Assembly (NCBI GenBank): GCA_030429345.1
Contig: JAUIFJ010000031.1
Span: 1-38,285, forward strand
DNA from: a bacterium
Lineage (GTDB): Bacteria > CAIWAD01
Direction of reading: 5' to 3'
Length of the DNA stretch: 38,285 nucleotides
A program made the translations under genes and the position numbers. Numbering within the stretch: position 1 is the stretch's first letter; every line of letters starts with the position of its first letter. Positions 1-38,285 of this stretch are shown one piece after another. The notes under the pieces were generated by a model. It was given only the letters and a program-made list of their open reading frames with translations, was not told where the DNA came from and did not search any database.

Positions 1-114
1 AGGACGGTGCCAAGGACGGTGCCAGGGACGGTGCCAGGGACGGTGCCAGGGACGGTGCCAGGGACGGTGCCAGGGACGGTGCCAGGGACGGTGCCAGGGA
101 CGGTGCCAAGGACG
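1..114. repeat. 12-bp tandem repeat array
   Basis: Nine full copies of a 12-base unit (GGGACGGTGCCA; the first two copies start with A instead of G) run head to tail from base 1 to 108. A six-base partial copy follows, and the array may continue left of the window. The unit length is a multiple of three, so a frame stays open across it and would encode a Gly-Thr-Val-Pro repeat, but nothing suggests it is translated. I recall similar GGGACGGTGCC repeats beside REP-associated transposase genes in other genomes; no such transposase is visible here. Confidence 0.95.
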
Positions 115-444
115 CATAATGGGTCGATAAAAAATCTCCCACCGTGCTCGGCTTGGTTGATACGACCTGCGGCTAACTGCTCCGCATCGGCTTCCGGATC
201 TTCCTGTGTGACCAGGCCTGAGGCCTTCTGGCCAGACACGTATACGGCTTTGTGCTCCAGGGGCTGGACTTCCCTCTCGACCAAGGCGAGGAAACCCGTG
301 CCAGCTGCGCCAGATCACCGGGCAGACTCTGCTACATCAACCTTGCTGTTGTTGCCCTGCTGTTCTACAATGGAATGGCAGGCTGCAAACAGTAGGCGAC
401 ATCCAGCGGCGCCCACGCTTCAAATCCCTATCGGACGCATTCGC
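115..444. other. non-coding stretch, nothing recognised
   Basis: These 330 bases lie between the tandem repeat and the first convincing gene. An open frame crosses them in phase with the downstream hydrolase, but its residues look like chance translation: proline, serine and cysteine rich, with no domain. I see no tRNA, clear terminator or transposase remnant. It probably carries the promoter of the operon starting at 445, but I cannot pick out confident -35 and -10 boxes. Confidence 0.6.
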
Positions 445-1431
445 ATGCAATTAACCGCACATCTTCCAAGGGCAGCAGCCCGGGCGATACCGGTCCTCTC
501 CCTGGCCCTCGCGCTGCTGGGCCCGATCAAGAGCCTGGAGGCCTTTGAGCTTGGTCATCGCATACTGGCACTCCTGAACGAAAGCCGGGACCGGCAAGTA
601 CCAGTCGAGGTCTACTACCCTGCCGAGAACGCCGGGGAAGAGGTTCCCGTCGACGAATCCCCGGATGCCGGATTCCCCGTGATCGCCTATGGGCACGGCT
701 TTCTGATGCCTGACGAAGCCTATGCGAACATCCGGACGGCTCTTGTGCCGGAAGGATACATCGTCGCATTGCCGACGACCGGATGGGAGCTGACGCTGGA
801 TTACGCCGCCTTCGGGCAGGATCTCGCTTTCGTGCTGCAGGCCTTTCAGGACCTGAACACGAACTCCGGGACCCCCTTCCATGAACGGATCACCCCCGCG
901 GCAGCGATCGGGGGACACTCCATGGGCGGTGGAGCAAGTTTCCTGCACGAGAACCAACTGGAGTACATTCGGGCTCTCTTCAGCATCGCGGCGGCGGAGA
1001 CGAATCCGTCGGCCATCGAGGCTGCATCCGGGATCTCGCTCCCTGTTCTGCTTTTCGCCGGTTTCGAGGATTGTGTCACGCCAGTAGAAATCCATCAGCA
1101 GCCGCTGTACGACGTCCTCGCCTCAGACCGCAAGACCCGGCTGGATCCTGAGCATGGCTGGACCGAAGGCAGCCCCACCTATCTCGAGGAGCTTCATCTG
1201 AAGCGCCTGTGCTGCCTGGGGGACGAACTGGCCGGTGTGCTCTGGGACTATCTGAACACGGTCAGCGCCCTGGAGCGCGAACAGGGGATCTCTGCCGAGC
1301 CCGTGTTCCGTCGAGGGGTATTCAAGTACCGTGAGCGCGTCGAAGGCATTGTCTCCGGCAAGTCGAGGGCAGAGATCAAGGCAATGCAGAAGGCCCGTTT
1401 GGCCGAGGAGCAGAAAGAAGCAGGAACATGA
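445..1431 (+). CDS. secreted alpha/beta hydrolase (chlorophyllase/PAF-acetylhydrolase-like)
   Basis: A 328-residue predicted serine hydrolase. The ATG at 445 gives an N-terminus with a basic start and a hydrophobic core (residues about 12-27), which fits a signal peptide for export. The body carries the features of the chlorophyllase/acetylhydrolase branch of alpha/beta hydrolases: an early VIAYGHGF oxyanion-type segment, the nucleophile elbow GGHSMGGG with Ser159, GFEDCVTP supplying a probable acidic residue, and a late His in LDPEHGW. The likely substrate is an ester or lipid, but specificity cannot be read. The last 50 residues form a charged tail outside the fold. The frame is open further upstream, with ATG 370 as an alternative, but that extension would bury the signal peptide. 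It shares an ATGA overlap with the next gene, so it is probably first in an operon of about seven genes. Confidence 0.8.
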
Positions 1432-2258
1432 AGCAGGGCGTGTCGCTCATGGTCGCCCTTTTCTGGCTCGGGTATCTCTGCATCACGCTGGCTGCGGGAT
1501 TCATCACCACGCTGCTGCTCTCCTCTACCGTCTGGCAGCTCACCGTGTGGGGTTTCGCAAGCAGCGGCCTGCTTCTGCTGCTGCCCCGGTGGATCGATCC
1601 CTCGGACTCCGGGCGCAATAGCGAGAAAGAGTCTCACGACAGCGGGTCCGGACCCGCGCTGCTCCTGGCGGGTCTGCTGCTTGGAGCTGCCGCTTTCGTA
1701 GTACATCTTCTTGTCGTGAGCCGTTTCAGCGGGCCGCTTCGCTTCGAGCGTGCGCAGGAAGTGGGCGTCCTGGCCGTGCTGCTTTTTCTTGCCCGCTTCC
1801 TGGCGACCTCCGCGATGGAGGAAATCGGCTTCCGCGGCTATGCGCTTCGAAAACTCCTCGATGCCTTCGGTCCCTGGAAAGCAGTATTCCTAAGTTCGAT
1901 CGCCTTCGGCCTGAGTCACTTGAGCTACGGCTGGGACCTGGAAACCATCCTGCTCGGCGTGGTGCCCTGCGGCATGCTCTGGGGCATGAGTGCCCTTGCG
2001 ACCGGCGGCCTGGCCATGCCGATCGGCCTGCACGCTGCCTGGAACTTCGCGGGATGGATCACGGGAAGCCGGGCGGAAACAGGCTTCCTGCGCATGGTCA
2101 TGGAAGAGGACGCCCGGCAGGGGATGCCGCAGATCGGCAACATCAGCTATTGGACAATCAACGGACTGCTCACGCTGGGATTCTGGCTGTATTATCGTCG
2201 CCGCAAACGGACCCTCCTCATCATGGGAGCGGAACCGGATCCGGAGAGTAACGCATGA
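1428..2258 (+). CDS. CPBP-family intramembrane glutamic protease
   Basis: A 276-residue membrane protein with several hydrophobic helices (about residues 6-28, 32-45, 76-98, 105-125, 150-175, 183-212 and 240-255). It has the three CPBP (CAAX protease and bacteriocin-processing, Abi) signatures: a glutamate pair then Arg in EEIGFRGY (Glu131, Glu132, Arg136), FGLSH with His164, and HAAWN with His202 and Asn206. Enzymes of this family cleave peptides inside the membrane; some process prenylated proteins or mature or resist bacteriocins. All expected catalytic positions are present, so it should be active. The substrate is unknown. Its start overlaps the hydrolase stop (ATGA) and its stop overlaps the next start, which indicates translational coupling. 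Confidence 0.88.
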
Positions 2259-2725
2259 ACATCTTCATCCTGGACGAGGAGATTCCCGCCTGCGCCCGCT
2301 ATCACTGCGACCAGCATGTGGTCAAGATGATTCTCGAGAGCGTGCAGCTTTTGTGTACGACATTGAACAAGAAGGGCTACGAGACACCCTATCGCTCCAC
2401 TCATATCAAACACCCCTGCGTCCTGTGGGTCGAGGAGTCCTGGTCGAACTTCATCTGGCTGCGGGAGCTGGCCATCGCCCTGAACGACGAGTACTGCCTG
2501 CGCTTCGACAAGGGCGTGGATCACAAATCAATGCAGGTCCTGCCGGCGCTCGCCGACCTCCATTTCGAGGACCGGGGCCTGACGGAGTTCGCCCAGGCCA
2601 TGCCGGAGGAGTACAAGGTTCCCGGGAACGCCGTCCTCGCCTACCGGAATTTCTACCGGGGCGAGAAGGCCGCTTTCGCACGCTGGACCCTGCGCGAGCG
2701 GCCGGCCTGGATGGACGCCTCATGA
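2255..2725 (+). CDS. small conserved protein, possibly pyrimidine-dimer glycosylase/endonuclease V-like
   Basis: A 156-residue soluble protein. It begins with a pattern I know from a phage and bacterial family (NIFILD near the start, then CDQHVVKMILE at about residues 18-28, then a Gln-Leu-Leu). The family is usually left hypothetical or annotated as pyrimidine-dimer DNA glycosylase. The arrangement recalls T4 endonuclease V, with an early acidic/His-rich helix and a C-terminal arginine-proline-tryptophan segment (RERPAW here). The match is by pattern only, so the activity is tentative. There is no signal peptide, and it should act in the cytoplasm. It overlaps both neighbours by four bases (ATGA at each junction), within the same operon as the CPBP protease and the acetyltransferases. 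Confidence 0.6.
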   Translation: MNIFILDEEIPACARYHCDQHVVKMILESVQLLCTTLNKKGYETPYRSTHIKHPCVLWVEESWSNFIWLRELAIALNDEYCLRFDKGVDHKSMQVLPALADLHFEDRGLTEFAQAMPEEYKVPGNAVLAYRNFYRGEKAAFARWTLRERPAWMDAS

Positions 2726-3258
2726 GATCCATACAGCTTGAAATCGGCGCCCTGGAACCGCTCACAAGCGAGCATGCCGACGAGATGTTCCATGTGCTCT
2801 CCGATCCCGCGATCTACCCGTTCGAGAACAAGCCTCCCGAGTCGCCAGAGTGGTTGCGCACCCGCTATGCCTTCCTGGAGCAGCGCTGTTCCCCGGAAGG
2901 CGGGGAGAAGTGGTTGAACTGGGTGATCCGCCTGAAGAACGGAGGCCTTGCCGGCTTCACGCAGGCAACCGTATACGCCGATGGAACGGCACAGATCGCC
3001 TATGTGCTCCACAGTCGGCACTGGGGCAAGGGCATCGCCCGGCGGGCCGTCCAGGCGATGATCGGGGAACTCGCCCGGGAGTTCGGAGTCCGCAGGCTTG
3101 TCGCCGTATTGAAGGCCGCCAACGAACGATCGCTGAGACTGCTGGAACGGCTGGACTTCCGGGAAGCCGACACGGCGATGGACAAGCGCTTCCGTGATAC
3201 TCCGGATGAACGCGTGATGCAGCGCCAGGCCATGCTGCAAAGGGAGAACGAGGAATGA
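2722..3258 (+). CDS. GNAT-family N-acetyltransferase (RimJ/RimL-like)
   Basis: A 178-residue acetyl-CoA-dependent acyltransferase. The start ATG at 2722 overlaps the preceding stop; the frame is open upstream, but that part is a shadow of the neighbouring genes. The layout matches the RimJ/RimL branch: LEPLTSEHADEMF near the N-terminus, the central strand IAYVLHSRHWGKGIARRAV with the acetyl-CoA-binding turn (GKGIA, about residue 103), and late ANERSLRLLERLDFRE, the typical Asn-x-x-Ser segment before the last strand. Such enzymes acetylate protein N-termini, small amines or antibiotics; which one applies here cannot be told. The ATGA overlap with the following gene, a second and only distantly similar GNAT protein, suggests co-translation. 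Confidence 0.85.
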   Translation: MRSIQLEIGALEPLTSEHADEMFHVLSDPAIYPFENKPPESPEWLRTRYAFLEQRCSPEGGEKWLNWVIRLKNGGLAGFTQATVYADGTAQIAYVLHSRHWGKGIARRAVQAMIGELAREFGVRRLVAVLKAANERSLRLLERLDFREADTAMDKRFRDTPDERVMQRQAMLQRENEE

Positions 3259-3680
3259 CGAAATCCGCTGGCACCGGCTCCATCCGCTACCGGAAGTCCT
3301 GCAAGGACCTTGCTCCGGAACAGCTGACAGGCTTCTTCGTCGGCTGGCCCTCCCACCCGGACCCGCAAACGCACCTGCGAATCCTGCGCGACAGCTATCG
3401 TGTCGTGCTCGCCATGGAGGGAGAGCGCTGCATCGGCTTCATCAACGCCTTGTCCGATGGACATCTCTGCGCCTTCATCCCCCTGCTCGAGGTACTGCCG
3501 GAATATCAGGGCCGCGGCATCGGCAGCCAGCTGGTGCGTCACATGCTCGACGAGTTGAACGACCTCTACTCGGTCGACATCGTCTGCGACGAGGGCTTGA
3601 AAGCGTACTACGAATCCCTGGGCTTCACCCGCCTGGCCGGCATGGCGAGGCGGAACTACGCCCGCTCCGGCGGCAAGTGA
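3255..3680 (+). CDS. GNAT-family N-acetyltransferase
   Basis: A 141-residue compact GNAT protein. The acetyl-CoA pyrophosphate loop is clear in LPEYQGRGIGSQLV (about residues 80-93), preceded by the beta strand FIPLLEV and followed by YYESLGFTRLAGM, the standard C-terminal strand and loop. This is the minimal GNAT fold, without the N-terminal extension seen in the upstream acetyltransferase, so the two are not a recent duplication. The substrate is unknown and no signal peptide is seen. The start overlaps the upstream stop by four bases. About 98 bases separate its stop from the start chosen for the next gene. Confidence 0.85.
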   Translation: MTKSAGTGSIRYRKSCKDLAPEQLTGFFVGWPSHPDPQTHLRILRDSYRVVLAMEGERCIGFINALSDGHLCAFIPLLEVLPEYQGRGIGSQLVRHMLDELNDLYSVDIVCDEGLKAYYESLGFTRLAGMARRNYARSGGK

Positions 3681-3778
3681 AACGCCCTCCGGCCTGGCCC
3701 GTCCAAACAGGGATCGCTGCACGCCCTCTTGCCATTCGGACAAGCAGGCGCACACAAGCCATCGAGGAGACTTCCGGA

Positions 3779-4996
3779 ATGAAGATGTCCCCGGAACAGC
3801 GCGATGAATTCCTGGTCGACCTGGTCCAGGGTTTTCGCGACGAGTATCTTTGGCCGGACAAGGGCCGACGCATCGCCGAGGAACTGGCAGCCCAGGTCCA
3901 GGCGGGGTTCTATGCACGCCAGGACGGGGCCGAGGACTTCGTCGCGCTTCTCAACCGCGAGCTCTACCTCCTGTCACACGACCTGCACCTCTCCGTCTCT
4001 CTGCACGAGGACAAGGAGGAGCCACATTCCGGTTCGCCCCGGTCGGTCCCGACCCTGGCCAGAACCGGGGACAATATCGTCCAACTCAAGCTCGACTCGT
4101 TTCCCGAGCCCGACGAGTCCTTCCGGAAAAGGCTGCAGGACGTTCTGGATTCCATCGGGTCCGCCGCCGGCCTTGTGATCGACCTGCGGGACAATGCCGG
4201 CGGCTCCGACGACTGCGTGAATCTCCTGTTGGGAGCCTTCTTCGCCAAGCGGACACACCTGGCCACCAGTCATCGCTGGAACAGCGATCCTGTCGAACTC
4301 TACGCCGATCCTCTTCCCTGCTCGGCCAGCCTGTCGCAGACACCCCTCGTCGTGTTGACCAGCCGCGCAACCTTCTCCGCCGCCGAGATCTTCACTCAGC
4401 GCCTGCAGGATCACGGACGGGCGCAGGTCACCGGCGAAGGGACTTCCGGCGCGGCTCACCGTACGATGACCTACCGGATGTGCGACATCTTCCTGCTCCA
4501 CTGGCCCTGGGAATACTCGTGTCACGCGCGCAGCGGGCAGGATCTGGAAGGAATCGGCATTCGGCCGGACCTGCCGGCCTCCTACAACGCGGCGCCAGGC
4601 TTGGCCCTGGCGCACCTGGGGGAAAACCGGGATGCAGCGCTCTCACTGCCGCAGGAAGACCCGCCGGCCGAATGGGTGGAGCTTCTGGTGCAGGCTCTGA
4701 ATGCGTCACGGGAGGATGGGCTGCGGGAGTTCGTCTCCCGATTCGGTGAACACAGCGCTGCCCCGGGTCTGATCACAAGCCTCCAGCGCTTTCAGCGGGT
4801 CTGGAACATAGAGCGGAATCTCGCCCTGGTCGCTTGTCATCATGTGGACAAGCACTCGGAGAGGCTCTTCCTGCGCACGCCACAGGCCACGGTGCTCTTG
4901 CGCATCGGTCTTGCCGAGGGACACATCATCGAACTGGCCTATCGACCCGCAGGCCCCGGGCCGCGCCCGCTGAGCGTGAAGACTCGCCATGAATGA
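3779..4996 (+). CDS. S41-family peptidase, IRBP/tricorn-like, without signal peptide
   Basis: A 405-residue protease of the S41 family. The catalytic block is clear: VIDLRDNAGGSDD (about residues 133-145), then SRATFSAAE with the nucleophile Ser200, then VTGEGTSGAAH, then the late IGIRPDL strand. The lysine used by CtpA-type enzymes is replaced by Gly, as in the tricorn/IRBP-like branch. I chose ATG 3779 because a GAGGAG ribosome site lies nine bases upstream; the frame is open to a GTG at 3677. Neither start gives a signal peptide, which is unusual because the paralog at 6797 has one. It is therefore predicted to be cytoplasmic. The C-terminal 100 residues are extra and unassigned. Its stop overlaps the next start by eight bases. 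Confidence 0.82.
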   Translation: MKMSPEQRDEFLVDLVQGFRDEYLWPDKGRRIAEELAAQVQAGFYARQDGAEDFVALLNRELYLLSHDLHLSVSLHEDKEEPHSGSPRSVPTLARTGDNIVQLKLDSFPEPDESFRKRLQDVLDSIGSAAGLVIDLRDNAGGSDDCVNLLLGAFFAKRTHLATSHRWNSDPVELYADPLPCSASLSQTPLVVLTSRATFSAAEIFTQRLQDHGRAQVTGEGTSGAAHRTMTYRMCDIFLLHWPWEYSCHARSGQDLEGIGIRPDLPASYNAAPGLALAHLGENRDAALSLPQEDPPAEWVELLVQALNASREDGLREFVSRFGEHSAAPGLITSLQRFQRVWNIERNLALVACHHVDKHSERLFLRTPQATVLLRIGLAEGHIIELAYRPAGPGPRPLSVKTRHE

Positions 4997-5180
4997 GGCG
5001 CTCTCGAGAACCATCCAGTGCCCCAGCTGTTGGGAAATGATCGATGTGATCATCGACCCCTCCGTCGAGAGCCAGGAGTACACGGAGGACTGCAGCGTCT
5101 GCTGCCGGCCGATGGTGATCACGGTGCTCTGCCGGCAAGGCGAAGTCGAGCACCTGGAAGCGCGCTCGGAGGAGGACTGA
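4989..5180 (+). CDS. CPXCG-type cysteine-rich zinc-ribbon protein
   Basis: A 63-residue protein of the small Cys_rich_CPXG family. It carries two CxxC-type knuckles: CPSC at about residue 11 and CSVC at about residue 35, with a further Cys after each. These would hold one zinc ion. The usual Gly after the first knuckle is Trp here (CPSCWE). The family has no assigned function; members are usually short, acidic proteins of proteobacteria and related groups. The rest, rich in Asp, Glu and Ser, matches. It overlaps the upstream S41 peptidase by eight bases and is probably the last gene of the operon starting at 445. Confidence 0.82.
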   Translation: MNEALSRTIQCPSCWEMIDVIIDPSVESQEYTEDCSVCCRPMVITVLCRQGEVEHLEARSEED

Positions 5181-5336
5181 ACTTCGGCGGTCAACTCGTG
5201 CTTTGGAACCCATGTCAAAAGCAGCCCGAGCCGGAGCGTGGAAGAGTTTATCTGCCGGACAATAGGGCATTCCAGGCAAAATGAACTCCTGGCTGGACAG
5301 TCTCTGCGGCAGAATTGCCGGGATGGATGTTTCTGC

Positions 5337-5366
5337 TTGCATCTTCAGCGGGGATCCGGTTATACT
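5337..5366 (+). promoter_or_regulatory. predicted sigma70-type promoter of the toxin-antitoxin pair
   Basis: TTGCAT (5337-5342) and TATACT (5361-5366) are separated by 18 bases. Only six bases separate the -10 box from the antitoxin ATG at 5373, so the expected transcription start falls on or next to the start codon, which predicts a leaderless mRNA. MazE/MazF-like complexes usually bind their own promoter region, so autoregulation here is likely but not shown. Confidence 0.55.
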
Positions 5367-5372
5367 TCCGGT

Positions 5373-5609
5373 ATGAAAACAGCCATCTCCATTCCGGATG
5401 CCGTCTTCGAAGCCGCCGAACGATACGCAAAGCAGACGCGCAGATCCCGCAGCCAACTCTTCACCGAGGCCATGGCCGAATACCTGGTGCGCCATTCTCC
5501 GGATGAAGTGACCCAGCGCCTGAATGAAACCCTGTCAAGGCTCGATCCCGAAAGGGACCCCTTCCGGAAGGCGGCCGGCGATCACATCCTGGGCAAAGAA
5601 GAATGGTAG
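5373..5609 (+). CDS. ribbon-helix-helix antitoxin (MazE/CopG-like)
   Basis: A 78-residue DNA-binding antitoxin. The N-terminus MKTAISIPDAVFEAAERYAK and the following RRSRSQLFTEAMAEYL form the strand-helix-helix of ribbon-helix-helix proteins: the strand inserts in the major groove, and Arg-Ser-Arg-Ser-Gln starts the second helix. The C-terminal part is polar and acidic (PERDPF) and should be the unstructured segment that wraps around the toxin. The ATG at 5373 was chosen because the domain begins there; upstream in-frame codons are non-coding in character. No ribosome site precedes it, which fits the predicted leaderless transcript. It overlaps the toxin gene by seven bases, the normal antitoxin-first order. 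Confidence 0.85.
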   Translation: MKTAISIPDAVFEAAERYAKQTRRSRSQLFTEAMAEYLVRHSPDEVTQRLNETLSRLDPERDPFRKAAGDHILGKEEW

Positions 5610-5950
5610 AGCTGAGCCAGGGGGAAATCCGCTGGGCGGAACTGGCTGACCCGTCCGGATCCGGGCCGGGATTCCGGCGCCCGGTGCTTGTGATCCAGGG
5701 CAATGCCTTCAACCGCAGCCGCATTGCGACGGTCCTCTGCGCGATGATCACGTCCAACACCGCATGGAGGGACGCGCCGGGAAATGTATACTTGTCGCGG
5801 CGCAGTTCCCGTCTTCCGAAATCCTCGGTTGTCAATGTGTCTCAACTCTTGACCCTGGACCGCGAGCAGCTCGGTGATCCCCTCACACGCATTTCCCCCG
5901 CCCTCTTCACGCAGGTGCTCCAGGGAATCGACATCGTCCTGGGCCGGTAG
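5603..5950 (+). CDS. MazF/PemK-family mRNA-interferase toxin
   Basis: A 115-residue toxin of the MazF/PemK/Kid fold. Diagnostic parts are the N-terminal GEIRWAEL, the RRPVLVIQGNAFN segment (Arg-Pro-Val-Leu-Val-Ile-Gln), the central MITSNTAWRDAPGNVYL and LPKSSVVNVSQLLTLDR, with a Ser/Val-rich strand that carries the family's active-site surface. Family members cut mRNA at short sequences when the antitoxin is degraded; the target sequence cannot be read from the protein. Length is typical (110-120) and I see no damage, so it should be functional. It starts inside the antitoxin gene and is followed by a hairpin at 5972-5995. Confidence 0.88.
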   Translation: MVELSQGEIRWAELADPSGSGPGFRRPVLVIQGNAFNRSRIATVLCAMITSNTAWRDAPGNVYLSRRSSRLPKSSVVNVSQLLTLDREQLGDPLTRISPALFTQVLQGIDIVLGR

Positions 5951-5971
5951 AGGCCTTGCCACAAAACGAAG

Positions 5972-5995
5972 AAGGGCCCGCCGAAGCGGACCCTT
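5972..5995. terminator. bidirectional hairpin terminator with UUCG tetraloop on the minus strand
   Basis: The ten-base arms AAGGGCCCGC and GCGGACCCTT enclose CGAA; one C-A mismatch on the plus strand becomes a U-G pair on the minus strand. Read on the minus strand, the loop is C(UUCG)G, the most stable tetraloop class, and it is followed by CTTCTTCGTTTT. It best serves the lipoprotein gene transcribed leftwards and may also end the toxin transcript. Confidence 0.75.
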
Positions 5996-6024
5996 CCCGG
6001 GAAGTGGCGTGATCCAGGGGTGGA

Positions 6025-6492
6025 TCACAGATCGGAATCGTACTCGATGGCCGGGTCGACCGGCAGCGCGCGGGAATAGCCCGGGCCCCTCTCCATCTTG
6101 TAGGGAATCTTCTGCAACAGCCTGCCCGGCGCCAGGGGGTCCCCGGCCGAGCTTGTGCCACCGGCGGATTCCTCCTCACCGGCATCCTTGCGTACTCCGA
6201 CCCTGCCGGGATCTCCCTGCAGCTCAGACAGGTTCTCGCTCGACCCCAGTCCGGCATCCCCCACCTTGGGCTTTTCGCTCCGCTTCACCAGGTCGCGGAC
6301 CTTGTTCACCTTGTCCACGTGACTCGGGGGCGGAAAGGGACTGTCACCCTGGATGAGCTCGATCCGCTCGCCCTCATCCTCCGTTTCGGGCTGGACGGGG
6401 CTGCTCGAGCAGGCCGTCAAGCACACCGTGAAGAGGCCCAGCGCGGCAATCGAGGCGATCATCCGCCGATGGCAGGCCCGGATCTCCCGCAT
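6025..6492 (-). CDS. small lipoprotein of unknown function
   Basis: A 155-residue protein from the ATG at 6492, preceded by GGAGG eight bases upstream. The N-terminus is a lipoprotein signal: Arg-rich start, hydrophobic MIASIAALGLFTV, then lipobox LTAC with the acylated Cys at residue 28, followed by Ser-Ser-Ser. The mature part is polar, rich in Glu, Gly, Ser and Pro, and looks mostly disordered; the C-terminus is acidic (AIEYDSDL). I recognise no domain. A second in-frame ATG at 6606 also has a good ribosome site (AGGAGA) and would add 38 polar residues before the signal. The shorter start gives the more normal signal peptide. It diverges from the S41 peptidase at 6797. Confidence 0.6.
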   Translation of the reverse strand: MREIRACHRRMIASIAALGLFTVCLTACSSSPVQPETEDEGERIELIQGDSPFPPPSHVDKVNKVRDLVKRSEKPKVGDAGLGSSENLSELQGDPGRVGVRKDAGEEESAGGTSSAGDPLAPGRLLQKIPYKMERGPGYSRALPVDPAIEYDSDL

Positions 6493-6796
6493 GCCGGCCG
6501 CCTCCATGGTCTCGAATCTCGAGACGCTGTTTCCGTTTTCCTGGTCGATGTTCCGGTCCACATGTGATTCACTGCTGCCGGTGTGTGTACTGTGTTGTGC
6601 AAGCATGGGTCTCTCCTGTTCCTTGTTGTGTGCTTTCGAACAGGATGTCGCTGCCGGAGGGAAAGCGTGACCGGCGCCCCGGCTTTTTTCGCCGAGACCG
6701 GATCCGGCTTTGCGGCATGACACGAATGACCGTGCCCAGGAAACGAAGGCGCATTTCGGCAGTCAAAGGGCAATACACCAACAAAAGGATCCTTCC
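6493..6796. other. divergent intergenic region
   Basis: About 300 bases separate the lipoprotein (leftward) from the secreted S41 peptidase (rightward) and should hold both promoters. If the longer lipoprotein start at 6606 is used, the gap shrinks to 190 bases. Visible elements are a GGAGG and an AGGAGA ribosome site on the minus strand, an AAAGGAT site at 6784-6790 for the peptidase, and a ten-base palindrome CCGGATCCGG near 6697. No confident promoter boxes are seen. Confidence 0.5.
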
Positions 6797-8095
6797 ATGC
6801 GTACCCTGCTTGCCTGCCTGGCCAGCCTGGCCCCGATCGTCTGCTCCGCCCAGGACCTGCCCACCGTGAATACATCCGTCCAGGCCGACCTGGCGGACAG
6901 CCTGGCCCGCGACCTGCGCGAGGTCTACATCTTCGAGGACAAGGCCGAGGCCATGGCGCGGATGCTGAAGGATGGCGCCGCCTCCGGTGCCTGGGCGGAT
7001 CACAGCGACCCCCACCTCTTCGTCGAAGCCCTGACGCGGGACCTTCGAGGAATCTGCGAGGATCTGCATCTGCGCGTCGGCGTGCAGCCCCTGCCCTTGG
7101 ACGACGAGCCACGGGGGCCGATGGGCCCTGATCCGCTGGAGCAGGCGCGGCAAAGCAATTTCGGCTTCCAGAAACTGGAACGTCTGGAAGGCAACGTGGG
7201 CTACCTGGAGCTCAGCGGCTTCTCCGGATTCCCGGAGGCGGGCGAGGTCGCCGTGGCGAGCATGAACTGGCTGGCCGGTTGTGATGCATTGATCATCGAC
7301 CTGAGGCAGAACGGCGGTGGCTCCCCGAGCATGATCCAGCTGCTCTGCTCCTACCTTTTTGAAGGCCCGCGGCACCTGAATTCCTTCTACATTCGCCAGT
7401 CGGACACAACGCAGCAGTTCTGGACACAGAACCGCGTCCAGGGGCGGCGTCTCACGGATCAGCCCGTATATGTCCTCACGAGTTCCCGCACCTTCTCCGC
7501 CGCCGAGGAGTTCAGCTACAACCTGAAACACATGGAACGGGCGACCCTCGTCGGTGAGACAACCGGCGGCGGCGCGCATCCGGTCACAGGCTACTTCTAC
7601 GACTTCGAGCACTGGCGCTTCACGCTGTCGATGCCCTATGGACGGGCGATCAATCCGGTCACCGGTACCAACTGGGAGGGAGTGGGCGTGATCCCGCAGG
7701 TGGAATGCCCCTCGACGGATGCGCTGCAGGTGGCGCACAGGAAGGCTCTCGAGGACCTGCTCGCCGCAGGGGACGGGGAAGACCGGGACGGGATCCAGTG
7801 GGCCCTGGACGGATTGCGCGCGCAGTCGGATCCCCTGGAGATCTCCCGGAAAACGGCGAAGGAGCTGGAAGGCGACTACGGGCCGAGACACATCACGAGG
7901 CGCAAGGGAGAGTTGTATTACCAGCGCGACGAGCGCCCCGAGTTCCGCCTGGTCGGCATAGCAGAGGATCTCCTCGCCCTGGAAGGCATGGACACCTTCC
8001 GGCTGCGCGTGGAGCGCGACGAGGAGGGCCGGATCACGGCGCTGGTCGGATTGTACTCCAACGGCAACCGCGACCGCAGTCCCCGCGATCGCTGA
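6797..8095 (+). CDS. secreted S41-family peptidase, IRBP-like
   Basis: A 432-residue exported serine protease. It starts at ATG 6797 with an AAAGGAT ribosome site; the first 18 residues (MRTLLACLASLAPIVCSA) are a signal peptide. Next comes an N-terminal helical part with DLREVYIFEDKAEAMA, then the S41 core: GYLELSGFSG, LIIDLRQNGGGSPSM (about residues 166-180), SSRTFSAAEEF with nucleophile Ser234, LVGETTGGGAHP, and NWEGVGVIPQVE near the end of the core. This is the tricorn/IRBP-like S41 branch, which trims peptides in the envelope. The C-terminal 100 residues resemble the small beta domain often trailing such enzymes. It is a paralog of the protein at 3779, sharing the DLR, TFSAAE and VGET-type blocks. 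Confidence 0.87.
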   Translation: MRTLLACLASLAPIVCSAQDLPTVNTSVQADLADSLARDLREVYIFEDKAEAMARMLKDGAASGAWADHSDPHLFVEALTRDLRGICEDLHLRVGVQPLPLDDEPRGPMGPDPLEQARQSNFGFQKLERLEGNVGYLELSGFSGFPEAGEVAVASMNWLAGCDALIIDLRQNGGGSPSMIQLLCSYLFEGPRHLNSFYIRQSDTTQQFWTQNRVQGRRLTDQPVYVLTSSRTFSAAEEFSYNLKHMERATLVGETTGGGAHPVTGYFYDFEHWRFTLSMPYGRAINPVTGTNWEGVGVIPQVECPSTDALQVAHRKALEDLLAAGDGEDRDGIQWALDGLRAQSDPLEISRKTAKELEGDYGPRHITRRKGELYYQRDERPEFRLVGIAEDLLALEGMDTFRLRVERDEEGRITALVGLYSNGNRDRSPRDR

Positions 8096-8114
8096 GCGGG
8101 TTTCCGGGAGAGAA

Positions 8115-8144
8115 AAAGCGGGTCCCGCTTCCGGGACCCGCTTT
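8115..8144. terminator. perfect 13-bp hairpin terminator, bidirectional
   Basis: Arms AAAGCGGGTCCCG and CGGGACCCGCTTT pair perfectly around CTTC. On the plus strand it follows the S41 peptidase stop by 19 bases and has three Ts in the stem end. On the minus strand it lies just past the tRNA-Lys 3' end and continues into TTTTTCTC. It can end transcription from both sides. Confidence 0.85.
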
Positions 8145-8152
8145 CTATGGGA

Positions 8153-8225
8153 TGAAGGTGGAAGGACTCGAACCTTCGACCGGCGCCTTAAAAGGGCGAT
8201 GCTCTACCAACTGAGCTACACCTCC
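8153..8225 (-). tRNA. tRNA-Lys (anticodon TTT)
   Basis: The minus strand folds as a 73-base tRNA. The acceptor GGAGGTG pairs with CACCTTC with one G-U, the D arm is GCTC..GAGC around AGTTGGTA, the anticodon stem is CGCCC-type around CTTTTAA, and the T arm is GAAGG TTCGAGT CCTTC. The anticodon bases lie at 8190-8192 on the plus strand, reading UUU for lysine. The discriminator is A, and the bases after it are TCC, so CCA is not encoded and must be added after 3' cleavage, the pathway normally served by RNase Z, whose gene lies about 1.1 kb away. Confidence 0.96.
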
Positions 8226-8287
8226 AGCCTTCCCCTTGGGGAAGCGGCTAACTTAATGCCCACGGCAGGAACTTCCAACGGGGCCTC

Positions 8288-9124
8288 TCAGCCCCGCGGC
8301 GGATCGTCGAAGGGGTCCTCTTCCCCGCCCTCGTAGAGCCCGGGATCCTCCGGATCCACACCCAGCAGGCGGGCATATTCTTCTTCCTCCGGAGTAAGGG
8401 GCCGAGTGCGGCGCAGCTTCTTCGGGGCTCGGCCCGGGTCCGGTTCTCCCGCGGAACGCTCCTCGCGCGGAGGCGCCGGTCGCTCTTCTGCCGGCGGGGC
8501 TCCCTGCCAGCCTTCCTGGTTCAGGTCCGGCTCCCTGTCCAAATCCTTTGACGCGCTGTCTTCCTCCTCGCCGAAAAGCTCCAGCCACTTCTCGGCTTCC
8601 TTTTCGCTCAGGCCGGACCCGCCCTTGCGCACTCGCAGGCTATCCCCGCGCTCCCTGGCCAGACGGTCCTCCTCGCTGTCGATGCCGGCTTTGCGAGGGG
8701 GCGAGGCGGCCGAGGCCGGCGCTTCCGTCCCAAGGAACTCCTGCTGGAAGCGGGCGCAGGCCATCAGCTGAGCGCCCCGGTAGCGGGCCTGTTCGCGCAG
8801 TTCGCGGTCGTCGCTGACCACGACCAGCGGCCGATGGCTGCGGGCGCGCCGCGCCTCCCGCAGCAGCAGTTTGAGGATCCGCTCATCGGCCTTTTCCGGA
8901 GAGCGGGTCCAGGAAACCGCCAGCCCCGTGGGCGGTTCCTCGCTTGGCAGACGGGCTCCGTCCACCACAACGCGCAAATCCTCGGTTCCCAGGCGACCGC
9001 TTTCCAGCAGCCAGCGATAGAACAGGGAACGGGCCGCGCCGGCATCCCTGGACAGCAGGGCACTCAGTCCGGGATCCTTGTGCATCAGGTTGTAGGCGTC
9101 AAGAAAATAGAGGGGTGAAGCCAA
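8288..9124 (-). CDS. NYN-domain (YacP/Rae1-like) endoribonuclease with acidic tail
   Basis: A 278-residue protein. The first 150 residues are the YacP-type NYN domain of PIN-like nucleases: FLDAYNLMH at residues 7-15 with catalytic Asp9, VVDGARLP, a middle ADERILKLL, and VVVSDDRELREQA, where the acidic pair completes the metal site. Bacillus YacP (Rae1) enters the ribosomal A site and cuts mRNA; the same role is possible but not shown. The remaining 130 residues are rich in Glu, Arg, Pro and Ser and probably disordered; a segment EKEAEKWLELF matches tails seen in relatives. It starts at the ATG at 9124, right beside the DnaA-box cluster, and reads towards tRNA-Lys. Confidence 0.82.
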   Translation of the reverse strand: MASPLYFLDAYNLMHKDPGLSALLSRDAGAARSLFYRWLLESGRLGTEDLRVVVDGARLPSEEPPTGLAVSWTRSPEKADERILKLLLREARRARSHRPLVVVSDDRELREQARYRGAQLMACARFQQEFLGTEAPASAASPPRKAGIDSEEDRLARERGDSLRVRKGGSGLSEKEAEKWLELFGEEEDSASKDLDREPDLNQEGWQGAPPAEERPAPPREERSAGEPDPGRAPKKLRRTRPLTPEEEEYARLLGVDPEDPGLYEGGEEDPFDDPPRG

Positions 9125-9143
9125 TCGTCCTCCACATCACAAC

Positions 9144-9290
9144 TTATCCACAAGTCTTCCTCCGCCGGATCCGCGGATCCATGACCTGCCAAACATAAAT
9201 CAAATGCCGAAGGACTTAAGAAAACGACACTTAGCCGGATGCCCTCAGGTTATCCACAAGGGAAATTCTCTGGCCCCCAAGTTATCCACG
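9144..9290 (+). promoter_or_regulatory. cluster of three DnaA-box sequences
   Basis: Two perfect TTATCCACA boxes (9144-9152 and 9250-9258) and one single-mismatch box TTATCCACG (9282-9290) stand in the same orientation in a 232-base intergenic gap. The gap also holds a local AT-rich part (AAACATAAATCAAAT and CTTAAGAAAA, near 9191-9224). Start-to-start spacings of 106 and 32 bases are near whole helical turns. It could be oriC, a DnaA-titration site or a DnaA-controlled promoter for the NYN gene. No dnaA, dnaN, gyrB or rpmH is in the window. Confidence 0.6.
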
Positions 9291-9356
9291 AGAAAGTGCC
9301 TTCGCGGGGGGCCCAGGCCTTGCAAGTTCCCTCGGATTCTGAAAGAGGGCGCGGGA

Positions 9357-10352
9357 TCAGCTTTGCGCAGGCTTTCCCGCGACTTCGTTTGCGGGGCGAT
9401 CCCGGCAATCGCCGACGTCGATGCCGCCTCCGTGAAGCGCCAACCGGACCTGCATGAAATCCTTGGCCAGGCGAGTGCTGTCGTGGATCTCCTCCAGCCC
9501 GGCCAACAAGGGAGACGTGTCCGCCAGGTAGCGGCTGCTGATATGCGACAGGAAAAGGTGCCGGGCACCCGCCTCCCGCGCGGCGCGGGCCGCGTCCTGG
9601 CTGGTGCTGTGCAGGGTGCGGCGGGCATGCCGGCGATCCGCGGGCTCGAAGGTCGCTTCGTGCACCAGCACATCCGTGCCGCGGGCCAGCTGGACTGCCA
9701 TCGGGCAGGGCGCCGTGTCGGTGCAGATGGTGATCGAGCGCCCGGGGCGGGCCTCGCCGACCACTTCCGAGGCCGCGACCACGCTGCCGTCGGAGAGGGT
9801 GATCGGGCGTCCCAGGATCAGCTCCTTGCGTTCGGGGCCGAAGGGCACTCCCAGGCGATCGGCCTTCTCCGCGTCGAAGACCCCGGGGCGCTCCCGCTCC
9901 TGGATGCGATACCCCAGCGTATACAGACGGTGCTTTAGGGGCGCGGCGATCACCGTGTAGTGCTCCGTTTCCAGCACCGTGCGCGGCTCGCGGACATCCG
10001 GCAGTTCGGTGATCGTCAGATTGAAGCCGAAATCCGTGCGACAAAGATCCTTCATGAAGCGGATGTAGGCCGCCAGTCCCGGAGGGCCGATCAGCTGCAG
10101 CGGCTCCTCGCGCTTGCCCAGCTGGTAGCTCGTCAACAGGCCGATCAGGCCGAAGAAGTGGTCGCCGTGCAGGTGCGTGATCAGGATGCGGTGGATGCGC
10201 CCGCGCCGCAGGCCGCCGCGCAGGATCTGCATCTGCGTCCCCTCGCCCACGTCGACGAGCAGGCTCTCGCGCTCGGTCTGCACGCAGACGCTGGTCACGT
10301 TGCGTCTCACGGTGGGAATGGCCGCCGAAGTGCCGAGGAAGGTCAGCTCCAT
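9357..10352 (-). CDS. rnz: ribonuclease Z (tRNA 3'-endonuclease)
   Basis: A 331-residue metallo-beta-lactamase-fold enzyme that cuts tRNA precursors after the discriminator base so CCA can be added. Motifs in order: FLGTSAAIPT at the N-terminus, VDVGEGTQMQ, the zinc motif HLHGDH (His60, His62, Asp64, His65), the exosite region around residues 150-180 (PLKHRLYTLGYR holds a zinc ligand), CTDTAPC, HEATFEP, and late STSQDAARAAREAGA with LSHISSRY giving the last zinc His. Length is usual for bacterial RNase Z. About 30 C-terminal residues after DFMQVRLALHGG have no recognisable role. The start ATG overlaps the end of the M20 peptidase gene by ten bases, so the two are probably co-translated. Confidence 0.93.
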   Translation of the reverse strand: MELTFLGTSAAIPTVRRNVTSVCVQTERESLLVDVGEGTQMQILRGGLRRGRIHRILITHLHGDHFFGLIGLLTSYQLGKREEPLQLIGPPGLAAYIRFMKDLCRTDFGFNLTITELPDVREPRTVLETEHYTVIAAPLKHRLYTLGYRIQERERPGVFDAEKADRLGVPFGPERKELILGRPITLSDGSVVAASEVVGEARPGRSITICTDTAPCPMAVQLARGTDVLVHEATFEPADRRHARRTLHSTSQDAARAAREAGARHLFLSHISSRYLADTSPLLAGLEEIHDSTRLAKDFMQVRLALHGGGIDVGDCRDRPANEVAGKPAQS

Positions 10353-11371
10353 GTAATCGGCCCCAGGATGTGCTCGCTGATGCTGCGGTATCCGGCAATG
10401 CCCTGCCGCAACTCGTCCACCGTGATCTCCTCGTCGACACTGTGCGCCACCTCGATGCGCCCGGGCCCCACCAGCAGTATGCGACCAAGTGGCCGCAGGT
10501 AGGCTGCGTCCGTGCCGTAGGGGGCGACATAGGTCTCCCAGTCCGGCAGGGGGTCGAAGACCTGGGGCTCGCCGGCTCCCTCGGTTTCCCAGTGAAGGGC
10601 GTGATCCGCCAGCAGGCGGCGGAACTCGTCCAGGTACCAGGCCTGCTCGCGCACCGTGCGGAAACAGAAATCGGCGCTGGCCGCAGGGGGAATCACGTTC
10701 GAGGCGACGCCGCCCTCGATGCGCCCCAGGTTGAGCAGGGTTTCGCCAAGGGTCTCGTCCGCCGGCCAGGCGTGATTCAGCAGGGTTTCGCAGGCGGCCA
10801 GCAGGGGCAGGACCGCGCTCTCCCCCAGGTGCGGCAGGCTGGAATGGGCGGCGCGGCCCTCGCTGCGCAGCAGGATCTTCAGCACGCCCTTCTGCGCGCG
10901 GGCCATTTTCATGTGCGTCGGCTCGCAGAGAACGATCACGCGCTCCTTTGCCCCGGGCAGCGGGCTGCTGCCGGCGAGGATCGCCCCGGAATGGTCGACC
11001 TCCTCGCCGACGACGATCAGCAGGCCGGCGTCGGCATCGCGGGCTGCCAGGTCTTCGAGTACGGCCAGCATGCAGGCCAGCCCGCCGTGCGTATCACAGG
11101 CGCCGCGGCCCATCAGCCGCTCGCCCACACGCCGGAAGGGAAGGAAGGGCGGCACGGTGTCCACATGCGTGCTGAACCAGAGCCGCGGCTCGCCTTTCCA
11201 GGCCAGCAGGTTCCAGCGCGTGTCACTGACTTCCTGGCGGCGCGTAAGCAGGCCGCGCTTCCGGCACCAGTCCTCCAGCCAGAGCAGAATGCGCTCTTCG
11301 GAGGGAGTGACGGAGGGGATGGAAACCATCTCCTCCGTCCATTGGATCGCGTTCTGAAGGGCTTGCGTCAT
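10343..11371 (-). CDS. M20-family metallopeptidase (ArgE/DapE-like deacylase)
   Basis: A 342-residue cytoplasmic zinc hydrolase. The dinuclear metal site is readable: FSTHVDTVP (His69, Asp71), GRGACDTHGG (bridging Asp93), GEEVDHSGA (Glu123 catalytic, Glu124 ligand), CEPTHMKMARAQKG (Glu and the substrate-side segment), the dimerisation-domain AAHSSLPHLGESAV, and a final GPGRIEVAHSVDEEITVDEL with the last His ligand. Family members remove acyl groups from amino acids (acetylornithine, succinyl-diaminopimelate, acetyl-citrulline) or cut dipeptides. Which substrate is not decidable, but the size and the VAHSVDE end fit the ArgE/DapE group. It lies three bases from the dehydrogenase stop and overlaps rnz, suggesting a dehydrogenase-peptidase-rnz operon. 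Confidence 0.88.
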   Translation of the reverse strand: MTQALQNAIQWTEEMVSIPSVTPSEERILLWLEDWCRKRGLLTRRQEVSDTRWNLLAWKGEPRLWFSTHVDTVPPFLPFRRVGERLMGRGACDTHGGLACMLAVLEDLAARDADAGLLIVVGEEVDHSGAILAGSSPLPGAKERVIVLCEPTHMKMARAQKGVLKILLRSEGRAAHSSLPHLGESAVLPLLAACETLLNHAWPADETLGETLLNLGRIEGGVASNVIPPAASADFCFRTVREQAWYLDEFRRLLADHALHWETEGAGEPQVFDPLPDWETYVAPYGTDAAYLRPLGRILLVGPGRIEVAHSVDEEITVDELRQGIAGYRSISEHILGPITWS

Positions 11372-11374
11372 GGG

Positions 11375-12589
11375 CTATTCGAAAATCCGGCTCAGGGCGA
11401 TGTAGCGGCCGGCGACCACGGGCTCGACCTCGTAGCGCTCGACCAGGTCGAGCATTTGTGTCACGTTCTCGGCGACCTTCTCCCGTGTCACGCGCTTGGC
11501 CTCCTCGACCTTGGCGCGGGTGCGGGCATTCTCCTCGTTGCCGACGGAGCTCGTCATTTCCACGTAGGCCGCGATGACCCCGCCGGCATTGGCGATGAAA
11601 TCGGGAAGCACCAGCACTCCGCGCTCGTGGAAGGCCGTGCGGGCCATCTCCGTGAGCGGGTTGTTGGCCCCCTCCGAGATGATCCTGGCCTGCACGCGCA
11701 TCTCGTTGTCCTTGTGCAGGACCTCCTGTGTCGCGCAGGGGAAGAGGATGTCGACGGGTGCGAAGAGCACCTCCTCCAGGCCGTGTTCGTGATACTCGCC
11801 CTCCTGCAGGCGCTCGATGGCCGACTGGAAGTGCATCGAGATCAGGTCGTTCAGCAGGGCCGGTTCCGGGCCGTTCGGCAGATGCCAGGTGCCGCCCAGC
11901 CGCGGATCGCTGATCCAGGTCAGCTGCGCGCCCGTCGGATTGAAATAGCGGATCACGCCCGCGCCCATGGCGCCCACGCCCTGGACGGCGTAGCACATCT
12001 CCTTCAGCTCCTCGCCGCGCAGGCGGGTCGCCGTCGCCGCGGCCCGTGCGACACCCAGGCCGGCGATGCCCTCGGCATCGTAGTCCGTTCCGCCCAGCTC
12101 GACGGGCTTGCCGGTGAAGGAGCGCGTCGAGCCCAGCTGGTCGCAGGCCCAGCGGCAGTGGATCGGATTGCCGCCCAGGTCGTAGCCGAAGCCGCCGAAG
12201 ACGCCCCCGTTCTCGTGGAGCACGGGCTTCAGCAGGTCGACGAAGCGGCGGTACTTGGTCTCGAAGCCGGGCGCGGTGGGGTCGGCGGCCAGGCCCGACT
12301 TGGCGCCGCCCAGGGCCAGGCCCGCGGCGGCGTTCTTCAGGGTCTGGATGCGCGAGAGCATCCGCAGTTCCTCGATGTCGACCGTCCGCGTAAGCCGCGT
12401 GCCGCCCTTGGCGCAGGGGCCCAGCGGGCCCTTGCGGGCGGCCAGCGTGCTCCAGACGACAAGATGGCCGGTGACATCCAGTTCCGGATCACGGACGGTG
12501 AGCTCCATTTCCGGTTCCAGGGCTTCGAAGCGGTCGTTCAACTCATGGAAACGACTCAGGAAATCGGCGCGAGTAGCGGGAGCATCCAT
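11375..12589 (-). CDS. Glu/Leu/Phe/Val-type amino-acid dehydrogenase
   Basis: A 404-residue NAD(P)-dependent dehydrogenase that oxidatively deaminates an amino acid. The N-terminal domain has CAKGGTRL with the substrate-binding Lys61, LKNAAAGLALGGAKSG (catalytic Lys in GGAKSG, residues 94-99) and GNPIHCRWA. The Rossmann domain begins with QGVGAMG, and the family end motifs include CATQEVL and EGANNPLT, then FIANAGGVI. These are general to glutamate and leucine dehydrogenases. The length (shorter than most 420-residue glutamate enzymes) and the RWACD segment do not let me choose the substrate. It begins 68 bases downstream of speD and runs into the M20 peptidase gene; a small nitrogen-metabolism group is plausible. 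Confidence 0.86.
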   Translation of the reverse strand: MDAPATRADFLSRFHELNDRFEALEPEMELTVRDPELDVTGHLVVWSTLAARKGPLGPCAKGGTRLTRTVDIEELRMLSRIQTLKNAAAGLALGGAKSGLAADPTAPGFETKYRRFVDLLKPVLHENGGVFGGFGYDLGGNPIHCRWACDQLGSTRSFTGKPVELGGTDYDAEGIAGLGVARAAATATRLRGEELKEMCYAVQGVGAMGAGVIRYFNPTGAQLTWISDPRLGGTWHLPNGPEPALLNDLISMHFQSAIERLQEGEYHEHGLEEVLFAPVDILFPCATQEVLHKDNEMRVQARIISEGANNPLTEMARTAFHERGVLVLPDFIANAGGVIAAYVEMTSSVGNEENARTRAKVEEAKRVTREKVAENVTQMLDLVERYEVEPVVAGRYIALSRIFE

Positions 12590-12657
12590 GGGGCACCCCC
12601 TCCTACATTAAACGGGATTGAAGGATGAACGGCCCACGGGGACCGCTCGGAATGTGC

Positions 12658-13044
12658 TCAGATCTCCTCCGGCGCGGGGCGGCCGCGCTCGAGAGTGGTT
12701 GTGTGACAGGAACGGGCACAGAACTCGCGCAGGCACAGGTCCAGCGCGGCCTTGGGGTCCACGTCTCCGCCGCAGGTGAAGAGATCCAGGCTGACCACGC
12801 CGTGTTCGGGCCAGGTGTGGATCGCCAGGTGGGACTCGGCCAGCACCAGGCTGCCGGAAACCCCTTGCGGCTTGAAGCGGTGGAAGAGTCCCTGGATCAC
12901 CTTCGCCCCCGCCACTTCGGCCGCCATGCGCAGCACGCTCTCCACGCGCTTGACATCGTCGATCAGACGCGGATCGCAGCCGTGCAGGTCCGCCAGGACC
13001 TGCCGGCCCAGTGCCGGGGTGCCGGTTGAGGGAAGGGTCGACAT
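12658..13044 (-). CDS. speD: S-adenosylmethionine decarboxylase proenzyme
   Basis: A 128-residue pyruvoyl enzyme that makes decarboxylated SAM, the aminopropyl donor for spermidine. The self-cleavage site is ESHLAIHTWPE, with Ser71 becoming the pyruvoyl group, His76 five residues on and Cys91 (LFTCGG) twenty on; these spacings are those of the Thermotoga-type bacterial enzyme. I took the ATG at 13044 because it gives the normal short N-terminus and has GGAG close by. A start at 13074 would add ten residues. The proenzyme should split into two chains after Glu70. No spermidine synthase is in this window. A hairpin-rich leader lies 98-145 bases upstream of the start. Confidence 0.93.
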   Translation of the reverse strand: MSTLPSTGTPALGRQVLADLHGCDPRLIDDVKRVESVLRMAAEVAGAKVIQGLFHRFKPQGVSGSLVLAESHLAIHTWPEHGVVSLDLFTCGGDVDPKAALDLCLREFCARSCHTTTLERGRPAPEEI

Positions 13045-13381
13045 GGAACTCCAGATCCGGGCGGCAGATGCCACATCCGCTGTCCCGCCCGGGCAAGTCC
13101 AGAAAATGGCGATTGCCCCTCAAATCCGACAGGGGGCGAGAGTGCTTCAAGGCAAAGCATCATGCCTTGAGCGGCGTCAAGCGAAGCACCGCAGTGCGGC
13201 GATTTCACCCGCGGAATCCGGACTTCCACGCAGCTGAGGCAGGCAAGGCTTGACAATCAGCAGAACGAACACCTCCTTTCCCGCATGCGGAATCCCGTAC
13301 CGCATGGGCGCGACATCTTGCCAGCCCACTTCCTCTCCCGCAGATCGGACGAATTGTCCACTACTTCCTCAAGGGGAACCT
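13045..13381. other. divergent intergenic region
   Basis: This 337-base gap separates speD (leftward) from the first secreted paralog (rightward) and should carry both promoters. The main visible structure is the nested hairpin at 13142-13189. A perfect TTGACA stands at 13250-13255 on the plus strand, but no acceptable -10 box follows at 16-18 bases. An AAGGGGAACC ribosome site precedes the ATG at 13382. No further gene is seen in either strand. Confidence 0.55.
13142..13189 (-). promoter_or_regulatory. nested inverted repeat in the speD leader
   Basis: The outer arms GTGCTTC (13142-13148) and GAAGCAC (13183-13189) pair perfectly. The next six bases of the left side, AAGGCA (13149-13154), pair with TGCCTT (13163-13168). 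The 14 bases between the two right arms hold a competing five-base hairpin, CTTGA/TCAAG, around GCGGCG. The structure lies upstream of speD and could be a leader attenuator or a metabolite- or protein-responsive element. I do not recognise it as a known riboswitch. Confidence 0.5.
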
Positions 13382-15187
13382 ATGCGTTTGCTCCTGGTCG
13401 GGTTGTTCCTGCTGCAGCCATTCATGGCATGCGCCGGGTCTCTGGCAGAGTACTCGCTAATGCGCCATAGCATGCGCACACCGGAAGGTGTACCCATCCG
13501 CTTGCGGGAAATTGACGAGGTTCCAGGCAGGGTGCACTTGAATGACCAGCTGCAGGTCACTCCAGGCAGCTATCCGACCTTTCATGGGTATTTCACGCAG
13601 ACGCCAGAATACGTGATCAACCTGCCGGAAGAACTCTACGATCAGGTGTTCCGGGGCGGCTACCAGTTCCCCGTCCCCGAGGTCGACTTCCCGGATCCGG
13701 ATGCGCTGCTCAAGCAGCTGTCCAACACGGCGCCGATCCACAGCTATCCTTCCCTGGGAGATCAGCTGGAGCCATTGACCACCTCGATCCGGTTCGATCA
13801 CGATGTCTATCACGTTGCGCAGTACTCGCCTTCGCAGATCAACGGCCTGGACACGATGTACACAATGGATTGGCGGACCCGTTCGATCCCTCAGGAAACA
13901 GGACTGATCCGGATTCGGGGTGTCACGCGGCTTCAGGGAATCGTCGAAGGGCGGGCAACCGTGGTCTCCGAGGACACGCTCTTCATCACGGGAGATCTGG
14001 TCGTCGCAGACGCGCTTCTCGAAGACTGCAGCGACACCCAGACTTTCGGATCGGTTCCACCCGGATCCCCGAACCGCATCGGGCTCATCGGCATGACGTC
14101 GGTTTTAATCGCTGCCACTCGAGCCAACGGCCTGGGCGGGCCGGGAGCTTTCTCCTGCCCGAGTCCCTATCCGCCCGTGTTGACCTCCTGCGGACAAGGA
14201 AACCAGGATATCGTGCTGACGGCCGCCATCCTGGCCCCGGGATGCAGTTTCGGCGTGGAGTACTGGAAGACGACGGCCACACAGGAGACATTTCCACCCG
14301 ATATTCCCCAGCAATTCTGCGGAGGCATGTCATACACTCACGTGGAACTCTTCGATTGTAATACAGAACCCTTGACGGACTCTCGCGGAACAATCTGGTT
14401 TTGCGGTTCACTGGTTTCAAGGTACTACGGGGTAAAGCGCCGCAGTCACTGGGATGGCGCCATTATCGGCTATGACTACCTGGAACACAAAATCGATGCC
14501 AACCTCGGCATCTTCCCGCCCCCTTTCTGGCCTCAGCAGGATGTACTCGGCCCCCGTCAACCTGGATTCACCTGGAGTTCCGCCGCGGCGACCCAGTGCG
14601 GCGTCGTGGAGGACATGGAGCTGTTCCGGTCGCAGTGGAATTGGGGAAGCATCCACCTGGACGCACTCGTCTCCTGGCCGACCCAGGACTTCGAAAGGCA
14701 GGTGACGTTTAGAACCCTGATGAACGGCCTGGTTGTGGATGAAGCCAGCGCACTCCTGATCGAGAACGAATCCTATCGCTACACGCCGCAAGTGCCGTTC
14801 CAAGAGTATGTCACACAATTTCGGATCGAGGCCGAGTGGGCCTACGGCACCTGGAACGAAGGCGGCGAGCGCTGCCGCTGGATCCTTCCGCTGACGGAAG
14901 TCAAGGAACCGGCACAGGGCGGCCCGGACACCCTGGAACTGCAGGCCGCGCCGAACCCCTTCAATCCGGCGACCAGAATCCGCTTCACCCTTCCGCGCGC
15001 GGGGAGAGTCCAGCTGGATGTGTACAACCTGCAGGGGCAGCTTGTCCGACGGCTGCAGGAAGGCGAGCTGGAGGCCGGGGAGCATGCGGTGATTTTCGAT
15101 GGGAGCGGGCTCGCAGGCGGTATCCACATCTGTCGCTTGACGACTCGAGAAGGCGTAGCAAGCAGCAAACTCCTGTACCTGCCCTGA
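13382..15187 (+). CDS. secreted DUF4900-like protein with C-terminal FlgD-like sorting domain (paralog A)
   Basis: A 601-residue exported protein. The start at 13382 has a GGGG-type ribosome site and gives a signal peptide ending near ACAGS. Residues about 45-120 resemble the DUF4900 N-terminal segment (GRVHLNDQ, SYPTFHGY, a fractured VDFP). The centre has VTRLQGIVEGRATVVSEDTL, GDLVVADALLED, SPNRIGLIGMTSVLIAATRANG, IVLTAAILAPGCSFGVEYWKTT and GTIWFCGSLV, the ladder typical of these surface proteins. The C-terminus (about 520-601) is a FlgD-like/type IX-style sorting domain: APNPFNPATRIRFTLP then VYNLQGQLVRRLQEGEL. It probably ends up on the cell surface or outside. The function is unknown. It is first of three tandem paralogs; 32 bases separate it from the next. 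Confidence 0.8.
   Translation: MRLLLVGLFLLQPFMACAGSLAEYSLMRHSMRTPEGVPIRLREIDEVPGRVHLNDQLQVTPGSYPTFHGYFTQTPEYVINLPEELYDQVFRGGYQFPVPEVDFPDPDALLKQLSNTAPIHSYPSLGDQLEPLTTSIRFDHDVYHVAQYSPSQINGLDTMYTMDWRTRSIPQETGLIRIRGVTRLQGIVEGRATVVSEDTLFITGDLVVADALLEDCSDTQTFGSVPPGSPNRIGLIGMTSVLIAATRANGLGGPGAFSCPSPYPPVLTSCGQGNQDIVLTAAILAPGCSFGVEYWKTTATQETFPPDIPQQFCGGMSYTHVELFDCNTEPLTDSRGTIWFCGSLVSRYYGVKRRSHWDGAIIGYDYLEHKIDANLGIFPPPFWPQQDVLGPRQPGFTWSSAAATQCGVVEDMELFRSQWNWGSIHLDALVSWPTQDFERQVTFRTLMNGLVVDEASALLIENESYRYTPQVPFQEYVTQFRIEAEWAYGTWNEGGERCRWILPLTEVKEPAQGGPDTLELQAAPNPFNPATRIRFTLPRAGRVQLDVYNLQGQLVRRLQEGELEAGEHAVIFDGSGLAGGIHICRLTTREGVASSKLLYLP
14948..15102 (+). repeat. C-terminal domain DNA segment shared with paralog B
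   Basis: These 155 bases of paralog A match 16801-16955 of paralog B without gaps, with about 12 differences counted by eye (about 92% identity). The rest of the two genes, and the same region in paralog C, is far more diverged. The segment encodes most of the FlgD-like sorting domain. Confidence 0.85.
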
Positions 15188-15219
15188 TCGGGAACAGATC
15201 ACGAGGACACAAGAAGCCC

Positions 15220-17040
15220 ATGACGATTCGACAATCACTTGGATGCGTCCTGCTGCTTGCCATGCAAGGAGCAGCTGCCACATTCGCCGACTTCGCACTG
15301 GCAATCAATCACATTACCACACCCGAGAACAACACACTCATCTTCCGGGGGCATACGGGTTTTCATGGGCGCGTTCACCTGAATGGCCAGGCAGTTGTGG
15401 CACCCGGGAACTACCCGTCCTTTCACGGATTCTACACGCAAACGGCAGAGTCCGTCATCAACTTGCCGGAGGCCTTCTATCCTCAAGTTTTTCCGGAGGG
15501 CCACGAGTTTCCCTACACTGGCCTGGTCTTCCCCGATACACAACTCCTTCTGGAAAGCTTGGAAAGCGTGGATTCGGAGCATCGCTATCCGGCACTTTCC
15601 GTGGACGGACTCCAACTGACGACCTGGATCCAGTTTGACCGTGGCGTATACCATGTATCACAGTTTGCACAGGAGGAGGTCCAGGGAACGGATACGACCT
15701 ATGCGATGGACTGGAGAACGAGGCTTCTCCCCAGAGATCCAAAATTGATCTGGGTCGAAGGCGTGACTCGAGTGCAGGGAATCGTCAGCGGCCAGGTCAC
15801 ACTGGCATCGAGTGATTCCCTTTTTCTGGTTGGCGATGTAATCACGGCCGACGTGAACCTGGATGACTGCGAGGACCCGAACTCCTTCGGAATCGTGCCT
15901 GAGGGCTCCCCGAATCGCATTGGCCTGATCGGGTTGCGGGATGTGATCATCGCGGCAACCGTCCCCAACGGATTGGGGAACAGCCAGGAGGACAATGCCT
16001 GCGACACGCCCTACGAGGCCGTAGTTACTGCTTGCGGACAAGAGTACAAGGACATCGTCATCACGGCCGCCATCCTGGCGCAGGGCTGTACTTTCGAAGC
16101 CGAGTATTGGAAAACAACAGCTTTTGAATGCACCATTCCGCCGCAGTCGGCACAATCCCATTGCAATGGACAAAACAATACACATGTCGAAATCTTCAGC
16201 TGCGGGAACTCTGCCACGGAAGACCGAAGAGGGACCATCTGGCTGTATGGATCCTTGGCAGTGGAAACCGCGGGGTTCACGAGACGCGCGCCTCTGGGTC
16301 CATGGGGCACAGCCCTGATCGGCTACGACGAGTATCACCGCAGGCACGATCCGAACCTGCTGGTCTTGGCACCGCCGCTGTGGCCGGAAGTCGAGTGGCT
16401 TCCACTGCCTGGGCCTGGTTTCTCCTTCTCGCCCGCCGCCATGGAGCACTGCGGCCGGATCGAGGACCCGATCGAGTTTCGTGCACAATGGAACAATGAT
16501 TCGATCTACGTGGAGATCGACCATGACATCGAACTTGACCACCCATGGCAGGAGTTCACGATACGAACCTGGTTCAATGGAGTCCTGGAGGATGCACAAT
16601 CTGCAAGCCTGTATCATGGAAACTCGGCGCAGTATTGGCCCCGAACAGAGATTCCTGATCACATTTCAGAAGTGTACATGGACGTACAGTGGCAGGACAG
16701 CACCTGGAATGAAAACGGCGTGTTCTGCCAGTGGCTCTTGCCTCTGACGGAAGTGGAAGAGCCGGATAGCGCCAGCCCCACCGCCCTCGCCCTGAGCGCC
16801 GCGCCGAATCCCTTCAATCCGGCGACAAGAATCCGTTTCACCCTTCCGCGCGCGGAGAAAGTCCAACTGGATGTGTACAATCTGCAGGGGCAGCTTGTCC
16901 GGCGGCTGCAGGAAGGCGAGCTGGCGGCGGGCGAGCATGCGGTGGTTTTCGATGGATCGGACTTGTCCAGTGGCGTCTACATCGCGCAGTTGCAGACGGA
17001 TAGCGGCAGCAGGCGTCAGAAACTGGTATTGCTGAGATGA
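15220..17040 (+). CDS. secreted DUF4900-like protein with C-terminal FlgD-like sorting domain (paralog B)
   Basis: A 606-residue paralog of the protein at 13382. The start at 15220 gives a signal peptide (hydrophobic SLGCVLLLAMQGAAA). The same blocks occur in the same order: GRVHLNGQ, GNYPSFHGFY, a long INLPEAFYPQVF region, TWIQFDRGVYHVSQFA, VTRVQGIVSGQVTLAS, GDVITADVNLDD, SPNRIGLIGLRDVIIAATV, IVITAAILAQGCTFEAEYWKTT, GTIWLYGSLA, then GYDEYHRRHDPNLL. There are several conserved cysteines, so disulfides are likely. The C-terminal sorting domain begins SAAPNPFNPATRIRF and ends LVLLR. The ATGA overlap with paralog C at 17037 indicates translational coupling. Confidence 0.8.
   Translation: MTIRQSLGCVLLLAMQGAAATFADFALAINHITTPENNTLIFRGHTGFHGRVHLNGQAVVAPGNYPSFHGFYTQTAESVINLPEAFYPQVFPEGHEFPYTGLVFPDTQLLLESLESVDSEHRYPALSVDGLQLTTWIQFDRGVYHVSQFAQEEVQGTDTTYAMDWRTRLLPRDPKLIWVEGVTRVQGIVSGQVTLASSDSLFLVGDVITADVNLDDCEDPNSFGIVPEGSPNRIGLIGLRDVIIAATVPNGLGNSQEDNACDTPYEAVVTACGQEYKDIVITAAILAQGCTFEAEYWKTTAFECTIPPQSAQSHCNGQNNTHVEIFSCGNSATEDRRGTIWLYGSLAVETAGFTRRAPLGPWGTALIGYDEYHRRHDPNLLVLAPPLWPEVEWLPLPGPGFSFSPAAMEHCGRIEDPIEFRAQWNNDSIYVEIDHDIELDHPWQEFTIRTWFNGVLEDAQSASLYHGNSAQYWPRTEIPDHISEVYMDVQWQDSTWNENGVFCQWLLPLTEVEEPDSASPTALALSAAPNPFNPATRIRFTLPRAEKVQLDVYNLQGQLVRRLQEGELAAGEHAVVFDGSDLSSGVYIAQLQTDSGSRRQKLVLLR
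16801..16955 (+). repeat. C-terminal domain DNA segment shared with paralog A
   Basis: This is the partner of 14948-15102: 155 bases, no gaps, about 12 differences by eye. It encodes the same part of the sorting domain in paralog B. The short, sharply bounded similarity points to recent conversion or to selection on this domain. Confidence 0.85.
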
Positions 17041-18872
17041 GATCCCCGACGCCCCTGGCAGGAATCGTCCTGCTTGCGACTGCCCTTCTGGCGCCCGCGC
17101 CGGCCACTGCGGCTTCCCTGGCGGAGCAGCTCTACATGACCCACCGGGAGGTGAGCCCGGAGAACAATCCGATCCGTTCCCTGCTGGGCCTGTACGCCGG
17201 CCCCGCGCACACGAATGGATCCTTCCAGGTGTGGCAAGACATGACAGGATTCGACCTGAGCGGTCCACGAAGCCAGTTCGCCGAATTCTGGGATAGCCCC
17301 TCTCCCCCGGGGGCCTGCGATGTGATCCAATGCAATTATGACCGGGCCCGCATTCCGGAGCCGGAGGAGCTGATGCCGCTCCTCGAGCTGGCGGCGAACC
17401 AGCACAGTTATTCCGCATGGGACTCGGAATCCCGCCTCTTGACCACCTGGATCCAGTTCGACCGGGGTGTCTACCATGTGGCACAGTTCGCCCAGGAACA
17501 GGTCGTCGGAACGGATACGCTCTACGCGCTGCCCTGGCGCACGAAACTGCTGCCACGCGACCCGGCCCTGATCCGCGTCGAAGGCGTCGCACGAATACAG
17601 GGAATCGTCAATGGCCGAGTGACACTGGCCGCCGAGGACAGCCTCTTCCTGACCGGCGACCTGGTCACGGCGGATGTCGACTTGTCGAATCCCGCAGAAA
17701 TTCTGTCCTACGGCACCGTTCCCTTCGGCTCTCCGAACCGCATCGGTATCATCGGGCTGGGCAATGTGATCCTGGCGGCGACGAAGGCCAATGGGCTGGA
17801 CAATGGAGCCCTCGCGGACAACAGCGCCTGCCAAAGCCCCTATGCCGCCGTGCTCCCGGACAGCCTGCACGCTGGCAGGGACATCGTGATCACGGCCGCC
17901 GTGCTGGCTGCAGGGTGCAGTTTCGAAACCGAGTTCTGGAAAACGACCGCATCGACGATTCCTCCCGCCTACAACCTGTACAGCCCATGCGGAGGCTTGA
18001 ACAACCAACACAACGCCATTCTGCCATCCTGCACCGATTCGGGCACATTGGACATGCGGGGACGCATCTGGTTCTGCGGCTCGCTGGTCACACGGTACAA
18101 GGGCCACCTGTTGAGAAGTCCAATCGGCCCATGGGGCATGGCCACCATCGGCTATTGGGACAACTTCTTCCGCCACGACCCGAATTTCCTGGAAGACCCG
18201 CCCCCCTTGTGGCCGGAACTGGTCTGGGAGGATCCCGACCCGTTGGAAGTTCTCATCTCGCAACGAGCGGCGGATCTCTGCGGGACGCTCGCGGAACCGG
18301 AGGCCTTCCGCGCTCTCTGGATTGCGGGACAAGTCGGACTCCGCATCCGCTACCCGATGGCGCCCGACATGGGGCTGGAAGAGACCTGCCGGATCCGCTT
18401 CGTGGTCGATGACCTGGTCGTCGAGGAGATCGAGCACACTCTTCAGCCGGGTGACACAATCCATGTCGAACCGGACTTCCCGCTTCCGGACCACGCTGCA
18501 AGCGTATACGTGAGCGTCTCCTGGGATTCCCGGATCTGGAACGGTAATGGCGAGGTATGCCGCTGGGAGCTGGCGGCGACCGGGGTGACCTCGAATCGAC
18601 CGGATGCCGCCTTCGGCATCCGGATCGTGGCCGCGCCGAATCCCTTTAATCCGACGACCCTGCTCCGCGTCACACAGGATCGCCCGGGGCCGGTGCGGCT
18701 TCGGGTATACAATCTCCAGGGACAGCGCGTTCGCGCGCTGCACGAGGGCTATCTTGAGGCCGGCAATCACACCTTCCCCTTCCACGCGGGAGACCTGGCC
18801 GCGGGGATCTACCTCTGCCGGCTCGAGAGCCGCCAGGCCCAGGTTACGGAGAAACTCCTGCTCCTGCCCTAG
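17037..18872 (+). CDS. secreted DUF4900-like protein with C-terminal FlgD-like sorting domain (paralog C)
   Basis: A 611-residue third paralog, overlapping paralog B by four bases. The signal peptide is long (LAGIVLLATALLAPAPATAA). Its N-terminal block differs: the GRVHLN/FHG pieces are replaced by GPAHTNGSFQVW and a cysteine pair (ACDVIQC). From TWIQFDRGVYHVAQFA on, it follows paralogs A and B: VARIQGIVNGRVTLAAEDSLFL, GDLVTADVDL, SPNRIGIIGLGNVILAATKANG, IVITAAVLAAGCSFETEFWKTT, GRIWFCGSLVTRY, RHDPNFLEDPPPLWPEL. The sorting domain (about 530-611) has APNPFNPTTLLRV and VYNLQGQRVRALHEGYL and is clearly more diverged than those of A and B. A hairpin terminator follows. Confidence 0.8.
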   Translation: MRSPTPLAGIVLLATALLAPAPATAASLAEQLYMTHREVSPENNPIRSLLGLYAGPAHTNGSFQVWQDMTGFDLSGPRSQFAEFWDSPSPPGACDVIQCNYDRARIPEPEELMPLLELAANQHSYSAWDSESRLLTTWIQFDRGVYHVAQFAQEQVVGTDTLYALPWRTKLLPRDPALIRVEGVARIQGIVNGRVTLAAEDSLFLTGDLVTADVDLSNPAEILSYGTVPFGSPNRIGIIGLGNVILAATKANGLDNGALADNSACQSPYAAVLPDSLHAGRDIVITAAVLAAGCSFETEFWKTTASTIPPAYNLYSPCGGLNNQHNAILPSCTDSGTLDMRGRIWFCGSLVTRYKGHLLRSPIGPWGMATIGYWDNFFRHDPNFLEDPPPLWPELVWEDPDPLEVLISQRAADLCGTLAEPEAFRALWIAGQVGLRIRYPMAPDMGLEETCRIRFVVDDLVVEEIEHTLQPGDTIHVEPDFPLPDHAASVYVSVSWDSRIWNGNGEVCRWELAATGVTSNRPDAAFGIRIVAAPNPFNPTTLLRVTQDRPGPVRLRVYNLQGQRVRALHEGYLEAGNHTFPFHAGDLAAGIYLCRLESRQAQVTEKLLLLP

Positions 18873-18893
18873 TCTGTCCGTCTGGACACCTCT

Positions 18894-18934
18894 CCCGAAT
18901 CCGCAAACCGTCCGGATTCCGGGATGCATTTTTT
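18894..18934 (+). terminator. hairpin plus T-run terminator after the paralog array
   Basis: GAATCCG (18897-18903) and CGGATTC (18913-18919) pair perfectly. They extend to CCC (18894-18896) with GGG (18921-18923) across one bulged C. Six Ts follow at 18929-18934. The stop of paralog C is only 22 bases upstream, so it should end the array transcript. Confidence 0.65.
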
Positions 18935-19175
18935 GGCGAACAAAGCCGTGCACTGTGAGTAGGAGCGTGTAAGGCCCTCTTTTCCCCCTTCCGTCCACTT
19001 CACCGGACAGACCCGCCGGCACACCGGTCCAACAATGCATCCATGAGTGTGCCAGTCCGCAGTGCATCCGCGGATCCCGCACCTTCTGCGTAGCTTCACG
19101 CTCTTCAATTGATACCTTGCCGCCCGCGGCCGGCGGAAAGATGCCGGCCACTCAGTAGTGAAATGGACCTGCCCC
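18935..19175. other. intergenic region upstream of nadE
   Basis: About 240 bases without a gene lie between the paralog-array terminator and nadE; together with the terminator zone the gap is about 300 bases. It presumably holds the promoter of the nadE-rsmI-tmk group. A CAATTGATACC segment near 19107 could be a -10 region but has no good partner. No conserved RNA or repeat is seen. Confidence 0.5.
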
Positions 19176-19997
19176 ATGCATCACCTGGCCATCGATCCGG
19201 TCGCCGTCTGCGCGCACCTTGAGCATTTCATCCAGGAAAGCGTCGGCTGCACCGGCCTTGAGCGCGTTGCCCTCGGCCTGTCCGGCGGCGTCGACTCGGC
19301 GCTAGCCGCGGCGCTGGCGGCCCGCGCCCTGGGCAAGAACAAGGTGCTCGGCATCCGCATGCCCTGGGAAGGGGCCAATCCGGCCTCGCTCAAGGACGCC
19401 GAAGCCGTCGCCGAGTCCCTCGGCATCCGCATGGAGACCATCGACATCACCCCCATGGTCAAGGCCTTCGCCGCGGCGCTGGGGGACCCCGATCCCCTTC
19501 GCCTGGGCAACATCATGGCCCGCGCCCGCATGACGATCATCTTCGACTTCTGCTCGGCCTGGAAGGCGATCCCCCTGGGCACCTCCAACAAGACCGAACT
19601 GCTGCTGGGCTACGGCACCTGGTACGGCGACCTGGCCAGCGCGGTCAATCCGCTGGGCGACCTCTACAAGCAGCAGGTCTTCACCCTGGCCAGGCACCTG
19701 GAGCTGCCGGAAAGCGTGCTCCAGAAGGCGCCCAGCGCCGACCTGGAGGCCGGCCAGACCGACGAGGACGACCTGGGCTGGGACTACGAGACCATCGACC
19801 GCGTGCTGGTGCGCGCCGTCGACATGCGTCTCACGGAAGACCGCATCGTCGAGGAGGGCTTTTCCCGTGAGACAGTGGCCGGCATCCTCTCGCGTGTCGG
19901 CACCTACCACTTCAAGCGCAGCCTGCCCGTGATCCCCAAGCTCTCCAGCCGCACCATCGGCCTTGACTGGCTCTACCTGCGGGACGCCGGGCGCTAG
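19176..19997 (+). CDS. nadE: NAD+ synthase, ammonia-dependent type
   Basis: A 273-residue enzyme of the last step of NAD synthesis: deamido-NAD plus ATP and ammonia gives NAD. The ATP-pyrophosphatase P-loop is LGLSGGVDSA (SGGVDS at residues 36-41). Then come MARARMTIIFDFC, PLGTSNKTELLLGYGTWYGDLASAVNPLGDLYK, which is the deamido-NAD pocket, and SADLEAGQTDEDDLGWDYETIDRVL near the C-terminus. There is no glutaminase (nitrilase) domain, so ammonia must come free or from a partner protein. The ATG 19176 was preferred; a GTG at 19158 in the same frame would add six residues, and neither has a strong ribosome site. One base separates its stop from the rsmI GTG. Confidence 0.92.
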   Translation: MHHLAIDPVAVCAHLEHFIQESVGCTGLERVALGLSGGVDSALAAALAARALGKNKVLGIRMPWEGANPASLKDAEAVAESLGIRMETIDITPMVKAFAAALGDPDPLRLGNIMARARMTIIFDFCSAWKAIPLGTSNKTELLLGYGTWYGDLASAVNPLGDLYKQQVFTLARHLELPESVLQKAPSADLEAGQTDEDDLGWDYETIDRVLVRAVDMRLTEDRIVEEGFSRETVAGILSRVGTYHFKRSLPVIPKLSSRTIGLDWLYLRDAGR

Positions 19998-19998
19998 G

Positions 19999-20745
19999 GT
20001 GGCCGGCAGACTCAGCCTGGTGCCGACGCCGATCGGCAACCTGGAGGACATCACGCTGCGCGCGATCCGCGTGCTGCAGGAAGCGGACCTGATCGCCGCC
20101 GAGGACACGCGCACCAGCCGTCGCCTGCTCGGGCATCACGGCATTGCGACTCCGCTGACCTCGTATCACGATTTCAGCCGCCCGGGCACGGCGGAGCGCC
20201 TGATCGGCGAGTTGCGCGCGGGCAAGCACATCGCGCTGATCAGCGACGCCGGCACTCCCGGCATTTCGGACCCCAGCTATCGCCTGGTCAACGCGGCCAT
20301 CGAACAGGGCATTCCGGTGGAGGCCCTGCCCGGCGCGACCAGCATCATTCCGGCCCTGGTGGCCAGCGGCCTGCCCACGGACCGTTTCGCCTTCCTGGGC
20401 TTCCTGCCGCGCAAAAAGGGCCGCCAGACCGCGCTGCAGGAACTGGTGGAGCGCGAAGAGACCTGCATTGCCCTCGAATCGCCGCACCGGCTGCGGAAGA
20501 CCCTGGAAGCCCTGGCGGAAAGCGCTCCGCAAAGGCAACTGGTGCTGGCGCGGGAACTGAGCAAGGTCCACGAGCAGTACCTGCGCGGCAACGCCGGGGA
20601 GCTGCTGGCCCACTTCGAGCAGCACGAAGCCCGCGGCGAGTTCGTGCTGCTGGTCGAGGGCGCCTCCCGGGCCAGGAAACGCCTGCGCCAAAGCGAGGAC
20701 GGAAACACGCAGAATCCCGAAGGAAGCCATGGGCTCCAGAGCTAG
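19999..20745 (+). CDS. rsmI: 16S rRNA (cytidine-1402-2'-O)-methyltransferase
   Basis: A 248-residue SAM-dependent methyltransferase of the tetrapyrrole-methylase fold that modifies C1402 in the decoding centre of 16S rRNA. The GTG start at 19999 gives the normal N-terminus: LSLVPTPIGNLEDITLRAI with the SAM-loop TPIGNLEDIT, then ADLIAAEDTRTSRRLL, SDAGTPGISDPSYRLV, LPGATSIIPALVASGLP, FAFLGFLPRKKGRQ, and the last RELSKVHEQYLRG. All RsmI signature blocks are intact. Its last 17 bases overlap the tmk start, so the two genes are translationally linked; this pairing is not universal. Confidence 0.94.
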   Translation: MAGRLSLVPTPIGNLEDITLRAIRVLQEADLIAAEDTRTSRRLLGHHGIATPLTSYHDFSRPGTAERLIGELRAGKHIALISDAGTPGISDPSYRLVNAAIEQGIPVEALPGATSIIPALVASGLPTDRFAFLGFLPRKKGRQTALQELVEREETCIALESPHRLRKTLEALAESAPQRQLVLARELSKVHEQYLRGNAGELLAHFEQHEARGEFVLLVEGASRARKRLRQSEDGNTQNPEGSHGLQS

Positions 20746-21364
20746 CGACAGACTGTTCAGCTTCGAAGGCATCGACGGCTGCGGCAAGTCGACCCAGATT
20801 CGCCTGCTGGCGGAAAGCCTTCAGGAACAGGGCCATGTCGTCCAGGTCTACCGCGAACCGGGGGGCTCGCGGGTCTCGGAGGCGATTCGGGCGACCCTGC
20901 TGGATCCGGAGCTGTCCGAGCTTTGCCCGCACACGGAACTGCTGCTCTACACCGCCAGCCGCATGCAGCTGCTGCACGAAAAAGTGCTGCCCGACCTGCG
21001 CGCGGGCCATGTGGTGCTGCTGGACCGTTTCGCCGACTCGACAACGGCCTACCAGGGCCACGGACGGCGCCTGCCCCTGGAAAGCGTGCGCCAGCTGAAT
21101 GCGTTGGTCCGCGAAGTGGCCTGGCCCCGGCGCACCTGGTGGCTGGACCTTTCCCCGGAGGAGTCGCTGCGGCGGGCCCGGGGCCGGAACGATGCCCCGG
21201 ACCGCATGGAAGCGCAGCAGAAGGATTTTTTCGAACGGGTCGGCGAAGGATACGCGCAACTTGCCGATGAGGAACCCGGACGGATCCTGCGCCTGGACGC
21301 GAGCGGAAGCGTCGGGCAGATCGCCGGGAAGATCCTGGAAGATGCGCTTCGCCATTTAGGCTGA
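20729..21364 (+). CDS. tmk: thymidylate kinase
   Basis: A 211-residue nucleoside monophosphate kinase that makes dTDP from dTMP. The P-loop is FEGIDGCGKSTQ (residues 12-23), followed by YREPGGSRVSEAIR, which recognises the thymine base. DRFADSTTAYQGHGR (about residues 98-112) is the DRY/H-type motif and substrate site. WWLDLSPEESLRRARGRNDAPDRME is the LID region. Everything expected is present and the length is typical, though the N-terminus carries about nine residues before the P-loop strand. It starts inside the end of rsmI and is followed by a GC-rich hairpin rather than directly by the protease gene. Confidence 0.95.
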   Translation: MGSRASDRLFSFEGIDGCGKSTQIRLLAESLQEQGHVVQVYREPGGSRVSEAIRATLLDPELSELCPHTELLLYTASRMQLLHEKVLPDLRAGHVVLLDRFADSTTAYQGHGRRLPLESVRQLNALVREVAWPRRTWWLDLSPEESLRRARGRNDAPDRMEAQQKDFFERVGEGYAQLADEEPGRILRLDASGSVGQIAGKILEDALRHLG

Positions 21365-21381
21365 AACCTCGCCCCCCGCTT

Positions 21382-21417
21382 CGGGTTCTATACAGGGCCG
21401 CCTTCGGGAAGAACCCG
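21382..21417 (+). terminator. hairpin between tmk and the processing protease
   Basis: Eight-base arms CGGGTTCT (21382-21389) and AGAACCCG (21410-21417) pair perfectly. A TTCG tetraloop on a short CC/GG stem lies inside the 20-base loop. No T-run follows, so it may be a weak terminator or an mRNA-stabilising or processing hairpin before the next gene. A TATACA that could serve as a -10 box lies in the loop. Confidence 0.4.
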
Positions 21418-21452
21418 CAGCGGCTCCACGACACACTGCCGGAAGGACACCC

Positions 21453-23117
21453 ATGCCGAAGAAGATCCTGCTGCTGCTGGCCGCCATGCTGCTCATGGGC
21501 AGCAGCCAGCCCGCCGACCGCGACGAGTACATGGCCGAAATGCGCGAGAATCTGCAGCGCTTCCAGAAAGTCTACCAGCACCTGGTGTTCCGCTATGTGG
21601 ACCGCATCGACCCCGAAGCGACCATCGAGGCCGCGATCCGCGGCATGCTCGACGAGCTGGACCCCTACACCGACTACTTCATCGAAGAGGGCGCGCGCAA
21701 CCTGGAAGAGATGTCCCGCGGCGAGTACGGCGGCCTGGGCATGCAGGTCGGCCTGCGCGGCAGCACCAAGCGCCTGACGATCATCAGTCCCTTCGAGGGC
21801 ACCCCCGCCTGGCGCGCCGGCCTGCAGCCCGGCGACGTGATCGCCGAGGTCAACGGCGAATCGACCGACGGCAAGCCCCTGAGCGACGTGGTCAAGGTGA
21901 TGAAGGGCGAGCCGGGCACGGAGGTCACGATCTCCATCGACCGGCCCGGCTACGAGAGCAACCTGGTGTACACCCTGACCCGCGAGCTGATCGTGATCCA
22001 GGACCTGCAGTACGCGGCGATCATGGACGAGAAGCAGGGGCTGGGCTACCTGCGTCTCACGGGATTCAGCGGCAAGGCGACCGAGAGCATGCGCGAGGCG
22101 CTGCTCGAACTGAAGGAGCAGGGCCTGGAGAAGCTGGTGCTCGACCTGCGCGGCAATCCCGGCGGGCTGCTGCGCGAGGCCGTGGGCGTCGCCGACCTGC
22201 TGCTGCCGAAGGGCGCGAAGATCGTCGAGACCCGCGGCCGCAACGACCAGGTGCTGCGCGAGTATTACAGCGAGAACGATCCGCTCTTCGAGGGCGACCT
22301 GGTGGTGCTGATCAACAAGGGCTCGGCCTCGGCGAGCGAGATCGTCAGCGGCTGCATCCAGGACCATGACCGCGGCGTGATCGTCGGAGACAATTCCTAC
22401 GGCAAGGGCCTGGTCCAGAGCGTGCTCGACCTGGACGAGGAGAGCAAGGTCAAGCTGACAACAGCCAAGTACTACATCCCCTCCGGGCGCCTGATCCAGC
22501 GCATCGAGTACTTCCAGGACAATCCCGTCCTGCAGCACGACAGCACCGCGGCCCACGCGGATTCCCTGTATCACACCGGCTCCGGCCGGGTCGTGGTCAA
22601 CGGCCGCGGCATCGGCCCCGACCTGGCGGTCGAGCAGGAGAACTGGCCGCACTATGTCAGCGAGATCTGGCGCGCCGGCCACCTGGGCAATTTCCTCACC
22701 GATCGCGAGCGCGAGGGCGGGGGCCTGCCGAAGAAGGTCAACAAGCGCCTGCTGGAGGAATTCCACGACTACCTGGAGGACAAGGACTTCAGCTTCAAGC
22801 CCCGCGGCAGCAGCCAGATGGACGAGCTGGAGGAGATCGTCGAAGGCGAGAACTACAGCACGGAAGTCGCCGAAGCCCTGATCTCCCTGCGCCAGGTCCT
22901 GGAAGGCGACCCTGAAAGCCACTTCGAGGCCAACCGGGAATGGATCGAGCGCCTGCTGGAAGGGGAAATCCTCTCCCGGCGCGACGGTCCCGGCGAGCGT
23001 ACGGCCTACAACCTGGGCCACGACCCCCAGTACGAAAGCGCGGTCCACTTGCTGGACTCGCAGAGCGGCGACTACCGCAGCATGCTTCAGCCCTCGGCGA
23101 AGGCGGACGGCGAATAG
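21453..23117 (+). CDS. C-terminal processing protease, S41 CtpA/Prc type with PDZ domain
   Basis: A 554-residue envelope protease. The first 22 residues (MPKKILLLLAAMLLMGSSQPAD) are a signal sequence. Next are the N-terminal helical cap, with DELDPYTDYFIEE, the typical pre-PDZ segment; a PDZ domain (about 90-165, with GGLGMQVGL and LQPGDVIAEVNG); and the S41 core: LVLDLRGNPGGLL, then GSASASEIVSG with nucleophile Ser293, then DNSYGKGLVQ with Lys318, the Ser/Lys spacing of 25 seen in E. coli Prc. The last 170 residues form a helical C-terminal part. Such enzymes trim C-termini of periplasmic or lipid-anchored proteins and recognise them through the PDZ domain. The tag of its stop overlaps the next GTG start. 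Confidence 0.93.
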   Translation: MPKKILLLLAAMLLMGSSQPADRDEYMAEMRENLQRFQKVYQHLVFRYVDRIDPEATIEAAIRGMLDELDPYTDYFIEEGARNLEEMSRGEYGGLGMQVGLRGSTKRLTIISPFEGTPAWRAGLQPGDVIAEVNGESTDGKPLSDVVKVMKGEPGTEVTISIDRPGYESNLVYTLTRELIVIQDLQYAAIMDEKQGLGYLRLTGFSGKATESMREALLELKEQGLEKLVLDLRGNPGGLLREAVGVADLLLPKGAKIVETRGRNDQVLREYYSENDPLFEGDLVVLINKGSASASEIVSGCIQDHDRGVIVGDNSYGKGLVQSVLDLDEESKVKLTTAKYYIPSGRLIQRIEYFQDNPVLQHDSTAAHADSLYHTGSGRVVVNGRGIGPDLAVEQENWPHYVSEIWRAGHLGNFLTDREREGGGLPKKVNKRLLEEFHDYLEDKDFSFKPRGSSQMDELEEIVEGENYSTEVAEALISLRQVLEGDPESHFEANREWIERLLEGEILSRRDGPGERTAYNLGHDPQYESAVHLLDSQSGDYRSMLQPSAKADGE

Positions 23118-23785
23118 TGGCTTCGGCCCCGACCTCGCAGGTCTACTGCGACTTCGACGGCACGATCACCGAAGAGGACACCCTGGTCCTGCTGCTCGAT
23201 CGCTTCGGCCGGCCTCTGCCCGACGGCCGCGGCTGGCGGGTCATCGAGGACGATCCGCACATGCCGGAGCGCGAGAAGCTGCAGGCTGAAATGGACCTGC
23301 TGCAGGTCGAGTGGTCCGAAGCCCTGGCCTTTCTACGCGACAAGGTGCGCATTCGAGCGGGTTTTGACAGATTTGTTCGCTCGCTTGCGAAGAGCGGCGC
23401 GCCCATGCGGATTCTCTCCGGTGGATTCGTCGAGATCATCGAGGCCCTGCTGCCCGCGGAATGCCGGAAGCGCGTCCGGATCCACGCCAACTCGATCCAG
23501 GTCGAAGGGAAACGCTGGCGCGTGATTCCCGCAGGGACTCCGCGCATTCGCGGCCTCTGCAATCACTGCAAGAGCCATCACCTGGAAGAAGACCGGGAGC
23601 GGGTCGCCGTATACATCGGTGACGGCAGCACGGATTTCTGCCCCGCGCTCCGGGCGCAGCGCGTCTACGCCATCGACAGCCTAATGGAACACATGAAACG
23701 CCAGGGGCGGGAGGCCCGCCCCTTCAGGACATTCGACGGGATCGGGGCGGACCTGCGGAAGGACCCGCCGGCCCGCCCCCGCTAA
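23117..23785 (+). CDS. HAD-superfamily phosphatase (MtnX/SerB-like, HAD-IB)
   Basis: A 222-residue phosphatase. The GTG start lies in TAGTG, overlapping the protease stop. Motif I is VYCDFDGTIT, with nucleophile Asp12 and acid Asp14. Motif II is RILSGGF (about residue 95). Motif III and IV parts are near VYIGDGSTDFCPAL (about 160-173), the second metal-binding acidic run. The C1 cap of HAD-IB enzymes fits the 15-90 interval. Two likely roles are an MtnX-type phosphatase of the methionine-salvage pathway or a SerB-like phosphoserine phosphatase. The downstream neighbour makes cystathionine or homocysteine, so a sulfur-amino-acid role is possible but unproven. Confidence 0.8.
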   Translation: MASAPTSQVYCDFDGTITEEDTLVLLLDRFGRPLPDGRGWRVIEDDPHMPEREKLQAEMDLLQVEWSEALAFLRDKVRIRAGFDRFVRSLAKSGAPMRILSGGFVEIIEALLPAECRKRVRIHANSIQVEGKRWRVIPAGTPRIRGLCNHCKSHHLEEDRERVAVYIGDGSTDFCPALRAQRVYAIDSLMEHMKRQGREARPFRTFDGIGADLRKDPPARPR

Positions 23786-23800
23786 GCGGAAAGGCCCCTC

Positions 23801-24940
23801 ATGGGATTCAATACCAAGGCCATCCATGCCGGACAGCCTGCAGACCCGGCCACCGGATCGATCACGGTGCCGATCATCCAGACCTCGACCTTCGTGCAGG
23901 AAGGCATTGGTGAACACAAGGGCTGGGACTACACCCGGGCCGGCAATCCTACGCGGGACGCGGCGCAGCTCAACCTGGCGGCGCTGGAGAACGCGCGCTA
24001 CGGCCACCTCTTCTCCAGCGGCATGTCGGCGATCCACGCGCTGACCGCGCTGCTCAAGACCGGCGACCACGTGCTCTGCACGAGGGATGTATACGGCGGC
24101 ACCTGGCGCCTCTTCAGCAAAGTGCTCGAGCCCTTCGGCCTGTCCTTCGACTTCGTCGAGACGCATCACGTGGACAAGGTCCGCGCGGCGATCCGCCCGG
24201 AAACGAAGCTGCTCTTCGTCGAGACGCCGACCAACCCGCTGCTCAGCCTGACCGACATCCAGGCCATGGCGGAGATCGCGAAGGAGCACGACCTGGTGCT
24301 GGTGGTCGACAACACCTTTATGTCGCCCTTCTTCCAGAATCCCCTCGACCTGGGCGCGGACATCGTGATGCACAGCTGCACCAAGTACATCCTAGGACAC
24401 AGCGACATGATCGCCGGCTTCCTGGCGACCAATGACGCCGCGATCTCGGAGAAACTGGCCTTCATGCAGAAGTGCACGGGCGCGCTGCCTTCCCCCATGG
24501 ATTCCTTCCTCATCATGCGCAGCACCAAGACCCTGGGCGTGCGCATGGAACGGCACTACACCAACGCCATGCAGATCGCCCTCTACCTGAACGAGCACAA
24601 GAAGGTGCGGAAGGTGCACTACCCGGGCCTGCCCTCTCATCCCCATCACGAGCTGGGCAGTCGGCAGATGCGCGGTTTCGGCGGCATGATCTCCATCGAG
24701 ATGGAGCACTACGAGGCGGCGCAGGCCCTGGCGACGCACATGCGCTACATCCGCCTGGCGGAGAGCCTGGGCGGTGTCGAAAGCCTGGTCAACCATCCTG
24801 CCGGCATGACTCACGCCAGCGTCCCGAAGGAGCAGCGCGAGGCCTACGGCCTGAAGGACAGCCTGCTGCGCCTCTCGATCGGCATCGAGGACCTGGACGA
24901 CCTGCTCGAAGACCTCGAACAAGGCCTGGCCGGGGTGTAG
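23801..24940 (+). CDS. PLP-dependent trans-sulfuration enzyme (cystathionine gamma-synthase/lyase family)
   Basis: A 379-residue fold-type-I PLP enzyme. Family markers: FNTKAIHAGQP at the N-terminus, WDYTRAGNPTRDAAQLNLAALE (substrate and PLP phosphate), FSSGMSAIHALTALLKTGDHVL, DVYGGTWRLF, VVDNTFMSPF and HSCTKYILGHSD, where the Schiff-base lysine is Lys195. The C-terminal half has GFGGMISIEM and SLGGVESLVNHPAGMTHASVPKEQR with the catalytic Arg region. Whether it is MetB (cystathionine synthase), MetC-like, a gamma-lyase or MetY-like cannot be settled from sequence; the motif set fits MetB/cystathionine gamma-lyase best. It ends exactly where the large palindromic element starts. Confidence 0.88.
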   Translation: MGFNTKAIHAGQPADPATGSITVPIIQTSTFVQEGIGEHKGWDYTRAGNPTRDAAQLNLAALENARYGHLFSSGMSAIHALTALLKTGDHVLCTRDVYGGTWRLFSKVLEPFGLSFDFVETHHVDKVRAAIRPETKLLFVETPTNPLLSLTDIQAMAEIAKEHDLVLVVDNTFMSPFFQNPLDLGADIVMHSCTKYILGHSDMIAGFLATNDAAISEKLAFMQKCTGALPSPMDSFLIMRSTKTLGVRMERHYTNAMQIALYLNEHKKVRKVHYPGLPSHPHHELGSRQMRGFGGMISIEMEHYEAAQALATHMRYIRLAESLGGVESLVNHPAGMTHASVPKEQREAYGLKDSLLRLSIGIEDLDDLLEDLEQGLAGV

Positions 24941-25076
24941 AAGAACTCGCACGGAGGGCACGGAGAAGACAGGGGCCACAGAGAACTCAAAGGGGTGTGA
25001 TTCATTGAATCACACCCCTTTTATCATTCTCTTCTCCGAGCTCTCCGTCTTCTCCGTGCCCTCCGTGCGAGTTCTT
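24941..25076. repeat. 136-bp palindromic element with 30-bp perfect arms
   Basis: The 30 bases 24941-24970 are the exact reverse complement of 25047-25076. The arms are built around a CACGGAGGGCACGGAG core like dispersed palindromic repeats I recall from other bacteria. Between them, a second perfect palindrome at 24989-25021 has a 16-base stem with a single central T. The left arm starts on the first base after the metB-type gene's TAG, and the right arm ends inside the TTA (TAA stop) of the facing membrane-protein gene, so the element fills the space between two converging stops. No open reading frame lies inside. Confidence 0.9.
24989..25022. terminator. bidirectional terminator inside the palindromic element
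   Basis: Arms AAAGGGGTGTGATTCA and TGAATCACACCCCTTT (16 bases, perfect) flank one T. A run of Ts follows on the plus strand (TTTT across the arm end), and on the minus strand the arm also ends in TTT. It lies between converging genes and should stop transcription from both. Confidence 0.85.
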
Positions 25077-25518
25077 ATTTCTTATAGAACAACGGTCGGC
25101 GGCGCCAGAGGTAGAGGAGGATGAGGGCCGCGACCAGGAAGGCCCAGGCGGTCTGGACCAGGTAGATGCCGCTCAGCGTGCCCAGGTCCGCTTCCGGCCC
25201 CAGGACGGCCTGGTGATGGGGCATGGCCTGTTCCCGGCCGAAGAGGAAGCCGGCGAAATTCCAGAGGGCCAGCGTAACACAGAAGGCCTGCCACCACAGG
25301 GTCAGGCGGTAGGCCAGGGGCGTCGGTCTGAGCAGCGCGACGACGACAGCCAGCGCGAAGACGGCCTGCAAGGCATGATACAGCGTCGCCCGAGCGCCCT
25401 CCAGCAGCAGGGAGCCGCTGAGAACGGGATCGCTGATGCCGAATAGATGGCGTACTACATGATAGGCCGCCCAGGCGGCAATCAGCAGCAGGCCCGGATC
25501 CGGGCGGCGTTGGGTCAC
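25075..25518 (-). CDS. small four-helix membrane protein of unknown function
   Basis: A 147-residue protein from the GTG at 25518, chosen because CAGGAC lies six bases upstream and the upstream in-frame ATG at 25563 lies in the second palindromic element. Four hydrophobic segments are clear: about residues 8-20, 37-54, 62-80 and 115-137. The loop after the third holds FLFGREQAMPHH and GPEADLGTLSGI. The end is basic (LWRRRPLFYKK), so the C-terminus is probably cytoplasmic. I do not recognise the family. It is the only gene between the two palindromic elements. Confidence 0.7.
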   Translation of the reverse strand: MTQRRPDPGLLLIAAWAAYHVVRHLFGISDPVLSGSLLLEGARATLYHALQAVFALAVVVALLRPTPLAYRLTLWWQAFCVTLALWNFAGFLFGREQAMPHHQAVLGPEADLGTLSGIYLVQTAWAFLVAALILLYLWRRRPLFYKK

Positions 25519-25542
25519 GGATTGTCCTGATTCAAAAAGAGG

Positions 25543-25687
25543 CTCGCGCAAAGACACAGGCACGCGAAGAGCGGCCTTCAGGAATGATACGAAATCCTGG
25601 CAAGCCTAGCTGATCACCGGCAAAGCCCGGTCACACGAACACCCCACAAACCTCCGCGCTCTCCGCGCCCCCGCGTCTCTGCGCGAG
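25543..25687. repeat. second palindromic element with imperfect arms
   Basis: The left arm 25543-25574 and right arm about 25654-25687 are inverted and match at about 80% with a few gaps (cores CTCGCGCA..AGAC..CGCG..AGAGCG). The right arm resembles the dispersed CTCCGCG..TCTCTGCGCGAG repeats of other genomes. The right arm lies nine bases beyond the beta-propeller gene's stop. The 79 bases between hold no clear gene. It differs in sequence from the element at 24941 but has the same architecture. Confidence 0.7.
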
Positions 25688-25695
25688 GTCTTTCG

Positions 25696-26793
25696 TCAGG
25701 CCTTGGCGAAGCGGCAGCTGTAGATCGGCGGCAGGCCGCGGCCCAGGTCCTGCCAGTTCTCGCCGCGATCGTCGCTGGTGAAGGCGTTGCCGGTGGTCGT
25801 CCCGAAGACCAGGCTCCTGTCCGCCACATCCAGGGCATGGCGGTAGGCGATGTCGTAGCAGTTCTCCTGCGGCAGGCCGCTGCGCTGTTCCTTCCAGCTG
25901 CGGCCGCCATCGTCCGTGCGGCAGACGACCAGGGCCCCGTCGATCGCCATGCGCTCCATGTCGCTCTTCGCCGGCACGACCCAGGCCACTTCCGGGCAAT
26001 GGGGATCGACGGCGACAGCGAAACCGAAATGAGCCGTCTGGCCGGCCTTGCTGACCAGCTTCCAGTTGGCGCAGCCGTCGGTGCTGTAGTAGATGCCGCA
26101 GTGGTTCTGCTGCCAGAAGGTCTGCGGATCTCCTTCGGCCATGGCGATGAAATGCGGATCCTGGCCCACTTCGGCGTCGGCGTCGGGGAGGAACTCGGCG
26201 CTCATGCCCTTGTTGCGCGGCGCCCAGCTCTCGCCGCCATCCCTGCTCTCGAAGACGCCGGCGCAGCTGACGGCAATGAAGAGGTGCCGCGCGTCCCGCG
26301 GATCGACGACGATCGAGTGGATGCCCGCCGTATCACGCCCTCCGCCGAACCACTTCCCCTCCTTGCGGCTGGGATGGTCCCAGAGCGCCCGCACCAGTTC
26401 GAAGGAGTCGCCGCGATCATGGCTCACGAAAAGGCCGCCGGGCTCCGTGCCGACATAGAGCGTGTCCGGCTGCGAGGCGTGCCCCGGCTGGATCACCCAG
26501 AGGTAGCGCAGGGTCGCCGGCTGGCCCTCCTTGATCATTTCGCCTTCCGGGTAGGTCGGCGCGGGCACTTCCTCCCAGGTCTGGCCCCAGTCCGCGCTGC
26601 GGGACAGTTTCTGGCCCCAGTGCCCGTGATCCTGGGCCGCCCAGAGCAGCCCGGTCCGAGGATCGTGGCAGGCGTAGGCAATGGCCACTCCGGTGAAGCT
26701 GTGATTCACCAGCTTCCAGCCGGCTCCATCGCGGCCATAGATCATCAGTCCTTTCCGTGTGCCCAGCAGCAGGCGGTCGGCGCAGTCTTTCAT
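25696..26793 (-). CDS. BNR/VPS10-type beta-propeller protein
   Basis: A 365-residue propeller protein without signal peptide. It shows several Asp-box or BNR-like turns, each a Ser-x-Asp-x-Gly-x-x-Trp pattern: SRSADWGQTWEE (about residue 66), SHDRGDSFEL, SRDGGESWAP (about 190), STDGCANWKL, RTDDGGRSWKE and TSDDRGENWQD. The seven-bladed fold of sialidase-like and photosystem-assembly proteins is likely. Annotators often call such proteins exo-alpha-sialidase; I see no sialidase catalytic set, so a binding or assembly role is as likely. Its stop follows 51 bases after, and its start lies near, the MoaD-like gene on the same strand; I recall this pairing recurring in other genomes. Confidence 0.78.
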   Translation of the reverse strand: MKDCADRLLLGTRKGLMIYGRDGAGWKLVNHSFTGVAIAYACHDPRTGLLWAAQDHGHWGQKLSRSADWGQTWEEVPAPTYPEGEMIKEGQPATLRYLWVIQPGHASQPDTLYVGTEPGGLFVSHDRGDSFELVRALWDHPSRKEGKWFGGGRDTAGIHSIVVDPRDARHLFIAVSCAGVFESRDGGESWAPRNKGMSAEFLPDADAEVGQDPHFIAMAEGDPQTFWQQNHCGIYYSTDGCANWKLVSKAGQTAHFGFAVAVDPHCPEVAWVVPAKSDMERMAIDGALVVCRTDDGGRSWKEQRSGLPQENCYDIAYRHALDVADRSLVFGTTTGNAFTSDDRGENWQDLGRGLPPIYSCRFAKA

Positions 26794-26844
26794 GGGGTTC
26801 CTCCGGCTGTGTGTGACGCAATCATGGAGACGACATCCGGCGGA

Positions 26845-27117
26845 TCAGCCGCCGGAAAGAGCCTGGAATACGTGTACTTCATCGCCGGGAGAAAGGGGAT
26901 CCCCCAGGGCCTCGCGGTCCTGGAGCATTTCCCGGTTGACGAAAATGTTGACATGCTGCCGCAGGGAGCCGCGCTCGTCGACAATATAGCCGGCCAGGCC
27001 GGGAAAGCGGCCTTCGAGCTCGCGGACGAGGGAGGCCACGTCGGGAGCGTCGATCTCCTGCGGGACCAGATCCGGAAACCAGCGTTTCAGATGCGCCGTG
27101 AACTGCACGGAAACCAT
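26845..27117 (-). CDS. MoaD/ThiS-family sulfur-carrier-like protein
   Basis: A 90-residue ubiquitin-fold protein. The start ATG at 27117 was chosen by length and fold. Features: VQFTAHLKRWFP at the N-terminus, a long helix VASLVRELEGRFPGLAGYI, then FVNREMLQDREALGDPLSPGDEVHVFQALSGG. The C-terminal Gly-Gly is the end at which MoaD and ThiS are adenylated and thiocarboxylated, so it can serve as a sulfur carrier if an E1-like enzyme (MoeB/ThiF) exists elsewhere. No molybdopterin or thiamine genes are nearby. It lies upstream of the beta-propeller gene on the same strand, separated by 51 bases. Confidence 0.83.
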   Translation of the reverse strand: MVSVQFTAHLKRWFPDLVPQEIDAPDVASLVRELEGRFPGLAGYIVDERGSLRQHVNIFVNREMLQDREALGDPLSPGDEVHVFQALSGG

Positions 27118-27175
27118 GGGGTACTCCTGCTGTGTGGAGAGGAAATCTAGTGAGGGCCGGCCCGCGGGAAAAGAC

Positions 27176-28189
27176 TCAATCGCCGCTCCGGAAATCGGCC
27201 AGAGCGGCCAGCAGTTCCGCTTCCCGCTCCGGGCCCAGGCCCGGCTGGCGGGGATCGCTGCCCCGCTCGAAGGCGGCCGAACGGGCCAGCGACCACTCCA
27301 GTGTCGCGGCAATCGTGTCCTCCACGCCTCGGCGCTCCAGGCCCAGGCCATGGGCGCGGGCGGCGTCCACCGTGCTGAAGCCCTTCATCGAGGCGGGCAC
27401 CCAGAGCGGCATGTTGTGATAGGCGCTGACCTCGTGCTCCTGCAGGAACTCTTCCGGCGCCCAGGCCAGGCTCGCCTTGCTGCCGGAGGCCGCGCGGCAG
27501 TGTTCAAGGAAATCGCCGAAGCCAAGCCGCCCCTGCGGACCGACCGTGTGACACAGGAGGTCCTGCCCGCCCTCCAGGCACAGCCGGGAGAAATTGGCCA
27601 GGTCGCGCACATCGAGGAACTGCAGCGGATGATCGGGCGCGCCCGGAGCGAGCACCTCTCCGCCTTCGCGCATGCGGCGCACCCAGTAGGTGAAACGGCC
27701 CGTAGGATCCCAGGGCCCGCAGATCAGTCCCGGGCGGAGGATCTGTGTTACGCCGGGCCAGCTCCCGGAGAGCGCGCGCTCGCAGAGCACCTTCAGGCCG
27801 CCGTAGTTCGAGGCGTCCACGGTCTCCGCGTCGGGATCCGTCCCCTCGTGGACCGGATCATCCTCGCGGATCCCCTCCTTCCCGCCCTCGCTGTATACGC
27901 TGACCGTCGAGATCAGCTGATAGATCCCCGCCCGTCCGCTGAAGGCGCGGACCGCCGCCTCCACCTGGCGCGGGAAGTAGGCGCAGGTATCGACGATGGC
28001 GTCGAAGCTCCGGCCATCGAGCGCGGCAAAGCCCTCGTTGCGGTCGCCCGTCACACGCTCGACCTCCGGCAGCCCTTCCGCGGGACTGTTGCCGCGGTTG
28101 AAGAGCGTCACCTCGTGACCGCCCTCGTGCAGCCGATCCAGGATCCACCGTCCGACAAAAACCGTTCCTCCCAGTATCAGGACCTTCAT
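27176..28189 (-). CDS. NAD-dependent epimerase/dehydratase (extended SDR)
   Basis: A 337-residue Rossmann enzyme. The N-terminal GGTVFVGRWI (residues 7-16) is the variant dinucleotide-binding loop seen in SDRs of the GGTxFVG type. NRGNSPAEG follows, with Arg near the second strand end that may favour NADP. The catalytic block is STVSVYSEGG with DASNYGGLK, where Tyr-x-x-x-Lys appears. LRPGLICGPWDPTGRFTYWV is the substrate loop. The substrate is likely a nucleotide sugar or another hydroxy compound; no specific one can be named. A strong AGGAGA site precedes the start. It is a monocistronic-looking gene diverging from the M48 protease. Confidence 0.82.
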   Translation of the reverse strand: MKVLILGGTVFVGRWILDRLHEGGHEVTLFNRGNSPAEGLPEVERVTGDRNEGFAALDGRSFDAIVDTCAYFPRQVEAAVRAFSGRAGIYQLISTVSVYSEGGKEGIREDDPVHEGTDPDAETVDASNYGGLKVLCERALSGSWPGVTQILRPGLICGPWDPTGRFTYWVRRMREGGEVLAPGAPDHPLQFLDVRDLANFSRLCLEGGQDLLCHTVGPQGRLGFGDFLEHCRAASGSKASLAWAPEEFLQEHEVSAYHNMPLWVPASMKGFSTVDAARAHGLGLERRGVEDTIAATLEWSLARSAAFERGSDPRQPGLGPEREAELLAALADFRSGD

Positions 28190-28287
28190 GCGATCTCCTT
28201 TTCTTCGCGGGACACCCGCCGGCCGGGTTCGTGTCCGGCGTCCGCTTGTTATGCTGTTCGTGTCGTGTACCAGTCCAGGGAGTTCCC

Positions 28288-29544
28288 ATGACCGCCGAGA
28301 CCCTTGCCCGCCTGATCCTCGTCCTGCTTTGCGCCGAGTTCCTGCTCGAGCGCCTGGCGGCCCTGCTCACCGAACGTCGCCGCCACCGGCCCATGCCGGA
28401 AGAGTTCCGCGACCGGATCACGGAGGAAGAGTACGACAAGTCGCGTCGCTACGGGAGCGCGCGCCACGGCCTGGGTCGCCTGCGCGCCGTGGTCAGCCTG
28501 GCGGCGCTTCTGCTCTTCTGGCAGTGGGGCGGCTTTCCCTGGCTGCAGGAGACCGTTGCGGGCATCAGCAGTCACTGGCTTTGGCAGGGGCTGCTCTTTC
28601 TCGGCCTGCTCAGCCTGGGGCAGCAGGTCCTCGACCTGCCCTTCGACCTGGTTCAGACCTTCCGCATCGACCAGCGTTTCGGCATGAACACCACGACGGC
28701 GGCAACCTTCCTTTCCGACCGGCTGAAAGGCCTGCTGCTGATGCTGCTCATCGGGGCGCCCGTGCTGGGCGGCGTGCTGGCCTGCTTCCGCCTGCTGGGA
28801 GAGTCCGCCTGGCTCTGGGGCTGGCTGGTGCTGGGCAGCTTCACTTTGCTGCTGGCCTATGTGGCTCCGACCTGGATCCTGCCGCTTTTCAACCGCTTCG
28901 AGCCCCTGCCCGATGGCGAGCTGCGCAGCTCGCTGCTCGAACTGGCCCGCGAAGCCGGCTTTCCGGTCTCGGAGATCCTGGTCGCCGACGGCAGCCGGCG
29001 CAGCCGCATGTCCAACGCCTATCTCGCCGGCTTCGGCGCGCGCCGCAGGATCGTGCTCTACGACACCCTGCTCGACAGCCAGGGACACGAGGAGATCCGC
29101 AGCGTGCTGGCCCACGAACTGGGGCACTTCCGGCTGGGACACATCCGGCAGCGGCTGCTGCTCTCGCTGGGCAGCATGGGCCTGCTGCTCTACCTCTTCT
29201 CACTCGGCGTGAGCCACCCGACGCTGGCCGCCGCCTTCGGCATGAACGATGCCCAGCTGCACGCCGGCTTCGCCTTCTGCATGATCCTCTTCGGTCCGGT
29301 GAACCTGCTGCTCGGCGTGATCCAGAACGCCGTCTCACGGCGTCACGAGTACCAGGCCGACGCCTTTGCCGCCGGGCTGATCCGCAACGGGGACACGCTG
29401 GTCTCGGCGCTGAAGACCCTCTACCGGGAGAACCTGGCCACGCTGGACCTGCACCCGCTGGCGGAAGTGCTCCATGCCGATCATCCCGCCGCGCTGAACC
29501 GCATTCGCGCCCTGCGGGCCGTGGACGCTCAGGCCCAGGCGTAG
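28288..29544 (+). CDS. M48-family (Ste24/CAAX-prenyl-protease-1-like) membrane metallopeptidase
   Basis: A 418-residue integral membrane protease. Helices lie near residues 5-20, 72-90, 98-115, 150-175, 180-205 and after the catalytic core (about 290-310, 325-345). The zinc site is HELGH (His276, Glu277, His280), and the third ligand is Glu354 in RRHEYQADAFA. The order of helices and the LFNRFEPLPDGELR segment fit the Ste24 group, not the shorter HtpX heat-shock group. In bacteria such enzymes degrade or process damaged membrane proteins. The ATG at 28288 follows CAGGGA. Its last 16 bases overlap, tail to tail, the cyclase gene on the other strand. Confidence 0.9.
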   Translation: MTAETLARLILVLLCAEFLLERLAALLTERRRHRPMPEEFRDRITEEEYDKSRRYGSARHGLGRLRAVVSLAALLLFWQWGGFPWLQETVAGISSHWLWQGLLFLGLLSLGQQVLDLPFDLVQTFRIDQRFGMNTTTAATFLSDRLKGLLLMLLIGAPVLGGVLACFRLLGESAWLWGWLVLGSFTLLLAYVAPTWILPLFNRFEPLPDGELRSSLLELAREAGFPVSEILVADGSRRSRMSNAYLAGFGARRRIVLYDTLLDSQGHEEIRSVLAHELGHFRLGHIRQRLLLSLGSMGLLLYLFSLGVSHPTLAAAFGMNDAQLHAGFAFCMILFGPVNLLLGVIQNAVSRRHEYQADAFAAGLIRNGDTLVSALKTLYRENLATLDLHPLAEVLHADHPAALNRIRALRAVDAQAQA

Positions 29545-30140
29545 ACGCGCGCCGGAGCGGCTTCCACTCCCCGCAGGGGCAAAGGCGCCACCAGCAGCTC
29601 GACGAGCCCGGGCAGATCGTTCAGCCCGACCAGGTTCTCCACCAGCGGAACCCCCGCGCCGAGCAGCAGGTGATGCACGGGCCAGGGGGCGCGGTCCGGA
29701 GAGCAGGTATCCATGCCGAGCAGGAGCATTCCCTTGTCCAGCAGGTGCCGCGCCGCCTCCACGGTGAGCACGGGATGCCGCTTCCAGTAGGCCTCGCTGC
29801 CGTACTCCATGGATGCGCCCGTTGCCAGCAGGACACGGGGCGCCGGAAGGCTTTCCGGAAGATCTTCCGGACGGATCACCTTGCGGCCGCCAAGCTGGAT
29901 CACACAGGCCGGCCCGTGGAGCCTTTCAGCGTCCAGCTCCTCCATGCACGCCCCTGCGGGCAGCATGTGCGCCGGAGCGTCGACATGGGTGCCCCAGTGC
30001 AGGGAGCAGGACAGGGTCCCGACGCGCGCCCCGTCGCCGGACAGGGTGTATACATCCTCGAGGGAGGGGGCCGGATCCCCGGGAAGGGGCGGGGTCCTCG
30101 CGTCCAGGGGCAGGCTCAGGTCGTGCCGGCGGCCCTTCAA
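29529..30140 (-). CDS. cyclase-family metal hydrolase (KynB-like)
   Basis: A 203-residue protein of the cyclase (arylformamidase-like) family. The metal motif is HWGTHVDAPAHM (about residues 49-60), the variant of HxGTHxDxPxH. Later parts, RVLLATGASMEYGSEAYW and DTCSPDRAPWPVHHLLLGAGVPLVENLVGL, are also typical. The family contains formamidases and cyclases, and many members are unassigned. The start is the TTG at 30140: GGAG lies eight bases upstream and the TTGA overlaps the stop of the SRPBCC gene. The end overlaps the M48 gene on the other strand by 16 bases. It is the last gene of the poly-gamma-glutamate operon, which may be chance or a processing role. Confidence 0.78.
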   Translation of the reverse strand: MKGRRHDLSLPLDARTPPLPGDPAPSLEDVYTLSGDGARVGTLSCSLHWGTHVDAPAHMLPAGACMEELDAERLHGPACVIQLGGRKVIRPEDLPESLPAPRVLLATGASMEYGSEAYWKRHPVLTVEAARHLLDKGMLLLGMDTCSPDRAPWPVHHLLLGAGVPLVENLVGLNDLPGLVELLVAPLPLRGVEAAPARVYAWA

Positions 30141-30724
30141 GGCAGGAGCTCCACCACCTCCGCCTGCAGGCCCAGTCCTGCGATCAGCTGCTCGAGGCGC
30201 AGGCGGATCTGCGAGTCGTAGCCGGCCACGCGGGAGAAGTAGAAGCGCAGGGTGGTGCTTCCAATGCGGCCTTCCTCGCTCAAGGTGACACGGCAACCGC
30301 GGGAGGTGGATTCGAGCTCCCAGGTCCAGAGCGTTTCCAGGGGAAAGTCGGGAGTAATGTTGCGCACCTTCCACAGGCGGCCGGGCTGCTGCTGCTCCAC
30401 GCGGAAACGCATGCCCTCGCGGTCGTCCAGGAATTCGCGGTAGACGATGCCGCTGCTGTCGCGGCTCATGACCTGGACCAGGGTGATCTCCGGCCGCCAG
30501 GCGGGCCGGCCGCGCAGGTCGGCGAGCATCTTCCAGACGCTGTCCGCGGGGACCGGAAGTTCCGCCCGTACACGAGCATGATGCTCGGCGGGTTCAAGGG
30601 CGCCGAGAAGGTATACGCCGAAGAGGCCGCCGCAGAAGACCACCAGCATGCCCAGGAAGAGCACCTTGACGACCAGGGAAGAGCGGCGACGGTCCACGGC
30701 GGAGCGCCGGGGCGGGGTGTCCAC
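30137..30724 (-). CDS. membrane-anchored SRPBCC (START-like) protein
   Basis: A 195-residue protein. The GTG start at 30724 lies in TAGTG with the upstream stop. One transmembrane helix near residues 17-38 (VVKVLFLGMLVVFCGGLFGVY) anchors it, and the rest is an SRPBCC-type domain: LPVPADSVWKMLADLRGRPAWRPEI is the typical first strand and helix, later GCRVTLSEEGRIGSTT and a long C-terminal helix. Such domains form a deep pocket for hydrophobic ligands and appear in cyclases and lipid-binding proteins. No catalytic residues can be assigned. It sits between the beta-barrel and cyclase genes with no gaps. Confidence 0.76.
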   Translation of the reverse strand: MDTPPRRSAVDRRRSSLVVKVLFLGMLVVFCGGLFGVYLLGALEPAEHHARVRAELPVPADSVWKMLADLRGRPAWRPEITLVQVMSRDSSGIVYREFLDDREGMRFRVEQQQPGRLWKVRNITPDFPLETLWTWELESTSRGCRVTLSEEGRIGSTTLRFYFSRVAGYDSQIRLRLEQLIAGLGLQAEVVELLP

Positions 30725-31785
30725 TAGAGCACGGACCAGCGCAGGACCAGGCCCAGGCGGCGGGCGTCGAATTCCTTCAGCCGGCGCATGCTGGGCCAGG
30801 CCGATTCCACGCTGCGCCATTCGCGCTCGAGATAGGGCCGCAGGCTGAGCGCCTTCGTGATCTGCCAGCTCTTGTCCAGGCGTAGCACATAGCGGTCGTC
30901 GCTGCGTCCGGAGTGGACCGGATCCTCGAGCAACGGCAGGTCAGTCTGGTATTCGCGGTGGCGCCAGGTGAAGGACAGGCCCAGGCCCAGCTCTTCGCCC
31001 AGCAGGCGGCCCTCCCAGTCCAGGGACAGGCGCCACTGGTCCTCCTGGTTGGTGCCGTCGCCCACTTCGCTGTCCTCGTCGGCCAGGGTGAAGACCGGAG
31101 AACGGTAGCCCACGTTGTCCGTGTCGACGAAGCTGTAGCCCGCGCTGGCCGACAGCCCCAGCGGCAGCGTCGCGCTCAGGCGCAGGCCCCATTCAATCGC
31201 CTCCGTGTCGTACTCGCTGAACCAGGCGTTGTAGTAGGTATTCTGTCCCAGGACGTGCAGGTAGAGCGTGGGACGTGAGACAAGCCCCAGCCCGGGGAAA
31301 CGCATGCGGGCGCGCAGGCGCAGCTCATCGCTGTCGAAATCGGCGCCGCGAATCTGGCCCGTGTCGCCGTCCGTATACTCGCGCAGGTAGAAGTTCCGCA
31401 GGGCGAACCAGCTGGCCTCGATGCCCCAGCCGGGGCGGCGCTGCCAGTCCAGGCTGAAGCGCGCCGTGTGGTAGTTCTTCATGCGGTTGTCGGCGTGCGT
31501 GACCACCTTGGCATCCAGGCCGGCGCGCAGGCGTCCGCTGCGCTTTCCGGGCAGGTCATGGTAGGCGAAGGCGAGCACACGGTGATCCATGCGGAGATCC
31601 TGGGGCCCGGCGGCATCCGGCTGGAAGGAGGGGGTCCCGTCCAGGCGATCGATATCCGGATCCGAAAGACGGAAGACGTTGTCGTCGATCTCCCAGCTCT
31701 CCTCCAGGTCCACGCTGAAGCGGAGGGGAAGGGCCGCCAGTCCGGAAGCCGTCAGCAGCAGGGTCGAAAGAAGCAGCAGGCGCAT
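30724..31785 (-). CDS. outer-membrane beta-barrel protein of the polyglutamate operon
   Basis: A 353-residue exported protein. The signal peptide is about 18 residues (MRLLLLSTLLLTASGLAA). The rest alternates aromatic/polar and hydrophobic residues in short strands: RFSVDLEESWEIDDNVF, HRVLAFAYHDL, ARFSLDWQRRPGWGIEASWF, LRLRARMRF, YNAWFSEYDTEAIEWGLRLSATLPLGLSASAGYSFVDTDNVGY, WRLSLDWEGRLLGEELGLGLSFTWRH, RYVLRLDKSW, and the final RLGLVLRWSVL. This is the pattern of a 12-16-stranded outer-membrane barrel; a putative poly-gamma-glutamate or surface-polymer pore is a guess from context. The ATG at 31785 overlaps the upstream stop as TGATG. Confidence 0.75.
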   Translation of the reverse strand: MRLLLLSTLLLTASGLAALPLRFSVDLEESWEIDDNVFRLSDPDIDRLDGTPSFQPDAAGPQDLRMDHRVLAFAYHDLPGKRSGRLRAGLDAKVVTHADNRMKNYHTARFSLDWQRRPGWGIEASWFALRNFYLREYTDGDTGQIRGADFDSDELRLRARMRFPGLGLVSRPTLYLHVLGQNTYYNAWFSEYDTEAIEWGLRLSATLPLGLSASAGYSFVDTDNVGYRSPVFTLADEDSEVGDGTNQEDQWRLSLDWEGRLLGEELGLGLSFTWRHREYQTDLPLLEDPVHSGRSDDRYVLRLDKSWQITKALSLRPYLEREWRSVESAWPSMRRLKEFDARRLGLVLRWSVL

Positions 31786-32729
31786 CAGCGACCCATCCCG
31801 TGTTCGGTTCCCAGGGCCTCCGGCGGGGCCAGGAAGCGCAGGTTCAGTTCACGCCCCGCTCCGGTGCAGGCGAAGGTGTAGCGGTGCCGTCCCTCGGGCA
31901 CCTCGATGTAGATCACCTCGCCCCGCGAGGGCAGGCTGTCCGGCTTGTCCAGGTAGATGCTGCTGTTGCTGGGGCGTCCCTTGAGCACGTAGCTCTGCTT
32001 CTCGAGCCCGTCCTCGTAGACGCGCAGCGTATACTTCTGCGTGCCGGTCATCGTCTGGTTCCAGTCCAGGCGGCTGATCACCTTGAGGAAGGTCGGCCCC
32101 TCGACTTCCACGCTCAGTTCCCGTTCGCTGGGGAGCACGTTGTAGCTCACCACGGCGTCGCCGGCCTGGATCATGCGCGTCTTCGGGTTGTCCAGCGCCT
32201 GGATGTCCACGTTGCGGCTGCGGTCCATCGGTTCCATCTGCCGCAGGTGGTAGCGCATGTAGGCCACGGTGGTCGGGGAGTCCTTCAGCTGCAGGCGCAC
32301 CAGGTGCTGCCCGGCCGGAATCTCGATCTCGTTGCTGCGTCCCCGTGTGACCTTGCGGTTGTCGGACTTGCGCACGGCGTCCTTTGCCCGGCGGACCGCA
32401 TGGACGAAGTCGCCGCCGTCCGTGTCCTCCATGGTCCAGGAAATGCGGTACTCCTCGTCCTTGTTGCGCTTCGAGTAGGGCACCCGGCTGATCACGCGCA
32501 GGGTGCCCGGCCCTGTGACACGGAGAATCTGTTCTCCCTGCCCCTTCTTCAGGCGGTAGTAGGTGCGCTCCTTGCTGTTGACCAGCACGGGCACCTTGCC
32601 GTCGTGGGCTTCGGGACTGAAGGCGGACCAGAGCCTGCGCGCCGGAAGCGGCAGGGCCAGGGCGAGAGACAGCAGGCCGATCACCAGGAATCGGCCGGCC
32701 GTAGTGCGGGATGTCGATCGGGACAGCAT
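31785..32729 (-). CDS. secreted protein of unknown function in the polyglutamate operon
   Basis: A 314-residue protein with an N-terminal signal (hydrophobic RFLVIGLLSLALALPLPA, residues 13-30) that may be cleaved or serve as an anchor. The mature part seems to hold two similar beta-rich halves: the first with YYRLKKGQGEQILRVTGPGTLRVISRV and EIPAGQHLVRLQLK; the second with SERELSVEVEGPTFLKVISRLDW and VPEGRHRYTFACTG. Each half has a Gly-x-Thr/Phe-Leu-(Arg/Lys)-Val-Ile-Ser-Arg block. I know no family name. It is likely periplasmic and could couple inner-membrane synthesis to the barrel encoded next. Its start lies 12 bases after the pgsW-like stop. Confidence 0.7.
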   Translation of the reverse strand: MLSRSTSRTTAGRFLVIGLLSLALALPLPARRLWSAFSPEAHDGKVPVLVNSKERTYYRLKKGQGEQILRVTGPGTLRVISRVPYSKRNKDEEYRISWTMEDTDGGDFVHAVRRAKDAVRKSDNRKVTRGRSNEIEIPAGQHLVRLQLKDSPTTVAYMRYHLRQMEPMDRSRNVDIQALDNPKTRMIQAGDAVVSYNVLPSERELSVEVEGPTFLKVISRLDWNQTMTGTQKYTLRVYEDGLEKQSYVLKGRPSNSSIYLDKPDSLPSRGEVIYIEVPEGRHRYTFACTGAGRELNLRFLAPPEALGTEHGMGR

Positions 32730-32741
32730 GATGCGTCTTCC

Positions 32742-33866
32742 TTAGAGTATTTCGTCCGAGACGACTTCGGGCTCCCGGAGCTTCTGCGACCGCAGGTCCG
32801 TGCGGATCACGAAGAGCACCAGGATCGTCAGCAGCACCGTCGAGACCAGCACCACCTTCAGGTTGTGCCGCTCGGTGACATAGATGCTGCCTTCGCCGAT
32901 CTTCGGCCGTTCCTTCGGGGAGAGCGGAAGGCCGTAGTCGCGCATGATTTCGGAGAGCTTGAGCAGGTTGATCGTCGGCACACCGCCGTCGGCGAAGAAA
33001 TGCAGCACGCCGCGGTCGGGGAAATCCATCAGTCTCACGTTGCGGGCCACGCCGGAAGGCAGCAGGTCCTTGTTGTCCACATGCCCCAGGCTGGCGACGC
33101 CGCCGCCCACATTGAGGAAGAGGTCATAGCCGCGCGGGGAGTTGCTGATCTCCTGCTGGAAGGCCTCGATGCGCAGGTCGACCGCCTTGCGCAGGTCCGC
33201 CGGATTGAGGAAGGGCACCGCGTTCCGCGTGATCGCCGCGCGCGCCAGCTCCCTTCCTTCGGGGCTCATGCTTTCGCCGCGGTCGTCCGCGCCGCCGATG
33301 GAGGCATAGCTCGAGGTCCATGGAAAGACCCCTTTCTCCTTCAGGGCGGCTTCCATGTCCAGCCAGGTCCAGGAAGGATCGTTGGCGCCGAACCAGCTGC
33401 TGCTGACGCTTGAAATGATCACCGGCTGCAGGTCCAGCACGGCGCAGGCCGAGTAGACGGCTACGTTCAGCCCGGGAAAGGAACCCGTGAGACAGATCGC
33501 CACCCGGTCCCCGTTCTTGACTCCGGCCTCGGCCATCAGCGCGACGACCAGCGCCGCCATGTTGGGATTGAGGCTGTTCTGCTTGCTGCGCAGGTCGCCC
33601 TCGGTCGTGGTGATCTGCGTATACTTCTGGCCGATCAGCAGCGTGTTCCAGGGATCGTTGATGTCGTCGACCAGCACGCCGCCCGGCGCCTGGCTCTCCT
33701 TCAGCGTGCGCAGGGCGCGCTCCATGAGACGCGCAGCGGCCAGCTTGTCGTCGTAGTGGTCCTGCCTGTGATCCACCCGGCTGTTCCACGACCACAGATA
33801 GAGCGCGTAGCTGACCGCCGCCAGCAGCAGGAGCGTCCAGGTCGACTTGAGACTGGGCTTAAACAT
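32742..33866 (-). CDS. poly-gamma-glutamate system protein (PgsW-like)
   Basis: A 374-residue protein that matches the accessory poly-gamma-glutamate system protein of certain bacteria. A first helix lies near residues 10-28 and a second near the C-terminus (VVLVSTVLLTILVLFVIR, about 338-355), so both ends cross the inner membrane with most of the chain outside. The body has QKYTQITTTEGDLRSKQNSLNPNMAAL, GDRVAICLTGSFPGLNVAVYSACAVLDLQPVIISSVSSSWFGAND, TWLDMEAALKEKGVFPW, LFLNVGGGVASLGH and FFADGGVPTINLL; these distinctive blocks support the family call. The role in synthesis or export is unknown in general. It overlaps pgsC by eight bases. Confidence 0.84.
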   Translation of the reverse strand: MFKPSLKSTWTLLLLAAVSYALYLWSWNSRVDHRQDHYDDKLAAARLMERALRTLKESQAPGGVLVDDINDPWNTLLIGQKYTQITTTEGDLRSKQNSLNPNMAALVVALMAEAGVKNGDRVAICLTGSFPGLNVAVYSACAVLDLQPVIISSVSSSWFGANDPSWTWLDMEAALKEKGVFPWTSSYASIGGADDRGESMSPEGRELARAAITRNAVPFLNPADLRKAVDLRIEAFQQEISNSPRGYDLFLNVGGGVASLGHVDNKDLLPSGVARNVRLMDFPDRGVLHFFADGGVPTINLLKLSEIMRDYGLPLSPKERPKIGEGSIYVTERHNLKVVLVSTVLLTILVLFVIRTDLRSQKLREPEVVSDEIL

Positions 33867-34311
33867 GCAGCACCTCCCCGCCGGTGACCAGCATCAGCAG
33901 GATGCGCACGCTGCTCGCCACCAGCAGCAGGCAGAGCAGGGTCTTGAGCACGCCCTGCCGCTCCATCCAGTTGGCGATCAGGCCCGGAATAATGAAGCCG
34001 ACGGCCTGCATCTGCAGGTCGATCTGCAGGAAGTCGTAGACGAAGGCCTGCCGCGAGGCGTAGCCGAGCACGAAGCCGATCAGGATCGACAGCACCAGGC
34101 GCCGCCGGCCGTAGATGAACATGAAGCTCGCCAGGAAGCGGATAATGCCGAAGGTCAGGAAGGACACGACGAAGGTGCCCAGCAGCCTCAGCGGTTCGTG
34201 CATCTGCAGGGCCACGTAGCCGGGCACGACGATGCCGCCCGCGCTCACGCCGACCACCTCCTGGAAGATCATGCTCAGGATGACGCCCAGGCCGACCGCG
34301 ATCTCGATCAC
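33859..34311 (-). CDS. pgsC: poly-gamma-glutamate biosynthesis membrane protein PgsC
   Basis: A 150-residue integral membrane protein that forms the polyglutamate synthase complex with PgsB. The GTG start at 34311 has AGGAG seven bases upstream and overlaps the pgsB stop (GTGA). Diagnostic parts: IEIAVGLGVILSMIFQEVVGVSAGGIVVPGYVAL at the N-terminus (GGIVVPGY is the PgsC/CapC signature), then RRRLVLSILIGFVLGYA, and DLQMQAVGFIIPGLIANWMERQGVLKTL. Four or five helices are expected and are present. Length is typical (about 150). Confidence 0.9.
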   Translation of the reverse strand: MIEIAVGLGVILSMIFQEVVGVSAGGIVVPGYVALQMHEPLRLLGTFVVSFLTFGIIRFLASFMFIYGRRRLVLSILIGFVLGYASRQAFVYDFLQIDLQMQAVGFIIPGLIANWMERQGVLKTLLCLLLVASSVRILLMLVTGGEVLHV

Positions 34312-35474
34312 GTGCGGCTCCTTTCCTGGAAGTAGTGGGCCACTTCGTGGCCGCCCCCGTGCACGTTGCCGATGCCCAGCACCACCAGGTCCTCCCAGGG
34401 CAGCTGGCGCAGCACGTCGTGCACCTTGTCCGCGTCCGACCCGCCCAGGTTCAGCACCTTTTCTGCGGGCAGGCCCATTTTGTAGCACGCGCCCATCAGC
34501 CGGTCGCAACTCTGGCCGATGAGCAGCAGGCGCTCGTAGCGCGTATCCCGATGGACCATCTCCACCAGCTGCACGCTGCGCTCGTAGCGGTCCTGCCGGG
34601 TATTGAGCACGAAGACCGTCACCGCATCGTCGGGGTGGCGGTGGATCACCGTTTCCCAGATGGCCAGCGTGCTCTCCGGATCGTTGGCCGCCAGCGCGTT
34701 GACGAAGGTGATGCGGCGCTCGCCTTCATCAAGGCGGTACATCTTCAGCGCGCCGACGTCCGGGTTCTGGTGATACATTCCCCGCAGGGCCGCTTCGCGA
34801 TCGATGCCGAGCTCGGCGGCGACGCGCAGCGCCAGGGCCACGTTCTCCTTGTGCTCCACGTGGTCGAAGCCTTCCATGTCGTCGTCGCTGATCCCTTCGT
34901 CGGTGATCTGCTCGAGGGCCGTCGAGCGGTCGGCGGCCACGGTGCGCATCAGGTTGAACAGGCGCTTCTCGCAGGTGAAGGCCACCTTGCCGGCCGGCAG
35001 GGTGTTGCACAGGCTGCGGGCCACGTTCTCCACCGTCGGCCCCATCTCCTTCAGGTGATCCGGCCGGGCGTTGGTGATCACGCCGATGGTCGAATGGACG
35101 ATCTTGTGCTCGCAGATCCACTGGTACTCGGGCTGGACGGCCATGCACTCGATGACAATGGCTTCCGGCTTCCGCCTGGCGACGAAGGCGAAGACCTTCA
35201 GCTGCTCGATGATGTTGGCGCCGCGGGGCCGGATGATCGGCACCTCCCGCCCGTCCTCCAGGATCACGCGGGGCGCGCTGCCGGTGGTCTTGGCCACGGT
35301 GCGGATCCCGCCCTCGCGCAGCGCGCCGGCGATCAGCCGGGTGACGCTGGACTTGCCCCGTGTCCCGTTCACATGGATGCGGACCGGGATCGAGAGAGCG
35401 TTCCGGGTGTGCCTCTGCAGTTCGAGCACACCCAGGACGATGAAGAGAACGACCAGGAAGGTGATGGCAATCAT
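34308..35474 (-). CDS. pgsB: poly-gamma-glutamate synthase PgsB (CapB)
   Basis: A 388-residue ATP-dependent amide ligase, related to Mur ligases, that adds glutamate through the gamma-carboxyl group to a growing chain. One membrane helix lies at the N-terminus (ITFLVVLFIVLGVLEL, residues 4-19). The P-loop is VNGTRGKSSVTRLI (NGTRGKSS at residues 36-43). Then come PRGANIIEQLKVFAFV, IVIECMAVQPEYQWICEHKI, the magnesium/glutamate site region VITNARPDHLKEMGPTVENVA, and late FVLNTRQDRYERSVQL and NVHGGGHEVAHYF. The order and length match CapB/PgsB. The ATG at 35474 was preferred; the frame is open further upstream, but that stretch is non-coding in character. First gene of the seven-gene operon. Confidence 0.93.
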   Translation of the reverse strand: MIAITFLVVLFIVLGVLELQRHTRNALSIPVRIHVNGTRGKSSVTRLIAGALREGGIRTVAKTTGSAPRVILEDGREVPIIRPRGANIIEQLKVFAFVARRKPEAIVIECMAVQPEYQWICEHKIVHSTIGVITNARPDHLKEMGPTVENVARSLCNTLPAGKVAFTCEKRLFNLMRTVAADRSTALEQITDEGISDDDMEGFDHVEHKENVALALRVAAELGIDREAALRGMYHQNPDVGALKMYRLDEGERRITFVNALAANDPESTLAIWETVIHRHPDDAVTVFVLNTRQDRYERSVQLVEMVHRDTRYERLLLIGQSCDRLMGACYKMGLPAEKVLNLGGSDADKVHDVLRQLPWEDLVVLGIGNVHGGGHEVAHYFQERSRT

Positions 35475-35934
35475 TGACCGATCCGGACCACGGGTACAAG
35501 CGATGTTCACGGGCCACCGAACGCCGCGAACGCATGCCCTTCGCGGACGGTCGGGCCGTCGTTGGACTGCGGAATGCGAAAGACTTCGGAACCCTGGTTC
35601 CACCGGGGAACAAGTGGCTGGAACTTGCATTTTTCACGCCAGCTTGACCCGTCCCCGGCCCAGGAGGAGGAAATTCGGGAAATCATCCAGCATTACCAAT
35701 GCCAGGGCGGATTTGCGTGGCTCAAGGCTTTGCGCTTTGCCGCGTCCGGGCAGCAAAGCTTCCCCGAGGGGCGCGATGCCGGGGAAGGAAAGCTGGCTTC
35801 TGTCTGGAAAACCTCTCAGCAGGAAGCTCCGATTTACGCGATTCTTCCGCTTGCCGCGGCTTTGGCCGGCTAAGTCTTCAACCTGCGTTCGCGCGCCAAT
35901 GGCATTTGTTTTGCTGGTTGTACCTTTTTACCTG
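35475..35934. other. hairpin-rich divergent intergenic region
   Basis: This 460-base gap separates pgsB (leftward) from the secreted protein at 35935 (rightward), so it should hold both promoters and both leaders. A 103-codon plus-strand frame (35562-35873) crosses it, but I judge it spurious. The central part is unusually rich in inverted repeats: a five-base stem at 35690-35702, a seven- to ten-base stem at 35734-35759 and a seven-base stem at 35760-35786. A CAAGTTCCAGCCACT-type AT/GC-mixed part lies nearer to pgsB. I recognise no known riboswitch. Confidence 0.6.
35734..35786. promoter_or_regulatory. two adjacent hairpins in the pgsB/secreted-protein intergenic gap
   Basis: GCTTTGC (35734-35740) pairs with GCAAAGC (35753-35759); on the minus strand the loop adds a U-G and two further pairs, leaving a six-base CCGGAC loop. 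Directly next, TTCCCCG (35760-35766) pairs with CGGGGAA (35780-35786). On the minus strand they would lie in the pgsB leader, on the plus strand in the secreted-protein leader. No T-run follows either, so they are more likely regulatory or RNA-stabilising structures than terminators. Confidence 0.45.
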
Positions 35935-37728
35935 ATGACGCTTCTGCCCATTTCATTCCGCCGCCTGGTCGGCCTGCTGGCGCTGCTGCCGTTGCTTGCG
36001 GGGCAGGCCCGCGTGCTACTGGAATCCGAGGGCCTGCTTCTGCCGCCCGGCGACCCGGACCCTTCTCGGGAAACCCGGGACGCCCTTTGCTATCACGACT
36101 GGGCCTACTACTACATCAAGATTCCGCACCCTTCCTGGGGCCATGTGGGAAGGATCTACCAACGCATCCTGCCGGTGGATGCCGGCGAGGTCACGCAGCT
36201 CGAACTGCGACTGCACAATGACTACCTGGAGGGCAATGCCCACCAGGGCCAGATCCAGCTTGGCCTGCACAGGGTGGACGGACAGTGGCCGCAGCCCGCC
36301 AGCGTCTCCTGGGCGATCGAAAGCGATACGCTGGGCAATGGGGTGTTCCATTTCGATCTGCCGGGACCGCCATTTTCCTTCCAGACGGGCGAGGAGTTCC
36401 TGCTTTCCATGGACTACCTGCCCGCCAGTCCGCAGGACACCATTGCCATTGTCACCGGCAGCGCCGGCACCTGGACGGGGCACAGCTTCTTCCTGGGCGG
36501 CAACGAGTACCAGTGGTGGGGCAACCATGAGGGCGAAGCCTTCGGAGACATGCACTTCTGCGCGGAGGTGACCTGGATGAACGGCGCTCAGGCCCATGCC
36601 TGGATGCCGGCGCAGGAACTGGATCTGGGACTCTTCGCCCCCGGCGAGCAGAAGGAACTGCGTCTTCCGATCCTCAACCTCGGCACGGCGCCCCTGGGCA
36701 CTTCCGCCCCCAGCAGCAGCCACATGCGGCATGTGGCCAGCCTGGAGGGACCGGATTCCCTGCTGAACCCGGACACTCTCTTCCTGGATGTGCTGACACG
36801 CGCTCCTCAAAGCTGGGTCGGCAATCCGCAGCTCAGCGCGCGGATCGAGATGCGGACCAACATGCCCATGGACAGCCTGCTCAGTCTGCGACTGCATTCC
36901 AGCCTGAGCAGCAGCGATCTGCTGCTCAACGACTGGGACGAGTGGATCGGGGCCGACTGGAGTCTGAGCTTCTCCCAGTTCGCCGATACGGGAGCGACGG
37001 TCGCCAACTGGGGCTTCTACGAGGGCCTGGGCCGGCCGGCGACCTTCATCGGGCACGAAGCCAGCCAGCCCGCGGATTCCAGCGCCAGCATCCTTGCTCT
37101 GCGCGAGCTGCCGCTGCAGGCGGGCGAGCATGTCTCCCTTCGCTGGGCACAGCTGGAACGGCGACGGGCGGCCGGCGGCCTGCATGCCCTGGTCTGGCGC
37201 AATCCGCTGGACAGCTTCTGGTATGTGCAAGCCGTGGAGCTTGACAGCCTGCCCTACCAGGGACCGGAGAACACCTGGCACACGATTCCCTGGATTCACT
37301 GGGGCCCCGCGCCGAACAGCGGTCTGCATGGATTCGGACTGTTGTATGTGGGGCGCGACGCCAACGAGTGGTTCGTGGACGATCTGGAGCTCGAGTTCTG
37401 GACAGAGATGGAAGCGCCCCGCCTGCGCATCGATACCTACGGACCGGACATCCTCCTGGAATGGGACGACATTCCCGCCGCGGAGAATTATCGCGTCCTC
37501 CGCATGCGCGACGGGGAGTCCCGGGAAGTGGCCATGACGTCCGGCACCTCGTATACCGATGAGCGCGCCCTGCAGCAGGTAGGCTTCACGGCCTACCGGG
37601 TCGTGTCGGAGACCATGCCCCCTGCCGCCGAAACATGCATCCCTTCGGCGGATCATCCCGTGGCTGGCCGCGAAGCCTCTCGCCCGCTGGAAGCAACTGC
37701 ACCGAAACAGCCGAGAAGTCTCCGGTGA
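35935..37728 (+). CDS. large secreted protein with C-terminal FN3-like domain, unknown function
   Basis: A 597-residue exported protein from the ATG at 35935 (signal peptide with FRRLVGLLALLPLLAGQA). An ATG 36 bases earlier would add a second hydrophobic run; neither has a visible ribosome site. The first 200 mature residues look like a carbohydrate-binding or jelly-roll module (VTQLELRLHNDYLEGNAHQG, FHFDLPGPPFSFQTGEEFLLSMDYLPAS). A middle beta-rich part (about 225-410) has repeated Leu/Pro-rich strands, then WNFYEGLGR-like and LLYVGRDANEWFVDDLELEFW pieces. The last 70 residues resemble a fibronectin type III module (ILLEWDDIPAAENYRVLRM). There is no FlgD-like sorting tail. The stop overlaps the next GTG start. 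Confidence 0.68.
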   Translation: MTLLPISFRRLVGLLALLPLLAGQARVLLESEGLLLPPGDPDPSRETRDALCYHDWAYYYIKIPHPSWGHVGRIYQRILPVDAGEVTQLELRLHNDYLEGNAHQGQIQLGLHRVDGQWPQPASVSWAIESDTLGNGVFHFDLPGPPFSFQTGEEFLLSMDYLPASPQDTIAIVTGSAGTWTGHSFFLGGNEYQWWGNHEGEAFGDMHFCAEVTWMNGAQAHAWMPAQELDLGLFAPGEQKELRLPILNLGTAPLGTSAPSSSHMRHVASLEGPDSLLNPDTLFLDVLTRAPQSWVGNPQLSARIEMRTNMPMDSLLSLRLHSSLSSSDLLLNDWDEWIGADWSLSFSQFADTGATVANWGFYEGLGRPATFIGHEASQPADSSASILALRELPLQAGEHVSLRWAQLERRRAAGGLHALVWRNPLDSFWYVQAVELDSLPYQGPENTWHTIPWIHWGPAPNSGLHGFGLLYVGRDANEWFVDDLELEFWTEMEAPRLRIDTYGPDILLEWDDIPAAENYRVLRMRDGESREVAMTSGTSYTDERALQQVGFTAYRVVSETMPPAAETCIPSADHPVAGREASRPLEATAPKQPRSLR

Positions 37729-38129
37729 GCGGAGCGCCCGCGGCGCCCCGCCTGGGGTGCGACACGGAGGAAAGCCGGCGTTTCCGGGATCTGCTCGCCC
37801 GGCGTCCGGGCTTTCTCGATCGATGGTTCACCCAGGGCGAGCGCCGCTGGATCACGGGACAGGGGATCCAGGATCTCTTCGCCGAAGAGTCCGGGCTGGA
37901 TCCGGCCGCCAGGGCCTGTCTGCTGTTCTGCGCCAAGGAGGCCATGATCAAGGCCTGCTGGGGGGAAGAGCACCTGCTGCCTTCCCAGGTGGAGGTCTTC
38001 GCGTTCCACGAAGTGGCCCCTGGCGCCTGGACGGCAAGCGCGCGCGGCCTGGGAGCACAACCCCTGAAAGCCCCGGTGGACATCGAATCCTGCGAAGAGG
38101 GCTTCCTGGCCTGGTGTATACGGGACTGA
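37725..38129 (+). CDS. 4'-phosphopantetheinyl transferase-superfamily protein (AcpS-like)
   Basis: A 134-residue protein. The GTG at 37725 lies in the GTGA overlap with the upstream gene. AcpS-type motifs are visible: LGCDTEESRRF near residue 10, with the metal-binding Asp; WFTQGERRWI like the phosphopantetheinyl transferase Phe-Thr-x-x-Glu turn; and LLFCAKEAMIKA at about residue 69, the Lys-Glu-Ala-x-x-Lys signature with the second metal Glu and the catalytic Lys. The length fits the short AcpS class. These enzymes move the phosphopantetheine arm from CoA to carrier proteins. It could be the cell's AcpS or a partner for a carrier protein elsewhere; no carrier is seen nearby. Confidence 0.76.
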   Translation: MSGAPAAPRLGCDTEESRRFRDLLARRPGFLDRWFTQGERRWITGQGIQDLFAEESGLDPAARACLLFCAKEAMIKACWGEEHLLPSQVEVFAFHEVAPGAWTASARGLGAQPLKAPVDIESCEEGFLAWCIRD

Positions 38130-38233
38130 TGCGGCGGAAAGATAGGCCCCCGCCTTCGCCTAATGCCTCCCCACGATTTTGCTGAAGCATTCCAGGCGGA
38201 AACTTTTTAAGGGGCTGATAAATAGAAACATCC

Positions 38234-38285
38234 ATGAACGAACCTATTCAAGCTTCACCAAAGAATGAGGTCGCCATGGATGTTT
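38234..38285 (+). CDS. start of a gene cut by the window end
   Basis: An ATG at 38234 opens a frame of 17 codons to the window edge (beginning MNEPIQASPKNEVAMDV). An AAGGGG lies 17 bases upstream, rather far for a ribosome site, and the preceding 60 bases are AT-rich (AACTTTTTAAGG and GATAAATAGAAAC), as expected for a promoter. Too little is present to name a product. Confidence 0.4.
   Translation, partial: MNEPIQASPKNEVAMDV

Follow-up and report, generated by a model that had tools for sequence, protein, structure and literature searches.

According to excerpts of one source (PMC3733652), bacterial REP sequences occur as single copies and as dimers with variable spacers, lie near the 3' ends of genes and have termini that can provide stop codons, and REP families without a dedicated transposase exist, such as the CGTC family. 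Another class of short tandem units, the TAACTGA direct repeats of Beggiatoaceae and cyanobacteria, is found beside or overlapping gene ends and is suspected to be mobile, as passages of a second source describe (PMC4679880). The locus considered here is an inverted repeat of 136 nt (24941-25076) within a 38,285-nt stretch of bacterial DNA (contig JAUIFJ010000031.1, assembly GCA_030429345.1; hereafter the window), where it fills the gap between two converging genes. Its arms (24941-24970 and 25047-25076) form a perfect inverted repeat of 30 nt, which extends to 45 nt at 87% identity (24941-24985 on the plus strand and 25032-25076 on the minus strand, with E-values of 2.9e-12 and 1.9e-13 under the arm model introduced below), and a perfect 16+16 inverted repeat (24989-25004 and 25006-25021) is nested inside them; both features, reported in an initial annotation of the window, were verified at these positions. 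The folding energy of the strand, -97.1 kcal/mol, was equalled by none of 200 dinucleotide shuffles (mean -39.3, z -16.3).

The placement of the arms relative to stop codons, also part of the initial annotation, was borne out. The first base of the left arm adjoins the TAG stop (24938-24940, plus strand) of a full-length gene (23801-24940, plus strand) encoding a PLP-dependent enzyme of Cys/Met metabolism, of the cystathionine gamma-synthase/lyase type, while the final two bases of the right arm (25075-25076) lie within the TAA stop (25075-25077, minus strand) of the facing gene (25075-25563, minus strand), which encodes 162 aa, matches no Pfam family and was called on codon usage only. Both arms contain CACGGAG/CACAGAG units at 9-nt steps, that is, inverted arrays of tandem CRCVRAK units. 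There are no genes between the arms, and this copy is therefore claimed only as a gene-less relative of the GxxExxY inverted-repeat element discussed below. A search of the window at Rfam gathering scores matched a tRNA-Lys only, leaving the palindrome unmatched.

The core of the palindrome had been likened to dispersed palindromic repeats, and a search for further copies, as had been proposed, recovered them in number, confirming this likeness; the outcome named as refuting, an absence of other copies, did not occur. A BLAST search with the element against its own genome gave about a hundred matches, a 16-nt unit pattern gave 41 (none with the reversed control), and a model of the 45-nt arm identified 102 arms in the 4.24-Mb genome (103 matches at E <=0.1, of which the last, 22 nt long with E 0.017, was dropped). 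When a plus arm followed by a minus arm within 1 kb is counted as a pair, these resolve into 30 inverted pairs and 42 single arms, with pair spacers of 12 to 581 nt, mostly 12 to 90. The consensus approximates AAGAGCTCGCACGGAG(A/G)GCACGGAGAAGAC(A/G)GAG(A/G)GCACGGAGAA, a fixed end followed by CACGGAG-like units every 9 nt. The exact arm pattern matched no stretch in a collection of genome contigs (in which the source genome is possibly not included), and among same-family relatives there is one weak match in G001 and none in G002 and G003.

Apart from dispersed repeats of other kinds and a single weak hairpin match linking contigs C51 and C56, spacers are unrelated among copies, and this combination of like arms with unrelated spacers is not what a plain copy-and-paste element predicts. 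Arms within a pair are 0.814 identical over 30 nt, against 0.765 for permuted arms (0/5,000 permutations as high), and some share rare variants. The arms of a pair are therefore either co-derived or have been corrected against one another, and their independent insertion was rejected on the same grounds. None of the 24 pairs with clear ends shows a target-site duplication of at least 4 nt. Arms also pile up and nest in this genome. A second dispersed palindromic repeat, of GTCATTCCGTGGCTTGACCACGGAATCC type, occurs inside several arm pairs (for example C65:45361-45998, C21:105882-106374, C9:143039-143306 and C63:48845-49258), and arms at C64:55434-55605, near C64:57898 and C64:64060, and at C63:48845 enclose yet another arm type, AAGAACTCACGCAGAGACGCAGAGGCG, indicating that elements of such kind accumulate at the same gene ends. 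The pair at C89:42685-43347, both arms of which carry the same rare variant, encloses an open frame of 147 aa, presumably DUF454-like, and is possibly a case of host-gene capture. Four minus arms on contig C9 (C9:150, C9:2228, C9:4572 and C9:182079) differ at the outer end, where AACAGCCTT precedes CTCGCACGG, and have similar surroundings; they may represent either a separate subfamily or a duplication.

The arms are not randomly placed with respect to genes. Genes were called from open frames combined with codon usage, scored after training on the retrieved regions, and had to span 60 codons or more with a score of 12 or more. On this basis 42/102 arms have a gene stop between -2 and +5 nt relative to their outer end, compared with 33/10,000 positions drawn at random from these regions; 2/102 arms have a stop at +6 to +11 nt, and 60/102 are not at a detected stop. 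A stricter earlier version placed 36/102 arms at stops, against 36/3,000 random intergenic points. Counted by group, 37/72 have at least one stop-adjacent end, and five pairs, including that of the window, have two. In many cases the arm supplies the last bases of the stop (T+AA, TG+A) or directly abuts it (TAG), and orientation at stops is fixed, 5'-AAGAGCTCGCACGGAG... reading on from the stop. Host genes span many functions. For RNase Y, SucB, PurU, an EtfA-like protein, PurQ and Lon, family matches run to within a few positions of the model end, with a tail beyond the family model of 14 residues in Lon and 8 in PurQ; since these six proteins and the PLP enzyme reach the C-terminus of their families, the arms lie at natural stops and do not truncate their hosts.

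That arms concentrate sharply at the stop and all but vanish 6-11 nt beyond suggests targeting rather than the survival of harmless insertions. The initial annotation had proposed targeted insertion at a terminator: the targeting of gene ends is strongly supported, but the contrast between the two distance classes (42/102 against 2/102 arms) identifies the stop codon, not the terminator, as the aim. It had also called for a comparison of orthologous loci. Orthologues of the PLP enzyme (62% identity) are present in three same-family genomes, which do not share the downstream gene of the window. The orthologous gene end in G001 and G002 lacks inverted unit arrays, and in G003, which belongs to another genus, an element made of CACGAAG units lies about 14 nt after the stop of the PLP gene (locus L277), two same-genus genomes being without it. 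This comparison thus revealed re-use of the site by another arm type, but no clean empty site.

Between the arms of the window, the nested hairpin AAAGGGG...CCCCTTT (24989-25021) is a probable two-way terminator of both converging genes. It is strong and flanked by A and T runs, is absent from the list produced by a consensus terminator scan, and has a sequence that is not common to other copies. A strong hairpin of its own, outside the shared repeats, was found in 7/30 arm pairs, and convergent gaps contain a strong hairpin in 6/9 cases with arms and 3/9 without. Among the latter is an AAAG...CTTT hairpin in an arm-free convergent gap of the window (8115-8144). As the inner hairpins differ from copy to copy, and as this type occurs where arms are absent, they look host-owned, and the central hairpin of the palindrome is most likely the terminator of the host; the initial suggestion that the element itself supplies a terminator is not supported. 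The hairpin at 8115-8144 is a perfect AAAGCGGGTCCCG-CTTC-CGGGACCCGCTTT structure, located with the tRNA-Lys (8150-8226) 3' of a gene ending at 8095. Insertion of the whole palindrome at one point was considered and rejected, as it leaves unexplained the unique host-type terminators and the other repeats found inside arms.

A probable coding relative is found in the same genome. The single GxxExxY gene of this genome, matched at C81:8990-9301 on the minus strand, has its match 38 bases inside an arm (C81:8907-8951) that completes the stop of a long host gene; the contig ends within the GxxExxY gene, so that the second arm would lie beyond the contig end. The product, a PD-(D/E)XK protein, scores 117.8 bits against the GxxExxY family TIGR04256 (cut-off 35) and 116.4 against Pfam PF13366 (cut-off 22). 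Nine positions are invariant in 24 aligned GxxExxY proteins, this one included (G18, G20, E23, Y26, D63, E73, K75, Q87 and Y91), and the catalytic residues E, D, ExK and QxxxY are retained in it. A confident structure model (pLDDT 95.9) is nearest to SSO0001 (4ic1; Z 9.7, rmsd 3.9 over 98 residues), which we take to be a Cas4 protein. Foldseek returned no match to the model at E 0.001 or better (E 1.4e-3, a named Cas4 ranking fourth), and a search of the structure library by sequence gave no solved relative. The predicted fold is Cas4/RecB-like and nearest to Cas4, membership of Cas4 not being claimed.

To what extent does this association extend to other bacteria? GxxExxY was found in 87/386 genomes searched. 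Each 200-nt flank of a locus was locally aligned to the reverse complement of the other, and inverted-repeat flanks were recorded when the score exceeded those of all 60 block shuffles. Such flanks are present at 57/70 GxxExxY loci in a first set, compared with 0/70 control windows from the same loci, and at 65/78 loci against 3/80 control windows in a named set, made of an independent 80 loci from GTDB species, of which two were left out for short flanks; 13/70 and 13/78 loci showed no inverted repeat by this test. At least two CRCVRAK units are present in an arm at 43/70 loci of the first set, and at 55 loci against no control window in the named set. GxxExxY genes lie between such arms in many phyla. 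Units differ among genomes (CACAGAG, CACGGAG, CGCAGAG, CGCAGAT, CACAAAG, CACGAAG, CACGAAT), and one distant locus (L299; arm model E 2e-4) carries CTCGCACGGAG in its arm, as in the source genome.

Placement at stops recurs at these loci. Open frames of at least 110 codons were considered, and only outer ends belonging to loci that have an inverted repeat and an identifiable unit, with 400 nt available beyond the end. Such a frame terminates 0-16 nt ahead of the first unit at 21/88 ends in the first set (170/8,000 at random) and at 33/110 in the named set (192/8,000 at random). In the latter, 30 of the 33 stop-adjacent ends are upstream of the GxxExxY gene, which is therefore co-directional with the host gene there; the GxxExxY gene of the source genome, unlike those at most of these loci, faces its host gene. 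The stop test applied to the dispersed repeats of six other genomes gave a weak trend, few stops falling beside units. Two loci (L332 and L363) have GxxExxY copies with an in-frame stop codon and are apparently decaying.

Gene-less copies also follow the presence of GxxExxY. Unit pairs, CTCYGTGNNCTCYGTG, are present in 101/386 genomes, and GxxExxY occurs in 24/25 genomes with at least 10 CTCYGTG unit pairs against 63/361 of the others, an association that holds with or without the S23 family; one high-count genome (G247) is without GxxExxY. A search with CGCAGATT, a unit that derives from the G063 GxxExxY locus, gave 126 matches in that genome. Among the 32 genomes searched with it, this unit is also dispersed in G038, G183, G052 and G144, the other genomes classed as that arm type (for G052 and G144 the class was assigned from the search data and not declared beforehand), and it occurs in 4/27 remaining genomes (G044, G313, G175 and G133, all with several GxxExxY genes) and in none elsewhere. 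The arms at the GxxExxY loci of a genome and its dispersed gene-less copies are in agreement, and gene-less palindromes of such kind were directly seen in G356 and G233. S23/PF05635 genes were examined as a negative control family, CTCYGYG units being present at 1/30 of their loci. Across genomes S23, too, tracks unit counts (22/25 against 136/361 genomes), but not once GxxExxY is accounted for. Most of these four-helix-bundle genes (L205-L234) lie between inverted repeats of other units, often with 7-nt steps, such as AGTGATCAGTGGTC; S23 loci therefore serve as a control for unit type only, random windows of the GxxExxY loci having been used for inverted repeats, and they may constitute a sister class of elements.

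Taken together, we consider with moderate confidence that the palindrome belongs, as a copy devoid of genes, to a family of small inverted-repeat elements; in this family GxxExxY is carried by the coding members, and the arms are located at stops. One alternative is that the arms are mobilised by something else, GxxExxY being a passenger often caught between them. Arm pairs do enclose other sequences, such as the 147-aa frame on contig C89 and other repeats, and S23/PF05635 genes too have inverted repeats on either side, built from other units with a mostly 7-nt period. Against this, GxxExxY is located between arms at 57/70 and 65/78 loci, the arm type tracks the GxxExxY locus, and the effect of S23 given GxxExxY (p 0.25) is to be set against that of GxxExxY given S23 (p 4e-8), all of which makes this explanation unlikely. 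The arms might otherwise be non-mobile regulatory elements selected by the host at 3' ends, as mRNA stabilisers, RNase III sites or insulators, which would fit their sense orientation past stops, their strong pairing and the terminators between them. This is distinctly improbable, given that they are missing from same-family relatives (the single weak match in G001 apart, G002 and G003 having none), that the host genes are functionally diverse, and that similar arms carry a nuclease gene elsewhere, pile up and nest.

Movement of REP/BIME sequences by RAYT, a Y1 transposase, would account for single copies and inverted pairs, for spacers mostly below 100 nt and for placement at 3' ends and stops, all of which are reported for REPs in the excerpted parts of PMC3733652, and Y1 matches number 10 in the source genome. 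Arms taken singly are not hairpins, their mean folding energy being -6.3 kcal/mol against -6.6 for shuffled sequences; the GTAG tag is found at 4/102 arms and CGTC at 2/102; 0/10 Y1 genes have an arm within 6 kb; and 5/8 of the Y1 loci inspected carry their own inverted repeats, none resembling the arms. On arm folding, tags, distance to Y1 genes and the repeats of the Y1 loci themselves, this candidate was rejected as very unlikely. The Y1/RAYT-like loci with unrelated flanking repeats (five of eight; L167-L171, Y1 transposase genes of the source genome) represent separate REP families in that genome. A long terminator of the ordinary kind, evolved in situ and with a palindrome due to chance, could rely on the central hairpin, which alone would serve as a terminator; it is refuted by the 102 arm copies of the same sequence, and is hardly credible.

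How, then, could elements carrying GxxExxY, and their gene-less relatives such as that of the window, operate? In coding members, a single gene for a GxxExxY PD-(D/E)XK nuclease would lie between arms made of tandem 8-10-nt CRCVRAK units, and the nuclease may recognise these unit arrays and promote their spread, perhaps through cleavage close to or at stops. The arms lie at natural stop codons of the host in one fixed orientation, and between converging genes an arm pair fills the gap around the host terminator, resulting in a long palindrome. Entry at the stop would spare the host protein, and the coding form could be transcribed from the host gene. In RNA, the arms would pair into a long double-stranded stem past the stop, probably without serving the host. 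No arm movement has been observed, which counts against a mobile element, and the mobility of the arms, like their recognition by the nuclease, is inferred. The most likely mechanism is that of a REP-like selfish element.

The name given by NCBI to the curated GxxExxY family refers to a motif only. If GxxExxY drives these elements, a common and unexplained class of bacterial repeats would be accounted for, and the sole protein of the mobile element would be a nuclease of Cas4/RecB type. Such elements would also be a clear example of insertion at stop codons: how would a process acting on DNA find the end of a reading frame? More tentatively, and with rather less assurance than for the window itself, GxxExxY nucleases could mark out a large class of minimal mobile elements, so far unrecognised and roughly half a kilobase long, with one Cas4/RecB-like nuclease gene between inverted arrays of short units. 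These would insert at stops, leaving the host protein intact and the nuclease gene, co-directional at most stop-adjacent ends, readable from the host transcript; their gene-less derivatives would account for a large part of the palindromic DNA in many genomes, and an S23 sister class with other units may exist. In the open-access literature covered by the search (subscription journals and preprints lying outside it), no link of GxxExxY to such repeats was found, and the unit sequences led only to unrelated work; the GxxExxY inverted-repeat element is small, widespread and apparently undescribed.

Among known systems, PD-(D/E)XK homing endonucleases sit in self-splicing introns, I-Ssp6803I being, we presume, one that has this fold. 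They resemble the present case in being small PD-(D/E)XK nucleases encoded inside an element, which here differs in being bounded by inverted unit arrays and in lying outside coding sequence. With MITEs, the arms would share terminal inverted repeats common to a less frequent relative that carries a gene within this genome, where GxxExxY, the putative transposition gene, adjoins one arm; in contrast to MITEs, 0/24 pairs have a target-site duplication, the gene encodes a PD-(D/E)XK nuclease and not a known transposase, and the spacers are unrelated. The TAACTGA repeats, as far as they are described in the passages of PMC4679880 cited above, differ by a 7-nt unit, by a mostly start-codon-oriented placement and by being direct and not inverted, and are nearer to the S23/PF05635 units. 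In their general behaviour the arms resemble REP, BIME and REPIN sequences, which, in the excerpts to which this comparison refers, are likewise high-copy, occur as singles and inverted pairs with short spacers, and are located at gene 3' ends with termini that complete stops. The arms depart from REPs and BIMEs in that they are not self-palindromes and are without the GTAG/CGTC tag, and in that they are linked to GxxExxY rather than to RAYT genes.

What the first reader, a model, noticed from the sequence alone, without database searches (positions are those of the whole stretch)
29529..35474. Seven-gene poly-gamma-glutamate operon with an outer-membrane barrel, a two-domain secreted protein and two appended enzymes
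pgsB, pgsC and a PgsW-like gene are followed without gaps by a secreted protein with two similar beta-rich halves, a predicted outer-membrane barrel, a membrane-anchored SRPBCC protein and a cyclase-family enzyme. Junctions are GTGA, an 8-base overlap, 12 bases, TGATG, TAGTG and TTGA. The Gram-positive route (PgsA/CapA, CapD/PgdS) is absent, and a barrel would solve the extra-membrane problem in a diderm. This suggests an export or anchoring route for polyglutamate or a related polymer. Basis: the motifs and junctions are visible; the link between polymer and barrel is inference.
Basis: partly seen in the sequence, partly recalled or inferred. Interest (0 to 1): 0.68.

Follow-up and report, generated by a model that had tools for sequence, protein, structure and literature searches.

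The report
Outer-membrane export operon for polyglutamate
Next to the genes that make the slimy polymer poly-gamma-glutamate, this bacterium carries two extra genes, for a periplasmic two-domain protein and an outer-membrane pore, that travel with those genes across about 20 bacterial families; they are probably the missing route by which bacteria with two membranes get the polymer out of the cell.

Summary
The seven genes and all six junctions exist as described. Five form a conserved unit: pgsB-pgsC-pgsW-S-Bar. S is a secreted protein with two homologous beta-jelly-roll domains (model pLDDT 91). Bar is a 14-stranded outer-membrane barrel (pLDDT 91, pTM 0.87). The SRPBCC and cyclase genes are local additions: no relative in the four other genomes of the phylum, nor beside any other pgsW found.

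In 386 genomes spread over bacteria, PgsW occurs in 41, S in 28 and Bar in 28. For each of S and Bar, 27 of the 28 genomes also have PgsW; the 28th is a draft whose contig ends at S. The link holds for copies not used to build the profiles (5/5 unlinked S, 10/10 Bar). In four loci the barrel carries an S-type domain. S-linked PgsW is separate in the tree from a second type linked to gamma-glutamyltransferase, which this genome also has. CapA is not absent: a long secreted CapA-domain protein is encoded elsewhere.

Best reading: an outer-membrane export arm for poly-gamma-glutamate in diderms, working like BcsB/BcsC or AlgE but not a member of those families. Coupling is shown; translocation and polymer identity are inferred. 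I found no paper describing it.

The parts
34308..35474 (-). pgsB, poly-gamma-glutamate synthase, Mur-ligase-like with P-loop GTRGKSS, N-terminal membrane anchor
   Evidence: TIGR04012 433.9 bits against a cut-off of 222.7; sequence; hydrophobic segment 1-22. A longer ORF to 35630 exists; ATG at 35474 gives the usual N-terminus.
33859..34311 (-). pgsC, integral inner-membrane subunit (GTG start)
   Evidence: TIGR04011 124.9 bits (cut-off 96.5), PF14102 121.9; 4-base overlap with pgsB
32742..33866 (-). pgsW, inner-membrane-anchored protein with a large domain taken to be periplasmic
   Evidence: TIGR04332 297.3 bits (cut-off 100); C-terminal hydrophobic segment 333-360, weaker N-terminal one; the S-linked PgsW form one group in the tree, support 100/96
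31785..32729 (-). S: secreted protein with signal peptide and two homologous jelly-roll domains (about residues 35-164 and 174-301)
   Evidence: AlphaFold model m258884cd58c5, pLDDT 90.6; halves homologous, E 2.5e-29; homologues directly downstream of pgsW in 22 loci, this one included
30724..31785 (-). Bar: outer-membrane beta-barrel, signal peptide, 14 strands, motifs DDNxxRLS and DPxHxGRxD
   Evidence: AlphaFold model m8f631357d410, pLDDT 91.0, pTM 0.87; fold matches OmpG, CymA, PgaA, AlgE, BcsC; directly after S in 17 loci, this one included
30137..30724 (-). membrane-anchored SRPBCC (Polyketide_cyc2) protein, GTG start; in the gene run but not part of the conserved system
   Evidence: PF10604 38.8 bits; hydrophobic segment 14-47; no relative in the other 4 genomes of the phylum or near any other pgsW
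29529..30140 (-). cyclase/kynurenine-formamidase-like protein (PF04199), TTG start; in the gene run but not part of the conserved system
   Evidence: PF04199 81.3 bits; arylformamidase TIGR03035 81.7, below its cut-off of 223; no relative in the other 4 genomes or near any other pgsW

Best explanation
pgsB-pgsC-pgsW-S-Bar is a five-gene system of bacteria with an outer membrane that makes poly-gamma-glutamate and passes it through the envelope. PgsB and PgsC make and extrude the chain at the inner membrane (established for PgsBC/CapBC elsewhere; here from family membership). PgsW, anchored in the inner membrane, stands in the operon position of PgsA/CapA and receives or guides the chain (inferred). 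S, two jelly-roll domains in the periplasm, holds or guides the chain towards the barrel, as the carbohydrate-binding-like domains of BcsB do for cellulose (inferred). Bar, a 14-stranded barrel with a net-positive predicted lumen, is the exit pore (barrel shown by prediction, transport inferred). A long secreted CapA-domain protein encoded elsewhere in the genome may act at the cell surface (weakly inferred). The SRPBCC and cyclase genes were added in this genome and are not part of the machine.
For: Synteny: S is the next gene after pgsW in 22 loci and Bar follows S in 17, most junctions within 50 bases or overlapping. Co-occurrence over 386 genomes: PgsW in 41, S strong in 28, Bar strong in 28; 27 of 28 each with PgsW, Fisher p about 4e-30 each, S with Bar 26 of 28, 20 family labels each. 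The one exception, G001, has pgsB, but its contig ends at S. Test free of seed bias: S copies unlinked to pgsW, 5 of 5 in PgsW genomes (P 2e-7); Bar hits not used to build the profile, 10 of 10 (P 2e-13). Fusions: in four loci the barrel carries an N-terminal S-type domain, 99.4%, E 7e-22. All 42 genomes examined have Omp85, so all are diderm, and all have a PgsB match, 39 over the cut-off. Tree: S-linked PgsW one group, 100/96. Models; fold matches include BcsB for S and PgaA, AlgE, BcsC for Bar. Predicted lumen net charge positive in 18 of 18 barrels (+1 to +17) although whole-protein charge varies from -25 to +11.
Against: No experiment. 14 of 41 PgsW genomes lack S (and 14 lack Bar), so PgsW can work without them. 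The PDB fold matches are generic: TM about 0.22-0.27 for S, 0.4-0.56 for Bar, whose nearest are diffusion porins (OmpG, CymA). The lumen-charge estimate comes from strand alternation, not coordinates, and has no control set. In at least five genomes S and Bar lie far from pgsBCW and sometimes from each other. The S and Bar profiles were seeded from pgsW neighbours, so remote relatives elsewhere could be missed.
Confidence: 0.68

Rival explanations
1. S and Bar retain or anchor the polymer at the outer membrane (capsule attachment) rather than forming the exit pore; the polymer leaves by another route.
For: S resembles tandem carbohydrate-binding domains in fold; LVIVD beta-propeller lipoproteins often follow Bar, which suits a surface assembly; Bar's closest fold matches are ordinary porins.
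Against: No other outer-membrane candidate is conserved in these loci; S with a signal peptide, followed by a polar net-positive barrel, matches periplasm-to-pore layouts.
Confidence: 0.14
2. The system exports a different anionic polymer made by a PgsB/PgsC-type synthetase, not poly-gamma-glutamate.
For: The polymer cannot be read from sequence; capBCA of Francisella, whose CapA is annotated as a poly-gamma-glutamate system protein (PMC5362203), has been reported as not involved in capsule production (PMC4688374).
Against: PgsB scores 434 bits, about twice the equivalog cut-off; PGA is demonstrated in a Gram-negative, Fusobacterium nucleatum (Candela 2009, cited in PMC3815933).
Confidence: 0.1
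3. S and Bar serve uptake or recycling of PGA or glutamyl peptides.
For: A second PgsW paralogue in the same genome sits with a gamma-glutamyltransferase, a DctM-like permease and an AstE/AspA hydrolase, a degradation-like set.
Against: S and Bar were never seen in that cassette; they sit with pgsBC, and the two PgsW types are separate in the tree.
Confidence: 0.05
4. The functional unit is the full seven-gene operon, with SRPBCC and cyclase modifying or transporting the polymer.
For: The two genes overlap the preceding ones (TAGTG, TTGA) with no terminator between.
Against: Neither gene is found near any other pgsW nor anywhere in the four other genomes of the phylum.
Confidence: 0.03

Closest known systems
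Bacterial cellulose secretion BcsA-BcsB-BcsC
   Same: Synthase at the inner membrane, periplasmic beta-rich domains that guide the polymer (S gives fold matches to BcsB), outer-membrane barrel exit (Bar gives fold matches to BcsC)
   Different: Peptide-type polymer made by a Mur-ligase-like synthetase, no glycosyltransferase, no TPR scaffold on the barrel, 14 predicted strands, no detectable sequence relation
EpsL (TIGR03014), XrtB/PEP-CTERM-associated polysaccharide outer-membrane protein
   Same: Only curated family with a sequence match that makes sense (4 of 18 Bar members, best E 2.1e-6); outer-membrane protein of polymer synthesis
   Different: 20 bits against a cut-off of 275; S and PgsW beside it instead of exopolysaccharide genes
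AlgE (alginate) and PgaA (PNAG) exporters
   Same: Single barrel exits for polymers; fold matches 5d5d and 4y25; AlgE also passes an anionic polymer through a positive lumen (own knowledge)
   Different: Different strand number and no sequence similarity found
PgsBCA / CapBCAD of Gram-positive bacteria
   Same: PgsB and PgsC are members of the curated families
   Different: pgsA/capA replaced by pgsW in the operon, two outer-membrane-route genes added; the CapA-domain protein is a separate long secreted protein encoded elsewhere
Fusobacterial pgsBCW cassette (Cetobacterium somerae plasmid NZ_CP143320)
   Same: pgsB-pgsC-pgsW in a diderm
   Different: Linked to ggt, DUF6305, a TRAP-type permease and succinylglutamate desuccinylase, not to S and Bar; its PgsW falls on the other side of the tree

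Membership tests
PgsB (TIGR04012) | Score above curated cut-off over the full length | tested here: met
   433.9 bits, cut-off 222.7, profile 2-380 of 380
PgsC (TIGR04011) | Score above curated cut-off | tested here: met
   124.9 bits, cut-off 96.45
PgsW (TIGR04332) | Score above curated cut-off, next to pgsBC | tested here: met
   297.3 bits, cut-off 100; 8-base overlap with pgsC
Gram-positive PgsBCA/CapBCA synthetase | PgsA/CapA (PF09587) gene in the operon | tested here: not met
   No PF09587 match among the seven proteins; CapA-domain proteins on another contig, C8
EpsL (TIGR03014) | Score above curated cut-off | tested here: not met
   20.4 bits, cut-off 275
Bcs cellulose secretion | BcsA-type glycosyltransferase and TPR-bearing BcsC | tested here: not met
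   No such Pfam match in any of the seven proteins
Wza-type outer-membrane polysaccharide export (PF02563) | Poly_export domain | tested here: not met
   No match in S or Bar, all members scanned
Outer-membrane beta-barrel | Signal peptide and closed barrel of amphipathic strands | tested here: met
   14 strands, pLDDT 91; amphipathic alternation in all strands; 5 of 18 members match PF13505 OMP_b-brl weakly
Dedicated polymer exporter | Polymer passes through the barrel | not testable with these tools
   Needs mutants or reconstitution

The most novel reading that the evidence does not exclude
A previously undescribed class of outer-membrane secretion system for a peptide-bonded polymer: PgsB-PgsC-PgsW-S-Bar (plus a long secreted CapA-domain protein in many carriers) is the standard way by which many diderm lineages make and export poly-gamma-glutamate, distinct from the fusobacterial, gamma-glutamyltransferase-linked type.
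Probability: 0.6. Interest if true: 0.75.

Novelty: new variant of a known kind. Interest (0 to 1): 0.64.

Why it matters
PGA is well studied in Gram-positives, but in the one Gram-negative where it has been shown (Fusobacterium) and in capBCA carriers such as Francisella, how or whether it crosses the outer membrane is open. Two protein families without a name, tightly tied to one PgsW type across about 20 bacterial families, give concrete candidates: a gene deletion and a PGA assay would settle it. It would also add a polyamide to the set of polymers (cellulose, alginate, PNAG) that use a dedicated barrel, and would let genome annotation predict PGA surfaces in many uncultured lineages.

Tried and rejected
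SRPBCC and cyclase as part of the system: rejected. 'No CapA or CapD': rejected genome-wide. The plasmid collection held one PgsW, of the other type. S against Pfam gave only scattered weak Ig/E-set matches. The S profile does not match the long CapA proteins. Literature searches for PgsW, pgsC with beta-barrel, and pgsB with outer membrane found no account of this system. No solved structure is related to S or Bar by sequence; one weak, compositional hit for PgsW was ignored. A replicate sample through the phylum of G061 failed: only one genome is held there.

Full report
What is there. The window is contig C4 of a 4.2-Mb draft genome in a phylum of which only five genomes are held. PgsB, PgsC and PgsW pass the curated cut-offs of their families. 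S and Bar have no curated family. A divergent gene lies upstream, so pgsB is first in the run. No promoter- or terminator-like site lies inside.

Which genes belong together. In the sister genomes G003 and G004 the order pgsB-pgsC-pgsW-S-Bar is the same. In G002 the contig ends inside S, and in G001 it ends just before it. The SRPBCC and cyclase genes have no relative in those four genomes and none near any other pgsW. The unit is therefore five genes, with two local additions.

Beyond the phylum. A sample of 386 genomes over the bacterial domain has PgsW in 41. I fetched the neighbourhoods. S is the next gene after pgsW in 22 loci and Bar follows S in 17. Profiles of S (22 rows) and Bar (18 rows) were then run against all 386 genomes. 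S occurs strongly in 28 and Bar in 28; for each, 27 are among the 41 PgsW genomes and the 28th is G001, the broken draft. Fisher's test gives about 4e-30 each, and 26 genomes share S and Bar. A handful of 20-33 bit matches in PgsW-free genomes do not change this. Genomes are not independent, but S and Bar each cover 20 family labels. The profiles were seeded from pgsW neighbours, so the fair test is on hits that were not seeds: S unlinked to pgsW, 5 of 5 in PgsW genomes (P 2e-7); Bar, 10 of 10 (P 2e-13). In G108 an S-Bar-LVIVD cluster lies apart from pgsBC. All 42 genomes examined have Omp85 and so an outer membrane; all have a PgsB match, 39 over the cut-off.

S and Bar are partners. In four loci the barrel has an S-type domain at its N-terminus (99.4%, E 7e-22). 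S itself is a tandem repeat of that domain (99.8%, E 2.5e-29). The S model shows two jelly-roll domains at pLDDT 90.6; its solved-structure matches are tandem CBM22, PNGase and cellulose BcsB, at TM values that support the fold class only. The Bar model is a 14-stranded barrel, pLDDT 91, pTM 0.87, matching OmpG and CymA best and also PgaA, AlgE and BcsC. From strand alternation the lumen side is net positive in 18 of 18 members, which would suit an anionic chain; no control set was run.

Two kinds of PgsW. The tree places the S-linked PgsW on one side of a 100/96 branch and those linked to gamma-glutamyltransferase on the other. The second kind is seen in Cetobacterium: ggt-DUF6305-permease-hypothetical-desuccinylase-pgsB-pgsC-pgsW. 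The window's genome has that cassette too, at C91, without its own pgsBC: ggt, pgsW2, DctM-like permease, small gene, AstE/AspA-like hydrolase.

CapA. PF09587 occurs in 35 of the 42 genomes. In 17 it is part of a protein of about 950 to 1,450 residues (open frame). All 17 have S; none of the 14 PgsW genomes without S has it (p 1.2e-4). In the window's genome it is C8:80791-83685 (L153:4792-7686): signal peptide, PGA_cap, CBM_4_9-like domain; others have PKD domains, and one a Por secretion tail. In G001 it lies just upstream of pgsB (L154), in G144 about 2.5 kb downstream of Bar (L051).

Mechanism. Shown: the gene unit, co-occurrence, domain sharing, barrel and jelly-roll folds by prediction. 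Established for the families: PgsB/PgsC make PGA. Inferred: PgsW and S pass the chain across the periplasm and Bar lets it out. It works like Bcs, Alg and Pga exporters but is not a member of those tested (membership table). Literature searches found no description; PGA in a Gram-negative has been shown for Fusobacterium nucleatum (Candela 2009, cited in PMC3815933), and the role of Francisella capBCA is disputed (PMC4688374).

Verdict. A real, conserved and apparently undescribed module.

Noticed in passing
G000:C91:39635-45008 (L017:5636-11009): Second cassette in the same genome: gamma-glutamyltransferase, PgsW paralogue, DctM-like permease, small gene, AstE/AspA-like hydrolase; conserved in G002-G004 and, with pgsBC added, in Fusobacteriota. 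Perhaps PGA or gamma-glutamyl turnover.
   Followed up: partly
G000:C8:80791-83685 (L153:4792-7686): Long secreted CapA-domain protein (964 aa), a family found among PgsW genomes only in those that have S (17 of 28 against 0 of 14).
   Followed up: partly
L056, L062, L063, L071, L074, L078, L079, L174: A lipoprotein-like LVIVD beta-propeller gene often follows Bar; it is not next to Bar in the window.
   Followed up: partly
L066, L070 (and L068): A PgsW subgroup whose S and Bar lie elsewhere in the genome; in L066 and L070 pgsBCW is followed by other secreted proteins and a large outer-membrane-receptor-like protein.
   Followed up: partly
L057, L059, L061, L075: A PgsW clade in diderms with neither S nor Bar detected anywhere in the genome; either another export route or relatives too remote for the profiles.
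   Followed up: no
window 35902-37728 (+): Divergent gene upstream of pgsB encodes a large secreted protein of unknown function.
   Followed up: no
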